Of a stretch of 64,000 bases of DNA, positions 1 through 64,000 are shown piece after piece. Each line of letters opens with the position of its first letter. Position 1 is the stretch's first letter. The translations under genes and the position numbers were made by a program. Under the pieces are notes generated by a model that was not told where the DNA came from, searched no databases, and saw nothing but the letters and a program-made list of their open reading frames with translations. The stretch is from the NCBI GenBank assembly GCA_013297885.1, contig JAAFIR010000006.1, positions 1 to 64,000 on the forward strand. Direction: 5' to 3'. The stretch is from Leptospirales bacterium (lineage in GTDB: Bacteria > Spirochaetota > Leptospiria > Leptospirales > Leptospiraceae).

Positions 1-87
1 AACTATTTGGATTTAGTTAGGTTATTCAATACAAAAAGGTTTTAGATACTGAAAATTAATTAAATACTATCCAATTTTTCAACTCAA

Positions 88-206
88 GAGTTAGGGATTG
101 AAGCGTTTCTTTTATAAACATGAGACCTATGTCTCATGTTTATAAAAGAAGTAGCGAAAAGCCCGACCATTCAGAGGACTTTTTATTCCTCTGAATGGGA
201 ACTCCC
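88..206 (+). repeat. Structured repeat element E1
   Basis: This is a copy of the dispersed structured family. The outer helix is GAGTT (88-92) with AACTC (200-204). The inner helix is GGG (94-96) with CCC (162-164). A perfect 20-bp hairpin fills 107-150 with a CTAT loop, and a perfect 12-bp hairpin pairs 167-178 with 187-198. The conserved blocks GATTGAAGCG and GTAGCGAAAAGCCCG flank the first hairpin. It lies upstream of apt, ends about 95 bp before its start, and could affect that transcript's leader. The first 87 bases of the window show no gene. Confidence 0.85.
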
Positions 207-302
207 AAAACTTTTGCATAACTATCTAGAATTTTCTCATTTAGAATATTTCTTTACAAGGATTCTTTTTTTTTAGATTAAGAATAAACTAAAGGAAAGA
301 CT

Positions 303-836
303 ATGTCAGTTGTTAAATCTAAAATCAGAACAATCCCTAATTGGCCAAAACCTGGAGTTATGTTTCGTGACATTACTTCTTTGATCTTGGACCCAGAAGG
401 ACTTGCATTAACTATAGGAACATTTGTGGCTCGATATGAAAAAGCTGGTATCACAAAAGTAGCTGCAATTGAAGCTCGTGGATTTATCACAGGTGCTGCA
501 ATTGCATTTCAACTTGGAGTTGGGTTTGTACCTGTTCGTAAAAAAGGAAAACTTCCAGGCGAAACAATTAAACAGGAATATGACTTGGAATATGGAACAG
601 ACGTAATTGAAATTCATAAAGACTCGATAGTTCCAGGTGACAAAGTTTTAATAATGGATGATTTAATTGCAACAGGAGGGACATTAGGGGCTGCAATTCA
701 ATTAATTCAAACATTAGGTGGAGAAGTTTTTGAAGCAGGAATTATAGTAGATCTTCCAGACCTCGGAGGAAAAAAATTAATTAAAGAAAAATTTGGTGTA
801 GATGTATTTGCAATCTGTGAGTTTGAAGGACATTAA
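303..836 (+). CDS. apt: Adenine phosphoribosyltransferase
   Basis: Cytosolic purine salvage enzyme that converts adenine and PRPP to AMP and pyrophosphate. The 177-aa length is normal for Apt. The N-terminal [15 protein letters not shown] block and the PRPP-binding loop [13 protein letters not shown] (residues 115-127) with its two acidic residues are intact. A purine-rich ribosome site (aaggaaag) lies just before the ATG. The gene stands alone downstream of element E1. Its stop codon overlaps the stop of the convergent gene on the other strand, so the two transcripts must run into each other. Identification is firm. Confidence 0.97.
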
Positions 837-1975
837 TTTTCTTGTGGATTTTTCTTTGGATCTTTTGAAACTCTGATTTTGATTTCATTCCCAAGAAAAT
901 TCCAACTAACTTCAAATAGCTGCTTTAGAATATGAATTCCTCTTCCTGAAGGAACTGATTTTCTTCCTGCATCTCTAGGGTCTGGAACTTTTGTTGGTTC
1001 AAAACCTTTTCCGGCATCAATCACGTATAAGTCAATAAACTTACTTGTCTCAAATACTTGCACCGTAACCATATCTTCCCATCTTCTTCCTCCATGTTCA
1101 ACAGCATTATCTAAAGTTTCATCAATAATAATACTAAACCAAAACTCATTTAAAAATGCTTTCCAATTTTCAGATTCATAAATTTTCCAAAGTTCCTCTT
1201 TTAAATATTTTGCTCCATCAATATTAGAAGGGGCTTCTTTTTGAATAATTAATTTTGGAATCTCCCGATAAAGTAAAATAGATAATACACCTGGATAAAA
1301 ACTAAAAAACTTAAATTGAATGAGAGAAGCAAAAAAGAATATTAAAAAAATTGTATCTAATAGATTTATACTGATTACAGACTTTAAAATTTTCTCTTCA
1401 AGGGTTAAAAAATAATTTAATAATAATAAAAAACTAAGAGCAATTATAAAATAAGAAATTACTCTGTAAGAATATTTTTTAAAATTGTCAGAAGAAAGTG
1501 TAAGTTTGTAAATAACAATTGAAAGAGAAGAAATAAGTCCAAGTAATGAAAAAGCTTTAACAATAAACAAATTTACAGTTAAATAAAACCTGCTCTCTAA
1601 AGGAAAATTATCTCTAATGTAAGGAGTTGATAAAACGAGTAACATTAAAAAAAATCCCATTCCTCCCAAAAAAGAAGTATAAACATTTACTACAACTTCT
1701 CTTCTTCGATAGAAAGGAAAATGAACAGCCACAACAACTGAGGAATAAATTGTTAAAAGGGAAAATAATACTGTTGCAAGTTCAAAGTTTTTTTGATCAA
1801 GAAGTTTAAAATTTTGACTTAATTCCACTAAATTCCATATTAAGAAAAAAAAACAGAAAAATCCAAAAGAGACTTTTGTTGAAGTTATTGGAATTCTTAA
1901 TACTACAACTGAAAGCAGTAATAATAAAATTACAATTGAGGTTATTGGTAGAAAAAAAATTAGAAATTCATTCAT
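833..1975 (-). CDS. Membrane protein with RsbW-like histidine-kinase-type ATPase domain
   Basis: The N-terminal two thirds is a run of about seven hydrophobic helices, resembling the 7TM sensor region of some spirochaete kinases. The C-terminal part is a GHKL ATPase domain: N-box DNAVEHGG (about residues 288-295 from the chosen ATG), G1-box DAGKGF (319-324) and G2-box SGRGIHILK (342-350). There is no HisKA phospho-acceptor helix, so it looks more like a membrane-bound anti-sigma or serine kinase of the RsbW/SpoIIAB type than a classic sensor kinase. The longer reading frame begins at a TTG ten codons upstream; the ATG at 1975 puts the first membrane helix at the very N-terminus. Its partner is not in the window. 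Confidence 0.7.
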
Positions 1976-2090
1976 AATGTCTTTACTCTTAAAATTAAAT
2001 TCCAATCATTACAATTATTGAAAATTTCTTAGCATTTTAACTGAGGCATTATTCAAGACAAGTACAATTTTATTAAAAACGAGAATTCCA

Positions 2091-3548
2091 TTGAAATATT
2101 TGAGTTACCTAATTTTTATCCATTATTCCATTTCCCTATTTTCTACTGAAACATCAGATTTTGACAAAATCAGAAAAGGTGTCGTTCAGATTAAAACTTT
2201 TTCACAAGGTCATGATGCTTTTTCACCTTGGCTTACTACTTCTGTAAGACAAAGTAGTGGGACAGGTTTTATAATTCAAAAAAATCGAATTATGACAAAT
2301 GCACACGTCATTTCCAATGCAAAGTTCATTCAAGTTCAAAGACATAACCAAGCTGAATGGTTTGAAGTAAGTGTAGAATTTGTTGCACATGATTGTGATT
2401 TGGCTATCCTCAAAGCTAAAGATGAAAAATTTTATGAAGACTCAACTAGTTTTGACCTGGGTGGAATTCCAGACTTAAACTCTTCTTTGATTGTTGTAGG
2501 ATTTCCAATTGGTGGGGACAAAGTTTCTGTAACACGTGGTGTTGTTTCAAGAAAAGAACAATCCACATATGCTCATTCTGAAGTGGATTCACATTTAGTG
2601 ATACAAGTTGACGCTGCGATTAATCCAGGAAATTCTGGTGGACCTGCAATTCAAAACGATAAAGTAATTGGAGTAGCATTTCAAGCTGTTTCATCTGGAC
2701 AAAATATTGGTTATTTAATTCCAACAACAGTTATAAAATATTTTTTAAAAGATATTGAGGATGGGGTGTATGACGGTTATGTCGAATTAGGAATTCGAAG
2801 TTTAAATTCTTTTAATGAAACTCTTAGAGAATACAGAAAAATTCCAAAAGAATTAAATGGAGTTTTTGTAACAAAAGTTTTACTTGGTGGATCTGCTTGG
2901 GGTCATTTGAAAAAAGATGATTTAATTGTTGAAATAGATGACTTACCGATTGGAAGAAACGGAACAATCACTTTAGACAAAGATGCAAGAATTGATTTTG
3001 TTGAAATTGTAGATAACAAACATGCAGGTGAGATGATTAAGCTTAAAGTTTTTAGAGAAGGAAAAATTATTAATGTAAATTTTCCGGCTAAACGTATGGA
3101 TGAATATACTTTTATGCGACACAAATATGATACACCTTTTGAATATTCAATGATTGGTGGATTAATTTTTCAAGAAGTATCTCGTGACCTTTTACAAGAA
3201 TGGGGAAAAAACCAAGAGACTCAAGGTGGTAGCCAATTTGTATATAGGTTTTATTCCTTTGTTGATGAAAATCTTTCTGAACAAGTTGATAACGATATTA
3301 TTTTTTATAGAAAATTAGCTCATCCAATTAATTCACATTTAGATAATTATATCAATTTAATTGTAGAATCTATTAATGATGTAAAAATTAGAAACCTAAA
3401 AGAGTTCAAACAAGTTTATGATAAAATGGATTATGAATTTTTAAAAATAAAGTTTAGAGATTTTTCTGCCCCAATGATTTTAAAAAAAGAAGATATTTTG
3501 AAAGCAGACAAACAAATAAAAGAAAGATACAAAGTAGGTAAAAAATGA
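2091..3548 (+). CDS. DegP-like trypsin-family serine protease with PDZ domain
   Basis: Secreted (periplasmic) S1C-family protease of 485 aa. A short hydrophobic N-terminus acts as signal sequence. The catalytic triad is complete: His72 in TNAHV, Asp103 in HDCDLAIL and Ser182 in NPGNSGGP. A PDZ-like domain follows (about residues 230-330), then a long C-terminal region of roughly 150 residues without a clear second PDZ. The start is a TTG preceded by a weak gag site; no better start is seen. It overlaps the next gene by an ATGA, and that gene is its catalytically dead paralogue. A role in envelope protein quality control or processing is inferred from the family. Confidence 0.88.
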   Translation: MKYLSYLIFIHYSISLFSTETSDFDKIRKGVVQIKTFSQGHDAFSPWLTTSVRQSSGTGFIIQKNRIMTNAHVISNAKFIQVQRHNQAEWFEVSVEFVAHDCDLAILKAKDEKFYEDSTSFDLGGIPDLNSSLIVVGFPIGGDKVSVTRGVVSRKEQSTYAHSEVDSHLVIQVDAAINPGNSGGPAIQNDKVIGVAFQAVSSGQNIGYLIPTTVIKYFLKDIEDGVYDGYVELGIRSLNSFNETLREYRKIPKELNGVFVTKVLLGGSAWGHLKKDDLIVEIDDLPIGRNGTITLDKDARIDFVEIVDNKHAGEMIKLKVFREGKIINVNFPAKRMDEYTFMRHKYDTPFEYSMIGGLIFQEVSRDLLQEWGKNQETQGGSQFVYRFYSFVDENLSEQVDNDIIFYRKLAHPINSHLDNYINLIVESINDVKIRNLKEFKQVYDKMDYEFLKIKFRDFSAPMILKKEDILKADKQIKERYKVGKK

Positions 3549-5017
3549 AATTATTTATATTAATAACTAGTTTTGCATTATCAATTTCAGCAAACTCAAA
3601 AATAAATAAAAACGAAACCAAATTAGAAACTTTTAAAAATTCGATTTTGGACATTAAAATTACTTCTCAAAGTCCAAATTTTATTTTTCCTTGGCAATCA
3701 AAAAAGCCACAAACATTAGATGCAATTGGTATTGTTGTTGAAGAAAATAAAATTCTTGTGCTCACTTCAATATTAGAACACCACACATCTATAGAAGTTA
3801 AAAAACAAAATGGTCAAATTCTTCCAGCAAAAATTATAAAACGTGATACAGAATCCAATTTAAGTTTGTTAGAAATAGAAGATAAAAGTTTCTTTTCTGA
3901 TTTAAAAGCTATTCAGTTTGAAAATGAATTTAGCCCACAAGGGAATTTATCAGTTTTCGAACTAGGTGACTCTGGAAATATTCAAATTGCAAAAGCTTAT
4001 AATACTGGTATTGATCAAGAAACATACCCAATTTCCTATACAAGACTTCCCTATATAAAAATTTCTTCTAGTGAAAAAATGGATGGAAATGGTGAGCTTT
4101 TAGTTGAAAAAAACAAAGCAATTGGTTTACTTTATCGTTTTACACAAAACAAAAATTCTGGAAAAGCCATTCCAGGTTTTATCATAAATCAATTTTTAAA
4201 TTCAAAATCCAAATCATCTCCCTTTCCATTTAAAGGTTTTAAATTTAAACAAGTTTCAGATAAAGCTACTAAAGAATTTTATGGATTAAAAGAATCTGAA
4301 GAAGGTGTTCAAGTTACTGAAATTTTTGAAAATTCTACTTCAAGCGGAAAAATAGAATTAAACGATATAATTTTAGAAGTTGGAAATCAAAAAATTGATT
4401 CCGAAGGATATTTTACTCACCCAAAATTTGGGAAACAATTATTTTCTCTTATAATTCATTCTGAAAATCATTTTGGTTATAAAATTGGTTCTTTAGTTCC
4501 AATTAAACTTATTAGAAATAAAAAAGAAATAAAATTAAATTTAATTTTAAAACCTTTTCCATTTTCCTCAGTAAAAATTCCTTATGCAAATTTACAAGAA
4601 GAACCAAAATATTTAATTTCAGGAGGTTTTATTTTTGCTGAAATGTCAGAGTTCTTATTAAAAGAATTTGGAAATTCTTGGAGAGGAAGAGTTGATAAAA
4701 AACTTTTATATCTAAATGATTATCAACGTTATGAGAAAAAAAAAGAAAAAGGAAAATATATTTTACTAATACAAGTGATGCCAGATATTTCTAATAATGG
4801 TTATCATAATTTAAGTTTTGATTTAGTAAATACAGTAGATGGAAAAAAAATTGGTTCACTTGAAGAGCTAAATAAAGCAATTGAAAATAAAAAAAATAAA
4901 TTTCTAGATATTGAATTAGATAATGCAGTAAATATCATTCTAGACAAAGAAAAATTACCAGAAATTAATTCTAGAATTAGCCAAAAATTTGGACTAAGTG
5001 AATTAAAAAATTTTTAA
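3545..5017 (+). CDS. Catalytically dead paralogue of the upstream DegP-like protease
   Basis: At 490 aa it has the same length and plan as the preceding protease: signal peptide (MKLFILITSFALSISA), trypsin-like fold region, PDZ-like region and the same C-terminal extension (SGGFIFAEMSEFLLKEFG matches IGGLIFQEVSRDLLQEWG). All three catalytic residues are lost. The TNAHV histidine block reads LTSILEHHT, the Asp block reads SNLSLLEI, and the Ser block NPGNSGGP reads KMDGNGELL. The reading frame is long and intact, so this is a pseudoenzyme rather than decay. It is translationally coupled to the active protease (ATGA), which suggests a partner, adaptor or substrate-binding subunit. The function itself is unknown. 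Confidence 0.75.
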   Translation: MKLFILITSFALSISANSKINKNETKLETFKNSILDIKITSQSPNFIFPWQSKKPQTLDAIGIVVEENKILVLTSILEHHTSIEVKKQNGQILPAKIIKRDTESNLSLLEIEDKSFFSDLKAIQFENEFSPQGNLSVFELGDSGNIQIAKAYNTGIDQETYPISYTRLPYIKISSSEKMDGNGELLVEKNKAIGLLYRFTQNKNSGKAIPGFIINQFLNSKSKSSPFPFKGFKFKQVSDKATKEFYGLKESEEGVQVTEIFENSTSSGKIELNDIILEVGNQKIDSEGYFTHPKFGKQLFSLIIHSENHFGYKIGSLVPIKLIRNKKEIKLNLILKPFPFSSVKIPYANLQEEPKYLISGGFIFAEMSEFLLKEFGNSWRGRVDKKLLYLNDYQRYEKKKEKGKYILLIQVMPDISNNGYHNLSFDLVNTVDGKKIGSLEELNKAIENKKNKFLDIELDNAVNIILDKEKLPEINSRISQKFGLSELKNF

Positions 5018-5027
5018 GGAGTTTAAT

Positions 5028-6506
5028 ATGAATAAACTAATTACGCTACTATTGCTTTTAACAATTGCATGTGCAGGAAACAAAAGAGAAAAAAAATCAG
5101 AATTTTACATCATTGAACCAAATACAAGAATGGAAAAATTCCCAAAAACTTTTAATTTAAAAGGGGAAGGAATTGTAAAAACAAATTGTCCAAATAATAC
5201 TTGTAATTCTGACCAAGCAGATGACATAAAGCTTGAGCTAGCAAAATCTTTTATTAAAGATGGAGTTTGGCAAGAATACAGAGAAATTGAGGATGATGAT
5301 AAAAAGAAAAAATATTCTTCTCTAATACTCAAAGGGAATTATAAAGACGGGAAGAAAAATGGTATTTGGCAAGAGTTCACTGAAAAATCAAAATCAGGTG
5401 GGGAAAAAATAAATTATAAAACGAATGAAGGTGAATACATTGACGATGTAAAAAATGGAGTATGGACTCAGTTTTATGAATCTGGCAACAAAGCTAAACA
5501 AACACCATATAAAGAGGGAAAGAAAAACGGAACTGAACAAAAATTTTCTTCAAAAGGTGAAGTGACTGAAGAAACAACTTATGCAGAAGATTCCCGAGAA
5601 GGAAACTATTTTAAAAAATCATCAAGTGGTAGTATGATTTGCCAAGGAAACTTTTCTAAAGATAAAAAACAAGGTAAGTGGATTGAATACAATTCTATTA
5701 CTGAAAAGCCAAATGTTTTAAAATTTGAATTTAATTTTATAGATGGTAAAAAGGAAGGTGCTGCAATTTTTTATGCTGAAGATGGAACAAAATCTCAAGA
5801 AGGGAATTATAAAAATGATTATAAAATTGCTTATTGGAAGGATTATTTTCCTTCAGGACAAATTAGATCTGAAGGAAATAAAAAAGCACAACCAGGAGAA
5901 AATGAAAAAGATCTAAAAGAATTAGATTCATCCTGCCCTTCACCAAACTCAAATGGAAAATCAACAAACATTGGTGAATGGAAAAATTATTATAAGTCTG
6001 GAGATTTATTTTCAATAGGGAATTATGATGAGAAAGGACAACCTTCAAAAGATTGGCAATTTTTTTACAAAGGAAACAAACTAAAAGCAAAAGGTGAAAT
6101 GGGAAATGCCCTAATGATGAAAAATGGTGTACTTTATGAAGATAATGGAAATGTAATTGGAAAAGGTAATTTAATGTTATCAATGTTTACATTGGATGAA
6201 AAAAATGATACTATGAATTCAAAAGCTATTCCAGCACTTCCATTTACTTTTTTCAAAAACGGAAAAAAACATTTAGAACTTCTTGATGCAAATAATAAAG
6301 AAGGTGAAGAGAAAAGAACAAATATTACAGCAATTGAATATGATACAAGTGGCAACAAAGTTGGTGAAGGTTCATTTGTTTTTATTCCTACTCAAGACTT
6401 CGGAGGAAAAAAACATGGTTGCTGGAAAGAATCAGGCAAAACTGTTTCTTATATGATGGGAAAAATTCAAACAGGTGCTTTGGCTAGTATGTCTGGTTGT
6501 AAATAA
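5028..6506 (+). CDS. MORN-variant repeat lipoprotein (YwqK-like)
   Basis: Predicted lipoprotein of 492 aa with signal peptide and lipobox ending TIAC at about residue 15. The body carries several MORN_2-type repeats of the form DGKKNGIWQEF..., VKNGVWTQFYESGNKA, KDKKQGKWIEY and IGEWKNYYKSGDL, each around a G-x-W core. Such repeats are found in YwqK-family and other surface proteins and probably form a beta-strand ladder. A good ribosome site (aaggag) precedes the ATG ten bases after the pseudoprotease stop, so it is the third gene of that operon. The specific function is not known. Confidence 0.75.
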   Translation: MNKLITLLLLLTIACAGNKREKKSEFYIIEPNTRMEKFPKTFNLKGEGIVKTNCPNNTCNSDQADDIKLELAKSFIKDGVWQEYREIEDDDKKKKYSSLILKGNYKDGKKNGIWQEFTEKSKSGGEKINYKTNEGEYIDDVKNGVWTQFYESGNKAKQTPYKEGKKNGTEQKFSSKGEVTEETTYAEDSREGNYFKKSSSGSMICQGNFSKDKKQGKWIEYNSITEKPNVLKFEFNFIDGKKEGAAIFYAEDGTKSQEGNYKNDYKIAYWKDYFPSGQIRSEGNKKAQPGENEKDLKELDSSCPSPNSNGKSTNIGEWKNYYKSGDLFSIGNYDEKGQPSKDWQFFYKGNKLKAKGEMGNALMMKNGVLYEDNGNVIGKGNLMLSMFTLDEKNDTMNSKAIPALPFTFFKNGKKHLELLDANNKEGEEKRTNITAIEYDTSGNKVGEGSFVFIPTQDFGGKKHGCWKESGKTVSYMMGKIQTGALASMSGCK

Positions 6507-6515
6507 TTTAAAAAA

Positions 6516-6553
6516 GGGAGTTTGAGAGGCTTTTTTCGTTTTCCCGAACTCCT
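6516..6553 (+). terminator. Hairpin after the protease operon
   Basis: GGAGTT at 6517-6522 pairs with AACTCC at 6547-6552 around a T-rich loop, directly after the stop codon of the lipoprotein gene. There is no strong T-run after the stem, so it is only a probable terminator. Its arms resemble the outer helix of some of the dispersed elements. Confidence 0.4.
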
Positions 6554-6608
6554 AACTATAAAAACATCTTGTAAAAATTCATTTCCAACTAAAAAATGAT
6601 TCTAGAAT

Positions 6609-7622
6609 ATGAATTTATCAGAAATCAATCACGAATTAGTATTATTTATTATATTCAATATCATCATTATTCTTATGATGATTATTGATCTTGGCTTACT
6701 TAATAAAACATCTCATCATGAGATTTCACTCAAAGAAGCTCTCAAAAGAACTTTGATTTGGGTAAGCATTTCATTTGCATTTGCAGGTTTTATTTATCTA
6801 TACGACACAGATCCAAACAATCCAAAGTTAAACGAACAAAAAACGATGGAATACATTGCTGGCTATTTGTTAGAATATTCATTATCAATTGATAATTTAT
6901 TTGTGTTCATTATGATATTCCAAAAGTTCAAAGTTAGTAAAGAAGACCAACCTGAAATTCTAAAATGGGGAATCATAGGTGCATTATTTCTACGTGCAAT
7001 AATGATTTTAGCTGGAGCAACTTTGATTGCAAAATTTTCATGGGTTCTTTATGTATTTGGATTTTTTTTAATTTACACAGCATTTAAAATGTTTTTTTCA
7101 AAAGAAGAAGAGGAAGAATTTATTCCAGAACAACATATAGTTTTTCGTATAATGAAAAAAATTATTCCAATTGGTGTTAAAGATCCTGAAGGAAAATTTT
7201 TTCATATTGAAAATGGGAAAAGAGTTGCAACAACTTTATTTATGGTTTTAGTAATGATCGAAGCTTCAGATGTAATGTTTGCACTTGATTCTATTCCAGC
7301 AGTATTTTCAGTTACTCAAGATCCATTCATCGTTTACACTTCCAATATTTTTGCAATCTTAGGACTTCGTTCATTGTATTTTATGATTAGTGGCATAATG
7401 GGATTATTTGTTTATTTAAAACAAGGTGTTGCAATTATTTTAGCTTTTGTCGGTGTGAAAATGCTTTTACCAATTTATGGAGAACTCACTCATACAGAAA
7501 AAATTCATATAGATATTAGAATTTCTCTGGCAGTAATCGTGCTTTTACTAGTTGGTTCTATTTTAGTATCTCTACCAAATTATTATAAAAATAAAAATCA
7601 AGGATTACCAAATGAGAAATAA
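6609..7622 (+). CDS. TerC/Alx family integral membrane protein
   Basis: 337-aa inner-membrane protein with about nine helices. The family signatures are present: EYSLSIDNLFVF (residues 89-100), EASDVMFALDSIPAVF (218-233) and the later NIFAILGLRSLYF. Conserved acidic residues in these helices are thought to bind metal. TerC/Alx/YkoY members are linked to manganese export and to metalation of secreted proteins. A long insertion between helices contains a run of glutamates (EEEEEF). Its 3' end overlaps the next small gene by 11 bases. Alternative names in databases include tellurium-resistance protein TerC; tellurite resistance cannot be concluded here. Confidence 0.9.
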   Translation: MNLSEINHELVLFIIFNIIIILMMIIDLGLLNKTSHHEISLKEALKRTLIWVSISFAFAGFIYLYDTDPNNPKLNEQKTMEYIAGYLLEYSLSIDNLFVFIMIFQKFKVSKEDQPEILKWGIIGALFLRAIMILAGATLIAKFSWVLYVFGFFLIYTAFKMFFSKEEEEEFIPEQHIVFRIMKKIIPIGVKDPEGKFFHIENGKRVATTLFMVLVMIEASDVMFALDSIPAVFSVTQDPFIVYTSNIFAILGLRSLYFMISGIMGLFVYLKQGVAIILAFVGVKMLLPIYGELTHTEKIHIDIRISLAVIVLLLVGSILVSLPNYYKNKNQGLPNEK

Positions 7623-7932
7623 ATTTTTAGTTTTAGCATTAATTTGCTTTTTAAGTTCCAGTTCGATTTTTTCAAGAGAAGTTCCATCAGCTGGCGAAAT
7701 GTTTATGGACGTTCCTGCAAGAGCAATTGGAGTTGTAGCAACTGCAGTTGGAATAGTAATTTTTGTAGGAACTTTGCCTTTTTCAGGAATTAATGCTATA
7801 GTCACTGGTTCGGCTGAGGGTATTAAAAATGTTGGAAAACGTTCAGTTTTAGCACCTGCTTATTTTACATTTGTTCGTGGTGTAGGTGAATATCCTGGTT
7901 ATATGGAAGAGATCGAATTGGTTAAAGAATAA
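7612..7932 (+). CDS. Small secreted or membrane protein of unknown function
   Basis: 106-aa protein with a clear signal peptide (MRNKFLVLALICFLSSSSIFS) and one further alanine/valine/glycine-rich hydrophobic stretch (about residues 40-60). It overlaps the end of the TerC-family gene, so the two are likely translated together and may act in the same envelope process. I do not recognise a domain. Confidence 0.65.
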   Translation: MRNKFLVLALICFLSSSSIFSREVPSAGEMFMDVPARAIGVVATAVGIVIFVGTLPFSGINAIVTGSAEGIKNVGKRSVLAPAYFTFVRGVGEYPGYMEEIELVKE

Positions 7933-7986
7933 AATATTACTTTATGCAATTCGCTTATAAAAAAAAATAACTTCAAGAGGTTTTGA

Positions 7987-9042
7987 ATGAGTAAAATAAA
8001 AGTCGGTGTACTTGGAGCAACTGGCTCTGTTGGTCAAAGATTTATCCAATTATTAGAAAATCATGAATATTTTGATTTAGTAGCACTTGGTGCTTCTGAC
8101 AAATCAGCTGGTAAAACCTACTCTGAAGCTATGCAATCTCGTTGGAAAGTCTCTCCAAAAATTCCTGAATATGCAAAAAATATGAAAGTTGTAAAATGTA
8201 ATCCTTCTGACACTCCAGATGTTGATTTAGTTTTTTCTGGTATGGACTCTGATGTTGCAGGTGAAGTTGAAACTGAATATGCAAATGCTGGTGTTATGGT
8301 AATCTCCAATTCTAAAAACCATAGAACCGATGATGATGTTCCTGTTCTTTCCGCTGAAGTAAATCCAGAACACTTAGATGTTTTAAATTTTCAAAAAACC
8401 TCTGGTAAAATTATCACAAATTCAAACTGCACAATTATGGGAGTCACCATCACATTAAAACCTCTAATGGAAGCATTCGGAATTGAATCTGTATTTATTG
8501 TATCTATGCAAGCAATTTCCGGTGCTGGATATCCTGGAGTTCCATCGATGGACATTCTAGGAAATGTAATCCCATTAATTGGTGGCGAAGAAGAAAAAGT
8601 AGAAATGGAACCTCAAAAATGTTTAGGAAAAGTTGTGGATGGAAAAATAAAATCTGCAGATTTTAAAATTTCTTCTCATTGCAATCGTGTTCCAGTTATT
8701 GATGGTCACACAGTTTGTGTTTCTGTAAAATTAAAAAAACAAACTACTGTAGATGAAATTAAAAAAATTTGGAATGAATACCAAGGTGAACCTCAAAAAT
8801 TAAATCTCCCATCTGCTCCAAAAAAAGTGATTGATTATCTTGAAGAAAAAGACAGACCCCAACCTAGAATTGATTTAATGAATGGAAATGGGATGACAAC
8901 TTCAGTTGGTCGTTTGAGACCAGATCCATTATTTGATTTTAAATATGTAGTACTTAGTCATAACACAATTAGAGGTGCAGCTGGAGCAGCAATTCTAAAT
9001 GCCGAATTAGTTTATAAAAAAGGTTTATTGAGAGCAAAATAG
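7987..9042 (+). CDS. asd: Aspartate-semialdehyde dehydrogenase
   Basis: Catalyses NADPH-dependent reduction of aspartyl phosphate to aspartate semialdehyde, the branch point to lysine/diaminopimelate, threonine and methionine. The NADP-binding loop [10 protein letters not shown] is at residues 10-19. The active-site cysteine is Cys148 in TNSNCTIMG, and the conserved SGAGYPGV loop follows. The SNSKNHR block and overall length (351 aa) match the archaeal/fungal-type subfamily rather than the enterobacterial one. A strong ribosome site (caagagg) precedes the ATG. The stop codon shares one base with the GTG start of the next gene. Confidence 0.96.
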
Positions 9043-10988
9043 TGAGCGAACAAAATTCACAATTCTATCGAGTAATTGATTATAATCCTGCTGCACAATC
9101 TGTACAAGGAATGGAGTCTAGAGGTGATTTTAATTATAAAGGAATTTATAGATTTTTCACAACCATTTCAGAATGGACAGAAAAATTTTTAGCAAATAAA
9201 GTTTTACCAAACGCTGAACAACTTGCTAGAGATATTGCTCTTGATAAAGAAAAATTAGATTTTTTTATTCATGAACTTTGTTTTAAACAAGCCGTACCAA
9301 TTATAAAAAAAATTGTTACAGTTGAATTTGAATTAGCTGACACCAGAAAATCTGCAAATCTCTCAACGGGACTCAGAAGAAATTCTGTTTTTGCAAGACC
9401 TTCAACCTTGGATGCTGGTTCTGCACAACGTTATGTAAATGGTTGTAATGAAAGATCTGTTGCTGCCATCAAACGAGCTATTGCAGAAAAAAGAGAAAGG
9501 CTAACTGGGGAAGCTTATAAAGATTTAATTTTCCAAAAAATTAATCAAAATAAATTAGCAGACACTTATGCTTCTAATGATATTACTAATTTAATAACTT
9601 GTCCTTATGATGTAAATAAGACTTTAAAAGAACTAACTGTTAATTTACATTTAAAGCCAATTTTAAAAAAATTAGTTGAAGAAAAAGTTTTATTATTTTT
9701 TAGAAATGAAAAAGCTCCTAAATCAATTAATAAATCTATATTTTTATATAACAACAAAGATGAAGTTCTTGAAAGAATAGAAATCTATGTAAATTATATG
9801 AAAAAAACAATAGTACCTCAAATGCAAAAAATTGGAGTTATGAGTTCTGTTAATGATGAAGAATACAAAGATTTTGCAGGTCTCGCTGCTAAAATTTTAA
9901 TCTTCATTGATGATGCTTATGGGGATCAAAAAGTTATTCTTGAAGAATTAGTTTTACTCGGTTCTTTTTATGAAAATTATAGAGAAGAAATAAAGAAAAA
10001 AGAAGCCAAAGAAAAAGTTACAGAAGTTATTACCCTTCTAGAAAATTCTGGTCGTTTAGTTGACATTAAAACAATTAAAGTAAATGGACAAATAATTGAT
10101 CCTGAAGTAATGCCTTTAATTTTAACTCATCCTTCTATTTTACATACTGAATATGATGATGGTAGTAGTTTATTTGAATTTGTGTTACATAAATCTTGTG
10201 CTAATTTAGCTGTTGATTTGGCAAAAAAAGTTTACCAAAGCACTGGAAATGATACTGATATAAGAATCTTAAATCGAATGAATATTTCTACAAGTATCGA
10301 TGAAACTTTAAAAAAAGATTTTAATAAAATTGAAATGGAAAGTTTATTCAAATATCTTCCTTTTTTAACTAGAATGTGGAGAACATTACTTGGAAATGTG
10401 TATGTTACAGTTCAAGAAGCAAATGAAATTAGGGCTAGAAAAGATTCTGAACAGAAAAAAAGAATCATTGAATCAAAAGCAAAACAAATAGCTAAAGAAA
10501 AGTCAAAACTAATTGAAGAAAGAATGAAACAAATTGATGATTTTGAAAATGCTCCCGGACTTAAAACTGAAGTGATCGGAGCGATTCCAGAAGAGAAAAA
10601 AATTTCAGCCGATGAAGAACAACAAATAAAAGAAATTCAAGGTTTAATAATTGGAATTTTAGATTCTGCTTGGGATGCTAAATTATATCCTGATCGCGAA
10701 TATGTTTTAGCAAATTTGAAAAATGGCATGAATGAAGACCAATTAGTTATGTTTTTAAAAAAACATGCTGGAAAAGAAATATTGTCCTACCAAATTAAAA
10801 CAAAAGCTAATAAATTTAAATGGCCAGTTTTGATTTCAAGAAATTATATTAAGAAAAATGGGAAAAGACTTTTGGATTTTGCAAAAAAAGAATCTGATAA
10901 AGAAAGATCCTCACCCACTCCTGACCAAGACAAATTTGATGTTTATGCTTCTTTAGAGGATTTCCTAACTAGGCTTTCACAAAAATAA
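9042..10988 (+). CDS. Conserved-looking cytosolic protein of unknown function (648 aa)
   Basis: GTG start overlapping the asd stop by one base; its own stop overlaps the ATG of pyk, so it is locked between two metabolic genes. No signal peptide or membrane segment is visible. The protein is mostly alpha-helical and charged, with a lysine/glutamate-rich probable coiled coil at about residues 465-505 ([18 protein letters not shown]). I do not recognise any domain or catalytic motif. The tight coupling suggests a housekeeping function, possibly lineage-specific. Function is left open. Confidence 0.7.
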
Positions 10989-12412
10989 TGATAAAATTTA
11001 GAAAAACAAAAATCATTTGTACTCTTGGCCCAGCAACCTCAGATATTAACGTTATTAGAAAATTAGCTGAAGCGGGAATGAACATCGCAAGACTAAACAT
11101 GTCTCATGGCGATCATAAATTTCATGGTAACTTAATTCAGAAAATTAAAACTCTAAACAAAGATTTAAAATATCCAATTGCAATTTTAATTGATACTCAA
11201 GGACCTGAAATTAGAACGGGTGAAGTTAGTGCAGAGCTAGATTTAAAAGTTGGAGAGATTTTTAAATTCCACGTAATACCAGGTCAAGAAGCAGAAGAAA
11301 AATCTGTTTTTGTAAATTATACAGATATCGTCAAAGATTTAAAAATTGGTGATAAAGTCACTGTTGATAATGGTTTAATCAATTTAGTTGTTCTTGAAAA
11401 AAATGAAAGAGAGCTAATTTGTCGAGTTATTGATGGTGGGAAACTAGGCAGTAGAAAACATATCAATTTGCCAGGTATCAAAGTAAATCTTCCATCAATC
11501 ACCCAGAAAGATATTAAAGATATTAGTTTTGGTTTAGAAAATGATGTTGATTTTATTGCACTTTCATTTGTGCGTTCAGCTGATGATATTCGCCAACTCA
11601 GAGCCATCATTGATGAAAAAAATTCTCATGCACAAATCATAGCAAAAATTGAAGACCAAGAAGCTGTAAAAAATTACAAAGAAATTATTGAAGTTTCAGA
11701 TGGTGTAATGGTTGCAAGAGGTGATTTGGGAGTTGAAGTTGAACTAGAAGAACTTCCAATCATTCAAAGAAAAATTATAAAAGAATGTGCATTTCAAGGA
11801 AGACGTGTAATTGTTGCAACTCATTTGCTTGAAAGTATGATCCAAAATCCATTTCCAACAAGAGCAGAAGTCACAGATGTTGCAAATGCTGTTTTTGAAG
11901 AAGCAGATGCAATTATGTTATCTGGTGAAACTGCATCTGGAAAATTTCCTGTTCGATGTGTAGAGATGTTACACAAAATTGCATTACGTGTGGAATCTTC
12001 TGGTGGTGGTGTGGGTTATGTTCTACAAAAAAAACCAAAAAATAAAAAAGAAGAATTAGCTCGCTCTGCTGCTTCACTTGCAGACTCGCTTAAAACTCAT
12101 GCAGTGATAGTTATCACTAGAAGAGGAACAACAGCAATTAATATCGCTTCATTTCATCCTGAATTTCCTGTGATTCATGCATTTACAAATATGAGTTCTG
12201 TCAGAAGAAAACTTTGGCTAAACAGAGGAATTTTACCTTATCGAATTAATTTTTCTTCTGATCCAGAAAAAACTATTGCACTAGCAATTGAAACTTTGAA
12301 AAAAAATGGAATTGTAGAAATTGGAAACCAAGTAGTAATCCTTTCAGATATGATTGCTGGAATCGATGGAACAGATAGAGTTGAAACCATTCAAGTGAGA
12401 GTTGTAAAATAG
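10988..12412 (+). CDS. pyk: Pyruvate kinase
   Basis: Final ATP-yielding step of glycolysis, phosphoenolpyruvate plus ADP to pyruvate plus ATP. At 474 aa it is normal size. Diagnostic blocks are intact: the N-terminal [14 protein letters not shown] and [13 protein letters not shown], the catalytic region FVRSADDI...AKIEDQEA with the active-site lysine, the metal-binding [11 protein letters not shown] and [13 protein letters not shown]. The C-terminal allosteric domain is complete. It is the third member of the asd-unknown-pyk overlapping chain and is followed by element E2. Confidence 0.97.
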
Positions 12413-12456
12413 TATTTTCCTGAAATGGATTTTCTTAAAATTTTCTTTAATATTTC

Positions 12457-12599
12457 TTTGGGCGAATTTTTTTGTTCTTCAATTCTTAACAGTCCGGAAG
12501 ATTACTTGTTAAAAAGAACAAAAAAACCGAGCTTTCCGCTACTTCTGAATCCTCTGACTAAAGTCAGAGGCTATTCAGAAACGCTTCAATCTCTTTCGC
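12457..12599 (-). repeat. Structured repeat element E2
   Basis: Read on the minus strand, the outer helix is GCGAA with TTCGC and the inner helix is GAG with CTC. The conserved GATTGAAGCG and GTAGCGGAAAGCTCGG blocks enclose a hairpin with arms CAGAGG and CCTCTG class sequences inside TTCTGAAT/ATTCAGAA. The second hairpin is long and begins with a run of T. It fills the gap between pyk and the acyltransferase gene and could act as a terminator for pyk. Short frames across it are not genes. Confidence 0.85.
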
Positions 12600-12648
12600 A
12601 TAGTATTATAAAACTTATTTTATCAGAAAAAAAATCAGTGAATATTAA

Positions 12649-15273
12649 ATGTTAAAATATATAAAATTTTCTCTTGGATTTTTATTTAGTTTTATTATCT
12701 GTTTTGAAATTCAAGAAAAGTTTTTAACTGAGGATAAATTTCTTATTCCAAAAAATTTAATACCAAATTTTTTATCAGAAAAATTTTACCCTGAACAAGA
12801 TATTCTAAAAATAGAAAATCCTATTTTTGAGAATACAAATGGACTAAAACCTTTTTTTGAAAAATTAAAAATATTAGAAAACAAAAAAAACAATAAAGTA
12901 AAAATCATTCATTACGGAGACTCATTAATTTGGGGAGATATTTTAACTTCAAAAATTAAATCTAGATTTCAAGAAAAATTTGGAAATGGTGGACTTGGTT
13001 TAGTTCCGATTTTTGAATATAGAGAAAGATATTTTAGTGATTATAAAAATTTTAATTCCGAAAGAAATTTTCAAAAATTTCATCTAAATCATAGACAAAA
13101 TAAAAATGAAATACTTGGTTTTTTAGGTGAAGGATTTATTCCTAACTCAAATCAATTTAGTTTAAATTATAAATCAGATTTTGAAGAAATAGAAATTTAT
13201 TTAAGAAGTCTTGATAAATTAAAATCACCTGAAATAGAAATAGAAAATCAAAATTATAAAACTGAAAAATTTGGGTTATCTACAAAACTATTTTTAGAAA
13301 ATAAGAACGAAACTATAAAGTTAAAATCAAATCAAAAACTAGTTTTGGATACAGTTGGTTTAGAAAATAAGTCAGGTTTAGTTTACTCTTCAGTAGCAAG
13401 ACAAGGAATTGAATTAGTTGATTTACAAATTCTAGATGAAAATTTTTCTTCAATTAATTTGTACAATCCTGATTTAATCATATTACAATTTGGGATAAAC
13501 GAATCTCAAAATATTTATACTAAAAATTTTTTAAATCTAGAAAAATATAAAACTGATTTAGAAAATACAATTTTATTTATACAAAATAAATCAAAAGCTA
13601 AAATTTTATTAATTTCTCCATTCGAAAGAGTTTATCCAAATGGAAAACCCATGATAGAAATTTTAGATATGATTTCTGTTCAAAAAGAAATTTTACAAAA
13701 ATATAAAATCCCTTATTTGAATTTGTATGAATTGCTTGGTGGAAAAGGACAAAATGAAAAATTATTTCTTGATAAAATTATTCAATCAGATAGAACCCAT
13801 TTAACATTAATTGGTGGAGAAAAAATTGGAAATTTAATATATGAAGAAATTGAATCTGAATATTTTAAATTTCTGGGACAAGAAAAAATTAAAAAAGATA
13901 AATCTGATAAAGAAAAACTAAACAAAGCAATTTTATTTAATTCCAAAGAATTTTTTTATTTTTTTCTAACAGTTTTAATTTTATCTTTTATATTACCTAA
14001 ATTTAGAATTTATATTTTTGGACTAGCTTCCATTTATTTTTACTCCTCTTATAATTTTGATATTTTAGCTTTACTTTTAATTTCTATTTTAATCGCTTAT
14101 TTAGTTGGAATCAAAATTGAAAAAGCAAATTTATTTAAAAAGAATTTAGTTCTTTCAATTGCTATTATTTTTTTCTTAGGAATACTAATTTATTTTAAAT
14201 ATACTTATTTTATATTATCCATTCTAAAAATTCCAATTTATTTAAAAATAATATTACCAGTTGGAATTTCATTTTATACTTTTCAATTAATTTCTTATTT
14301 AGTAGATATATACAGAAAAGATATTAATCCAGAAAAAAACTTTTTTAAATTTCTATTGTACATTTTATTTTTTCCTCAATTAGTTGCTGGTCCAATTATT
14401 CGAGCAAAAGATTTTTTAACTAAATTTAATAACCAAACTCATTTTAAAATAAAATTTTTCCATTTTAAAGATGGAGTTTTTTTATTTTCAATTGGAATTT
14501 TAAAAAAGTTACTTGCTGATAATTTATCTGATTCAGGAGTTGATAAAATTTTTTCAACTCCTGAAATGTTTTCAACAACAGAAATATTAGTTGGGATATA
14601 TTCTTTTACTGCTCAAATTTATTTAGATTTTTCAGGTTATTCAGATATGGCGATTGGACTTGCCAAGATTTTAGGGTTTAGGCTAACTAAAAATTTTAAT
14701 CTCCCCTACTCTGCTTTTACAATTACTGAATTTTGGAAAAAATGGCATATCAGTTTAAGTAATTGGTTTAGAGATTATTTATACATTCCTCTTGGCGGAA
14801 ATAAAAAAAATATTTTTAGTAATCTTTGGGTAGTAATGTTATTATGCGGACTTTGGCATGGAGCAAGTTTCACTTTTATTATTTGGGGATTTTTTCATGG
14901 TTTAATTTTAATTCTTGAAAGAATTTTTTATCTTAGAGAAAGTAAAAATTTATTCAGAAAGTTTTTAACTTTCAATTTAGTAACATTTGGCTGGGTAATA
15001 TTTAGAACAAGTAATTTGGATTCTTTATATAGAATTTTTAATTCAATCATCCAATTTAAATTTTATTTTTTAAACCAAGAATTTTGGGTTTTAGCTTTTC
15101 TAATTTTATTTTTCATTTATCAATTCTTCGGATTAAGATGGATTCATTTTTTAAGAAAAAAAAATTACAAACTAGATGAATTTATTTTTGGATCTAGCTT
15201 TGGTTTAATTTTGATAACAGTGATTTATTTTTCAAAATTAAACACTAAAGCATTTATCTATTTTGAATTTTAA
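12649..15273 (+). CDS. Fused SGNH hydrolase-like and MBOAT O-acyltransferase
   Basis: 874-aa two-part envelope protein. After an N-terminal signal anchor, residues about 80-400 form an SGNH/GDSL domain: nucleophile Ser92 in HYGDSLIWG, Gly282-Asn284 in QFGINE, and the Asp381/His384 pair in DRTHLT. From about residue 430 it is a multi-helix MBOAT protein of the AlgI type, with FWKKWHISL (His700) and the family histidine His737 in GLWHGAS. In alginate or peptidoglycan acetylation these activities are usually separate (AlgI with AlgJ/AlgX, PatA with PatB). The fusion suggests transfer of an acyl group across the inner membrane directly to a glycan. The substrate is unknown. No strong ribosome site is seen. 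Confidence 0.85.
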   Translation: MLKYIKFSLGFLFSFIICFEIQEKFLTEDKFLIPKNLIPNFLSEKFYPEQDILKIENPIFENTNGLKPFFEKLKILENKKNNKVKIIHYGDSLIWGDILTSKIKSRFQEKFGNGGLGLVPIFEYRERYFSDYKNFNSERNFQKFHLNHRQNKNEILGFLGEGFIPNSNQFSLNYKSDFEEIEIYLRSLDKLKSPEIEIENQNYKTEKFGLSTKLFLENKNETIKLKSNQKLVLDTVGLENKSGLVYSSVARQGIELVDLQILDENFSSINLYNPDLIILQFGINESQNIYTKNFLNLEKYKTDLENTILFIQNKSKAKILLISPFERVYPNGKPMIEILDMISVQKEILQKYKIPYLNLYELLGGKGQNEKLFLDKIIQSDRTHLTLIGGEKIGNLIYEEIESEYFKFLGQEKIKKDKSDKEKLNKAILFNSKEFFYFFLTVLILSFILPKFRIYIFGLASIYFYSSYNFDILALLLISILIAYLVGIKIEKANLFKKNLVLSIAIIFFLGILIYFKYTYFILSILKIPIYLKIILPVGISFYTFQLISYLVDIYRKDINPEKNFFKFLLYILFFPQLVAGPIIRAKDFLTKFNNQTHFKIKFFHFKDGVFLFSIGILKKLLADNLSDSGVDKIFSTPEMFSTTEILVGIYSFTAQIYLDFSGYSDMAIGLAKILGFRLTKNFNLPYSAFTITEFWKKWHISLSNWFRDYLYIPLGGNKKNIFSNLWVVMLLCGLWHGASFTFIIWGFFHGLILILERIFYLRESKNLFRKFLTFNLVTFGWVIFRTSNLDSLYRIFNSIIQFKFYFLNQEFWVLAFLILFFIYQFFGLRWIHFLRKKNYKLDEFIFGSSFGLILITVIYFSKLNTKAFIYFEF

Positions 15274-18161
15274 AAAGTATAACTCATACCAATCCAATAG
15301 GTTCTTCTTTCAACTGATGGACTTCCATCTGAAATATCTCTTCCACCTGCGTTACTAATCATTGGGTATAAATTTAATTGATTAAACAAATTTTTCACCA
15401 TAAAAAACACTTCCATGTTTTCTAAAATTTTATAATTCGCACCAAGGTTAGCTAAATAATTTCCATTTACTCTTTGGTTTCTTGGAGAATACCATTGTGG
15501 ATAAAATAAAAAAGTAAATGATACAGTCAGTTTATCAACTGGATAAATAAAAGTATTCCAACGAGTTACATTTGTAGGAAAGCCTCGGAATTGTTTGTTG
15601 TTTGGATCTGAAGTAATATAAATACTATCAGTTTGTCCTGGAGAAGCAGTAATTAGTCTCACAATAGACTGAGAAAGTGTAGAGTTAATAAATCTAGTTT
15701 TATAATTAATTGAAATTTCAGCTCCAGCCTGTCTGATTTCACCAGGGTTATTTTTATAAAACCAATAACCATTCCAGTTACCCGGAACATCATTCCCAAG
15801 TCGTGGCATTACACAACCATTTGGCCCTGGTCTATTTGCGGTTGGAGCTGAGGGTCTATCACAATACAAAACGCCCACATCAATCACTTTTTCTACTTTA
15901 TTAAAAAACAAAATATTTTCTATACTTAAGTTACTAGAAAAATTATAGTTTGTTGCAAACTCAAAACTTCTCATTTTTTCAGGTTTGGTTCTTGGAATAT
16001 TTGGATAGGTTGAAGTAGCAAAACCTCTTGAGTCAAATGAATTTGGAATATTGGATGGTTCGATAAATGGAAAATTTTGATTTCTCAAATGACCATCACC
16101 CTCAAATCCTCCAGAATAAGAAACTCCAACTACTCCCCTAAATCCTTCTTGGTAGGATAATCTAAATCTTAAATTACTTGTTGCTGCATAAAGAGTTCCA
16201 ACCCTTGGTGCAAAATTAGTTCCCCAAAAAGGATGTTTGTCATATCGAAAAGCACCAAATATATCCCATTTATCATTTACCTTATAAAAATTTTCCATAA
16301 ACAAACTTTGAATAGTTAATTCAAATGGATAAACATATCGATTCCTTTCATTTGGTGATAAACCTTGTTTGTCGATTAACAGTGCATTATCCACAGTATT
16401 AGCAGAACTGTTTAAAATAAAATTATTACCTTCACCATTCACTCTACCCATTTGGTATCTTCTAATTTCCACACCAATAGCAGTATTGTTATTTTTAAAA
16501 ATTTCATTTAAGTTTAAAATTACTGAACCACCAAAACGATTTTCTCTCGTCCCACCAAGTGTTAAACCTTTTTGGCTTCTAAGAAAAATATCATCTTGAG
16601 TAAAATATGTTTTTGTTTTAATAGAAATTTTTTCATTTATATCATATGAATAGGTAAGTCCGGCATGTTGGATTTTATTTTGTAATCTGTTTCTATCTCT
16701 ATAGAAATTGAACATATCTCTCAGTTGATCTTTTTGAAATAATGTAAGTTCAAATCCTTTATAAGAAATTACACCTGTAACAACAGAATCATCTGCTCTT
16801 TTGAGTCTGGCTCCACTTGTAGCAATATTTCTTCTTGTGTTTAAAGTATTAAATCTTTCTGGATCTGGTGTCCAAGTTTCAAATAATTTAACATTATCTC
16901 CTGGTTTATAATCTGCTGTTGGTGTGAGACCTGTTAATCCTTTTTTAAAATCATAATATCCTTCTGAACCTTCTAAGGCTTTATCTTTTGCCCATCCTTC
17001 CGAGCGAATTTCTTGTCCTTGGTATTTAGCATTTGATGCTTGAAAAAAAACAGAAAGGTCTGTAATTTCTTTTCCTTTCATTCCAGCCTGTAGAGTTTTA
17101 ACTTGGTAATCATTTCCACCAGCAATTGCAGTAATATTTACTCCGGGATTTGTCTCAGCTTTTTTGGTAATAATATTAATCACACCAAGTAGGGCACCTT
17201 GCCCCAAAGTAACAGAACCTGGTCCACGAATTACTTCTATTCTTTCAATATATTCCAAATTCATTCCATTGATAATTGAATCTGGTGGACCCCAAAAATA
17301 TTCAGTGTTCATGTTCTGCCCATTTATTAATAATAAAACTTTTGCATTATTATCTGAGGCAAAACCCCTGAACCCAGCAATTGTATCGTCTTGATCTTCA
17401 ACAGTAAAAAAACCTGGCACATAAATTGTTAAAACTTCGTTTAATGTTCTCGCTCCAGACATTTTGATTTGTTCGCGATTAATAATTGAAACTGAAGCTG
17501 GTTGTTTTTTAGCATCTTTAATTACGTTTGAAGCAACTGACACAGTTTCTTTCTCTGCAAGAAGTTTAAAAACATCCTCAGAAGCTTTTGTAACATTTTC
17601 TTCTTCAATAGGAAATTTCATTTCTTTTCCAAGCTGATTTGATAACAAAGACTCGTTAATATTTTCTCTTCGCTCAGCACGTTTCTGATTTGTTCTTGCA
17701 CGAATCACTAGTTTTTTTGCAAAATCACGAACTAATGAATTATCATTTTTATTTAATTCATTTGGATCTAATTGAATTCCTTCAAGACCTTCTACTCCTG
17801 AAGTTGAATGTGTTGCATCAACCATATAACCTGTATCTGGATTATAAATTTGTGAATATAAATGTAAACCTTCTGATTCTGAATTTTTATAATAACCATC
17901 AATGAAAAACCTTGCTTTTGCAAGTTTTGCTTTTTGTAAATTTTGTTTTAAATCACTATTAACTTCTACAACTTCAAATCCATTATCAACAAAATCTTGT
18001 TTAATATTTTGAAAAATTTTTTCTGGAACTTCACTATTCTGTTGGGATTTAAAAGATTTAAATTTAGAAAGATAAATTAATTTGGGATTAAAACTAATTA
18101 CTTTTTCAGTATTCTGTCCAAAAATTATAAAAGTCAAAAAAAATAATATGTATATATACAT
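15270..18161 (-). CDS. TonB-dependent outer-membrane receptor with N-terminal extra domain
   Basis: 963-aa outer-membrane beta-barrel receptor. A signal peptide is followed by an unusual periplasmic domain (about residues 20-160), which may be a two-layer fold of the kind seen in other spirochaete envelope proteins. Next comes a TonB-box-like ETVSVAS (205-211), a plug domain (SVSIINREQI, LNEVLTIYVPGFF, VLLLINGQNMN, IERIEVIRGPGSVTLG), and the barrel ending in the aromatic residue F of YWIGMSYTF. A ribosome site (aggtaatttc) supports the ATG. It is the last gene of an operon with an ABC_sub_bind-TPR protein and a SpoIIE-type phosphatase. Substrate unknown. Confidence 0.9.
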   Translation of the reverse strand: MYIYILFFLTFIIFGQNTEKVISFNPKLIYLSKFKSFKSQQNSEVPEKIFQNIKQDFVDNGFEVVEVNSDLKQNLQKAKLAKARFFIDGYYKNSESEGLHLYSQIYNPDTGYMVDATHSTSGVEGLEGIQLDPNELNKNDNSLVRDFAKKLVIRARTNQKRAERRENINESLLSNQLGKEMKFPIEEENVTKASEDVFKLLAEKETVSVASNVIKDAKKQPASVSIINREQIKMSGARTLNEVLTIYVPGFFTVEDQDDTIAGFRGFASDNNAKVLLLINGQNMNTEYFWGPPDSIINGMNLEYIERIEVIRGPGSVTLGQGALLGVINIITKKAETNPGVNITAIAGGNDYQVKTLQAGMKGKEITDLSVFFQASNAKYQGQEIRSEGWAKDKALEGSEGYYDFKKGLTGLTPTADYKPGDNVKLFETWTPDPERFNTLNTRRNIATSGARLKRADDSVVTGVISYKGFELTLFQKDQLRDMFNFYRDRNRLQNKIQHAGLTYSYDINEKISIKTKTYFTQDDIFLRSQKGLTLGGTRENRFGGSVILNLNEIFKNNNTAIGVEIRRYQMGRVNGEGNNFILNSSANTVDNALLIDKQGLSPNERNRYVYPFELTIQSLFMENFYKVNDKWDIFGAFRYDKHPFWGTNFAPRVGTLYAATSNLRFRLSYQEGFRGVVGVSYSGGFEGDGHLRNQNFPFIEPSNIPNSFDSRGFATSTYPNIPRTKPEKMRSFEFATNYNFSSNLSIENILFFNKVEKVIDVGVLYCDRPSAPTANRPGPNGCVMPRLGNDVPGNWNGYWFYKNNPGEIRQAGAEISINYKTRFINSTLSQSIVRLITASPGQTDSIYITSDPNNKQFRGFPTNVTRWNTFIYPVDKLTVSFTFLFYPQWYSPRNQRVNGNYLANLGANYKILENMEVFFMVKNLFNQLNLYPMISNAGGRDISDGSPSVERRTYWIGMSYTF

Positions 18162-18208
18162 GAAATTACCTAAAGTTTAGAGTTAAAAAAAAATTAGCTT
18201 AAACAAAA

Positions 18209-19741
18209 TCAATTGTCTTGTTTTTTCTTTAAAACAACCATCGCATCTTTTTTTATGTAGGATAGTCTTAAATATTCTGTAGCTTCTTTGTTTCCAGGGA
18301 TAATAAGTAATGCATTTTCAAATGTCTCTATTGATTTATCATAATCTCTTTCGTTAAAAAAAGAAATTCCTTTTTCAATATATGATTTCATACCACCAGA
18401 TTCTTTTGCTCTTAATTGACTAAGTTCATTTTGAGCAGCAGTATTGGAAGGTAGTGTTCTAAGAGCAGCATTATATTGCCTGATTGCATCAAAAGGTTTA
18501 CCAGAAGCTGCTAAAGAATTTCCCTGGAGTCTTTCTTGTTCACTTTGACCTTGTTGACATGCAACTAAACCATCTTTAGCAGATTGAATACTTGGATTAA
18601 TAGCAAGAACTCTTTGGTAATCTGTTCTTGCTTGAGTAAATTTTTTACTTTTAAAGTTTAATTCTGCACTAGCTAGTAATTCTTTTGTTTTGGAACCAGA
18701 TTGTCTTTCTAAAATTAATTGTTGAAAAGTATAGGCAGCTTTATTCCCGGGATCTCTTTTTAAAATTGTTTCAAAAACAACTTTGGCTGAATTTAGTTTA
18801 TTTTCATTAATCAAATTTACACCAGCATCAAAAAGTTTAGTGAGCTTAGCCCTTTCAATAATTGTTGGTGGTAAATCAATGCCTGAATCTTTTGCATAAG
18901 CTTCATTTAAAAAAAATGAAGATTGATCTGGAAGAGCCACTCTCTCTTCTAAACAAGTAGAAGTTTTAGAATTAATTTTATTAGCCATTTGCCCAGTCAG
19001 TACACCAATTTTACTGTAATCAGGAGAAATTGCAAAAGTCGCACCGACTTTTACTAAAGCCGGAAAACCAGTCATTAAAATCAATTTGTTTTTTTTTGCA
19101 AAATCAGATAGAAATTGAAAGTCAGTAGAGTTCGCATACAAAGGATCATTAATCATTAAAAAAGCATCAGTTTTATCTTTGATCTCAGAAAGTTCTTTTT
19201 GAAAATCTTTTTTGTCCGCTAATTTTTTTCTAGTGTAAATTAATTTGTATTTTAAATCAGAATATTCCCCTTCTCCAGAAGAATATTCACCTTCATTTGT
19301 TGTATAAAAAGCATACACTGATTTGGCATTTGGTTTAATATCTTTTAAAGCTTGGAAAAATTCTCCAATTGAAATATCCATACTTACACCACAGATATTT
19401 GATGCATCAATTCCTAAAGTTTTAGGGGAGCTAACCATAGAAAAAACAATTGGAGTTTTTTTCAAATGTTCTTTAGCTAGTTTTGTTGCAGCAGGGCCAA
19501 TAGTGATATAAACAGGAGTGTTTTTGTCATCAATTTGCTTAAAATAAGCTGCAATATCTGGTTGTTCTGAATTTAAAATATCTAAATAATTTACTTTAAG
19601 TTCTGATTCAAAAACAGATTGTATTCCTGAAAGCCCTTGTTCGTAAATTCGATTATCTGAAGAAAGTAAAACTTCAATTTTTGGATTTGAAAAAATTGAT
19701 AACGAAACTAGAAATAATAAATAAACTAATTTATTGCACAT
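18209..19741 (-). CDS. ABC_sub_bind-family periplasmic protein fused to TPR repeats
   Basis: 510 aa with signal peptide. Residues about 20-290 match the TrpX/ABC_sub_bind fold: a bilobed protein with PVYITIGPAATKLAKEHL, KTPIVFSMVSSPKTLGID, NICGVSMDIS and the later FAISPDYSKIG. The C-terminal half (from about 295) is a set of TPR motifs (AKVVFETILKRDPGNKAAYTF, QARTDYQRVLAINPS, AIRQYNAALRTLPSNTAA, SIETFENALLIIPGNKEAT). No ABC permease or ATPase genes are nearby. A strong aggag ribosome site precedes the ATG. The TPR tail may dock onto the receptor or phosphatase encoded beside it. Confidence 0.82.
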   Translation of the reverse strand: MCNKLVYLLFLVSLSIFSNPKIEVLLSSDNRIYEQGLSGIQSVFESELKVNYLDILNSEQPDIAAYFKQIDDKNTPVYITIGPAATKLAKEHLKKTPIVFSMVSSPKTLGIDASNICGVSMDISIGEFFQALKDIKPNAKSVYAFYTTNEGEYSSGEGEYSDLKYKLIYTRKKLADKKDFQKELSEIKDKTDAFLMINDPLYANSTDFQFLSDFAKKNKLILMTGFPALVKVGATFAISPDYSKIGVLTGQMANKINSKTSTCLEERVALPDQSSFFLNEAYAKDSGIDLPPTIIERAKLTKLFDAGVNLINENKLNSAKVVFETILKRDPGNKAAYTFQQLILERQSGSKTKELLASAELNFKSKKFTQARTDYQRVLAINPSIQSAKDGLVACQQGQSEQERLQGNSLAASGKPFDAIRQYNAALRTLPSNTAAQNELSQLRAKESGGMKSYIEKGISFFNERDYDKSIETFENALLIIPGNKEATEYLRLSYIKKDAMVVLKKKQDN

Positions 19742-19750
19742 AAATTGCTC

Positions 19751-22327
19751 CTAAGCATTTAACTCTAATTTTTCGAGTCTTTTAAGGTTTATTTCTGCTG
19801 GCTTAAAATCTGTTTTAATTTCTAAACTTTTAGTCCAAGAATTTTTTGCTTTAGCATAAAAACCTTGTTTAAAATAAATTCCACCCATATTATTATAAGC
19901 ATGATAATTATTAGGATCAGATACGACTGCCCTATCATAATATAAAGTTGCTTGGTCTAAATTACCTATATAAGAATAACAGTTTGCAATTTTAAGTAAA
20001 ATTCGAGAACTATCTGAAGATTCTTCATCTAGTAATTGTTCATAATGAGTTAAAGCTTGAGAATATTCCTTATTCTTATATTTATCTTCAGCAATTTCTA
20101 AAAGTCTAAGATTTTCATGGTTTAATTTATCCAAGAAACTATTTGTTTCGATTTTAGGTTTAGATTTTAATTCTAAAGAAGCTTCTTTTAATGATTCATA
20201 AATAATTTCAGCTTGTTTATTTTCTGGATCTACATTTAAAGCTTTTTTAATCATAAACTCTGATCTTCCATAAACTTTTAATCCCATATAAATTGTAGCT
20301 AGATTAATTAAATTCAAAATATTTTTTGGCTCTCTTAAATATAGTCTTTCTGAAACATCAGCAGCAAGATTTAATTTATTGTACATTCTATAAGTATTAG
20401 CAAGAGCATATAAGTATTCATTATCTCCAGGATTTAAAACTAAATATTGCTCAAAACATTCTATTGCTTTTGTATAATCCCCTTTTGAAAAAGAAACTTT
20501 TCCTAATAACTTTAACATATCTGGAAAATTTTTATACTCTTTTAAATAGGTTTCTACTTTTTTAAATGCCTCTGAGAAATTTCCTTTTTCAAGCAATCCC
20601 AATCCTTCATTTACCGAAGAAGTAACTTCATAAGGAATTTCTTGACTTTCGATTTCTTGAAACTCTTCATTGTAAGAAATTCTCATCAATGAAAAATCAT
20701 CCATAATTTTTCCAAATTGGGGAATTAATTTTCCTATTTGATGTATATCACCTGAACATTCTTCAACTCTTTTTAAAAATTCAGTTTCATCTTCTTGTAC
20801 ATATTCAGTACCGTCTGGATTTTTTAACATTAAATCATCTCTTCCATCTGAACCTGTAATCAAAACATCACCAGGCATTAGTTGAAACATTCTTACAGAA
20901 AAATGATCTTCTTGTTCTGGGGTTCCAATTTTTCTTAATGTCAACTCTTCTTCTAAGAAAGATGCTTTTGCATCACGATATAAAACAGTCCAAGGATGTT
21001 CAGCGTTTATATAATATAATACACCAGTTTGGTTATCAATTAAACCCAAACAGACTGAAATATACATTGAACCTTCAAAAGATAAAAATACATTTTGCAA
21101 ATCTAAAAATCTTTCTTTTAACCAAGTTTCTGGATAAGTGTTTTGAAACTTTTCTACACGTGAACGAATTAAACCAGCATTAAAAACCACACCAAGCACT
21201 AATGCCCCACCAGCACCTTGGATAGATTTTCCCATTGCATCTCCATTGATAAAAACAGTGTATTCTTTTCCGTTTAACTTTATTGTGTCGGTAATACAAA
21301 TGTCTCCACCAATTTGTGAATTCCATTTTTTAAATACAAATTTTTTCTTTTGGTCTAAGAAGAAATCAGTTTTAACTAATTTACTCGTATTATTATTTGG
21401 TTGAAGTGGTTGAAGTAAAATTGAAGTTAAATAATAATCACCATCTTGAGCGATTTTTAAAGCTTGAACTTCTTGTAATGTTCTATTTAATTCATCAGTT
21501 CTTTGTGCTACTTTTAATTCTAAGTTATGTGTAAAATCTTGGATCTGAGCAGTCATTTGATTAAAACTTTGTGCTAATTGACCAATTTCATCATTGCCTG
21601 ATAATTTAATTCTATAGTTCAAATCACCAGAACCAATTTTTCTTGCACCTTCAGATAATTTTAATATCGGTTTTGAAAAGAAAATTGCTGCATATAATGC
21701 AATGATAACACCTATCAACATTAGAACGCCTGCAACTAAAATAATTGTGGTTCTAATTTGTACAACAGGTTCGTAAACTTTTTTTCTGTCAAATTCAAAA
21801 ACAGTAGCACCTACTCTACGTTTGATTTTATCTTTATCAACGATAAAAATTGGATAAGAAAAACGAAGTACATTTTTCTTTTCAGAATTTTTAATTTCTT
21901 TCATTTCTAGAATTTCTAATTTTGAAAAATATTTTCTATCGGTTTCAGAAATTTTTTGTCCAATTAATTTTTCATGTAAGTCTGCTACATATCTTCCATC
22001 ATTTTCATCACCCAAAATTCCATTTTCATGAATGACATATGATTCTAATAAACCATTAATTTTACTTTCTTTTAGCTTTTTTATATTAGTAATTGTGTTA
22101 ACATAAGTTTTATCTTCAAACAATTCTTCAGTTGCAGAATCAGAAATATTTCTTGCTAAATTTTCACAAACCTCAAAAGTTTTACTAAGAACAACTGACT
22201 GGTTTCGATACAATACAATGAGTGAAAGTGGAACTATACTCAATAATACAACACCACAAATTAAAATAATCATCTTTGTTTTTATTTTTACGTTACGATT
22301 AAAATTGTTAATCCATTCTTGTATCAT
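19751..22327 (-). CDS. Membrane HAMP-SpoIIE/PP2C phosphatase with C-terminal TPRs
   Basis: 858-aa sensor phosphatase. Two membrane helices (about 17-37 and 193-216) flank a periplasmic sensor region. A HAMP domain follows (SKPILKLSEGARKIGSGDL), then a short coiled coil (about 265-295). The SpoIIE-type PP2C domain comes next, with GGDICITD, the metal-binding FINGDAMGKSIQGAGGALV and ITGSDGRDDL. The last 300 residues are TPR motifs, for example AIECFEQYLVLNPGDNEYLY and ATLYYDRAVVSDPNNYHAY. Such proteins usually dephosphorylate anti-anti-sigma (STAS) proteins in partner-switch pathways. It leads the operon with the ABC_sub_bind protein and TonB receptor, suggesting outside-in signalling. Confidence 0.9.
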   Translation of the reverse strand: MIQEWINNFNRNVKIKTKMIILICGVVLLSIVPLSLIVLYRNQSVVLSKTFEVCENLARNISDSATEELFEDKTYVNTITNIKKLKESKINGLLESYVIHENGILGDENDGRYVADLHEKLIGQKISETDRKYFSKLEILEMKEIKNSEKKNVLRFSYPIFIVDKDKIKRRVGATVFEFDRKKVYEPVVQIRTTIILVAGVLMLIGVIIALYAAIFFSKPILKLSEGARKIGSGDLNYRIKLSGNDEIGQLAQSFNQMTAQIQDFTHNLELKVAQRTDELNRTLQEVQALKIAQDGDYYLTSILLQPLQPNNNTSKLVKTDFFLDQKKKFVFKKWNSQIGGDICITDTIKLNGKEYTVFINGDAMGKSIQGAGGALVLGVVFNAGLIRSRVEKFQNTYPETWLKERFLDLQNVFLSFEGSMYISVCLGLIDNQTGVLYYINAEHPWTVLYRDAKASFLEEELTLRKIGTPEQEDHFSVRMFQLMPGDVLITGSDGRDDLMLKNPDGTEYVQEDETEFLKRVEECSGDIHQIGKLIPQFGKIMDDFSLMRISYNEEFQEIESQEIPYEVTSSVNEGLGLLEKGNFSEAFKKVETYLKEYKNFPDMLKLLGKVSFSKGDYTKAIECFEQYLVLNPGDNEYLYALANTYRMYNKLNLAADVSERLYLREPKNILNLINLATIYMGLKVYGRSEFMIKKALNVDPENKQAEIIYESLKEASLELKSKPKIETNSFLDKLNHENLRLLEIAEDKYKNKEYSQALTHYEQLLDEESSDSSRILLKIANCYSYIGNLDQATLYYDRAVVSDPNNYHAYNNMGGIYFKQGFYAKAKNSWTKSLEIKTDFKPAEINLKRLEKLELNA

Positions 22328-22570
22328 ATTTTTCTTCTCTTAAGGGAATCTTGTAAACAAGTTGTCCTAAATAAATTTTCGTCAAGAAAAATTCAATTTT
22401 TTATTTTAAAAAAAATCTTGACTAATTAAAACATAAATACAGTTTTTTAAGTTTAAACTTTGTTTCGATATCCAATTGTTTGTTACATAATAAATTGAGT
22501 AAAATTTACTTTAGTTAATCTAGTTAAGATACTTTAAATATTAGTAAAATTTGAATACGCTTAAAACAAA

Positions 22571-22856
22571 TTAATTAGTTTTTTCTACTTCGAAATAAGC
22601 TGATGATTTATTTAGTTCTTTTGAAATATGTTCTAATTTATCAATTCTTGTGACCAAAATTTGAATGAATTGATTTTTCAAAAAAAGATTTAATTGTCTA
22701 ATTATTGTTATGGTTAATTCTTCCAGCTAATTCCAAAATATAAAGATTTAAATTTTGAGTAACTCTCCAAGCTATTAAAGAGTTAAGTGCGACTTTAAAT
22801 AAAATTCCAAATACAAAAATGGACAATAAGACTTTGTTTCTAAAACTAAATTTCAA
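22571..22856 (-). pseudogene. Frameshifted small membrane protein remnant
   Basis: Reading the minus strand from a TTG at 22856 gives an N-terminal membrane segment (KVLLSIFVFGILFKVALNSL) and continues to a stop after LELAGRINHNNN. One frame over, the sequence continues as a helical tail (IIRQLNLFLKNQFIQILVTR, then IDKLEHISKELNKSSAYF) to a stop at 22571. Together they would make a protein of roughly 95 aa with a membrane helix and a coiled coil. A frameshift around 22690-22710 would explain it. I do not recognise the family. It lies in the long gap upstream of the phosphatase operon. Confidence 0.35.
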
Positions 22857-22940
22857 AGGAACTACCTAAAATACATACAAATTTAGAGAATTAGTTTTAT
22901 TTATAATTTAAAGTATTAATTAAATTATGAAGTTAATATT

Positions 22941-23028
22941 TTGGGCGATTCATCGCTTCGCGATGACCGAGCTACAAAAAGCTTGGTCGCTTTCGCGACT
23001 CTTTTCAGACTTTTTGTATCTCTATCGC
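22941..23028 (-). repeat. Structured repeat element E3 (short-loop subclass)
   Basis: On the minus strand the outer helix is GCGAT with ATCGC and the inner helix is GAG with CTC. This subclass replaces the GATTGAAGCG / GTAGCGAAAAG loop by a directly paired ATACAAAAAG / CTTTTTGTAG stem with a single A-G mismatch. The second hairpin is TCATCGC-GAA-GCGATGA, which differs from E7 and E8 by a compensating base pair. It sits 65 bp from E4 in the opposite orientation. Confidence 0.85.
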
Positions 23029-23093
23029 TTTTAAAACCGACTTAAAATGAAATAGAATAGAACCTTTATTTTGGAAATTTTTTTTCATTACAA

Positions 23094-23233
23094 GCAAAAG
23101 GGATTGTAGCGTTTCTTCATAAAGCAGAGTTGTTTCCCTGCTGGATGAAGAAGTAGCGAAAAGCCCGGTTTTCCATTCGTAAATGGGAATTATGAAACAC
23201 AAACCTAAAAAAAACCGAATGGAAAATTTGCCC
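23094..23233 (+). repeat. Structured repeat element E4
   Basis: The outer helix is GCAAA (23094-23098) with TTTGC (23227-23231) and the inner helix is GGG with CCC. The first hairpin is flanked by GATTGTAGCG and GTAGCGAAAAGCCCGG. The second hairpin closes with TTTTCCATTCG and CGAATGGAAAA. It ends about 55 bp before the amidohydrolase gene. Confidence 0.85.
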
Positions 23234-23289
23234 AAAAATATTCATAGAATATGATTGACTAAATCTATGTAATTTGATTCTTAAATGGA

Positions 23290-24504
23290 ATGAAAAATTT
23301 CTATTTATTGTTAATTCTATTTTTCAATATTTCATGCTTTGAGAAAGCAATAAATTCTATTGCAGGATCTTCTAAATTTGAACCAAAAGATTTTCAAAAA
23401 AAAGCAACTCCTGAAACAATTCAATATGTTCAAAATTCTTTAAGTGGTTTAGACCTAAATAAGATTGTAGACTATCATACTCATTTGGTTGGAATGAATG
23501 AAAAAGAAACAGGTGCTTTTGTAAATCCGCATATGAAATCTGTTTGGCATTTTAAAGAAAATACTAGATATAAAGTGTATCTTTCTGCTTTAAAAGTCAA
23601 TAATCCTGAAAAAGCAGATAGTGAGTCAGTTGCCAGGCTTCTTGATCTTGTGAAAAATTTACCTTATAAACCCAAACATTTTTTGCTTGCTTTTGATAAA
23701 CATTATAATGAATCAGGTGAAGTCAATCTAGCAAAAACAGAGTTTTATACTCCAAATGAATATTCTTATCGAATTTCAGAAGAATATAAAGAATATTTTT
23801 TACCTTGCATTTCAATTCATCCTTATAGAAAAGATGCAATTAAAGAATTAGAGAAATGGGGCAAACTGAAAGTTAAAATTATCAAATGGCTTCCAAATGC
23901 TCAAGGAATTGATCCTTCAAATCCTAAACTCGAAAAGTTTTATAAAAAAATGATCGAACTAAAAATGGTTCTACTTACTCATGCTGGCGAAGAACGGGCA
24001 GTTGAAGCTGATGAAGATCAGAAATATGGCAACCCACTATTGCTTCGTTATCCGCTTGGTCTTGGTGTCAAAGTGATAATAGCACATGCTGCTAGTCTTG
24101 GTTTTGACATTGATTTGGATGATGTGAATAAAATCAAACTCCCTAGTTTTGATTTATTTTTAAGATTAATGAATGAAAAAAAATATCAGAAAAATTTATT
24201 TGCCGATATTTCGGCTGTAGTTCAATTTAATCGAGACAAAAGGATTTTACAAACCTTACTTGAAAGAAAAGATTTACATAACCGTTTGGTTCATGGTTCC
24301 GACTACCCTCTCCCAGCTGTAAATTTAGTAATTCGATTAAGCAAATTAAAAAAGTTTTTGAGTAATGAAGAGCAAATTCATCTTAAAGAAATTTACGAAT
24401 ACAATCCAATTTTATTTGAATTTATTTTGAAAAGAAATTTGAATTTTAATGGCAATAAATTTTCTGATTCTATATTTATGGAAAATGAAAACTTGAATTA
24501 TTAG
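23290..24504 (+). CDS. Amidohydrolase-superfamily lipoprotein
   Basis: 404-aa predicted lipoprotein (lipobox NISC at about residue 16). The body is an amidohydrolase_2-type TIM barrel: metal-binding HxH in VDYHTHL, the conserved lysine region KIIKWLPNAQG, His in LLTHAGEE, His in VIIAHAAS and the final Asp in LVHGSDYPLP. All metal ligands appear present, so it is probably an active metal-dependent hydrolase or decarboxylase. Location on the outer or inner membrane is unusual for this superfamily. Start is an ATG with only a weak ribosome site. Substrate unknown. Confidence 0.78.
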   Translation: MKNFYLLLILFFNISCFEKAINSIAGSSKFEPKDFQKKATPETIQYVQNSLSGLDLNKIVDYHTHLVGMNEKETGAFVNPHMKSVWHFKENTRYKVYLSALKVNNPEKADSESVARLLDLVKNLPYKPKHFLLAFDKHYNESGEVNLAKTEFYTPNEYSYRISEEYKEYFLPCISIHPYRKDAIKELEKWGKLKVKIIKWLPNAQGIDPSNPKLEKFYKKMIELKMVLLTHAGEERAVEADEDQKYGNPLLLRYPLGLGVKVIIAHAASLGFDIDLDDVNKIKLPSFDLFLRLMNEKKYQKNLFADISAVVQFNRDKRILQTLLERKDLHNRLVHGSDYPLPAVNLVIRLSKLKKFLSNEEQIHLKEIYEYNPILFEFILKRNLNFNGNKFSDSIFMENENLNY

Positions 24505-24581
24505 ATTTGATCTAGATAATTTAATAATTTATCATACAGAATTAATAATTAAAATCCAGAAAAGTGAATAAAATTCAATTT

Positions 24582-24617
24582 AAGTAGAAATTAGAGTTTA
24601 AAATCTAAATTCTACTT
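24582..24617 (+). terminator. Stem-loop downstream of the amidohydrolase gene
   Basis: AAGTAGAAATTAGA (24582-24595) pairs with TCTAAATTCTACTT (24604-24617) with one mismatch, around an 8-base loop and followed by TTCC. It starts 78 bp after the stop codon. It may be a weak intrinsic terminator. The rest of 24505-24800 is AT-rich with no gene seen. Confidence 0.4.
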
Positions 24618-24801
24618 TTCCAAAGTTTAAGTCTTATGTGTTGATAAAATATCACTACTAATTTTATCTATTTTTTTTAGGGCAGTTAATTAAAAATTAT
24701 CAAACTATTATAATAAAAAATATTATTTTTAGTTAGCAATATATTTAGTTTTACTACTGCATAACAATACTATTCCTAATCGATAGTATTTTTAAAACCA
24801 A

Positions 24802-24917
24802 GCAAAAGGGATTGAAACGAAAATCCTTTTGTGAAAATACAACTAAATAATTGGATAAAGAAGTGTTGCAAAAGATTGAAGTGAAAAGCCCGGTTTTTGC
24901 ATCTGCAAAAATTTGCC
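24802..24917 (+). repeat. Structured repeat element E5 (degenerate core)
   Basis: The outer helix is GCAAA (24802-24806) with TTTGC (24912-24916) and the inner helix is GGG with CCC. The loop block GATTGAAACG is changed and a second partial copy of the loop (GATTGAAGTGAAAAGCCCGG) follows. The last hairpin is TTTTTGCA-TC-TGCAAAAA. It looks like a decaying or rearranged copy, 56 bp upstream of the next gene. Confidence 0.7.
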
Positions 24918-24972
24918 AAAAAAACTATTTAAAAAGATTTGCGGATTGGAACATGATTAGAAAATAGGAATT

Positions 24973-25350
24973 ATGATAAAAAAATTATTTCTATTCTTTT
25001 ATTCAACAATTGCTTTATTTTCCATGGACAAAACTATTTTGGATACAGGTTTTCAAACATTCCAAAGAAATCCTTCTATGAAATTAATTTTATATTTTCA
25101 TGGCTTTGGACAATTTGATTCTTCGTCATCCATTTTTTATGGAAAGTCTGGTCCAGCTTATGCAGAAGATGTTGTCGAAGATGTAAAAATTACTTCCAAC
25201 TATGTGCATATCAAATATACAAATCGTGGCAAAGGTGAATACTTCAACGATATCTTTATTTCAATGCCTCATATAACACTGGTTCATCTCACAAAAACTA
25301 GTTTTGAAATTTATGTGGGAAACCCAAAAATTATTGGAACTGGAAAGTGA
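24973..25350 (+). CDS. Small secreted protein of unknown function
   Basis: 125 aa with a signal peptide (MIKKLFLFFYSTIALFS) and a mostly beta-strand body. A good ribosome site (taggaatt) precedes the ATG. Its TGA overlaps the GTG start of the ferredoxin gene, so it is the first gene of a chain running into metH. No domain recognised. Confidence 0.6.
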   Translation: MIKKLFLFFYSTIALFSMDKTILDTGFQTFQRNPSMKLILYFHGFGQFDSSSSIFYGKSGPAYAEDVVEDVKITSNYVHIKYTNRGKGEYFNDIFISMPHITLVHLTKTSFEIYVGNPKIIGTGK

Positions 25351-25649
25351 CACATGTTGTAACAGGAAACTGTAAAGATTGTAAATACACTCATTGTGTT
25401 TCTGTTTGTCCTGCATCAGCATTCACTGAAGCTCCAAATATGATTTATATTGATCCAGATTTATGTATTGATTGTGGAGCTTGTATTCCAGAATGTCCAG
25501 TGAACGCAATTTTACCTGAATATGAATTATCTTCATCAGAACAAATTTGGTTAAGTCTAAATAAAGTAGAAGCGAAAAAATTTCCTGTAATTGTAAATAA
25601 TAAAAGACCTTTAAAAAATGAAGGCTGTATAAACAAGGACAAAGAATGA
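25347..25649 (+). CDS. Ferredoxin with two iron-sulfur clusters (7Fe type)
   Basis: 100-aa soluble electron carrier. It has an N-terminal [14 protein letters not shown] block and a [16 protein letters not shown] block, the arrangement of FdxA-type seven-iron ferredoxins carrying a 3Fe-4S and a 4Fe-4S cluster. A C-terminal extension of about 40 residues, typical of FdxA, is present. The GTG start overlaps the previous stop, and its stop overlaps the metH ATG (ATGA). The coupling suggests it could supply electrons to reactivate oxidised cobalamin in MetH; that role is inferred. Confidence 0.92.
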
Positions 25650-28600
25650 CTACATTAGCAAAATCTAATATAGAAAAAATACTCGAAGAAAGAATTTTAG
25701 TTTTGGATGGTGCGATGGGCACAATGATCCAACAATATACTTTATCTGAAGAAGATTTTAAAGGGGAGCAATTTAAAAACCATCCGCATCCAGTTAAAGG
25801 AAATAATGATTTATTAAATATCACAAGACCAGATATTATTTCTGATTTGCATTTTCAATTTTTACAAGCTGGTGCAAACATCATCGAAACAAATACATTT
25901 AGTTGTAATTCAGTTTCTCAAGCAGATTATTCATTAGAGCCAATTGTAAAAGAATTAAATGTAGCTGGTGTTGCTTGTGTAAAATCTGCAATTGCAAAAT
26001 ACAAAAAAATTAATCCAGATGCAATTTGTTTTATCGCTGGTGCAATTGGTCCAACAACTAGAACAGCATCCCTTTCTCCAGATGTAAATAATCCAGGATA
26101 TAGAGCGATCACCTTTGAACAATTAGTTGATGCTTATTATGAACAAGCTTATACTTTAATTAAAGAAGGTGTGGATATTTTATTACCAGAAACAACTTTT
26201 GATACTCTGAATTTAAAAGCATGTATCTTTGCGATTGAAAAAGCATTTGATGAGCTTAATGTGAGAATTCCTGTTTCAATTTCTGTTACAATTACTGATG
26301 CTTCTGGTAGAACCTTATCTGGTCAAACTGTGGAAGCATTTTGGAATTCTGTTGCACATGCAAAACCACTTTCAGTTGGAATTAATTGTGCATTAGGTGC
26401 TGAAGAAATGCGTCCATACATTTCTGAACTTTCAAAAATTGCAGGTGTTCATATTTCTTGTTATCCAAACGCAGGTTTGCCAAATGCTTTTGGGGGATAT
26501 GACCAAAGTCCTGAAGAATTTGGAAATCATATTCATGGTTTTGCTTCAAATGGTTGGTTAAATATTGCTGGTGGTTGTTGTGGCACTACTCCAGATCATA
26601 TCCGTAAAGTTGCTGAAGCAGTAAAAGATTTAAAGCCGAGAAAAATTCAACATGTTCATGATGAAAACTGCACAAAACTTTCTGGTCTTGAACCACTCAA
26701 CATCACTCCTGAAAAAGGTTTTTTGATGATTGGTGAAAGAACAAATATCACAGGCTCACCAAAATTTAAAAATTTAATTTTAGCTGGAGACATGGAAGGA
26801 GCATTAAACATTGCTTTACAACAAGTTCAAAATGGTGCAAACATCATTGATGTAAATTTTGATGAAGCTCTTCTAGATGGTGAAAAATTTATGAGAAATT
26901 TTTTAAATCTAATTGCAGCTGAACCAGAAATTTCTCGTGTTCCAATTATGATTGACTCTTCCAAATGGACTGTTATAGAAGAAGGTTTAAAAACAGTACA
27001 AGGTAAAGCTATTGTAAATTCAATTAGCTTAAAAGAAGGTGAAGAAAAATTTCTTGCTCAAGCAAAATTAGTTCAGCGTTATGGTGCTTCCACTGTAGTG
27101 ATGGCTTTTGATGAACAAGGTCAAGCTGCTACTAAAGAAGATAAAGTTAGAATTTGTGTTCGTGCATACCAACTCCTCACTGAAAAAATTGGTTTTAATC
27201 CTGAAGATATTATTTTTGATCCAAATATTTTAACTGTTGCAACTGGTATTGATGAGCATAATAATTATGCTGTTGATTTTATTGAAGCTACTCGCGAAAT
27301 TAAAAAACTTTGTCCTCATGCAAAAGTTTCTGGTGGAGTGAGTAATATTTCTTTTTCGTTTAGAGGAAATAATCCTGTTCGTGAAGCAATGCACTCTGTA
27401 TTTTTATATCATGCGATCAAAGCTGGAATGGATATGGGAATTGTAAATGCTGGTATGCTTCAAGTTTATGAAGAAATTCCAAAAGATATGTTGGAACTTG
27501 TAGAAGATGTAATTTTAAATCGCAAACCAGAAGCCACTGAAAAATTAATATCGTATGCCGAGAGTATCAAAAACAACCAAGAAAAAATTTCTGAAAAACA
27601 AGCTGAAGAATGGCGATCTCTTCCAGTTAAAGAAAGACTATCTCATTCACTTGTAAAAGGAATTTCTGAATTTGTAGATGGTGATGTAGAGGAAGCAAGA
27701 CATAGCTTTTCTCGTCCTCTTGATGTGATTGAAGGTCCACTTATGGATGGAATGAAAGTTGTGGGGGATCTTTTTGGGGCTGGAAAAATGTTTCTCCCTC
27801 AAGTTGTAAAATCAGCTCGTGTAATGAAAAAAGCTGTCGCATACTTACTCCCATTTATGGAAGAGGAAAGTAGAAAAAATTCTACTACAAAAGCAAAAGA
27901 TAAAATTCTCATGGCAACTGTTAAAGGTGATGTTCATGATATTGGAAAAAATATTGTGGGAGTTGTGCTTGCTTGTAATAATTATGATGTAATTGATATG
28001 GGTGTGATGGTTCCTTGTGATAAAATTTTAAAACTCGCAAAAGAAGAAAATGTAGTTGCAATTGGTTTGTCGGGTCTCATTACACCATCTCTAGATGAAA
28101 TGGTTTTTGTTGCTCAAGAAATGAAACGAGAAGGTTTTAAAATTCCACTTTTAATTGGTGGTGCAACAACAAGTGCAGCACACACTGCTGTAAAAATTTC
28201 TCCACAATTTGATGAGCCAGTTGTTCATGTAATTGATGCTTCTCGTGTTGTAAATGTAATGAATAAACTTCTTAGCAAAGAACAAAAACCTGCTTATGTA
28301 ACTGATGTAATTTCAGAACAAGAAAAATTGAGAGAAGAATTTTATTCACGTCAAGCTGAAAGAAATTTATTAAGTCTTTCAGATGCTCGTGTAAATTCAT
28401 TTCAAGCTGATTGGGAAAATTATGAAATTCCAAAACCAAGTTTTACTGGAATAAAAGTGTTTAAAGATTTTGAGTTAAAAGAACTTGTCCCATATATTGA
28501 CTGGTCTCCATTTTTTCACACTTGGGAACTAAGAGGAAAATATCCTCAAATCTTTGAAGATGAATTTGTTGGTAAACAAGCTAAAGAACTTTATGAAGAT

Positions 28601-29338
28601 GCAATTAAACTTTTAGATAAAATTGTTTCTGAAAAAAAATTCACTGCTCATGCAATAGTCGGAATGTTTCCAGCAAACTCAGTTGGTGATTCAGTTGAAG
28701 TATACAAAGATGAAACAAAAAAAGAAATTTTACAAAAATTTCATTTTATTCGCCAAGAATATAAAAAACCAGAAGGTCAAAAAAATCTTTGCTTAGCTGA
28801 TTATATCGCTCCAAAATCATCTGCTAAATTAGATTTCATCGGTGGATTTGCAGTTACTTCAGGACATGGTGCAGATGAGTTTGAAAAGCTTTTTGAAAAA
28901 GATAATGATGATTATAATTCCATTATGGCTAAAGCACTTGCGGATCGTCTTGCAGAAGCTTTTGCAGAATATATGCACAAATGGATCCGAGGTGAATGGG
29001 GTTTTGGTAAATCAGAAAATTTAAGCAATGAAGAATTGATTCGTGAAAAATATCGTGGAATTAGACCAGCTCCCGGTTATCCAGCTTGTCCAGATCACAC
29101 AGAAAAAGAAACACTTTGGAAACTATTGGACGTTGAAAAAAATACTGGAATCAAACTAACTGAAAGTTTTGCGATGTGGCCAGGAAGTTCTGTATCAGGA
29201 TTATATTTTTCTCATATAGATGCAAAGTATTTTGCAATTGGAAAAATTGGAAAAGATCAAGTAGAAGATTTAAGTAAAAGAAAAGGAATGGAGTTTAAGC
29301 AAATGGAAAAATGGCTTTCTCCAATTTTAGGTTATTAA
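25646..29338 (+). CDS. metH: Cobalamin-dependent methionine synthase
   Basis: Transfers a methyl group from methyltetrahydrofolate to homocysteine via cobalamin. At 1230 aa all four modules are present. The homocysteine domain has zinc ligands Cys248 (GINCALG) and Cys311/Cys312 ([10 protein letters not shown]). The pterin-binding domain starts at about residue 350 ([16 protein letters not shown]). The cobalamin domain has His764 in [13 protein letters not shown]. The C-terminal AdoMet reactivation domain has the [15 protein letters not shown] block. The start overlaps the ferredoxin stop by four bases. The abiEi-like gene begins 58 bp downstream. Confidence 0.98.
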
Positions 29339-29350
29339 AACAATTAAATA

Positions 29351-29394
29351 TTGACAAATCCAGTAAGTCGAAATATATTAGAGTTACTGGATTT
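29351..29394 (+). promoter_or_regulatory. AbiE promoter with overlapping inverted-repeat operator
   Basis: TTGACA (29351-29356), 17 bases, then TATATT (29374-29379) forms a near-consensus sigma-70-type promoter. A perfect 11-bp inverted repeat, AAATCCAGTAA (29356-29366) and TTACTGGATTT (29384-29394), brackets the -10 region. The expected transcription start is only about ten bases before the ATG, so the mRNA would be almost leaderless. AbiEi antitoxins are known to repress their own promoters through inverted repeats, which fits. It could alternatively act as a weak metH terminator. Confidence 0.65.
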
Positions 29395-29396
29395 AT

Positions 29397-29996
29397 ATGT
29401 TATACGCTTATAAACAAACTAAAAACTTCGATTTCCCTTATTTGATGAATTTGATAAGAAAATACAATTCACCAAAAGATAAAATTTCTTCATTCCTCAG
29501 AAAAAAAGAAATTCTAAAAGTCAAAAAAGGAATTTATGTTTTACCAGAATTCAAAAAATTTGAACTTCTCGCAAATCAGATATACGGTCCATCCTATATT
29601 TCAAATGAATTTGCGATGTTTCATTATGGCTTGATTCCTGAGAAAGTTGTGGAGTTCACTTCAGTTACAATTGGTAAAATTAAAAAATTTAATACTCCAG
29701 TTGGAAGATACAGTTATCGTCATCTTCCACTAGAAAAATACAATTTTGAATTTACTTCTGAAAATGGATATTTGATTGCCACACCTGAAAAATCTATTTG
29801 TGATTTTATTTATTTGAATTCAATCAAAAGTCCTTTTACAACTTCAAAAGAATTAAATATTTATCTAAGAGAAAATATGAGAATCGAAAAATCTTCTCTA
29901 AAAAATCTAAATCCAAAACTTATTCGTTTAATTTCAAAAAAATTTAATCATCTCTCTATTCAAAATTTTTCAGAGCTTATTTCCAATTTGAAATGA
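29397..29996 (+). CDS. AbiEi-type antitoxin / transcriptional repressor
   Basis: 199-aa protein with the AbiEi plan: an N-terminal winged-helix DNA-binding part (LMNLIRKYNSPKDKISSFLR, then KKGIYVLP), the block GPSYISNEFAMFHYGLIPE, and a C-terminal domain with ATPEKSICDFIYL. In the AbiE type IV system the antitoxin represses the operon and counteracts the toxin without binding it. The gene overlaps the toxin gene by four bases (ATGA) and has a strong promoter-operator directly upstream. Confidence 0.8.
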   Translation: MLYAYKQTKNFDFPYLMNLIRKYNSPKDKISSFLRKKEILKVKKGIYVLPEFKKFELLANQIYGPSYISNEFAMFHYGLIPEKVVEFTSVTIGKIKKFNTPVGRYSYRHLPLEKYNFEFTSENGYLIATPEKSICDFIYLNSIKSPFTTSKELNIYLRENMRIEKSSLKNLNPKLIRLISKKFNHLSIQNFSELISNLK

Positions 29997-30871
29997 ACAA
30001 AAGCATTCTCGAATTATTAAAAAGATACAACCCACAAAATTTGAGAGATTATGAAAATGCGATGAAAGAAATTTTACAAGAAATTACTTTACTTGGTCTA
30101 TGGAGAGGAAAATTTTTTGAACATTCAGCTTTTTATAGTGGGACATGCCTCAGAATTTTTCATGGATTAAATCGTTTTTCAGAAGATTTAGATTTTTCTT
30201 TAAAGAAACCAATCAAAGGTTTTAAGTTAAATAAATATTTCACTTATGTAAAAAGAGAAATATCTTCATTTGGATTTGAAATTGATGTAATGCAAAAAGA
30301 AAAAAAGTCGGAAACAAATATTTTATCAGCATTTATCAAAGGTGAAACAGAAAAAAATTTACTTCAGATTACAATCCCTGAAGGATATAGAGATAAAGTT
30401 CCATCAGGTTCTAAATTCAAAATCAAATTTGAAATTGATATAAATCCACCAAAAGATTTTTTATTGGAAACAAACTTTGTTTTAAAACCTTTTTCGTTTC
30501 CAGTTTTATGTTATTCTAGACCTTCTTTATTTGCTGGAAAATTACACGCATTAGTATATCGCAAATGGAAAGAAAGAGTAAAAGGTAGAGATTGGTATGA
30601 TTTTGTTTGGTATGTTGCAAATGATATTCCAGTTTCTTTAAAACATCTAAAACAAAGGATGATTTCTTCTAATGATTTAGAAAGAAAATCTAAATTAGGA
30701 AAAAATGAGCTAGAAAAAATTTTGCTAAATAGAATTGATGAAGTAAATTTTACAATTGCAAGAAAAGATATTGCTCCATTTATTTCAGATTCAACTGAAC
30801 TGGAAGTTTGGTCAAAAGATTTTTTTACAAAACTAGTAAAACAAAAATTAAAGGTAGTTGATGAAGGATGA
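29993..30871 (+). CDS. AbiEii/AbiGii-type nucleotidyltransferase toxin
   Basis: 292-aa protein with the nucleotidyltransferase signature [20 protein letters not shown] (residues 48-67; acidic pair Asp65/Asp67) and the family block KGRDWYDF (197-204). AbiEii toxins are abortive-infection NTases, several of which modify RNA such as tRNA. The catalytic motifs look intact. The toxin stop codon overlaps the hemL start (ATGA), an unusual joining of a toxin to a biosynthetic gene. Confidence 0.85.
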
Positions 30872-32145
30872 AAAATTCAGAAGAGCTTTTTGAAAGAGCA
30901 AAATTAGTTGCCCCTGGCGGAGTTCATTCCCCTGTTCGTTCTTTTAGTTCAGTTGGTGGAACACCCATTTTTTTTAAATCTGCAAAAGGTGCTCATCTTT
31001 ATGATGTAGATGGAAAAGAATATATAGATTTTTGTTTAAGTTTTGGTCCATTGATTCTCGGACACCGTGATGATGAAATTGAAGAAGTTGTAAAAGAAAC
31101 AGTTAGCACTGCTTGGTCATTTGGTGCTTGTGAACCCTACTCTCTTGAGCTTGCTGAATTTATTGTAAATGAAATTCCTGAAGTTGAAAAAATTCGTTTT
31201 GTAAATTCTGGAACTGAAGCTGTCATGTCAGCACTTCGTGTTGCTAGAGCTGCAACTGGTAGAGAAAAAGTTTTAAAATTTGATGGATGTTATCATGGAC
31301 ATTTAGATTCTCTACTTGTAAAATCTGGTTCAGGTCTAGCTGGTGAAGCTTCATCCGATTCAGCAGGAATTAGTAAAAACCAATACCAAGATACATTAGT
31401 TTTAAAACTAGATGATGAAAGTTCTGTTGAAAAACTTTTTCAAGAGCATGGAAATGAAATTGCTTGTTTAGCAATTGAACCTCTTCCAGCAAATTATGGT
31501 TTGCTTATTCAAAGAAAATCTTTTATTGAATCAATTATCAAGATTGCAAAAAAAAATGGAACAATTGTTTTATTTGATGAGGTGATTTCTGGTTTTAGAG
31601 TTTCCATGAAAGGAATGACTGAACATTTTGAAGAAAAACCAGATTTAATTACTTATGGAAAAATTATAGGTGGTGGATTTCCAGTTGGTGCTTATGCAGG
31701 ACGAAAAGATTTAATGGATTTAGTTGCTCCAGCTGGTCCAGTTTACCAAGCAGGAACTTTAAGTGGAAATCCAATTGGAATGAGAGCAGGTCTTGCTGTG
31801 TTAAAAAAATTAAAAGAAAAACATCTACATATTGAACTTGCAAACAAAACTGCACAATTTACAAATAGACTTGAAAAATTAATTAACGAACACTCAGAAA
31901 AACAAATTTCAATTGCAAGATTTGCTTCCATTTTTTGGATTCATGAAAAAACAAATTCTACAATTCGAAAAATTGACGACATTCCTGAAACCCATAAAGA
32001 AAATTTTGCAAAACTATTTCATAAATTTTTAGCAAACGGAATTTATCTTGCTCCATCTGGTTATGAAGTTGGATTTTTTTCAACAGCACATAACGATAGA
32101 ATAATGGATAGATTTTTTGAAAAAGCAGAAAAAGCTTTAAGATAA
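30868..32145 (+). CDS. hemL: Glutamate-1-semialdehyde 2,1-aminomutase
   Basis: PLP enzyme that makes 5-aminolevulinate in the C5 route to haem and cobalamin. 425 aa, complete: N-terminal [32 protein letters not shown], the cofactor aspartate in [10 protein letters not shown] and Lys265 in [17 protein letters not shown]. The ATG overlaps the TGA of the AbiEii-like toxin, so translation is likely coupled to it. No separate promoter is evident at the junction. Sharing a pathway with cobalamin-dependent metH upstream is notable. Confidence 0.97.
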
Positions 32146-32151
32146 AATGCT

Positions 32152-34020
32152 TTAAATAGATTTTTTATTTAATTTATCTAAGATCAAGTATTCATCATGA
32201 ACTAAATATTCAGGTATAATTTCTTTAAATAAGTCATAAATTTCTTTTTCTTTACAAAGTTTTGCAAGTTCAAATAATTTATTCAAACGTGATTGAAATA
32301 ATATATGATTCTCAATTTTAGTGGTTTCTAAAATTTTTATCTTTGTGTGATTTGTTGGTTTAATTCCTTCTATGTCTAAAAGTAATTCTTCGTAAAGTTT
32401 TTCACCAGGTCTTAGGCCACTAAACTCTATTTTAATATCTTTATAAGGTTGAAGACCTGAAAGTCGAATCATTTCTTCTGCAAGGTCAAGTATTTTTACT
32501 GGTTCACCCATCTCTAAAATAAATATTTCACCCTTTTCACCCATACTTCCAGCTTGTAAGACCAGCTGTGATGCTTCTGGAATAGTCATAAAATATCGAA
32601 TGATTTCGGGGTGGGTAACAGTTACAGGTCCTCCTTTTGAAATTTGTTCTTTGAATCTTGGAATTACTGATCCATTTGAGCCAAGAACATTCCCAAAACG
32701 TACAGTAATAAATTTTGTTTTTGAATTTGGAGTTATGAATTGAATATATAATTCTGCTAATCTTTTTGAAGCCCCCATAATATTTACAGGATTAACAGCT
32801 TTGTCAGTTGATATTAATACAAATCTTTCAGCTCCTCTTAGTCTTGAAATGTCAGCAATATTTTTTGTTCCTTGGACATTGTTTAATACTGCTTCACTAG
32901 GGTTTAGTTCCATTAAGGGAACATGTTTATAAGCTGCACAATGAAAAACAACTTGAGGCGAAAATTTATCAAATACAGAAACAATTCTAGAAATATTTTT
33001 TACGTCTCCAATTATTGATTCAAAAGAAATTTTCGGGAACAATTTTTTTAATTCATAATCAATTTGATAAAGTGGGGTTTCTGCTTGATCAAAAAGAAGA
33101 ATCTTTTTTGGATTAAAATGAGAAACTTGTTTGGAAATTTCACTTCCTATTGAACCGCTAGCCCCTGTTATTAAAATTACTTTGTCAGTTAAATAAGAAC
33201 GAATAGAATCAATTTCTAAATTAACAGCTTCTCTTCCAAGTAAATCTTCTACACTAATATCTCGGAGTTGTTTATAAGAAATTGAATGATTAGAGATAAA
33301 ATCTTGAATAGTTGGTAAAATTTTAGTTTGTATTTTAAACTCATCAGTTGTTTTAAAAATTTTACTAATTTCTTTACCTGTTAAATCTGGAATAGCAATA
33401 ATTACTTCTTCAATTTTGAATTTTAGAATGATTTTTTCTAAATCATCTAATAAACCAAGTACAGGAATTCCATGAATATGTGCTCCTAATTTGTTTTCTT
33501 CATTGTCCAAAAAACCAACTGCTTTTAATTTTAAATCTGGTTCTCGTCTAATTTCATTTAATAAATTAACTCCTGATTTTCCTGCTCCAATTACTAAAGT
33601 ATTTTTGCCTTGTTTTGATTTTTGACTTAGGTATTCATCTCTAAAAAGTCTCCACGAAAAACTTCGTATACATAAAAAACATAATAATAAAATTGTATCT
33701 AAAATCGGAACCATTCTAGATTGTTGAGAGAAACGATTGTATAATGTTAGTATAGCAGTTGAAACTGCTGAAGATAAAATTGTTGTTTTAATAATTTCAA
33801 TCAAATCGTGTACAGATGCATATGCCCAAAGTGAACGATAAATATCTGAATATAAAAAAACTATTGCACGAGAAAAAATTACAATCGCTAAATTTGTGAA
33901 AAAACGACTCGGCTCAATAAAAAATTCTAAACTTTCATATCTAATAAAATGTGCAAAAGTATAAGATAATATCATAAAGAGGACATCAATTGGGAAAACC
34001 AAATATCTTTTATTAAACAT
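32152..34020 (-). CDS. Membrane nucleotide-sugar 4,6-dehydratase/epimerase (CapD/WbpM-like)
   Basis: About 622 aa. Four N-terminal membrane helices are followed by a CoA-binding-like Rossmann domain (LVIGAGKSGVNLLNEI) and a second SDR-type catalytic domain (VILITGASGSIGSEI). The catalytic region has STDKAVNPVNIMGASKR, where Met replaces the usual Tyr, as in long FlaA1/WbpM/CapD enzymes. These act on UDP-GlcNAc-type sugars in making surface polysaccharide or glycan precursors at the inner membrane. The ATG at 34020 is chosen over an upstream TTG because gagagg lies at ideal spacing. A lone gene here, not in a glycan cluster. Confidence 0.9.
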   Translation of the reverse strand: MFNKRYLVFPIDVLFMILSYTFAHFIRYESLEFFIEPSRFFTNLAIVIFSRAIVFLYSDIYRSLWAYASVHDLIEIIKTTILSSAVSTAILTLYNRFSQQSRMVPILDTILLLCFLCIRSFSWRLFRDEYLSQKSKQGKNTLVIGAGKSGVNLLNEIRREPDLKLKAVGFLDNEENKLGAHIHGIPVLGLLDDLEKIILKFKIEEVIIAIPDLTGKEISKIFKTTDEFKIQTKILPTIQDFISNHSISYKQLRDISVEDLLGREAVNLEIDSIRSYLTDKVILITGASGSIGSEISKQVSHFNPKKILLFDQAETPLYQIDYELKKLFPKISFESIIGDVKNISRIVSVFDKFSPQVVFHCAAYKHVPLMELNPSEAVLNNVQGTKNIADISRLRGAERFVLISTDKAVNPVNIMGASKRLAELYIQFITPNSKTKFITVRFGNVLGSNGSVIPRFKEQISKGGPVTVTHPEIIRYFMTIPEASQLVLQAGSMGEKGEIFILEMGEPVKILDLAEEMIRLSGLQPYKDIKIEFSGLRPGEKLYEELLLDIEGIKPTNHTKIKILETTKIENHILFQSRLNKLFELAKLCKEKEIYDLFKEIIPEYLVHDEYLILDKLNKKSI

Positions 34021-34113
34021 TTTAATTCCTCTCTGAAAAAAAAGTTTCCTTCTAAACAATATACTATAATTTAGAAATAAATCAATCTTAAAATCTTTTT
34101 TAATGGTAATAAT

Positions 34114-34653
34114 GTGGTCAATAGCAAAAATTTAATAGTCAATCTTGTTGGAAATTTTTCTTTAAAAGAAAGTGAGGAAACATATACTAAACTTCAAAAT
34201 TTTGCACCCAATTTAAAAGCTTTAATTTTTGATGGATTAAATTTGAAATCTATTTCACTTGATTCTTTGGAAAATTTAAAAAAATCCATTTTTGTACTTC
34301 GAGAATATGGTGTAGAAATTGCTTTTGCGAGTTTTAGTATTGAATTAGAGCCAATTTTACAATCTAACATTGACAAATCACTACTTAATATATTTATTTC
34401 AAAAGAGGAAGCAAAGGAATTTTTACAAAATAAATTACAAATCACTGAAGATGAAGTGGAAGCAGTTGATATAATTCCTGAAATAAAATCAGCAACATTT
34501 AAAGAGAATGCTTATTATACATTTTGTCCTAATTGTAATTCAAAACTAAGATTAAAAGCAAAAGGTAATTATAAATGTCCTTCATGCCAAACGAAATTTT
34601 ATTTTAATCCAAGTAATGAAGTTGTTAAATATGAAAAAATTTCACTCGAATAA
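34114..34653 (+). CDS. STAS-like domain protein with C-terminal zinc ribbon
   Basis: 179 aa, GTG start. The first 100 residues have the alternating beta-alpha pattern of a STAS (anti-anti-sigma-like) domain, including LKALIFDGLNLKSISLDSL and EYGVEIAFASFS. The C-terminus is a zinc ribbon, CPNCNSKLRLKAKGNYKCPSC, with two CxxC pairs. The usual phosphorylatable DSSG-type loop is not clear (SLDSLENL). It overlaps the start of the AddB-like gene. It may be a regulator in a partner-switch pathway; that is inference. Confidence 0.55.
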   Translation: MVNSKNLIVNLVGNFSLKESEETYTKLQNFAPNLKALIFDGLNLKSISLDSLENLKKSIFVLREYGVEIAFASFSIELEPILQSNIDKSLLNIFISKEEAKEFLQNKLQITEDEVEAVDIIPEIKSATFKENAYYTFCPNCNSKLRLKAKGNYKCPSCQTKFYFNPSNEVVKYEKISLE

Positions 34654-37600
34654 TATTTGGATTCATCTTTTTGATTCTAACAAAGAAAAATTTAATTTTA
34701 TAAAAGATAGAATATTAGAAAACTCTAAAATTTCAAACTTTAATTTTTTAAAAAATAATTTGAAAATTTTTGTTAGAGAAACTATTACTGCTAAATTTTT
34801 AAATATTGAATTAGTCAGAGAAAAAACTCCTTCATTACATTTTCAGACAAAAAAATTTAGAGAGTTATCACAAAATCTTTTTTTAGAAACTAATTATAAA
34901 CTCATTTCTGAAGAATCTTGTTTGTATTTAATTGACGATATTTTAAAAAAAGATTTTAAATTAAATCAAAACTCAGCGAATTCTCTCTCAAAAAAAATAT
35001 TTTCTTCTTGGAAAGAGTCAATTTTATTTCAAGAATCAAACTTAAAAATAAGTGGTGAATTTCATAAAGTTTTAACAAAATTTATAAAAAAAAAGGGTAA
35101 TTTTTACACAGATTTTGAAATAACTGAGAAAAAAATTTTCAATAACAAATTAGTTTCTAAAGAAAAAATTATCGAAGAATGTGGAGAAGAATTATACTTA
35201 TATGGAATTTTTGAATTAAATGAACTCGATTTCAAATTTATAAAAAAAATTTCAGAATTTATTCCAATTCATTTTATGATAAATAAAATCCATTTAGATT
35301 TAATTGCAAATGTTGATGAAAATCTTACTTTTGCAGATTTTTTTAATTCTAGCTCAATTTTAAAAAAAATCTCCCCAAATGAAAGATTAATCCAATTAAA
35401 TACTAAATTTAATTTTCCTCTAATTAATTTTAGAGAATGCCAAGAAATGTATCGAGAGATAGAATTTGTAGGTAGAGAAATTTTAAGAAAAATCGAAACT
35501 CAATCAATAAAATTAAATCGTTTTAAAGTTATTATTCCCGACCAAATCAATTATCATATTCTAACCAAACAAATTTTTAATCGGTTAAATCTCCCTTTTG
35601 CAACAACTAGAGATATTTCACCAAGATTCTCTACTCTTTACCAAGGAGTTTACTCTGTATTAAACGCAATTGAAAACGAATTTGAACAAGAATCAATATT
35701 TTCTATTTTAAAAAATCCCTGTTTTGCCCCCAGAATAAATGATTTCAGAAACTTTTCATTTAACTCTGAGATTTGGAATCAAATCATTACAGAATTTAAT
35801 TTAGATGAATGTTTAGATTCAGAACATAAAAAAGAATTAGGATATAGAGAAACCAATATTCTAACATGGGAAAGTTTATGGAAAAGATTAATTGAAATTG
35901 AATTATTTGAAACTGAAAATGAAATTTTTAATTCTGAAATTATGGAAAATTTAGATGATTTTTTAAAAATTTCAAAATCCTTAATTTATGATTTATATTC
36001 AATTAAAACTGAATTTAAAAAATTAAACCATTTAGCTGAGTATTTTAAAATTTTTATTAATGAGTATTTTACAATAAAAATAAATATAGGTGACGAAATA
36101 CAAAACCAAGAATTAACTTCAGTAAACGAAAAAGCAAGAACTTTGATTTTTAATATTTTAAGTGGATTAATATCTTTTTCAGAAGAATTAGAATTATTAA
36201 AAATTGAAAGAGAATTTTCTATCAAAGAATTTATTCAACTTCTTAAATCAGGTTTAGAAAATTCAATTTTTGGAAGCCCAAATTTAATTCAATCTGGCGT
36301 TATGGTTGCTACTTTAGTTGATGGCTTAGATCCTTTTTTTGAAGAAGTTTTTGTCCTTGGTTTAAACGAGGGAAATTTCCAAACTAGTATTTCTTCATTA
36401 CAATCATTAAATGAAATTGAACTTGTTCAAAAAAATAAAGAATTAGATATTAAAAATAAAATTTTATTTAATCAAATATTTTCTTTTAATGCAAAAATAA
36501 TTCATTTATCTTATATCAATCTAGATTCTGTCAAAGATAGAATTTTATATCCTTATTATGAATATTCGAATTTAGAAAAAAAATTAAATACTGAAAGAAA
36601 AAGAATTCCAATTTTAGCTATTGAAGAAGAAGAGCAGATTCTTAAATTTGAAACAAAGACTCTAAGCCTTCAGAATAAAATTTATCAAATACAAAATTCT
36701 CTTAAAATAAATAAATTATTACCAAAACAAGAATCAAATATTTTGGAAATTGAAAATGATTTGAGTAAGTTTTCTGATGATAACTTTAAAGAAAAAATTA
36801 AAACTTATTTTCATAGAAAAACAATTTTTCAATTTGAAGGACAAAATAAAATAATTACTCCTTCAGCTTTTACATCATTTATTCTTTGTTCAAAAAAATA
36901 TTTTTTTGATAATGCTCTCGATCTCGATGAAGAAGAAAAAAGCATTGGAAAAATTAAAGAAATTAAAGGACAAAGATTAAAACAAATTTATCAAAATTTA
37001 ATTTTTGAATTTTTAAATTCTACTGAAGTAAGTTTTGACTTAAACCAGTTTTTAGATAAGGAATTAAATACAAAACAAATTGAAAAAGGTCTAGCACCGT
37101 TTGGAATTTTAAACCAAATCGAAAAAGAAAATTTACTTCAATCTATTACAGAAGAATTTTTGCCTAAATTGATTCTAGTAAAAGGAAAATTAATTCCAAT
37201 TAAAAATTCACTTTATGAAAAAAGTTTTAATGAAATAGAGATTGAAGGTAAAAAAAATAAATTAAAGTTTGAATATTTTAAAATGGAACAAAATGAAATA
37301 ACTTTTTATTTATTAAATAGTTCTAAAAATGATTTAACAATAAATAAAAATAAAATTTTATTATATACAAGCTTTTTTTTATTTTTGAAATATGCTGATA
37401 TAGAAAAAATAAAAAAAATTCTGAATCTAGAAAATGTAAAATTTAAACTTTCTATTTTTGATATTTCAGAAAATCTCGAACTAGAAGAAATCATTTATTC
37501 AGAAAATGAAAAAAAAGTTTTAGATTCTTGTTATTCTATTTTTTTAAAATCTGAAATTTTACCTAAACCTTTTAATTTTAATGTTTGTAAATACTGCGAA

Positions 37601-37708
37601 TACAAACACAATTGTGAAGGTTATCAATATGGTTTTGCAGAAAATTTGGAATTAGATGAGATTCACAATTCTTTGGAAAAAATTCTTCCTAAGAAAAAAA
37701 CTAAATAA
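34616..37708 (+). CDS. AddB/RecC-like protein with degenerate helicase and nuclease sites
   Basis: 1030 aa with the plan of AddB/RecC exonuclease subunits: an inactivated helicase body and a C-terminal PD-(D/E)XK-like domain. AddB-type iron-sulfur cysteines are retained: Cys758 (FILCSKKYFF) and CKYCEYKHNC near residues 991-1000. No Walker A motif is visible. Where a nuclease would show Asp...Asp-x-Lys, the sequence reads KNKLKFEYFKMEQNEITFYL and SSKN, so the nuclease site also looks dead. An AddA/RecB partner is not adjacent. A second ATG five codons in (34631) is equally possible. It may be a structural or Chi-recognition subunit. Confidence 0.6.
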   Translation: MKLLNMKKFHSNNIWIHLFDSNKEKFNFIKDRILENSKISNFNFLKNNLKIFVRETITAKFLNIELVREKTPSLHFQTKKFRELSQNLFLETNYKLISEESCLYLIDDILKKDFKLNQNSANSLSKKIFSSWKESILFQESNLKISGEFHKVLTKFIKKKGNFYTDFEITEKKIFNNKLVSKEKIIEECGEELYLYGIFELNELDFKFIKKISEFIPIHFMINKIHLDLIANVDENLTFADFFNSSSILKKISPNERLIQLNTKFNFPLINFRECQEMYREIEFVGREILRKIETQSIKLNRFKVIIPDQINYHILTKQIFNRLNLPFATTRDISPRFSTLYQGVYSVLNAIENEFEQESIFSILKNPCFAPRINDFRNFSFNSEIWNQIITEFNLDECLDSEHKKELGYRETNILTWESLWKRLIEIELFETENEIFNSEIMENLDDFLKISKSLIYDLYSIKTEFKKLNHLAEYFKIFINEYFTIKINIGDEIQNQELTSVNEKARTLIFNILSGLISFSEELELLKIEREFSIKEFIQLLKSGLENSIFGSPNLIQSGVMVATLVDGLDPFFEEVFVLGLNEGNFQTSISSLQSLNEIELVQKNKELDIKNKILFNQIFSFNAKIIHLSYINLDSVKDRILYPYYEYSNLEKKLNTERKRIPILAIEEEEQILKFETKTLSLQNKIYQIQNSLKINKLLPKQESNILEIENDLSKFSDDNFKEKIKTYFHRKTIFQFEGQNKIITPSAFTSFILCSKKYFFDNALDLDEEEKSIGKIKEIKGQRLKQIYQNLIFEFLNSTEVSFDLNQFLDKELNTKQIEKGLAPFGILNQIEKENLLQSITEEFLPKLILVKGKLIPIKNSLYEKSFNEIEIEGKKNKLKFEYFKMEQNEITFYLLNSSKNDLTINKNKILLYTSFFLFLKYADIEKIKKILNLENVKFKLSIFDISENLELEEIIYSENEKKVLDSCYSIFLKSEILPKPFNFNVCKYCEYKHNCEGYQYGFAENLELDEIHNSLEKILPKKKTK

Positions 37709-37728
37709 GTGAATGCTCTTATGTTTTT

Positions 37729-37824
37729 TTTGGGCGAATTTTTTTTGAATGTGTATTTTACACATTCAAAAAAACCGAGCTCTTAGCTACTTCCCTTTCA
37801 GGGAAACGCTTCGATCTCTTTCGC
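37729..37824 (-). repeat. Structured repeat element E6
   Basis: On the minus strand the outer helix is GCGAA with TTCGC and the inner helix is GAG with CTC. The first hairpin is short (TTTCCCTGAAAGGGAAG), bordered by GATCGAAGCG and GTAGCTAAGAGCTCGG. The second hairpin is a perfect stem GAATGTGT...ACACATTC extended by T-run with A-run. It lies between convergent genes and, with its T-rich arm, could terminate both. Confidence 0.85.
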
Positions 37825-37831
37825 TAGTAAA

Positions 37832-38407
37832 TTAAAACTTTACTGTCTCCAATTCACTTGAATTGATAATTTTTGTGGACTCTGTTTTTCCATCAAGAGT
37901 CATTTTGATTAAAGTTTTTCCTTGAATTGATTTTGAATCCATTTTCATTTCAGATAGAACTCCATCTTTTTCAATAAAGAATTGGTATGGTTTAGATTTG
38001 AAAACGATTATGTTTGAAACTTCTTTTTTGTTAAAATCAATTTCTAATTTTTCACCAAAATTTGAATAATGAAATTTAATTTTTTGTCCATCTTGTTCAA
38101 AATTTTTAACTAATTTACCCTCTTTATCAAATTCTTTTAATGAAACAGGATTTGAATCAGTCCAAAATTCAATTAAATTAAATATTAAAAAATCTACTAC
38201 TCCAGCTAATGCGTAAACAAGATATAACACATAAGAAATAAGTGTTTTAAATAATTTAGCAACAAATCCTGAACCAATATTAATAGAATCATTAAAACCG
38301 TAAAGCTTTCTTACCAAAGCAAATTTCCCAAAACAGTTTGCAAATGAGCTGATGGAAATTAGACAAATTAGTCCAACCATTGATATTTTTTTAAATAATT
38401 TATTCAT
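37832..38407 (-). CDS. DUF3332-family lipoprotein
   Basis: 191 aa. Signal peptide with a Cys at about residue 25 in ANCFGKFALVRKLYGFND, the hallmark opening of DUF3332 proteins. One hydrophobic stretch follows (ISYVLYLVYALAGVVDFLIF). The C-terminal half is beta-rich. A strong ribosome site (cgaggag) precedes the ATG. Function of the family is unknown. Confidence 0.82.
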   Translation of the reverse strand: MNKLFKKISMVGLICLISISSFANCFGKFALVRKLYGFNDSINIGSGFVAKLFKTLISYVLYLVYALAGVVDFLIFNLIEFWTDSNPVSLKEFDKEGKLVKNFEQDGQKIKFHYSNFGEKLEIDFNKKEVSNIIVFKSKPYQFFIEKDGVLSEMKMDSKSIQGKTLIKMTLDGKTESTKIINSSELETVKF

Positions 38408-38528
38408 AAATTAACTCCTCGAAATTAGACTTTTAATATTTAAAGCAGATAAAAAAAATCTATTCTTTTTTTAAATTCTAGTTTGTTTCGATTCAATTTT
38501 TTTTGATTAATCTGCCGATATTTACTTT

Positions 38529-39026
38529 ATGAAGTATCTTTTATTTTTTTTAAGCTTTGCTATATTTTCACAAGCTAATACTCCAATAAATTCTAATTCC
38601 TCACAAAAAAATAAATTAGAAGATACTGAAGATTTGGATAAAGAATTTTATACGTATTATTATATGAACCTTCCCAAATATTTACAGGGTGATGAAAAAG
38701 ACAAAAAAAAACTCCAAGCAAATATTTTAAAAGTAATGAAAAAAGAAATTGCTAAAAGAGATAGAAACTTTCCAGCTGAAGAATTAAAAGAATTAAAAGC
38801 AACAGACATCCGCACCAAAAGAGTTTTTGATGATAGTCCTTGGATTAAACTCATCAAAAAAGAAATGAAATACATTCAATTTACAGATTATATGTTTATT
38901 TCTAAATACAAAAAATATATGATTTTTGTTTTATATAGTTTAGATCCTGAAAAACATTTAATCACTCCCACTCAAGTTGAATACCTTAAAGCAGAAGTAA
39001 ACGAACCAGTTGAAGTGGATAATTAG
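38529..39026 (+). CDS. Small secreted protein of unknown function
   Basis: 165 aa with signal peptide (MKYLLFFLSFAIFSQA). The mature part is charged and helical. No domain recognised and no clear ribosome site. It overlaps the next gene by 17 bases. Confidence 0.55.
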   Translation: MKYLLFFLSFAIFSQANTPINSNSSQKNKLEDTEDLDKEFYTYYYMNLPKYLQGDEKDKKKLQANILKVMKKEIAKRDRNFPAEELKELKATDIRTKRVFDDSPWIKLIKKEMKYIQFTDYMFISKYKKYMIFVLYSLDPEKHLITPTQVEYLKAEVNEPVEVDN

Positions 39027-39531
39027 TTTTTTATTTATTTTTAATTGCTGTTCCATAAATTTAAAATCAGTTCTACAAGGAAAAGAGTTAGATAAAGCAA
39101 TTGAAACTGATTTAAAAATTTTTTTTGAAAGAAGAATTACAAACACAATAAAAAAAGCTCTTTATGTTGGAAACTGGGAAATTCTATTTGAAGATGAAGA
39201 ATTTGTTTATTACGGAAAAGGAAGTTTTAGTCTTTTAAGTTTTATAGGAATAGAAAGAATTAATTTAGAAGAATTGTTTAAAGTTTCTAAAAAAGAACTT
39301 ATCGAAAAATTTCCTATTTATAAAAAATTTGATGGAAGAGTTTTAAAGTCCCAATACTGTTCTGAAATTTATTCAAACACCAAACTAAATAAAAACGAAA
39401 CTTTGAAATTTTACCAAAATTGTAAAGCAAACTTACTAGATAAAGAAATTTTTATAGAAGTAGAAATTCATACTTCCAAAAGAATTATTTCAAAAAATAA
39501 AAAAGTTAAATTTGAAGAAATTGAAATTTGA
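39010..39531 (+). CDS. Probable lipoprotein of unknown function
   Basis: 173 aa beginning MKWIISFLFIFNCCSIN, a short signal peptide with cysteines at positions 13 and 14 that fits a lipobox. The body is rich in lysine and glutamate with two further cysteines (QYCSEIY and YQNCKAN). It overlaps the previous secreted protein gene, so the two probably form a pair. Confidence 0.55.
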   Translation: MKWIISFLFIFNCCSINLKSVLQGKELDKAIETDLKIFFERRITNTIKKALYVGNWEILFEDEEFVYYGKGSFSLLSFIGIERINLEELFKVSKKELIEKFPIYKKFDGRVLKSQYCSEIYSNTKLNKNETLKFYQNCKANLLDKEIFIEVEIHTSKRIISKNKKVKFEEIEI

Positions 39532-39573
39532 TTTCTGATTGACATTGATAGAAATTAGTTCCCAATTGCATCT

Positions 39574-39744
39574 ATGGATACAGAAGATTATTATACTGCT
39601 GAAGAAGATATGATGATGTTCAAACTCAAAGAGATTAGGAAATTAATTACTAAAAAAAATCTTTCACCTCTTGAGTTAAATAATCGAGCATATCAAATTA
39701 TTTTGAAATACAAATTGAATTGCAGAATGATTGGTTCAATATAA
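39574..39744 (+). CDS. Small ORF of 56 aa
   Basis: An ATG-initiated frame encoding an acidic N-terminus (MDTEDYYTAEEDMMMFKLKE) followed by a basic helical region (IRKLITKKNLSPLELNNRAY). Composition looks protein-like rather than random. No strong ribosome site and no family recognised, so it is tentative. Confidence 0.35.
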   Translation: MDTEDYYTAEEDMMMFKLKEIRKLITKKNLSPLELNNRAYQIILKYKLNCRMIGSI

Positions 39745-39763
39745 AAATAATTTCTCAATACTA

Positions 39764-39860
39764 GCGATAGTGATTGAAGCGTTTCTGAATAGCGGTGGAC
39801 TTTAGTCCGCCGATTCAGAAGTAGCGAAAAGCACGGTCATTGCGAAGCAATGAATCGCCC
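39764..39860 (+). repeat. Structured repeat element E7
   Basis: The outer helix is GCGAT (39764-39768) with ATCGC (39854-39858). The inner helix is GTG with CAC, a compensating pair relative to the GGG/CCC copies. The first hairpin combines TTCTGAAT/ATTCAGAA with an inner stem. The second hairpin is TCATTGC-GAA-GCAATGA. Its 3' half is almost identical to that of E8. It lies between convergent genes. Confidence 0.9.
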
Positions 39861-39874
39861 AAACCAATATTTAA

Positions 39875-39894
39875 CAATGGGTTTCAACCCACTG
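39875..39894. repeat. CAGTGGGTT-type palindrome, copy 1
   Basis: CAATGGGTTTCAACCCACTG, a 9-bp-arm palindrome with one mismatch, just after element E7. The same hairpin recurs at 54859 and 63740. Confidence 0.6.
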
Positions 39895-39926
39895 TACTGC
39901 TATGCAACCCATAGCTATCACAATAT

Positions 39927-41012
39927 CTACCCCATTACTTTTTCAGCAATTGGATCAGGGAATGAGAATGCAAAAATTCTTTTCCACACTGATGAAAATT
40001 GTTTCACAAAACTTCCAGAATTATAATTTTGTTCATACTTTTCACAAAGCTCTTTTAGTCTTGGTGCAATTTCTTCGTAACGATTTGCAGGAATATCTGG
40101 AAACATATGGTGTTCAATTTGATGACTCAAATGTCCACTCATTAGATAGAAAAATTTGCTTCCTTCTAGATTTGATGAACCTTTTAGTTGTCTCAAATAA
40201 AAATCAGCTTTAGTTTCATTTTCTAATTCTTCTTCAGAAAATGTTTCTGCGTTTTCTGTAAAGTGTCCACAAAAAATAATGGAGTATGTCCACAAATTTC
40301 TGAATGTGTTTGCTAACAAATTTCCCAAAAATACTTTTGGTGCACCAAATCCACTGAGCAATGGAAAGAACACATAGTCTTTGAATAATTGTAATTCAAT
40401 TTTTTTACTAAATACATCTTTGTATTCTTGAAGAGTTTTTTTGCCTTGTTTTTTTGGAGTTTCTAAAAATTCAACTTTGTAGCCATGTTTCCCTACTCCC
40501 CATTCAAAATTAAATGCAAGAAAAAAATTTGCAACTGTTTGAAATAAATGAACTGGTTTCCAAGCTTGTTCTTCAGATAGTCTTGTAAAATGATAACCAA
40601 AATCATGATCTTTTCCAATTACATTTGTAAAAGTATGATGAATATAATTGTGATAAAATTTCCATTGTTTAGAATCTGAAACTATATCCCATTCAAAATC
40701 TCTTGAGTTGAGTTCAGGATGATTCATCCAGTCATATTGACCATGCATTACATTATGCCCAACTTCCATATTGTTTAAAATTTTTGAAATGGTAAGCATT
40801 CCTGTTCCAATTGCAAAACTAATTGGATCTAAACTAAAATGTAAAATTAATCTTCCCATAATTTCATTGTATCTCATTGTGTTGTACACTTTGAGGATAT
40901 GATTTGCATCTTCTTCTCCAACTCTTGATTGGATATCTTTTCTAATTTCTTCAAGCTCTTTGCCGAAAGATTCAATTTCTTCTTTTGTAAGTTTTTTGCT
41001 AAGTGAGTTCAT
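39927..41012 (-). CDS. Membrane fatty-acid desaturase
   Basis: 361-aa acyl-lipid or acyl-CoA desaturase of the membrane di-iron family. The three histidine boxes are present: HNVMH (in NMEVGHNVMHGQ), HNYIHH and HQIEHH (in SHQIEHHMFPDIPANRY). Hydrophobic segments lie between the boxes. The HQIEHHMFPD form is common in DesA3/DesB-like and front-end enzymes, so the position desaturated cannot be assigned. The ferredoxin reductase gene is directly upstream in the same operon and would supply electrons. Regulation is by the divergent TetR-type gene (see operators at 42126-42204). Confidence 0.93.
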   Translation of the reverse strand: MNSLSKKLTKEEIESFGKELEEIRKDIQSRVGEEDANHILKVYNTMRYNEIMGRLILHFSLDPISFAIGTGMLTISKILNNMEVGHNVMHGQYDWMNHPELNSRDFEWDIVSDSKQWKFYHNYIHHTFTNVIGKDHDFGYHFTRLSEEQAWKPVHLFQTVANFFLAFNFEWGVGKHGYKVEFLETPKKQGKKTLQEYKDVFSKKIELQLFKDYVFFPLLSGFGAPKVFLGNLLANTFRNLWTYSIIFCGHFTENAETFSEEELENETKADFYLRQLKGSSNLEGSKFFYLMSGHLSHQIEHHMFPDIPANRYEEIAPRLKELCEKYEQNYNSGSFVKQFSSVWKRIFAFSFPDPIAEKVMG

Positions 41013-41029
41013 ATTCTATTCCTTTAATT

Positions 41030-42109
41030 TTATAATTCTAATTCTAAATTTGTTTCTGCTCTATGAATGCAGATTTGGATGGATTCATTTTCATTATGAG
41101 TTTTGCCTTTACTTAAATCAGTTGTGATTCCAGATTCTTTTTTACAAATACAAGTGTGACAAATTCCCATTCCACAACCACTTGGTGGATAAATACCATT
41201 TGCTTCTAATTCTTGAAGAATTGTTTTTTCTCCATTTACAGAGATTGTTTTGTGTGATTTTAATAATTTAATTTCTTTAACTTGGTTATTACTTTTTGGA
41301 ACTGATGTCAAATGAGGTTGAAAATTTTCTAAAATTAAATTTTTTGAAGGAATTAATTCTCTAGAAATTTTTTGTAATGAGCTTGGTCCACAAACAAAAC
41401 TTAATCTTGATTCAAAATCAGAAACCAATTCTTCAATTAAATTTTTATTTAAAAAACTTGTCCTAAAATTTTCTTCTTTTTCATCAGTGAGAATAAAATG
41501 AATATTTAAATTTGAAAAATCATTTTGTAATTTTTTTAATTCTTCATAAAAAATAATTTCATTTTTAGTTTTGGAAAAATACAAAACATCAATATTTAAT
41601 TTTGAATTTTCTTTTTTTAATTGATTTAAGATGGAACGAATTGGAGTAATTCCACTTCCACCTGCAATAAAAAGTAAATCTTGTTTATTGTTTTTTGTAA
41701 GAGTAAAATTTCCTGTTGCTTCCCCTAACTCTAAAATTTTTCCAATTTGAATTTTTTCGTTAAGAAAATTGGAAACCAAACCTTCTGGTTGTTTTTTTAC
41801 TGTGATGCAAAGAAATTTTTCAGATTTGCAAGACGAAATAGAATAGAATCTAGTTACCCTTCTTCCTTCAATTGTAACAGTTACAGGAATATGTTGACCG
41901 GGTTCAAATCCCTTCCATTGAGCATTGGTTTGGAGAACGATTGTAACAGAATCAGATGTTTCTTTTTTAATATCTAAAATTTTAGCTTTGATTCTTTGAT
42001 TGGAGTAAATTGGGTTAATATGCCCAAAAATAAAGTCGATTAGGCTGTTTTTAAAGAAATAATTTGCATATTCCTTTGGAGTATTGTGTTTTAATAAAAA
42101 AAGGTTCAT
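41030..42109 (-). CDS. Ferredoxin reductase-type oxidoreductase for desaturase
   Basis: 359 aa. An FAD-binding reductase domain (RFYSISS for flavin; GGSGITPIRSIL for NAD(P)H) is joined to a C-terminal plant-type 2Fe-2S domain with GCGMGICHTCICKKESG. It resembles Pseudomonas DesC and mycobacterial Rv3230c, the electron donors to DesB/DesA3 desaturases. A strong ribosome site (aaggag) precedes the ATG. First gene of the two-gene desaturase operon. Confidence 0.9.
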   Translation of the reverse strand: MNLFLLKHNTPKEYANYFFKNSLIDFIFGHINPIYSNQRIKAKILDIKKETSDSVTIVLQTNAQWKGFEPGQHIPVTVTIEGRRVTRFYSISSCKSEKFLCITVKKQPEGLVSNFLNEKIQIGKILELGEATGNFTLTKNNKQDLLFIAGGSGITPIRSILNQLKKENSKLNIDVLYFSKTKNEIIFYEELKKLQNDFSNLNIHFILTDEKEENFRTSFLNKNLIEELVSDFESRLSFVCGPSSLQKISRELIPSKNLILENFQPHLTSVPKSNNQVKEIKLLKSHKTISVNGEKTILQELEANGIYPPSGCGMGICHTCICKKESGITTDLSKGKTHNENESIQICIHRAETNLELEL

Positions 42110-42125
42110 AATTTTCTCCTTATTT

Positions 42126-42204
42126 GAGTGAACGATTGTTTACACAGTATTTTGAAGGCAAATTTTTGTCAAGAACTAAGTGAACGATTGTTTACTTAGT
42201 TTAA
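42126..42204. promoter_or_regulatory. Desaturase promoter with two TetR-family operators
   Basis: Two exact copies of AGTGAACGATTGTTTAC lie at 42127-42143 and 42179-42195, 52 bp apart. Each is an imperfect palindrome; the second is extended by ACTAAGT/ACTTAGT arms. On the minus strand TTGACA (42167-42172), 17 bases, TACTGT (42144-42149) forms the desaturase promoter. One operator overlaps the -10 side and the other flanks the -35. The sequence closely resembles, from memory, the DesT operator of Pseudomonas (AGTGAAC-N4-GTT...). Confidence 0.8.
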
Positions 42205-42262
42205 AATTATTCTTTTTATTTTTATTTTGACTAGAAGCTAAAAAAACTAAAAATTGTATAAA

Positions 42263-42874
42263 ATGAAGTTAAATCAACGTTATGCCCAAAAACTTAAGAC
42301 CAAAAATGTTCTTTTAAATTCAGCTTTAAAATTAATGGGTGAAGAAAAAAGTTTAGCAGCTTTATCTTTACGTGAAGTTGCAGGAGAAGCAGGAATTGTT
42401 CCGGCAGCATTTTACAGACATTTTAAAGATATGGAAGAGCTTGGGCTTGCATTAGTGGATGATGTGAGTTTAAAACTAAGAACCATTTTACGTGAAGCAA
42501 GAAAAAAAGGTGTTCTAAAAACTGCATTAAAACAATCCATTGAATTGTATTTTGAATATGTAAAATCAAATCGACTATTATTTCGATTTATTACTAGAGA
42601 ACGAGTTGGAAGTAGTAAAAGAATTAGACTCGCGATTAAAAACGAAATGAGTTTTTTTGCTTCTGAACTTGCATCTGATTTGGAAAAACCAAATATACTC
42701 GCTTCTGATTTGGAATTTATTTCACAATTTATAATCAGTACATCATTTCAAATGGCTAGTGAATATTTAGACTTAGATCCAAAAGACAAATCATTAGAAA
42801 AAATTGTCAAAGAAAAATGTTTAAAACAATTAAGAATTATTTATAGAGGTTTTTTTAGAAGTAAAGTGAAGTAG
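42263..42874 (+). CDS. TetR-family regulator, FabR/DesT-like
   Basis: About 203 aa. The N-terminal helix-turn-helix region is LREVAGEAGIVPAAFYRHFKDMEELGLAL, typical of FabR/DesT-type TetR proteins. The C-terminal part is the helical ligand-binding domain. It is transcribed divergently from the desaturase operon and shares a control region that contains two matching palindromes. DesT senses the ratio of saturated to unsaturated acyl-CoA; the same role is inferred here. The ATG at 42263 is chosen over a TTG three codons upstream. Confidence 0.88.
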   Translation: MKLNQRYAQKLKTKNVLLNSALKLMGEEKSLAALSLREVAGEAGIVPAAFYRHFKDMEELGLALVDDVSLKLRTILREARKKGVLKTALKQSIELYFEYVKSNRLLFRFITRERVGSSKRIRLAIKNEMSFFASELASDLEKPNILASDLEFISQFIISTSFQMASEYLDLDPKDKSLEKIVKEKCLKQLRIIYRGFFRSKVK

Positions 42875-42966
42875 CTAATTTGAAATTAGTTCGACTTAAA
42901 AAGGGCGTTTCTTTAACTCAATACTATCATACAACAATACTACTCAGTCAGTCTAGAATAAAGAAG

Positions 42967-45042
42967 TTAATTTGTTTTAAAATTATTTAAAGTTTTTTCT
43001 AAATGACTAGATTCAGAGCTCAATTTATCTGCAACAGAATTCAAATCTAATGAATAATCATTTAATTTACCTGAATTATTTTTTAAATTTATAACTGATT
43101 CAATTATTTTTCGAATTCCTAATTTTTGTTTATCGAAGCTTTCATTTAATAATGATGAGAAATCTTTTAACTCATCTGAGCTTTTTAAAATTTCTTCAGT
43201 TTCTAAAATCTGATTTTTCATATTTCTAGAAATTGATTCCGCATTTCCTTCTATTTCTGAAATATCAGTTTGCATTTGATTAACTCTTTTTGAAATTTTG
43301 ATTACTTGTTCTGACCCAGTATCAACTGTTTGAAAAATACTTTTAATAGTTTGTTTGACATTTGAAACAGATTCAAGAGTACTTTCAGCTAACTTTGTTA
43401 TTTCTGACGCAACAACTGCAAAACCTTTACCAGATTCACCTGCACGTGCTGCTTCAATACTAGCATTCAGTGATAATAAATTAGTTCTATCTGAAATATC
43501 TGAAATTATCGAAGTAAATTCAGTTATCTTAGATGTAATTTCTTTTATTTCATTCATTGCAATCAACGTTTCGTTCAATTCTTCACCACTATATAAAATA
43601 TTCTCTCTAGTTTTTGAAATCGTATTGTTCAAAATAGAAATAATACTGCTTATATTCATTGTAGAATCTGAAATAGTTTCAATCCTTTTATTTATCTGCA
43701 CAATTGGATGACTTGCTTCGTCTTTTCCTTGTGAAAAAGAATCACCTATTGCAGATATATTTTCTAAAGAAATCGAAATCTCAGAAGTTGATTTAGCTTG
43801 AGAGGCTGATAGGGAAACTACTCCACTAGATTGGTTAATTATTTTATCAGTGGCTATTTTAATATCATTTTTAGCTTTATAAATCAGGGTAATCATTGAA
43901 TTTAATTTTGATATTAATTCATTAAACGATTTTGCAAGTTCTCCAAATTCATCGCTTGTATGAATATCAATTCGATCATTCAAACTCAATACACCATTTG
44001 TTACTCCGCGTAAGATCGGTACAATTTGTTCTAGAGGTTTGATTGATTTATTAACTAAACTATATATTAAAATACCTATTAAAAAAATAGTTACAATAGA
44101 GATAATTATATTTCGAGTTATAATATTTAAAATAAGTGAATAAGATTCTCGCTTATTTAAAAGTGTAATTAATATAAATGACGAATTTGTAGTTGTCTTA
44201 TTAAGTATATAGATTTCATTATTTATATTTATTTCTAATTCTTGGTTCTTTTGTTCAGAAAATTCTGTATCTTTTAAATATTCGATGGTATGATAATTTT
44301 CTAAAATTTTTTCAGGTAATGGATGATAAACTATTTTATCAGTAGACTTATCAATTAGTACAATAAAAGAGTTTGGTGTAATTTTAAAAGAAGACAATAA
44401 TTCTTTAATTCGATTTAACTCCAAATCAACTGTTACTACGCCAATTATTTTTTTACTTTTTGAATACATCAAAGTTGTAAAAGTTAAAAAAGTTGTCTTT
44501 ATACCATTTAAGTCATCAACATATGGAGAAGTTCTATATTTTTTTTCAGTTCTCTCCTTCTCTCTATTCCAGTCTTTTGGAAGTGCTAATTGATACCATG
44601 CTTGGTTAAAATAATTATAATTTTCATTTGAATACTCCCAAGTGATTTCCGATTTTTTTTTATTCCATGCAGCATAAGGACCAAAAAATTTTCCAGATAT
44701 TAAATTTGGCTCATACCAAATTCCTGCTCCAATAATTTCAGGATAGTTTTGAACTTTCTCTACTAAGAACGAAGAGACTTCTTCCTTAAAATCAAATGAA
44801 CCTTGTGACTTTATTTGATAATAATGTTGACCAAGTGTAGCAACATCTGTTCCTAATTTATCGGCAGTGAATGTAAGTTTATCAATTTCTGAAACATATA
44901 ACGAAACTAAAGAGTCGATTTCTTTTTTTCTAAAATCCTTCGCTTCAATATAAAAAAAGTATGTATTGATTAAAGTTGCTATAGAGAATAAAATAAAACT
45001 TGTTAATAAACAATAGAGTGTAATTCTAATTTTCAATTGCAT
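42967..45042 (-). CDS. Methyl-accepting chemotaxis protein
   Basis: 691-aa chemoreceptor. An N-terminal membrane helix (about 8-30), a periplasmic dCache-like sensor domain (including GIWYEPN and SPYVDDLNG...[21 protein letters not shown]), a second helix (about 305-325), a HAMP domain and a cytoplasmic coiled-coil signalling domain. The hairpin tip is the standard [20 protein letters not shown] block. Ligand unknown. No cytoplasmic chemotaxis partners in the window. The 170 bases downstream hold nothing recognisable. Confidence 0.93.
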
Positions 45043-45215
45043 ATTGATAAGTAATTTTGATTCATTCTAAAATAAAGCAAATTTTAATAGATAAAAAGTT
45101 TTTAACAAATAAAATTATTTCAAAAAAATTAAATCCTGTGTTAAAAACTTACATTTTCGAATTTACAACTTGTCAAAAGTAAAATCAAATTTTTAGTTTA
45201 TGCGAAAGTTGAATT

Positions 45216-45557
45216 TTAAATTCCTATCACTTTGATTTCATTCTTTGCTAATTTTTCAAAATGCTGAGGATTTAAAGTAAATATTGTATTTGCTTTAGAT
45301 TTAATGGCTGCTTCTAAATGTAATGCATCATACAAAATTTCACCTGATAAATGAAGACTAGTAACTCGCTTTACAGCCGATTTATAATCTTTAGAGTTTA
45401 GTGAGATAATTTCAAAAATATGATAAATATTTTTTTCTAAAATTTTTTCAACTTCAAGTGGTGAAAGTTTTGGTTTAATTGGAAGAACTGACAAAACAGA
45501 AAAAAGTTCCTCAATACAATGAGTTGAAATAAAACCAGTTTCTTTTTTTTGAAAAAC
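45216..45557 (-). pseudogene. Truncated PIN-domain toxin
   Basis: The reading frame matches the C-terminal two thirds of a VapC-like PIN protein: TGFISTHCIEELFSVLSVLP, LHLSGEILYDALHLEAAIKS and NTIFTLNPQHFEKLA. The first 30-40 residues, with the catalytic LDTSVL-type aspartate, are missing. Upstream the frame runs into a 52-bp direct repeat and a stop, exactly where the RelE-like gene ends. The RelBE module appears to have replaced or displaced the PIN N-terminus. A start from an internal ATG at 45494 would leave even less of the domain. Confidence 0.7.
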
Positions 45558-45609
45558 TTTTTGAAAAATGGGAAATCCCAGATGTCAATGGGAATTTTAT
45601 AAAATTGAA
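45558..45609. repeat. 52-bp direct repeat, left copy
   Basis: Identical to 46298-46349 except for one base (CCCA versus CTCA). The two copies flank the RelBE-type gene pair, 740 bp apart. The left copy contains the RelE stop codon and abuts the truncated PIN gene. Confidence 0.8.
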
Positions 45610-45878
45610 TAGACCTCATCATGGCTCCCAACATCAATTGGAATAATTTTATCTTCTTCTATTATAAAATCTATTGAAATTCTATAAGAAATATTAATAG
45701 AAACTGAATAAATTTCTGAAAGCTTTCCTTTAAGCTTATGAAGCCTCAGAGACGGATGATATGGGTTTAGTTCTAATAATTTTAAAGTTTTGGTATAGCT
45801 TGCTAAAATTTCTGGATGCTTCTTAATAAATTTCTTTGCTCTTTTTAAATAACTTTCAGTAAATAAAATTTCAGCCAC
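45597..45878 (-). CDS. RelE/ParE-family toxin
   Basis: 93-aa type II toxin. Family features: KRAKKFIKKHPEI, LHKLKGKLSEIYSVSI, YRISIDF and the C-terminal IDVGSHDEVY typical of RelE/YafQ/mRNA-interferase relatives. It overlaps the antitoxin gene by eight bases. Its last codons lie within the 52-bp direct repeat. It would act as a ribosome-dependent or free endoribonuclease; the exact subclass cannot be set from sequence alone. Confidence 0.85.
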   Translation of the reverse strand: MAEILFTESYLKRAKKFIKKHPEILASYTKTLKLLELNPYHPSLRLHKLKGKLSEIYSVSINISYRISIDFIIEEDKIIPIDVGSHDEVYSIL

Positions 45879-46128
45879 GAGTAATTCTTTTGATATGTTT
45901 TTCTACTGATTCTTTGTGGTACTTTTTATTTTTTATATCTTTTTTGGATTCATTTAAAGCAGTTTCAAGTTCACATTCTCTTAAGTAATTGTATTTTTCA
46001 ATGGGTAATATTATAAATTTATTTTTTCCTCTTACAGTGATAATTACTTCTGAACCAGATTCAGATTCTTCATTTAAAATTGAAATTCCTTTTGTTTTAA
46101 GTTCATTTGCAGTAATTGTATTAAGCAT
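45871..46128 (-). CDS. Phd/YefM-type antitoxin
   Basis: 85 aa. The N-terminal DNA-binding fold ITANELKTKGISIL...EVIITVRGKNKFIILPIEKY is typical of Phd/YefM antitoxins. The basic C-terminal tail would wrap the toxin. A ribosome site (aggac) lies before the ATG. It precedes and overlaps the RelE-type toxin, the normal order for these pairs. Confidence 0.85.
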   Translation of the reverse strand: MLNTITANELKTKGISILNEESESGSEVIITVRGKNKFIILPIEKYNYLRECELETALNESKKDIKNKKYHKESVEKHIKRITRG

Positions 46129-46149
46129 TTATTCGTCCTTTTAATCGTA

Positions 46150-46192
46150 TTATCTAAAGTATGATAAATAAACGAATCAGTCAAGTTTATTT
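46150..46192 (-). promoter_or_regulatory. Toxin-antitoxin promoter and operator
   Basis: On the minus strand TTGACT, 17 bases, TACTTT forms a promoter about 30 bp upstream of the antitoxin ATG. A perfect 8-bp inverted repeat, AAATAAAC (46166-46173) and GTTTATTT (46185-46192), overlaps the -35 element. It is a likely autoregulatory operator for the antitoxin or toxin-antitoxin complex. Confidence 0.55.
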
Positions 46193-46212
46193 TTTAACTG
46201 CCTTAAAGAAAA

Positions 46213-46377
46213 GATGTTTATTCATTAAGAAAAATTTTACAAGCTTTTGATTCGATAATTAAGAATACAAATATTGCTGAGCAATTTTTTTTAAAATTTT
46301 TTGAAAAATGGGAAATCTCAGATGTCAATGGGAATTTTATAAAATTGAAATTAAAAACTAATTTTAATTCTCATTGA
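46213..46377 (+). pseudogene. C-terminal gene remnant containing the right 52-bp repeat
   Basis: An open frame without its own start encodes DVYSLRKILQAFDSIIKNTN, then IAEQFFLKFFEKWEISDVNG and a short basic tail before a stop. Composition is protein-like. The same frame in the left repeat copy reads FEKLFEKWEIPDVNGNFIKL, so the duplicated segment was probably coding sequence. The family is not recognised. The right repeat copy is at 46298-46349. Confidence 0.35.
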
Positions 46378-46452
46378 TTTTTCTGAAAGAAAAGATGGTT
46401 AAGGAAAATAATTTAGTCTTGTGTTCAAAAAAAGTTTTTTTAATTCAGTAAA

Positions 46453-46543
46453 GCGATAACGATACAAAATGCCGCCTTGCGGGTCTGCCTTTGGCAGACG
46501 GAACCATTTTGTAGCGTGGTCATTGCGAAGCAATGAATCGCCC
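46453..46543 (+). repeat. Structured repeat element E8 (short-loop subclass)
   Basis: The outer helix is GCGAT with ATCGC. The inner helix is ACG with CGT, another compensating pair. The direct stem ATACAAAATG / CATTTTGTAG has a single A-G mismatch and encloses a GC-richer hairpin (GTCTGCC with GGCAGAC). The second hairpin is identical to that of E7. It lies just downstream of the repeat-lipoprotein gene. Confidence 0.9.
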
Positions 46544-46566
46544 AAACTCAGTTTAAGAAAAGTTAA

Positions 46567-49500
46567 TTAATCGTTATCAATGTTTAGTACATTGACATCA
46601 TTTGGATCAAGTCCATTGTAACTAAGATCACTTGAACTCGCAAGAAGCAATTGAATTGTAGTGGTTTGGTCTCCATCCAAAATTCCATCGTCCACACCTT
46701 GAACAGTAACAGTTTGATTCGTTGACCAGTTCGCAGGAGTAAATGTCAAAGTAGTTGGTGATGTAATGATAACTTCATTTGTGTTCAGTGAATTCAAATT
46801 GATTGTAACATTTGAAGTTGGTGGAGCATTTAGTCGAACTGTAAAAGTTCTTGATGTTCCTGTTTCATCAGTATCACCTGAAATTGCTGAAACTGCAAAA
46901 CCAGCTTGGACAATACTAAAGAAAATATCATTTGTTGTTCTGCCATTAAAGATTAAATCAAGGCTTGAAAAATTACTTGTGCTTAAAGTTTTTGAACCTT
47001 GCGGTCCTGTGTGGGAAACATTTACAACTTGAACTGTATTCCAATTACTAGAATCAAATGTTAAGTTTGGGCTTGGTGTTACAACAAAACCTGTTCCAGA
47101 TAAATTAAAACTTACTGGAGAAGTTGGTGCTGCGTTTAATCGAATGCTAATATTTGTGTTCTGTCCATCTATCAAAGTGATTCTTGAATTATTTGAACTA
47201 GATGGTGTGATAATTAAATTTGGAGTGTCGTTATCTGAATTTGTTATATTAGCAATATCTAATGGATCAAACCCTGCGAAAAATGGATCTGAAGAACTTG
47301 CAAGATCATGAACTACATTGTAAATTTTATTTCCATCAACTTGTGTTCCAGTTATTTCTAATGCAGTATCATTTTTTCCTGTTACAGTGATGAGCTGAAC
47401 TTGATTCCAGTTGGAAGAACTTTTTACAATAGATGTTGTGGAAAGAGTTGCTTCATCATTATCAGTCACAGAAACAGGAATGGTTACATTTGATGTTGGT
47501 GCTTGAGAAAGAATTACATAGTATTGAAAACTTCCCCCACTCTCGGATGTTACTCTATCTGCTGCAATTGGTAAACATACAGAAATTTTTGCATTTGCAT
47601 CACAATTGTTTAAACTAAAAATTCCATTATTTGTAACTGCTCCATTAAAATCGTTGATTTGTGTATTGTCGTAATCAGAACCTGTTATATTTGGAAAATA
47701 ATTTCTAAAAGTGGAACCAGCAGATGCAGTTCCAAGTAAAATATTTACAGTTTGAGAACCATCAACTAGAGCATCAGCAACACCTGTAAGTGTAATTGTT
47801 TGAGGCGTGTTCCAATTGGCTGCTGTAAAAGTTAATGAAATTGGAGATACAACTACTTCGTTTGTATTGGAAGAAGAAATGGGAATTGTAACTGATCCAC
47901 CAACTGGTTGAGAATTGAGTCTCAATGTAAAACTATCAGTTGAACCAAGTTCTGATGTGATGAAATTTCTAGTTTTGGAAAAAGTATAACCTCTAGTGTC
48001 GTTATCAGAGTTCATAAAATTAATTGTTCTGGAACTAAGACCTACATAATTTGGATCTGTACTTGTTGGACTTTGGATGTTTACAGTATAAGGTAAACCA
48101 GATGAGTTTACAAAATTATTGTTCACTCCAGTAACTGTAACAACTTGTGGAACAGACCAATTTGAATTTGTAAAAGTTAGATTGCTTGGATTCACAGTTC
48201 CTGCTAAAAGATCAGAGCTTGCGATAGACGAAAAAATTACATTATTTGTGGGTCTTGTTCTGAGCTTAATAGTGAAACGAATTTGGTTTCCATTTTCATT
48301 TGTAAAAAGTGGTTCAAGTCCTGAAAATGCAACTACATATCCAGCTGTGTCGTTATCATCGTTTATCATCGAAACATCAGAAGGATTTAATCCATTGTAA
48401 TTTAGATCAGAGCTAATTCCAGCAGATGTGATCACTGTAAAATTTTTGTCTCCATCTTGAAAAGAATCGTTTACTCCTCTTAATAAAACTGTTTGATAAG
48501 CGTTCCAATTTGCTACAGTAAATGTTAAACTAGAACCAGATTGAATTGTTGCTTCACTTAAGTTGCTTGAAGTAAAATTAATTGTTACATCTGATGTTGG
48601 AACTGTTAAAAGTCTAACTCTAAAAAAAGCAGTTGTTCCATCTTCACCTGTGTGTCCACTTACAGCAGTAAAATCAAATCCTGCTGTGTCGTTATCATTA
48701 TTTGTAACAGAAACTGTTTTTGGTGCAAGTGCAGAATAATTTGTGTCATTCGAAGTGATTGCACCAAGTTGGATATTATAAATGATGTTTCCATCGAGCA
48801 AAGAATCATTTACACCTGTAACTGTAACTGCTTGTGTGATGTTCCAACTTGAAGGTGTAAATGTTAAACTTGCGTGGCTGAGACTGCCTTCTGATAAATC
48901 TGAATTGGTAATTGGAATTACAACATCATCAGTTGGCATTGAATTTAGAACTACATAAAATGTTCCTGTTGTCCCATTTTCTGATGTAACTAGATTTGAG
49001 TTTGTGATTGTAAAGTCTGGTGTATCGTTGTCGTTGTTCACAACATTTAATGAAGCGATATTCATATTATTATAATTTGCATCAGCACTTGCTACTGAAC
49101 CAAATTGGATTTGAAAAGAAATATTTCCATCAGTGATAAAATCATTTACTCCAGAAATAATTACTGATTGGGGAGTGTTCCAATTGGAAGAAGTAAAAGT
49201 CATTGTAGATACATTCACTGTGCCTTCAGTTGTGTCAGAAGAGGAAACAGGAATGACTACATTTGAAGTGGGTGCTTGGTTTAGAACAACTGAAAAAACT
49301 GTTGAGCTTCCAGATTCAGAAACAGTTAGTCCTGAAGTTGGTGTTACTGTTATTCCTGCTGCATCATTATCTGTGTTGGTAACTTCTATTAACCCACCTG
49401 AAATTCCAGAATAACTAACATCATTACTTTGTAAAAAACCAAGATCAATATTTACAAGTTGGTTTCCATCAATGACTAAATCATTTACTCCAGTAAAAGT

Positions 49501-49941
49501 AATCAATTGAGTTTGGTCCCAATTGCTAGAATTGAATGTGATGCTGGAAGGTGAAACTGTTACCTCGTTTGTGTTAAAAGAAGTTAAATTAATTACAACA
49601 TCATCTGTTGGCATGTCAGTGAGTTTAATTGTTACTGAAACTGAGGCTCCATTTTCACTAGTTAAGAGACCGTTTCTGCTACTTAAAATGATACCTTTTA
49701 TTGGAAGAGTAAGAGTTGGTGCTATTTCATTTGAAGGAGTTGTTGTTGGTGGAGGAAGTAAATTTCCTTGGTCAGCAGAACCGGGTTGTGCAGATGGAGT
49801 CAATACAATTGTTCCATCTTTATGATTATTTTGTGATGATTGAAACGGGAGCAAATTTCTTTTTGTTTTAGTTTTGCTACAAGAAATAATTAGTGCTAAA
49901 AATGTGCTAACCACTATAAAATTTCTAAAAAATTGCTTCAT
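46567..49941 (-). CDS. Lipoprotein with nine tandem beta-sandwich repeats
   Basis: About 1124 aa. Lipobox ending LIISC at about residue 21. A short proline-rich linker is followed by nine tandem repeats of about 105-120 residues. Each carries a segment like LTFTPANWNTPQTVTVTGVN, an acidic turn (DGNQ/DGDQ), S(S/N)D.NY.GL, and ends with a DND triplet, the pattern of Calx-beta-like calcium-binding surface domains. The sixth unit has an insertion with two cysteines. The protein ends immediately after the last DND, so the array is complete to the C-terminus. A cell-surface adhesive or structural role is inferred. ATG at 49941 is chosen over a start seven codons upstream because it opens the signal peptide. 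Confidence 0.82.
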   Translation of the reverse strand: MKQFFRNFIVVSTFLALIISCSKTKTKRNLLPFQSSQNNHKDGTIVLTPSAQPGSADQGNLLPPPTTTPSNEIAPTLTLPIKGIILSSRNGLLTSENGASVSVTIKLTDMPTDDVVINLTSFNTNEVTVSPSSITFNSSNWDQTQLITFTGVNDLVIDGNQLVNIDLGFLQSNDVSYSGISGGLIEVTNTDNDAAGITVTPTSGLTVSESGSSTVFSVVLNQAPTSNVVIPVSSSDTTEGTVNVSTMTFTSSNWNTPQSVIISGVNDFITDGNISFQIQFGSVASADANYNNMNIASLNVVNNDNDTPDFTITNSNLVTSENGTTGTFYVVLNSMPTDDVVIPITNSDLSEGSLSHASLTFTPSSWNITQAVTVTGVNDSLLDGNIIYNIQLGAITSNDTNYSALAPKTVSVTNNDNDTAGFDFTAVSGHTGEDGTTAFFRVRLLTVPTSDVTINFTSSNLSEATIQSGSSLTFTVANWNAYQTVLLRGVNDSFQDGDKNFTVITSAGISSDLNYNGLNPSDVSMINDDNDTAGYVVAFSGLEPLFTNENGNQIRFTIKLRTRPTNNVIFSSIASSDLLAGTVNPSNLTFTNSNWSVPQVVTVTGVNNNFVNSSGLPYTVNIQSPTSTDPNYVGLSSRTINFMNSDNDTRGYTFSKTRNFITSELGSTDSFTLRLNSQPVGGSVTIPISSSNTNEVVVSPISLTFTAANWNTPQTITLTGVADALVDGSQTVNILLGTASAGSTFRNYFPNITGSDYDNTQINDFNGAVTNNGIFSLNNCDANAKISVCLPIAADRVTSESGGSFQYYVILSQAPTSNVTIPVSVTDNDEATLSTTSIVKSSSNWNQVQLITVTGKNDTALEITGTQVDGNKIYNVVHDLASSSDPFFAGFDPLDIANITNSDNDTPNLIITPSSSNNSRITLIDGQNTNISIRLNAAPTSPVSFNLSGTGFVVTPSPNLTFDSSNWNTVQVVNVSHTGPQGSKTLSTSNFSSLDLIFNGRTTNDIFFSIVQAGFAVSAISGDTDETGTSRTFTVRLNAPPTSNVTINLNSLNTNEVIITSPTTLTFTPANWSTNQTVTVQGVDDGILDGDQTTTIQLLLASSSDLSYNGLDPNDVNVLNIDND

Positions 49942-50148
49942 ATAAATATATACTAACACCAACTAAAAAAAAATACATTTAGTCAATAAATTATTAATAA
50001 ATATTCTAAATATGTACTATTTTTTTTATATATTCTTAAATTTAATGAAATTTACTGAAAATTTAACTATTTTATAGAATTAAATTTATTTAAATATTCA
50101 ATACAAAATTTGCTTGAAATTTTATAATAAAAAAAAGTTTAATTTCTT

Positions 50149-51810
50149 GTGAAAAAGTTTTTTTTTGTTTTTCTTATAGTTTTTATTTTTTGCTCAAAAC
50201 CAAATTATTCCAAACTATGTGATACTAAATCTAAGGATTTTAAAAATGAACTTTTGTTAAGAATTTTCAGTTCAAATCGCCAACCATTTTGTTTTATAAA
50301 ATTTACAGAAAAAATTTCATCACTCAGTGTTGAACCTGACACCTCTTTTACACAGGCTAAATTCTTATCTGTTACAAATGCAAAATTATTAATTGAATCA
50401 ACTAAAAATTTTAATTTAGATACTGTAATAAAAAATTTTTCTTTAGACAATTTTAACTTTAGAGTTGATAAAGTTAATTTAAAAGTTAGTATAGCTTACC
50501 CTTCCCAAGCTCATGAAATTATTATTGAAAATAAAAAAATTACACATGACGCATCAATTAGTATAAATCTGAATATTGGAATAAATGAAATTCCAATTCG
50601 AGTAATAGAAAATAATGCTGTTACAGATTATAAATTAACTTTAAATCGTAATCCACAATTTTTATATATTGCAACAGGTGATAGTGATAATAATCCTTTT
50701 ACGTATCAATATGGTAGTATTAATCAAACTACTGGATCTTATACTAAAATTGGTCAAAACATTACAATGACAAATCAAGCCTCATGTATTGAACCAGGTC
50801 ATATTCAGCATATTACTTCAGACTATACTGGTAAATATATAATTATGATATGTGGTAAAATCGGAACCGGTATCCCAAACCAAGGAAATAATATTTTTTC
50901 TTTTAAAGTGGAAAAAGATGGTAAATTAACTTTGGTTTCAGAAGCACAAAGCGAAGAACAAGTATTAAGAAATCCTAGCCAAGTCCGTTTTCATCCAAAC
51001 AATCAATTTTTTTATGTAGGCAATATTTTAAAAAATGACAACTTAACAAATCAGAGAATTGCTATTTTTTCATTTAATTCTTCCAATGGACAATTTTCTA
51101 GAATTGGTTTTGCAGATAATTGCCAAGCTAATGCAGTAGCTTCAATTACAATTGACCAAAACGGGAAATGGTTGTACTCTTTAACAGAATCAGCTTCACA
51201 AGTTCATACAATTTGTAATTATGAAATCAATTCAGATGGAAGTTTAAAAACAAATTCTTCTCAGAGCAATACTCCTCCTATAGCTGGTTCAAGTAGATTA
51301 AATTTAAAAACAACTGCAGATAATTCTTTTGTAATAGCTGGTTACCAATCAAATCTAACTGAAGTATATTCAATTAATGAAGCAACAGGAGTTTTAAGTT
51401 TAGTTGGAAATATTTCAACTGCATCCTCAGGGAGTTTAGCCGTTCCAAATCAATTTCCAAATTCAACCAGATATATTCATTTTGGTGGACAAAATTGTTG
51501 TGCTGCAACCAACGCAAGATATATTCATAGAGCGTTATTAAATTCAGATGGAAGTTTAACTTTTAATGCAATTACAGACTTTTTTAATGATGTTGCTCAT
51601 TCTACTGGAAGATTAAATTTAACTTATGACTTAACTGATTCCTATTTATATTCTGCAAGTATCAGTCCTGCTATAAATGATGATTATCGTTTTACACAAT
51701 TCAGTGTAAATAAAACAAGTGGTGTGATTACTCCACTCACCCCGGCATTTATTTCAGATACTCCAACTAGCTCTTCAAGAATTTATAAAGGATTATATAT
51801 TTTATATTAA
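50149..51810 (+). CDS. Beta-propeller lipoprotein with cadherin-like N-terminal domain
   Basis: 553 aa with a GTG start and lipobox ending IFC at about residue 15. Residues about 95-175 resemble the cadherin-like beta-sandwich found in surface proteins (NLNIGINEIPIRVIENNAV, DYKLTLNR). The rest is a seven-bladed propeller of the lactonase/YncE type, with blade motifs such as IFSFNSSNGQFSRIG, GKWLYSLTE and EVYSINEATGVLSLVG. An active lactonase is not implied. A TATAAT box at 50123-50128 with a poor -35 lies upstream. It is transcribed away from the nine-repeat lipoprotein; the 207 bases between them are AT-rich and hold no gene. Confidence 0.75.
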   Translation: MKKFFFVFLIVFIFCSKPNYSKLCDTKSKDFKNELLLRIFSSNRQPFCFIKFTEKISSLSVEPDTSFTQAKFLSVTNAKLLIESTKNFNLDTVIKNFSLDNFNFRVDKVNLKVSIAYPSQAHEIIIENKKITHDASISINLNIGINEIPIRVIENNAVTDYKLTLNRNPQFLYIATGDSDNNPFTYQYGSINQTTGSYTKIGQNITMTNQASCIEPGHIQHITSDYTGKYIIMICGKIGTGIPNQGNNIFSFKVEKDGKLTLVSEAQSEEQVLRNPSQVRFHPNNQFFYVGNILKNDNLTNQRIAIFSFNSSNGQFSRIGFADNCQANAVASITIDQNGKWLYSLTESASQVHTICNYEINSDGSLKTNSSQSNTPPIAGSSRLNLKTTADNSFVIAGYQSNLTEVYSINEATGVLSLVGNISTASSGSLAVPNQFPNSTRYIHFGGQNCCAATNARYIHRALLNSDGSLTFNAITDFFNDVAHSTGRLNLTYDLTDSYLYSASISPAINDDYRFTQFSVNKTSGVITPLTPAFISDTPTSSSRIYKGLYILY

Positions 51811-51843
51811 AAAATAAAATAGGTATGATAAATATTAAAAAAA

Positions 51844-52464
51844 TCACTCTTCATCAGGTAATGTAAAATACAATGGCATGCGATGTGACATTTTTACAGG
51901 TTTCCCTTTAAAAAACCCGGGAGAATAACGAGCCATATTTGTAACTTGAATTGCAGCTTCATCAAAACCATAACCAGCTTTACCTGAAACAATTTTTGCA
52001 GAATTTAATTTTCCAGTTTCATCCACTTGAATTAAAACAATTACTTCTTTTTTTGTGATACCAGCTGCTTTAGCAGCAGATGGAAAAAATTTAGTTAAAT
52101 CAAAATCAATATTGGGAGTTGGGGTTTTGTCACCGTTAAATGAAATCAAATATCCATCTTTATCAATTCCATTTCCAGAAACTGCATTTATATCAATGTC
52201 TTCATTCAAAGGATCGGGCTTTTTTTTATCTCCACCTTCAACCCATTCCTCTTTTGATTTAGGAGTTGGACTTGAGTTTCCACCTATCAATTCAGGTGGG
52301 ATTTCTTCAAAATCAATTTCTGAAATATTTTTTGAATCAACTTGGTTATTTTTTTGTAAAGAATTATAATAAGCAGCAAAAGTAGAAATATGTAAAAAAA
52401 CAGAAATCAAAATTGCTGCTCTAAAAAGATAAACTGTTTTTAGTTTTAAGAAAAAATTTTTCAT
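51844..52464 (-). CDS. tonB: TonB energy transducer, distal copy
   Basis: About 206 aa. One N-terminal membrane helix (TVYLFRAAILISVFLHISTF), an acidic linker and a TonB C-terminal domain (KKEVIVLIQVDETGKLNSAK; ARYSPGFFKGKPVKMSHRMP). The C-terminal 85 residues are nearly identical to the tonB copy at 53178, while the N-terminal half and linker differ. The start at residue 6 of the longer frame is chosen by comparison with that copy. It is the last gene of the ExbB/ExbD operon and follows the Uma2 gene by one base. Confidence 0.85.
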   Translation of the reverse strand: MKNFFLKLKTVYLFRAAILISVFLHISTFAAYYNSLQKNNQVDSKNISEIDFEEIPPELIGGNSSPTPKSKEEWVEGGDKKKPDPLNEDIDINAVSGNGIDKDGYLISFNGDKTPTPNIDFDLTKFFPSAAKAAGITKKEVIVLIQVDETGKLNSAKIVSGKAGYGFDEAAIQVTNMARYSPGFFKGKPVKMSHRMPLYFTLPDEE

Positions 52465-52465
52465 T

Positions 52466-53056
52466 CTATTCATTTTCATTTAACAAGTTCCAATCTATTT
52501 TATCATATAAATCATTTATAGAAATGGAATCTTTTGTGGTTTCGAGAAAAAATTCTTCATTTTCTTTTGATTCTTTAAAAACCCATTCTCCATTTCCAAT
52601 AAATTTAAATTTTTCAACTTTTTTCGTTAAAGAGGAAATTAAAACATATTCTTTTAATTCTGGGATTTCTCTATAAAAAGAAAATTTAGCACCTCTATCA
52701 TATTTTTCTGTGGATTCAGAAAGAATTTCAAAAATGACTGAAGGGTTTGTAACTGTATCTTTTCTATTTTGATAGAATTCTGGCTCACCACAAATGATAA
52801 TTGCATCTGGATAAGTGAATAATTTTGATTTGTCTAAATGTAATCTTAAGTCAGAAGGATATTCAGAACAATTTTTATTTTTTAATAATCTATTCAAAAT
52901 CGAAATCAAATTTGATAAAATTTTATTATGAAAAATGGATGCACCAGCCATTGCATAAATTTCCCCGTTATGGTATTCATTTTTTATTTCAGATTTAGAT
53001 TCTAATTCTAAATAATCTTCAATTGAATAAAAAATTTTTGCTGGTAAACTTGCCAT
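52466..53056 (-). CDS. Uma2-family (DUF820) PD-(D/E)XK endonuclease-like protein
   Basis: 196 aa. Family features in order: YLELESKSEIKNEYHNGEIY, the acidic site YPDAIIICG, and the catalytic block VIFEILSESTEKYDRGAKFS followed by FYREIPELKEYVLI. Uma2 proteins are abundant in cyanobacteria and some spirochaetes, but their biological role is poorly known. It lies between two nearly identical tonB genes and next to the second without a gap, as if inserted during or after the duplication. Confidence 0.88.
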   Translation of the reverse strand: MASLPAKIFYSIEDYLELESKSEIKNEYHNGEIYAMAGASIFHNKILSNLISILNRLLKNKNCSEYPSDLRLHLDKSKLFTYPDAIIICGEPEFYQNRKDTVTNPSVIFEILSESTEKYDRGAKFSFYREIPELKEYVLISSLTKKVEKFKFIGNGEWVFKESKENEEFFLETTKDSISINDLYDKIDWNLLNENE

Positions 53057-53177
53057 TTATAAAATATAATTTTGCTTTTTTTTAAGTCAAGATTTTTTTA
53101 AGCAAAAACAACTCTTTCTTGATTCAAAATAAATTATTCCTCATTTTTAATTTAACATTGATCATTACTAAACCAAA

Positions 53178-53807
53178 TCACTCCTCATCTGGTAATGTAA
53201 AATACAATGGCATGCGATGAGACATTTTTACAGGTTTGCCTTTTACATAACCTGGAGAATAACGAGCCATATTTGTAACTTGCATTGCAGCTTCATCAAA
53301 ACCATAACCAGCTTTACCTGAAACAATTTTTGCAGAATTTAATTTTCCAGTTTCATCCACTTGAATTAAAACAATTACTTCTTTTTTTGTGATACCAGCT
53401 GCTTTAGCGGCAGGTGGGAAAAACTTTGTTAAGTCAGTATCTAATATTGGAGTTGGGGTTTTGTCACCATTAAACGAAAATAAATACCCATCTTTATCTG
53501 TTCCATTACCTGAAACTGCATTTACATTGATGTCTTCATTACTTGGATCATCAGCATTTTTATTTGAACCCTCTACCCAATCATTTTTTTCAACTGGTGC
53601 TGGACTTGAAGTTCCTCCAATTAATTCAGGTGGAATTTCTTGCAAGTCAATCTCAGACTCATTGATAGTAGAAGAATCAACTTCACCAATTGAAACCATT
53701 TGAGAAATATAATATGCAGCATAAACAGAACAATGTAAAAACAAAGAAAGTATAACTGTTGTTCTGAATAAATAAATTGTTCTTGCTTTTTTTAAAAATT
53801 CTTTCAT
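53178..53807 (-). CDS. tonB: TonB energy transducer, proximal copy
   Basis: 209 aa. N-terminal membrane helix (TIYLFRTTVILSLFLHCSVY), acidic linker with NADDPSNEDINVNAVSGNGT, and a TonB C-terminal domain. It follows exbD by ten bases with a strong ribosome site (gagg), so it is the regular tonB of this system. It would energise one or both TonB-dependent receptors in the window. Confidence 0.88.
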   Translation of the reverse strand: MKEFLKKARTIYLFRTTVILSLFLHCSVYAAYYISQMVSIGEVDSSTINESEIDLQEIPPELIGGTSSPAPVEKNDWVEGSNKNADDPSNEDINVNAVSGNGTDKDGYLFSFNGDKTPTPILDTDLTKFFPPAAKAAGITKKEVIVLIQVDETGKLNSAKIVSGKAGYGFDEAAMQVTNMARYSPGYVKGKPVKMSHRMPLYFTLPDEE

Positions 53808-53817
53808 TTTACTTTCC

Positions 53818-54222
53818 TCATTTTTTTACTGATAAAGCAATCCTAGTGATTCCTGCTTTTCTAATAATTCCCATCATCTGAGTTATTGTTTTATAGGGAA
53901 GTGTTTCATCTGCTGATAAAGTAACTCTCATGTTTGGTCTGAGCTTTGAATCTCTTTCTAAAGTTTTAAAAAGTTTTTGTTCATCAGTTGCTTGACCTTC
54001 CAAAAGAAGTTTCCCATCTCTAGTGATTGCAACTTGAGTGGATTGAGCCACATTTGGATCTGCTGCTTGCACTTTCGGCAAATTGATGTTAATAGATTCT
54101 TTTTTTAAAAAATTTGCAGTCACCATAAAAATTACTAGAAGCACCAAGATCACATCCACCATTGGAGTGATATTGATTCCGTCTATTTCATCATTTTCGC
54201 CGGAGCCTTGAGACATTGCCAT
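53818..54222 (-). CDS. exbD: ExbD/TolR-family proton-channel subunit
   Basis: 134 aa with one membrane helix (INITPMVDVILVLLVIFMVT) carrying the conserved proton-path Asp, and a periplasmic domain ending in MMGIIRKAGITRIALSVKK. A strong ribosome site (aagga) precedes the ATG. It works with ExbB to drive TonB. Confidence 0.93.
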   Translation of the reverse strand: MAMSQGSGENDEIDGINITPMVDVILVLLVIFMVTANFLKKESININLPKVQAADPNVAQSTQVAITRDGKLLLEGQATDEQKLFKTLERDSKLRPNMRVTLSADETLPYKTITQMMGIIRKAGITRIALSVKK

Positions 54223-54233
54223 AAAATATTTCC

Positions 54234-54839
54234 TTATTTTTTGAGAGAGCTAGCTAAAAATTCTCTAGAGAGAATTTCTAAATTTTGAATTACCACTTTT
54301 AATTTTTTTGCAAAAAAATTATTTGTCATTACAACTGGAATTGCCACAAACAAACCAGCAGCAGTTGCAAGAAGTGCAACAGAAATACTTTTCATCACCA
54401 CTTCAGCTCCACTGTTTCCAAGTGTTCCAAGACCATTAAATGCTTTGATCACACCAAGAACTGTTCCGAGAAGTCCAAGAAACGGGGCGTTGTTTCCAAG
54501 TGTGGAAAGAATTGGTAATCTTTTTTCAAGCTCAATTCTAGTTTCAATCACTCGACCTTGCATCAATTCAGATAAAGAATCATGACCACCTGAATATTCA
54601 GAGGACGCAAAAGAAGTAAAATTTTTATAAACTGATTTTCCATCTGTTTCTTTTAAAGAAGCAAAATCTTTTCCTCTAATTTTTGAAATTAAATCTTTCA
54701 TTAAAGAATCAGGAGCTTTTCCTAAACGATTAAAAACGATTACTCTTTCCACTGTCACTGCAACAGCTAAAATACTAGCAACTAACATTAAAAGAAAAAT
54801 TGCATTTTCACCGAACTCAACTAAAAACATTGTATCCAT
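54234..54839 (-). CDS. exbB: ExbB/MotA/TolQ-family proton-channel protein
   Basis: About 201 aa with three membrane helices. The conserved central region reads LSTLGNNAPFLGLLGTVLGV and the last helix MKSISVALLATAAGLFVAIP. The ATG at 54839 has an aaagga ribosome site at good spacing; the longer frame starts at a TTG six codons earlier. It opens the exbB-exbD-tonB-uma2-tonB stretch. Confidence 0.93.
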   Translation of the reverse strand: MDTMFLVEFGENAIFLLMLVASILAVAVTVERVIVFNRLGKAPDSLMKDLISKIRGKDFASLKETDGKSVYKNFTSFASSEYSGGHDSLSELMQGRVIETRIELEKRLPILSTLGNNAPFLGLLGTVLGVIKAFNGLGTLGNSGAEVVMKSISVALLATAAGLFVAIPVVMTNNFFAKKLKVVIQNLEILSREFLASSLKK

Positions 54840-54858
54840 ATATATTCCTTTTTTCAAA

Positions 54859-54878
54859 CAGTGGGTTTTAACCCACTG
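54859..54878. repeat. CAGTGGGTT-type palindrome, copy 2
   Basis: CAGTGGGTTTTAACCCACTG, perfect 9-bp arms, in the 144-bp gap between exbB and the cysteine-rich lipoprotein gene. It may form a stem in the mRNA upstream of exbB. It is identical to the copy at 63740. Confidence 0.7.
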
Positions 54879-54983
54879 ATACTATCCCACTCCTACATTA
54901 ATTCACTTATAAATTTAGACTAATTTTTTTTCAAATAAAATTATACACTTGTATAATTTTTTCATTTATTTTTTATTTTTTAA

Positions 54984-55586
54984 CTAAGGATTGTTCCCTG
55001 AAACTCTAAAACAATCTGCCCTACAATTACTAGAACCAACATCTTTTATTTGTCCTTCTAAAATTTCTTGACTAGATACTGAGCAAATATTTAAATTTCT
55101 TCTAGTTAAAAAATAACTCCTACCACAATTCATAATACATACTTTAATTGTTTCAGAAAGTCTTTGTCCCAAATCTGTAACTTCATTATTACATAAATCA
55201 TTATAATTAGAAAAACGATTTTGAGGTAATGTAGAAATTCTTGAAACATTAGCTTCAGTTAACTGAATGCTACTGAACTCAGTTGAACTTTGTAAACAAT
55301 CTCTTGCAACTTGGTATTTTGAAATACAAGCATTAACAGGAGTGATTCTATTTTTATTTGCCTGATCTATAATCACTTTAAACAAAAAAAGTTTTTCATA
55401 ATCGTTTACTATTTTTTTTTCTGCACAAGAAATATTTAAGAAGAGCAAAAAAATGAAAAGGGTTAGGGATACAAAATACTGCGAAGCAGCTTTCACCGAA
55501 GGTGAAAGGAAACTATTTTGTAGCCCGACTTTTTTTTGCGAAGCCAAAAAAAGAACCCCCGAAATTTTAAATAAAAAAGTTCTCAT
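54984..55586 (-). CDS. Cysteine-rich lipoprotein with a structured element inside its signal-peptide region
   Basis: 200 aa reading from an ATG that overlaps the receptor stop (TAATG). The frame passes straight through repeat element E9 (codons about 9-42) before reaching the real lipoprotein signal LTLFIFLLFLNISC. The original signal peptide was probably MRTFLFKI joined to this hydrophobic stretch. A GTG at 55496 inside the element could give an alternative shorter signal peptide. The mature part has about eight cysteines, including CIMNCG, RRNLNICSV and NCRADCF. The RNLNICS motif is shared with the lipoprotein at 58101. Probably a partner of the TonB receptor. Confidence 0.65.
   Translation of the reverse strand: MRTFLFKISGVLFLASQKKVGLQNSFLSPSVKAASQYFVSLTLFIFLLFLNISCAEKKIVNDYEKLFLFKVIIDQANKNRITPVNACISKYQVARDCLQSSTEFSSIQLTEANVSRISTLPQNRFSNYNDLCNNEVTDLGQRLSETIKVCIMNCGRSYFLTRRNLNICSVSSQEILEGQIKDVGSSNCRADCFRVSGNNP
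55460..55560 (+). repeat. Structured repeat element E9 (short-loop subclass) inside a coding region
   Basis: The outer helix is GGGTT (55460-55464) with AACCC (55554-55558) and the inner helix is GGG with CCC. The direct stem is ATACAAAAT / ATTTTGTAG with the usual A-G mismatch. The second hairpin is TTTTTTT paired with AAAAAAA around GCGAAGC. It lies antisense within the 5' part of the cysteine-rich lipoprotein gene and keeps its frame open. Confidence 0.9.
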
Positions 55587-58099
55587 TAAAATCTTACCTC
55601 CATTCCTAAATTGAAAAACGGGATGATTTGTCCAGAAGGTAGTCTCAGTGAATATGGATCTAATTGTGGTTGAGGATTTCTAAGTGAAAAAGGAGCTGTT
55701 GAAGAAAAATCTTCTTGAAGCACATTCTTGCGAATATATGTGTTTATAATTTCAAAATAAAGATTCATATATCCCCATTCATAATTTAAAAATTTATCAA
55801 AACGTAAATCTAATCGATGGTAAGCTTGTAATCTTCTTGAGTTTGTGTAATCGTTTGTGTAAGGATTGTCTGAATATTTTGGAGACCAAAAAGTTTGTCC
55901 ATTTGCAGGATTGCTAAATCTTCCTCCGTCATCTCCAACAACAGGGGTAAATGGATAAGCAGTTCTATAAAACCATCTTCCACCTATTTGGTATTCTTGA
56001 GTGATTCTCCAGCCATAAACAATATTTATTAAATGAGTTACATCAAAACCAGAAATGAGTTCTCTTGAATTTGGAAAAAGTGATCGAAGCCTTTGCTCAT
56101 CACCAGATAAAACAACAGATTTATTCGGGTCATAATCTCTGTTGTATAAATTATCATTTCTAAATGATTGAGACCATGTATAAGCAATCCAACCAAACCA
56201 ATCTTTTGTTCCGGGACGATTTGATTTTTTGATAAAAATTTCATAACCATGTGCCCAACCAGTTCCATTATTTGAATAATTCAATGGACGGTTTTGAACA
56301 AAGGGTCTTTGAATTCTTTGGAATCTATCTGGATTTAAACCAACTGGTTCAGAAATGAATGGATCTTGAACTATGATATCTTTAAATTCTTGTTTAAATA
56401 ATTCTGTTTTAAAAGTCCATTCTTCAGTGATTTGTTGTTCAACCCCACCACCATATTTAGTTGCTTTTTCAAAACGTATATTTGGGTTTCCAGATTCTTT
56501 AGAAATTGCACCATCAAAAAAAGGATAACGATAATAATCTCCAGCACCACCAAACACAGTTGTGCCTTTTAAAAAACCTTCAAATTTATAAGATACAACT
56601 GCTCTTGGCCCTAGCACACCTTGTCTAGAAATAGAAATATAATCATATCTTGCACCAGGATTAAATGAAAAATTTCCAAATTTAAAATTAAGTGTGCTGT
56701 AAGCGTTGTAATAACTTGCTGGAGATTTTTGAGAAATTTCTGCTCTTTCAAAGTCAGGATTTTGTGTATTGTAAATATTTGGACTTGGATTATTTGGATC
56801 TTTAACTCTTCCTGTAAAACCTGTTACATTATAACTGATTGCTCTAGCTTCTGTTCCAAATTCTACTTTTAAAAAATCTGCTGCATTCCAAGTTGCATCT
56901 TGCCTTATACCAGTGTAAGGAGCTTTTGCAGAAAAGTTTGCATCAAATGTTCCAAATCTTGCAGAAGTATTTATATAAGGTTCGTAGTTAATCAATGTTA
57001 AACGATTAGTAAATTTTGAACCCGGTGTCCATACATATCTCAGACCCATTGTTCTAAAACCTTGACCTGCATTTAGAGAAGAACCAGCAATTGAAGATAA
57101 TGCTTCTCTGGTTGGGTCATTCACTGGTCTAGTTGGGGCATTTAAAGAAAAAGAATCTTGTGCAGTTAAAGAAGTAAATGAGATTTGGTGTTGTGAATTA
57201 AAATTGTACACAATTTTGACATTCGAACTATTATAACGAGGAAGTCTAATTCCGTCTGGAACAAGTCCTGATTGCCCAAAAGTTCTATCTAGATAACCCA
57301 CTTTTCCACCAGCTGCAATAAAACCTTTTCCACCAAGTATTGGAGTTTGGTACATAGCTTGTCCAAGAAACAAAGACATATTAAAAGTACCTTGTGATTT
57401 TTTTACAGCATCTGTTGCTTCAATTTCAATAACACCACCTGTAGCATTTGCAAAATTTGCAGGATATGCTCCAGTGTAAATATCAATTGTTTTGATTAAA
57501 TCATTATGAATCACTGAGTTAAGAGAATCAAAATGATATGCATAAAAAATAGGTAAATCATCATAAAGATATGTGTTCGCATTACAAGGTGCACCCCTAA
57601 TAATAATTCCTCCAAAACAATTATTTGGTCCACCACCACCTGCAAATGGTGGAGGAGCAAAAACACCTGGTAAAGTAGCAAGTGCATTTAGTGCTTCACC
57701 AAAAGTTCCGGGCATTCTTTTGATTTCGTCATATCGGACTTTGTAACGAGAAAGAATCGTTTTGTCTTTTTGTCCTTCAACTAAAATTCCACCTTTTGGT
57801 TTATCAACTTTATCAGTATATAAAGTAATTTCTTCATTGTCCTGTGAAACCGATTTTTTGATTTCTTGAAATCCATTTGATCTTATAATTCTAAAAGTAT
57901 AATCTCCAGGTGCTGGAAGTTTTCCCTCAAAATAACCATTTTCATCTGTCTGAAATGCTTGTCCTGTTTCAAATACTTTTACAGGGAGATTTGCTTCTCC
58001 TTTATTTTGTTGCCTGCTAAACAATCTTCCTCTGAAACTCACTTCAGCAAAAAGACTAGTGCTAATTAATAATAAAATTGTATAAGTTAATTTTTTCAT
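55586..58099 (-). CDS. TonB-dependent receptor with CarboxypepD-like N-terminal domain
   Basis: 837-aa outer-membrane receptor. Signal peptide, then a carboxypeptidase-regulatory-like beta-sandwich (about 20-95; DENGYFEGKLPAPGDYTFRI), a short linker with GILVEGQ that may serve as TonB box, a plug domain (RMPGTFGEALNALATLPGVF, FGGIIIRGAPCNANTYLYDD) and a barrel ending in Phe (NLGMEVRF). Two cysteines flank the plug motif. It is sandwiched between two cysteine-rich lipoproteins and upstream of exbB/exbD/tonB, suggesting a dedicated uptake system. Substrate unknown. Confidence 0.92.
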   Translation of the reverse strand: MKKLTYTILLLISTSLFAEVSFRGRLFSRQQNKGEANLPVKVFETGQAFQTDENGYFEGKLPAPGDYTFRIIRSNGFQEIKKSVSQDNEEITLYTDKVDKPKGGILVEGQKDKTILSRYKVRYDEIKRMPGTFGEALNALATLPGVFAPPPFAGGGGPNNCFGGIIIRGAPCNANTYLYDDLPIFYAYHFDSLNSVIHNDLIKTIDIYTGAYPANFANATGGVIEIEATDAVKKSQGTFNMSLFLGQAMYQTPILGGKGFIAAGGKVGYLDRTFGQSGLVPDGIRLPRYNSSNVKIVYNFNSQHQISFTSLTAQDSFSLNAPTRPVNDPTREALSSIAGSSLNAGQGFRTMGLRYVWTPGSKFTNRLTLINYEPYINTSARFGTFDANFSAKAPYTGIRQDATWNAADFLKVEFGTEARAISYNVTGFTGRVKDPNNPSPNIYNTQNPDFERAEISQKSPASYYNAYSTLNFKFGNFSFNPGARYDYISISRQGVLGPRAVVSYKFEGFLKGTTVFGGAGDYYRYPFFDGAISKESGNPNIRFEKATKYGGGVEQQITEEWTFKTELFKQEFKDIIVQDPFISEPVGLNPDRFQRIQRPFVQNRPLNYSNNGTGWAHGYEIFIKKSNRPGTKDWFGWIAYTWSQSFRNDNLYNRDYDPNKSVVLSGDEQRLRSLFPNSRELISGFDVTHLINIVYGWRITQEYQIGGRWFYRTAYPFTPVVGDDGGRFSNPANGQTFWSPKYSDNPYTNDYTNSRRLQAYHRLDLRFDKFLNYEWGYMNLYFEIINTYIRKNVLQEDFSSTAPFSLRNPQPQLDPYSLRLPSGQIIPFFNLGMEVRF

Positions 58100-58100
58100 A

Positions 58101-58478
58101 TTACTTAAATTTATCCTTTACTGCTTGATTAAAATTCACCCACCAAGGAATATCACCTACATTATCTTTTTTATAAACCAATAGACAAGCTAAAGGATAG
58201 GTGCTGAGTGGACAGCTAGTTCTTGTTATAGCGATGCTACAGAGATTCAAATTTCGTTCTTGTACATCATTAAATAATATAAGAGGAGGTTGAGGAAGAA
58301 TTCTTCTTTCGCATAAAGAAGGATTTGCTTTGTTTACATCTCGACATTCTTCTTGGCATTTATTTGCTCGGAATTCTGCAGCAGCTCCAATTTGAGATTG
58401 TGCTTCCCATGCCGGTATTAGAGCTGGACCAGTGCAATTAAATAAAATAAAAATTAAGGAAAATACTTGTTTTATCAT
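58101..58478 (-). CDS. Small cysteine-rich lipoprotein
   Basis: 125 aa with a short signal peptide (MIKQVFSLIFILFNC). The mature part has CQEECRD, LCER, RNLNLCSI and two more cysteines. The RNLNLCSI segment matches RNLNICSV in the lipoprotein on the other side of the receptor. It overlaps the previous gene by four bases. No known domain. Confidence 0.65.
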   Translation of the reverse strand: MIKQVFSLIFILFNCTGPALIPAWEAQSQIGAAAEFRANKCQEECRDVNKANPSLCERRILPQPPLILFNDVQERNLNLCSIAITRTSCPLSTYPLACLLVYKKDNVGDIPWWVNFNQAVKDKFK

Positions 58479-58894
58479 TTTGATTTCTTTATTGTTTTTG
58501 TTTTGTTTTCGTCAGCAGCTTGTTCATCTTTTTTAAAGCTCACCACAGTCCCTTTAACTTTTAGAACTGAAATACTTCCAAGTGGAAAAACATTTTGGGT
58601 TTCTTTCCAAACATATACTTCAACCATGCTGTCTCCACCTGGAATTTTTTGAACTGCTTGGCTCATCGCATACTCAATGTTAAGCGGATTTGTAACAGGA
58701 AATAAACCCAAGAAAAAAAATGTAGAAGTTTCAGCTGAAGATTCACCTAAAACTTTGTAACCTTCATCACGAATGATTGTTGCACTTGGAATGATTTGGT
58801 TTTGACCTAAAGAAGTATTTCCACCTCCCAAAGCAGTGATGCAGCCCATACAACAAAACAAAGATAAACTAACGAGTTTTTTTATTTGGAACAT
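58475..58894 (-). CDS. TRL-like lipoprotein A
   Basis: About 139 aa with lipobox ending CMGC. Later features (EGYKVLGESSAETSTFFFLG; NIEYAMSQAVQKIPGGDSMV) resemble small TRL-like lipoproteins. Plan and spacing resemble the next upstream gene, so the two look like distant paralogues. It overlaps both neighbours. ATG at 58894 is chosen over one six codons upstream because it opens the signal peptide. Confidence 0.6.
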   Translation of the reverse strand: MFQIKKLVSLSLFCCMGCITALGGGNTSLGQNQIIPSATIIRDEGYKVLGESSAETSTFFFLGLFPVTNPLNIEYAMSQAVQKIPGGDSMVEVYVWKETQNVFPLGSISVLKVKGTVVSFKKDEQAADENKTKTIKKSK

Positions 58895-59237
58895 TTTGAA
58901 CTTCTTCTTCAAATTTTACTGCTTCTGCGTTTATATGTAATCTATGCCATGTTAAGAATAAAAAAATCCTTCTATCTTGCCAATATTTGATATTGATCAA
59001 TGCATCAGCTTCATTTTCGCTAAGAGCATCTTTTACCATTTCGTTAATTGGAGGAACAGAATAAGCTACTCCAATAATTCCTATATCAAAAGCTCTCCAA
59101 GTTCTTTCTTTGTCGACTACTGCAATCACTTTGTATTTTTTGTTTATGATTGGAATATTGCTTGTAGCAAGACCAGCGTTTGAACTTGCACAGTTTAGCA
59201 AAAAAACTAAACTGAATATAAATAAAATTTGTTTCAT
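58869..59237 (-). CDS. TRL-like lipoprotein B
   Basis: 122 aa with lipobox ending LLNC. Motifs NKKYKVIAVVDKERTWRAFD and MVKDALSENEADALINIKYW parallel those of lipoprotein A. It overlaps the regulator gene by four bases. No function known. Confidence 0.6.
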   Translation of the reverse strand: MKQILFIFSLVFLLNCASSNAGLATSNIPIINKKYKVIAVVDKERTWRAFDIGIIGVAYSVPPINEMVKDALSENEADALINIKYWQDRRIFLFLTWHRLHINAEAVKFEEEVQNVPNKKTR

Positions 59238-59728
59238 GATTTGTTACCTTTTTTTTTGTTTTTAATTAATAATTCCATTATTAAGTCGTTTTCAATTTGA
59301 GCTGCTGATTTTAAAATTTCTAAATCTTTTGTTTTGATATTGTTTCGTTTCATTGCTCCAATACAATCTTCTAATAATTCTATAAAAAATTGATTGATGG
59401 AGTGTTTTGCTTTTTGACCTTTTAGACAATCATAATCTGTAAATTTGTAATAAGTTTTTCTATCACCGGGATAACGAATTTCTTCAACACCAGAATTTAG
59501 TATTAATTTTAAATTTACTGAAATGGAAGCCTTACTAATTTGAAGAATGTTTTGAATGTCTTCTGTAGTTAAAGGAGCATCCATTATGATCAATAATCCA
59601 AAAATTTGACCACCAATTCTCTGAAGTCCATAGTTTTCATAAAATCTTCCCATCTTAATTACAAAATTCATCATCTCTTGATTGATTTTAAAAATTTCTT
59701 TTTTTTCGGTTTTGGTTGAATTTTTCAT
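59234..59728 (-). CDS. GbsR/MarR-family transcriptional regulator
   Basis: About 164 aa with a winged helix (RIGGQIFGLLIIMDAPLTTE, DIQNILQISKASISVNLKLI) followed by helices, matching GbsR-type MarR proteins. It is the first gene of the receptor-lipoprotein operon and probably regulates it. The ATG at 59728 is preferred; an upstream TTG frame overlaps a likely -35 (TTGACT at 59771-59776 on the minus strand). Confidence 0.82.
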   Translation of the reverse strand: MKNSTKTEKKEIFKINQEMMNFVIKMGRFYENYGLQRIGGQIFGLLIIMDAPLTTEDIQNILQISKASISVNLKLILNSGVEEIRYPGDRKTYYKFTDYDCLKGQKAKHSINQFFIELLEDCIGAMKRNNIKTKDLEILKSAAQIENDLIMELLIKNKKKGNKS

Positions 59729-59841
59729 AAATTTTGTAATTTCAGTAAATACTAAAAATTCAGAATATTTAGTCAATTAAAAAATTATATTTATTTAGTA
59801 ATTTTATAATCAATATTTAACTCCCAAATTACTCAATACAA

Positions 59842-59968
59842 GGGTTAGGGATTGAAGCGTTTCTGAATAGCCTCGGACTTTAGGGAGAGGTTATTCAGAA
59901 GTAGCGTAAAGCCCGACCGTTTTGTTAATGAAAATTTTTAATTTTAAATTAACAAAACGGGAACTCCC
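59842..59968 (+). repeat. Structured repeat element E10
   Basis: The outer helix is GGGTT with AACTC (one wobble pair) and the inner helix is GGG with CCC. The first hairpin has TTCTGAATA/TATTCAGAA arms like E2 and E7. The second hairpin is CCGTTTTGTTAAT paired with ATTAACAAAACGG. It lies between the Bat operon end and the regulator gene. Confidence 0.85.
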
Positions 59969-59976
59969 AGAAAAAT

Positions 59977-61014
59977 TTATTCCAAAGAATTTTTAGTGTT
60001 TGTAAAAATCTTTTTCTCCAAATAAAACATATCAAATAAAATTAGTAGTAACGCAAAAAATAAAAAGTATTGGTAACCATCTTTTCGATTCAAATTATTA
60101 ATTTCAGTATTTGTATTTTTTTCCATATCAGAAATTTTATTTAAGATTGATTCTTCTGGATTAGAAGTGCTAGAAAGTAAAACTAAATCTGCATTATTTT
60201 GAGAAGCTAGTTTGTATAAAAAATCTTTATCTAGTTTTGTGATGACTAGTTCAGGGTCTTTTGGATCTTTTAGTAAATCACCTTTTTTAGTGAGATAACC
60301 TTCTTGTCCTGAATTTGGATTTTTATAATAAATTGGTGCACCTTCTTCAGTGCCAAGACCCCAAACTAAAACATCAGCATTTAACTTGTCCCCCACTCCA
60401 CCTTTGATGTCTTCACCATCCGTTACTATCACCACCAAACGATTTCGTTTTACTTTTGTACTTTTTAAAATTTCATTTGCTTTGGAAATTGCTTTTTCAA
60501 TATTAGTTCCCATACTTGAAACCATATTTGTATCCATTCCTTTGATATAATCTTCAAATGAAGCAAGATCAGAAGTCATAGCAGAATATAAAAAAGGAGA
60601 ATTTGCAAAAACAACTAATCCAAGTCTATTTCCTTTTAAATTAGGAAGAGCAGACAAAACAGAAATTTTAAATTTTTCAAGTCTTGTTGGAGCTGTATCA
60701 ATTGAGTTCATAGACAAACTCACATCTACTAAAAATAAAATATCAACACCTTTATTTTCAGATTCTTCTTTTTCAGAAAGTTTTTCAAAACTTGGATTTA
60801 AAATTGAAATGATTAGTAATATAGTTATTAATCCACGAATTAAAAAACGAAAATAAATATTTTTTTTGTTCGTAATTTTTAAATCTAAATTTGGATACAC
60901 TTCTTTTAAAATTTCTACTTCTTGGTTTTGGATAAATTTTGAATACAAATAATAAATAAAACTTATAGCAAAAATGAGTATCAATAAAATTGAGAAAAAA
61001 TTTATATTCTTCAT
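59977..61014 (-). CDS. batB: BatB-like von Willebrand factor A membrane protein
   Basis: 345 aa with three membrane helices and a vWA domain between the second and third: MIDAS motif [19 protein letters not shown] and the DGEDI region. No batC or batD gene follows; the operon ends at element E10. Bat proteins are linked to aerotolerance and oxidative stress in Bacteroides and Leptospira. It overlaps batA by four bases. Confidence 0.85.
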
Positions 61015-61946
61015 AAATAATACCTAAAAAATCTAGCACGAATTAAAAAGTCTAAAATTAAAATCAAAATTGCAGGAATTAAAAAATTCAAATAATGGGA
61101 CTGTATAAAGTTTTTTGGTTTTGCATCTAGAACATCTCTTTCAAGAGAATCAATTTCAGAAAAAATAGTTTCCAATTCATCTTCATCTGTTGCTCTAAAA
61201 AATTTTCCTTTTGTATTATTTGAAATTTCATTCAAAATAGCAAAATCAGTTTCAAATTGTGTATCTTTTCCGATACCAATAGAATAAATTTTTATCTCAA
61301 AAGTATTTGCAATTTCACTTGCAGTTTTTGGATCAATTTTTCCGGCATTGGATGCACCGTCAGTGAGTAAAATCATCAGCTTTGATTTTGCTTTGGAATT
61401 TTTTAATCTCTGAGTTGCAAGAACCACAGCATCACCAATTGCAGTTCCTTGTTCATCTATAATTGTTCCATCAATATCTTTCAGAATTTCAATTAATGAA
61501 TCTTTGTCAGAGCTGATGGGAGCTTGAAGATATGCAGCACCTGAAAAAGCAGCAATTCCAATTCTATCTAATTTTCGTTTTGAAATAAAACTTTCGATGA
61601 TTCGTTTAGCAGCGATTAAACGATTTGGGCTTAGGTCTCTTCCTTGAACCATTGAACCAGACACATCCAGTGCAATTAAAATATCCACACCTTTTGTTTC
61701 GTCTGGTAAAAATTCAATTTTGTTACTTGGTCCTGAAATCGCCAAAATCAAAAGAAATATTGAGATGAATTTTAAAAAAGGAAAATAAAATTGTAAATAA
61801 TATAAAAAAGAATATTTTGTATTTGAAATTTGGGTTCCAAGATTTAGTTCTAATTTTAATTTATAAAATCCTTTTTTATAATAAAAATAAATTAATAGAA
61901 TTAAAATTGGGATTAAAATTAAAAAATAAGGTCTTTCAAAATTCAT
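61011..61946 (-). CDS. batA: BatA-like von Willebrand factor A membrane protein
   Basis: 311 aa. N-terminal membrane helices, then a vWA domain with [28 protein letters not shown] and [14 protein letters not shown], and a C-terminal membrane helix. It likely forms a complex with BatB in the inner membrane. Overlaps its neighbours by four bases on each side. Confidence 0.88.
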
Positions 61947-62752
61947 TTTATTAACCTAGTCCAATAATCAAATAGTGCAATTGCTTTTAATTGTGGAATA
62001 CTTTCTTCATTTGGCATATACTTTACTGAATTAAAATAAGATTCCATTGTTAAAATTTCTAAATTAGAAACAGAAAATTTTTCCATTAAAATTTCATTTA
62101 ATTCTTTTTGGGTAAAATGTTGGATTGGATAATTTAACTTTAATTCAATTCTTTCTTTGATATAAGAGGATAACAAAAATATAAATTCTTTGTGAGGAAT
62201 TTCTTGGTTTTTTAACAAAGAAACTAATTTGGATTGATACGTTTCTTCTACTTCTTTATCCAAAACAGAAATTGAATCTGCATCTAGTCTTCCTCGTTTT
62301 AATTTTTTGGATTTTAAAAAATATCCTAGTAAAACAGTTAAACCAATTGCAAGTAAAATTAATAGGATTAATCTGTTCCAATAATTTCCTGAAAAACTAA
62401 TTGGTGATTTTATATCGATTTGTTCTTTTTCATTTTCTAAACTAGTTTCAATTTCGATTTCTAAACTAGTTTGAAAATTTTTACACTGAATTGGAACTTT
62501 AAATTTTCCAGATTTATAAAATGCTATTTGTAAACTGACTAAATCTTCACCAATATTTAGTTCTAAAATTTCTGCATATGGAGTTTCTTTATCCATTAAA
62601 AAATCTTTAGCTGGAATTTTGCATTCTGAAGTTTTGATATTAGTTAGTGAATAATTAATTAATTCTCCAACCAAAGCTCTTGGTTTTGAAAACTTTTCTA
62701 TTGGATCTGAAAATACATTTAAACAAAATAGTAAAATAAATAAAAATTTCAT
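61943..62752 (-). CDS. Bat-operon membrane protein with periplasmic N-terminal domain
   Basis: 269 aa with a signal peptide, a beta-rich periplasmic domain, one membrane helix (about residues 128-146, LILLILLAIGLTVLLGYF) and a helical cytoplasmic tail. This is the position and plan of the DUF4381/BatD-like protein in other Bat operons. It overlaps the DUF58 gene by four bases. Confidence 0.65.
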   Translation of the reverse strand: MKFLFILLFCLNVFSDPIEKFSKPRALVGELINYSLTNIKTSECKIPAKDFLMDKETPYAEILELNIGEDLVSLQIAFYKSGKFKVPIQCKNFQTSLEIEIETSLENEKEQIDIKSPISFSGNYWNRLILLILLAIGLTVLLGYFLKSKKLKRGRLDADSISVLDKEVEETYQSKLVSLLKNQEIPHKEFIFLLSSYIKERIELKLNYPIQHFTQKELNEILMEKFSVSNLEILTMESYFNSVKYMPNEESIPQLKAIALFDYWTRLIK

Positions 62753-63576
62753 GCAATTAAAAACCGAATTAATTCCTTTGTTAAATTAGAATTTGTTCTT
62801 AAATCTAAAATTGAATTCCTAAAAGTTTCTTTTAAAATCTTAGAATCTTTTTTAAAACTAGAATTATAATGCGATCCAATTTTGGTTTCTTTATTTAATA
62901 TAAAAAAGTTTTTTAAAAATTTTTCACCCACATCTTCTTCAATTGGATCAAAAATCCGAACTGCATAAATTTCATGTAAATCAAAAACTGATTTTAAATG
63001 TTCTAGTGAAATCATTTCATTAAAATCACTTAAAATATAAGTTATCGAATTTTTTTTAGCTCGATTTTTTAAATATTCAAATGGAACAAGATGATTTGTT
63101 TTGTCGAAAAATTCAGTATCATAAATTTCTTTTAAAAATTTATATGCCATTGATTTTGTTTTGATATTTTTTTTTAGATGATGAATTTCTGTTGAGTATG
63201 GATAAATGTTCACTCTATCACCAGAACTAATACCAAGCAAAGTAAAAAATGCAAGAAGTTGAAATGCAATAAAAAATTTACTTCTATCATTGGATGCTTT
63301 AAAGTTCATCGAAGAAGACACATCCAAAAAAAGATTAATTTCTCGGTCTGTTTCTTCATGAAAAACTTTTACATAAACATCATTCATTTTTGAAGTTACA
63401 TTCCAATCTATAAACCTGATATCGTCTCCATAAGAATAAAGTCTAGATTCTTTAAAATCCATTCCTCTTCCCATTCTATGTAAAATTGTTTTTCCAACTC
63501 GCGGGGATATAGATTTTTTTTTGTATTTTAATTCCAATTCCAAAATTAATTTTTCTAGTTCTTTTAAAATTATCAT
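62749..63576 (-). CDS. DUF58 family protein of the Bat operon
   Basis: 275 aa. The DUF58 signature is present: YSYGDDIRFIDWNVTSKMND, KVFHEETDREINLFLDVSSS with a vWA-like MIDAS (DVSSSM). Family members act with a MoxR ATPase, which should be the next gene upstream but lies outside the window or is absent. First gene of the four-gene operon seen here. Confidence 0.88.
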   Translation of the reverse strand: MIILKELEKLILELELKYKKKSISPRVGKTILHRMGRGMDFKESRLYSYGDDIRFIDWNVTSKMNDVYVKVFHEETDREINLFLDVSSSMNFKASNDRSKFFIAFQLLAFFTLLGISSGDRVNIYPYSTEIHHLKKNIKTKSMAYKFLKEIYDTEFFDKTNHLVPFEYLKNRAKKNSITYILSDFNEMISLEHLKSVFDLHEIYAVRIFDPIEEDVGEKFLKNFFILNKETKIGSHYNSSFKKDSKILKETFRNSILDLRTNSNLTKELIRFLIA

Positions 63577-63595
63577 ATTAAATTAATTCCATTTC

Positions 63596-63859
63596 TTGGG
63601 CGAATTTTTTTACACCTAACCCCCCGTCCCCTTCCCTGAGAGGGAAGGGGTGAATCGTTGTTAGTTGCTATAATCAAATCATTTGGGGTTAGGTGTAAAA
63701 AAAACGGGCTATTCGCTACTACTTTTGAAAAATGGGAGACAGTGGGTTTTAACCCACTGCCCTGTTTCAAAAGAAACGTCCTTTCTTTTGGCATTGCCTC
63801 TGGCTGCCAAAAGCCCATTCTTCGCTTCCAAGAGGTCGCTCGAATATTATCCCTTTCGC
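63596..63859 (-). repeat. Structured repeat element E11 (enlarged)
   Basis: On the minus strand the outer helix is GCGAA with TTCGC and the inner helix is GGG with CCC. Both hairpin arms are expanded. The first contains the CAGTGGGTT palindrome and a TTTGGC/GCCAAA stem. The second starts TTTTTTTTACACCTAACCCC and ends GGGGTTAGGTGTAAAAAAA. It lies upstream of the DUF58 gene. Confidence 0.75.
63740..63759. repeat. CAGTGGGTT-type palindrome, copy 3
   Basis: CAGTGGGTTTTAACCCACTG, identical to the copy at 54859, nested inside the first hairpin of E11. Confidence 0.7.
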
Positions 63860-63897
63860 TCGCTCCCGAAAAAATTTCTCGAAATCGAGCAGCGAAA

Positions 63898-64000
63898 GCG
63901 ATAGAGATGCTAAAGACCCGAAGGGGAGTATATGAAAATATTCTTATATAATTTTTTATATATAAAGAATTATTCATTTTCATATACTCGGAACTCTTTA
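63898..64000 (+). repeat. Structured repeat element E12, cut by the window end
   Basis: It begins GCGAT-A-GAG-AT, the same opening as E3. It has a first hairpin AGTATATGAAAAT...ATTTTCATATACT, and the inner partner CTC-GG at 63987-63991. The second hairpin and outer partner would lie beyond the window. It is divergent from E11. Reading frames across 63577-64000 are not real genes. Confidence 0.55.

Follow-up and report, generated by a model that had tools for sequence, protein, structure and literature searches.

The window, that is the whole stretch of 64,000 nucleotides analysed here, carries on its reverse strand the gene of a TonB-dependent receptor, followed by a lipoprotein gene and by exbB, exbD and tonB, and the lipoprotein gene holds within its signal-peptide region a structured repeat element, which we call E9. 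The features of this locus are the following:

55586 to 58099, reverse strand: TonB-dependent receptor with Plug domain (Pfam PF07715)
55596 to 55601, reverse strand: Shine-Dalgarno sequence GGAGGT within the last codons of the receptor, with GGAGG in place in five of five orthologues
55584 to 55586, reverse strand: ATG start of the lipoprotein gene, overlapping the receptor TAA (55588-55586), at a position common to the five orthologues
54984 to 55586, reverse strand: lipoprotein open reading frame with the element in frame, 200 amino acids (from the list of open reading frames)
55458 to 55560, reverse strand: structured repeat element E9, which folds and matches covariance model R1 (59.6 bits, E = 6.7e-15)
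55559-55554 with 55464-55459, reverse strand: outer stem of E9, followed by hairpin 1 at 55553-55529
55526 to 55466, reverse strand: inner stem of E9 with two terminal hairpins
55494 to 55496, reverse strand: GTG (V31), candidate internal start within hairpin 2 (55508-55490), from the sequence and the fold
55425 to 55439, reverse strand: lipobox region LNISC, with residue 54 as the predicted lipidated cysteine (sequence and an invariant C54 alignment column)
54234-54857, 53818-54222 and 53178-53807, reverse strand: exbB, exbD and tonB, downstream of the lipoprotein gene (Pfam PF01618, PF02472 and PF03544)

The A of the lipoprotein ATG is the last base of the receptor's TAA. From this start the frame gives eight codons (MRTFLFKI), runs through E9, resumes as LTLFIFLLFLNISC and continues into a cysteine-rich lipoprotein; this arrangement, reported in a preliminary description made from the sequence, was borne out. 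The lipoprotein, to which no family was assigned, has no match in Pfam or NCBIfam, and exbB and exbD lie 3' of the lipoprotein gene also at the orthologous loci L036-L039. Two tonB-like genes are present in the window, at 51841-52479 and 53175-53807, with 3' ends that are 92% identical over 300 nt, and a Uma2-family gene sits between them.

The covariance model R1 was built from eight other copies of the repeat and finds E9, with the score listed above, although E9 was left out of its building. The match spans 103 nt (55458-55560), which is no multiple of three, and the outer stem is of the GGGTT/AACCC variant. Compared with dinucleotide shuffles, the E9 fold has z = -4.5 as RNA and z = -6.6 as DNA, and none of 200 shuffles folds as well.

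Empty sites, reading frame and start codon

A protein search over 60 relatives gave five orthologues of the lipoprotein gene, of which three belong to the genus of the window and two to other genera of its family (three genera in all), and the E9 stretch is absent from all five. In each of them the coding frame starts at this same place, preceded by the GGAGG that is common to the ends of the receptor genes, with ATG in four cases and TTG in one, and the signal peptide is continuous, its lipobox cysteine standing at residue 17 in three cases, at 18 in one and at 24 in one. The earlier proposal that the element landed in an existing signal peptide and kept the frame is therefore supported by five empty sites sharing start and Shine-Dalgarno sequence. 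The same proposal had expected that empty sites would also give the exact ends of the insertion, and in this it did not hold, since the orthologues, only 28-38% identical, do not reveal the precise target site.

Two further ways of fixing the ends were rejected. No clear or consistent target duplication was found in the flanks of 92 copies of the family, whose complementary ends measure only 5-7 bp, and taking out precisely the 103 nt that the model matches disrupts the frame. The true ends of E9 may lie one or two bases away from those of the match; alternatively, slippage in the T runs after the insertion may have put the gene back in frame. With a net insert of 102 or 105 nt the frame stays continuous, so that the figure of 33 inserted residues, given previously, is right to within about two residues, the exact ends not being fixed.

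As a translation start, the conserved ATG is likelier than the internal GTG, which had been named as a possibility beforehand. Initiation at this GTG would yield MKAASQYFVSLTLFIFLLFLNISC, a textbook lipoprotein signal of 24 residues with lysine at position 2, as judged from sequence and hydropathy, and it could be envisaged that the insertion is real, but that translation now begins at V31 and E9 has mostly become a new untranslated leader. However, the GTG has no Shine-Dalgarno sequence and is buried in the 3' arm of a stable hairpin, whereas the ancestral ATG keeps a strong and conserved GGAGG and the frame is open from it; this makes a switch to the GTG unlikely. It has been warned that repeats of the REP type placed in N-terminal coding regions are possibly extragenic, owing to misannotated starts (PMC3733652); for E9 this caveat is disfavoured, because both the upstream ATG and its Shine-Dalgarno sequence are conserved.

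An open frame through a copy of this repeat is not a rare event: on this strand, 35% of the combinations of copy and frame are free of stop codons, compared with 18% for shuffles, and an open in-frame insertion is thus not improbable. By the same token, the lipoprotein gene might be a decaying pseudogene in which the frame has stayed open by chance. Against this, the protein aligns over its full length with no stop or frameshift, its start and Shine-Dalgarno sequence are unchanged, and the eight cysteines beyond the lipobox that are invariant in the orthologue alignment (A1) are all kept in the E9-bearing protein, which argues for a living gene and renders decay quite improbable.

The E9 family and its relation to Flavo-1

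In this genome R1 gives 114 matches at E up to 0.01, about 90 of which were read at sequence level. The family forms a three-way junction of about 70-150 nt, with a common plan in which GGGCGAT forms the outer arm, a hairpin free in sequence comes next, a GRG / CTACAAAA stem bears further hairpins and ATCGC closes the outer stem, and the variants of this outer stem covary (GCGAT/ATCGC, GCGTT/AACGC, GAGTT/AACTC and GGGTT/AACCC). Most copies (e.g. L070, L071, L087) have a weakly conserved right tail, TAGTATTGAAAAATTTT, after the outer stem; it is missing from E9 and from L074. Over 92 distinct rows, 96.2% of the cells are paired, compared with 44-47% in slid-partner controls, and two-sided changes number 484 against 49-64, in an alignment that was fitted to the model, so that the comparison leans towards it. 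The structure of the family is under strong constraint. Other copies of the family, and matches to Flavo-1 (Rfam RF01705), lie elsewhere in the window:

46451 to 46543, reverse strand: full E9-family copy (R1, 94 bits)
22943 to 23030, forward strand: full E9-family copy (R1, 87.3 bits)
39762 to 39860, reverse strand: composite copy, with outer stem and hairpin 1 of E9 type and inner arm of Flavo-1 type (R1, 45.9 bits; sequence)
85-172 and 24797-24899, forward strand: Flavo-1 matches (RF01705)
23089-23174 and 59827-59922, forward strand, and 12521-12605, reverse strand: weaker Flavo-1 matches (RF01705)

E9 itself (55458-55560) stays below the gathering threshold of RF01705 and has no match to it even at E up to 5, and its assignment to Rfam was accordingly rejected. 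Flavo-1 is nevertheless, like the E9 family, multi-copy here, with 86 matches in the genome at E up to 0.001, and its local copies have the outer stem and side hairpin of E9, differing from it in the inner arm. In fact, in 18 of 25 local Flavo-1 copies the exact complement of the five outer-arm bases that precede the core, plus C, lies downstream on the far side of the side hairpin; such a matching 3' outer arm is seen in only 1.2% of shuffles. Furthermore, some copies join an outer part of E9 type to an inner arm resembling that of Flavo-1. The E9 family is modular, its outer stem and side hairpin being common to the Flavo-1 copies of this genome, and the Rfam model of Flavo-1 seems to describe the inner arm only, with the outer stem and the side hairpin lying outside it.

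If selection acted on the helix as RNA, G.U would be expected to be tolerated more readily than A.C. Among the 1,992 helix cells of the family, terminal pair excluded, 1,916 are Watson-Crick, 19 are G.U and 20 are A.C; the near equality of the last two counts suggests that pairing matters on both strands, as in DNA, and hence that folded DNA rather than RNA is the form that matters. This bears on a further explanation, in which E9 would be a regulatory RNA domesticated at the receptor/lipoprotein junction, for the control of translation or of the transcript, rather than a neutral insertion. E9 does have a stable fold in the mRNA, and Flavo-1, with which it shares its frame, is catalogued as an RNA. 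Yet G.U is no commoner than A.C, unlike in a selected RNA helix, about 114 copies are dispersed in the genome and the site is empty in all of the relatives found. Moreover, the Flavo-1 matches in Flavobacterium psychrophilum are sense and antisense alike (PMC9723704). Domestication as a regulator is, on these grounds, very improbable.

Origin, mobilisation and known counterparts

A search with R1 over the 60 relatives, with strict filters and E 1e-4, gave no copy. A laxer pass over six relatives gave one weak match in a congener (E 1.9e-5), at a place also scoring as Flavo-1, none in two other congeners and a match at chance level in another genus. The family, nearly absent from the relatives, is expanded in this genome and, given also the five empty sites, E9 most probably entered in the lineage of the window. 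That E9 stood at this site in the common ancestor and disappeared elsewhere is barely credible: losses would have had to be repeated across three genera, three of the relatives concerned belonging to the genus of the window itself, and hardly any copy of the family occurs in those relatives.

In GTDB r220 the core pattern of the family occurs in three contigs, one of them in a Bacteroidia metagenome-assembled genome (G063, L160) that has 31 E9-family copies with the same outer-stem variants as the genome of the window; the distribution is therefore patchy across phyla. A Niallia contig and a further metagenome-assembled genome have matches to the core pattern only, with no genome-wide family, and were set aside, and no exact match to the pattern was found in viral contigs.

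The sole Y1 transposase (Y1_Tnp) found in the genome, at C42:66004, was rejected as mobiliser of the family because no copies flank it: none lies within 1.5 kb and the nearest R1 match is about 4.5 kb off. The palindromes beside its gene (CAGTGGGT...ACCCACTG) differ from E9, and no transposase was linked to the family. A palindrome, CAGTGGGTTTTAACCCACTG, is present upstream of exbB at 54859-54878 of the window, with similar ones in the flanks of L041; palindromes of this kind may be REPs of the Y1 enzyme, since similar ones adjoin its gene.

Taken together, these sequence comparisons make it quite probable that E9 is a copy of a mobile element, inserted in frame in a signal peptide and read through from the ancestral ATG. 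E9 would be a mobile DNA element of small size (about 70-150 bp), non-autonomous and expanded in this lineage, that folds into a three-way junction and is mobilised in trans, most likely in the form of a folded DNA strand. At the TonB receptor/ExbB/ExbD/TonB locus it would have entered a conserved lipoprotein gene, in the part of the signal-peptide sequence that lies after codon 8 and before the hydrophobic core. Because the net insertion preserved the frame, ribosomes that initiate at the ancestral ATG, with its conserved Shine-Dalgarno sequence and its coupling to the receptor stop, would read through E9, and the product would carry about 34 extra residues in the n-region; the h-region and the lipobox are left intact, so that export and lipidation plausibly continue. 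This is strong comparative evidence for the mobility of a structured-repeat family whose architecture is related to that of an orphan Rfam RNA, and it suggests that a bacterial signal-peptide n-region can absorb about 34 foreign residues; the preliminary description had spoken of direct evidence, a slightly strong term, since the orthologues are divergent and no mobilising enzyme was found.

A wider hypothesis is possible, if somewhat doubtful: E9 and Flavo-1 could be versions, distinguished by their inner arms, of a single modular superfamily of mobile DNA elements with a three-way junction, spread between the lineage of the window and Bacteroidota. Their folded DNA would be recognised by an enzyme, their inner arms would be exchanged by recombination, and they would occasionally insert into genes in frame, at the n-region of signal peptides; the "Flavo-1 RNA" of Rfam would then be a fragment of such an element. 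It becomes possible to test if Flavo-1 is truly an RNA or part of a mobile DNA; the question dates from the listing of Flavo-1 in 2010 (PMC2864571), and a later transcriptome study brought no hint of what Flavo-1 does (PMC9723704).

Palindromic inserts in frame are already known from Rickettsia, in which short palindromic elements lie within coding genes and the host protein is apparently preserved (Ogata et al., reviewed in PMC10969869), and E9, with an open frame and empty orthologues, can be regarded as a variant of that kind. However, nearly half of the Rickettsia elements lie in open reading frames, compared with two of 89 copies here; their fold differs from that of E9, which has no established conserved peptide and sits in the n-region of a signal peptide. 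REPs are likewise multi-copy, palindromic and sometimes intragenic (PMC3733652), but they are hairpins of 20-40 bp tagged GTAG or CGTC and not three-way junctions, and the GTAG-tagged ones are mobilised by RAYT, the gene of which is flanked by the repeat; no such arrangement was found for the E9 family. With bacterial MITEs the family shares small size, non-autonomy, dispersal and complementary ends; it differs in that these ends are only 5-7 bp, no consistent target duplication was seen and structure is conserved more than sequence. In a non-exhaustive search of the literature, no paper was found that describes the E9 family or a signal peptide carrying an insert of this type.

Besides E9, the only one of the 89 loci convincingly inside a long open reading frame is G000:C50:32979-33108, in a gene (L107:1482-3130) where it forms part of a long N-terminal extension of a PLD-domain lipoprotein; no Flavo-1 copy lies in an open reading frame among the loci tested. 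The gene begins with AGGAGG-AATT-ATG and six codons, followed by the element, about 70 further residues, a lipobox (LLFTIITSFLINC) and the PLD-domain protein. A true empty site was not found among its homologues, which are only 25-29% identical. Most of them start close to the lipobox, and two from the same genus also have a long upstream open frame, so that this second case is suggestive only. The gene directly follows the end of an open reading frame resembling an outer-membrane protein.
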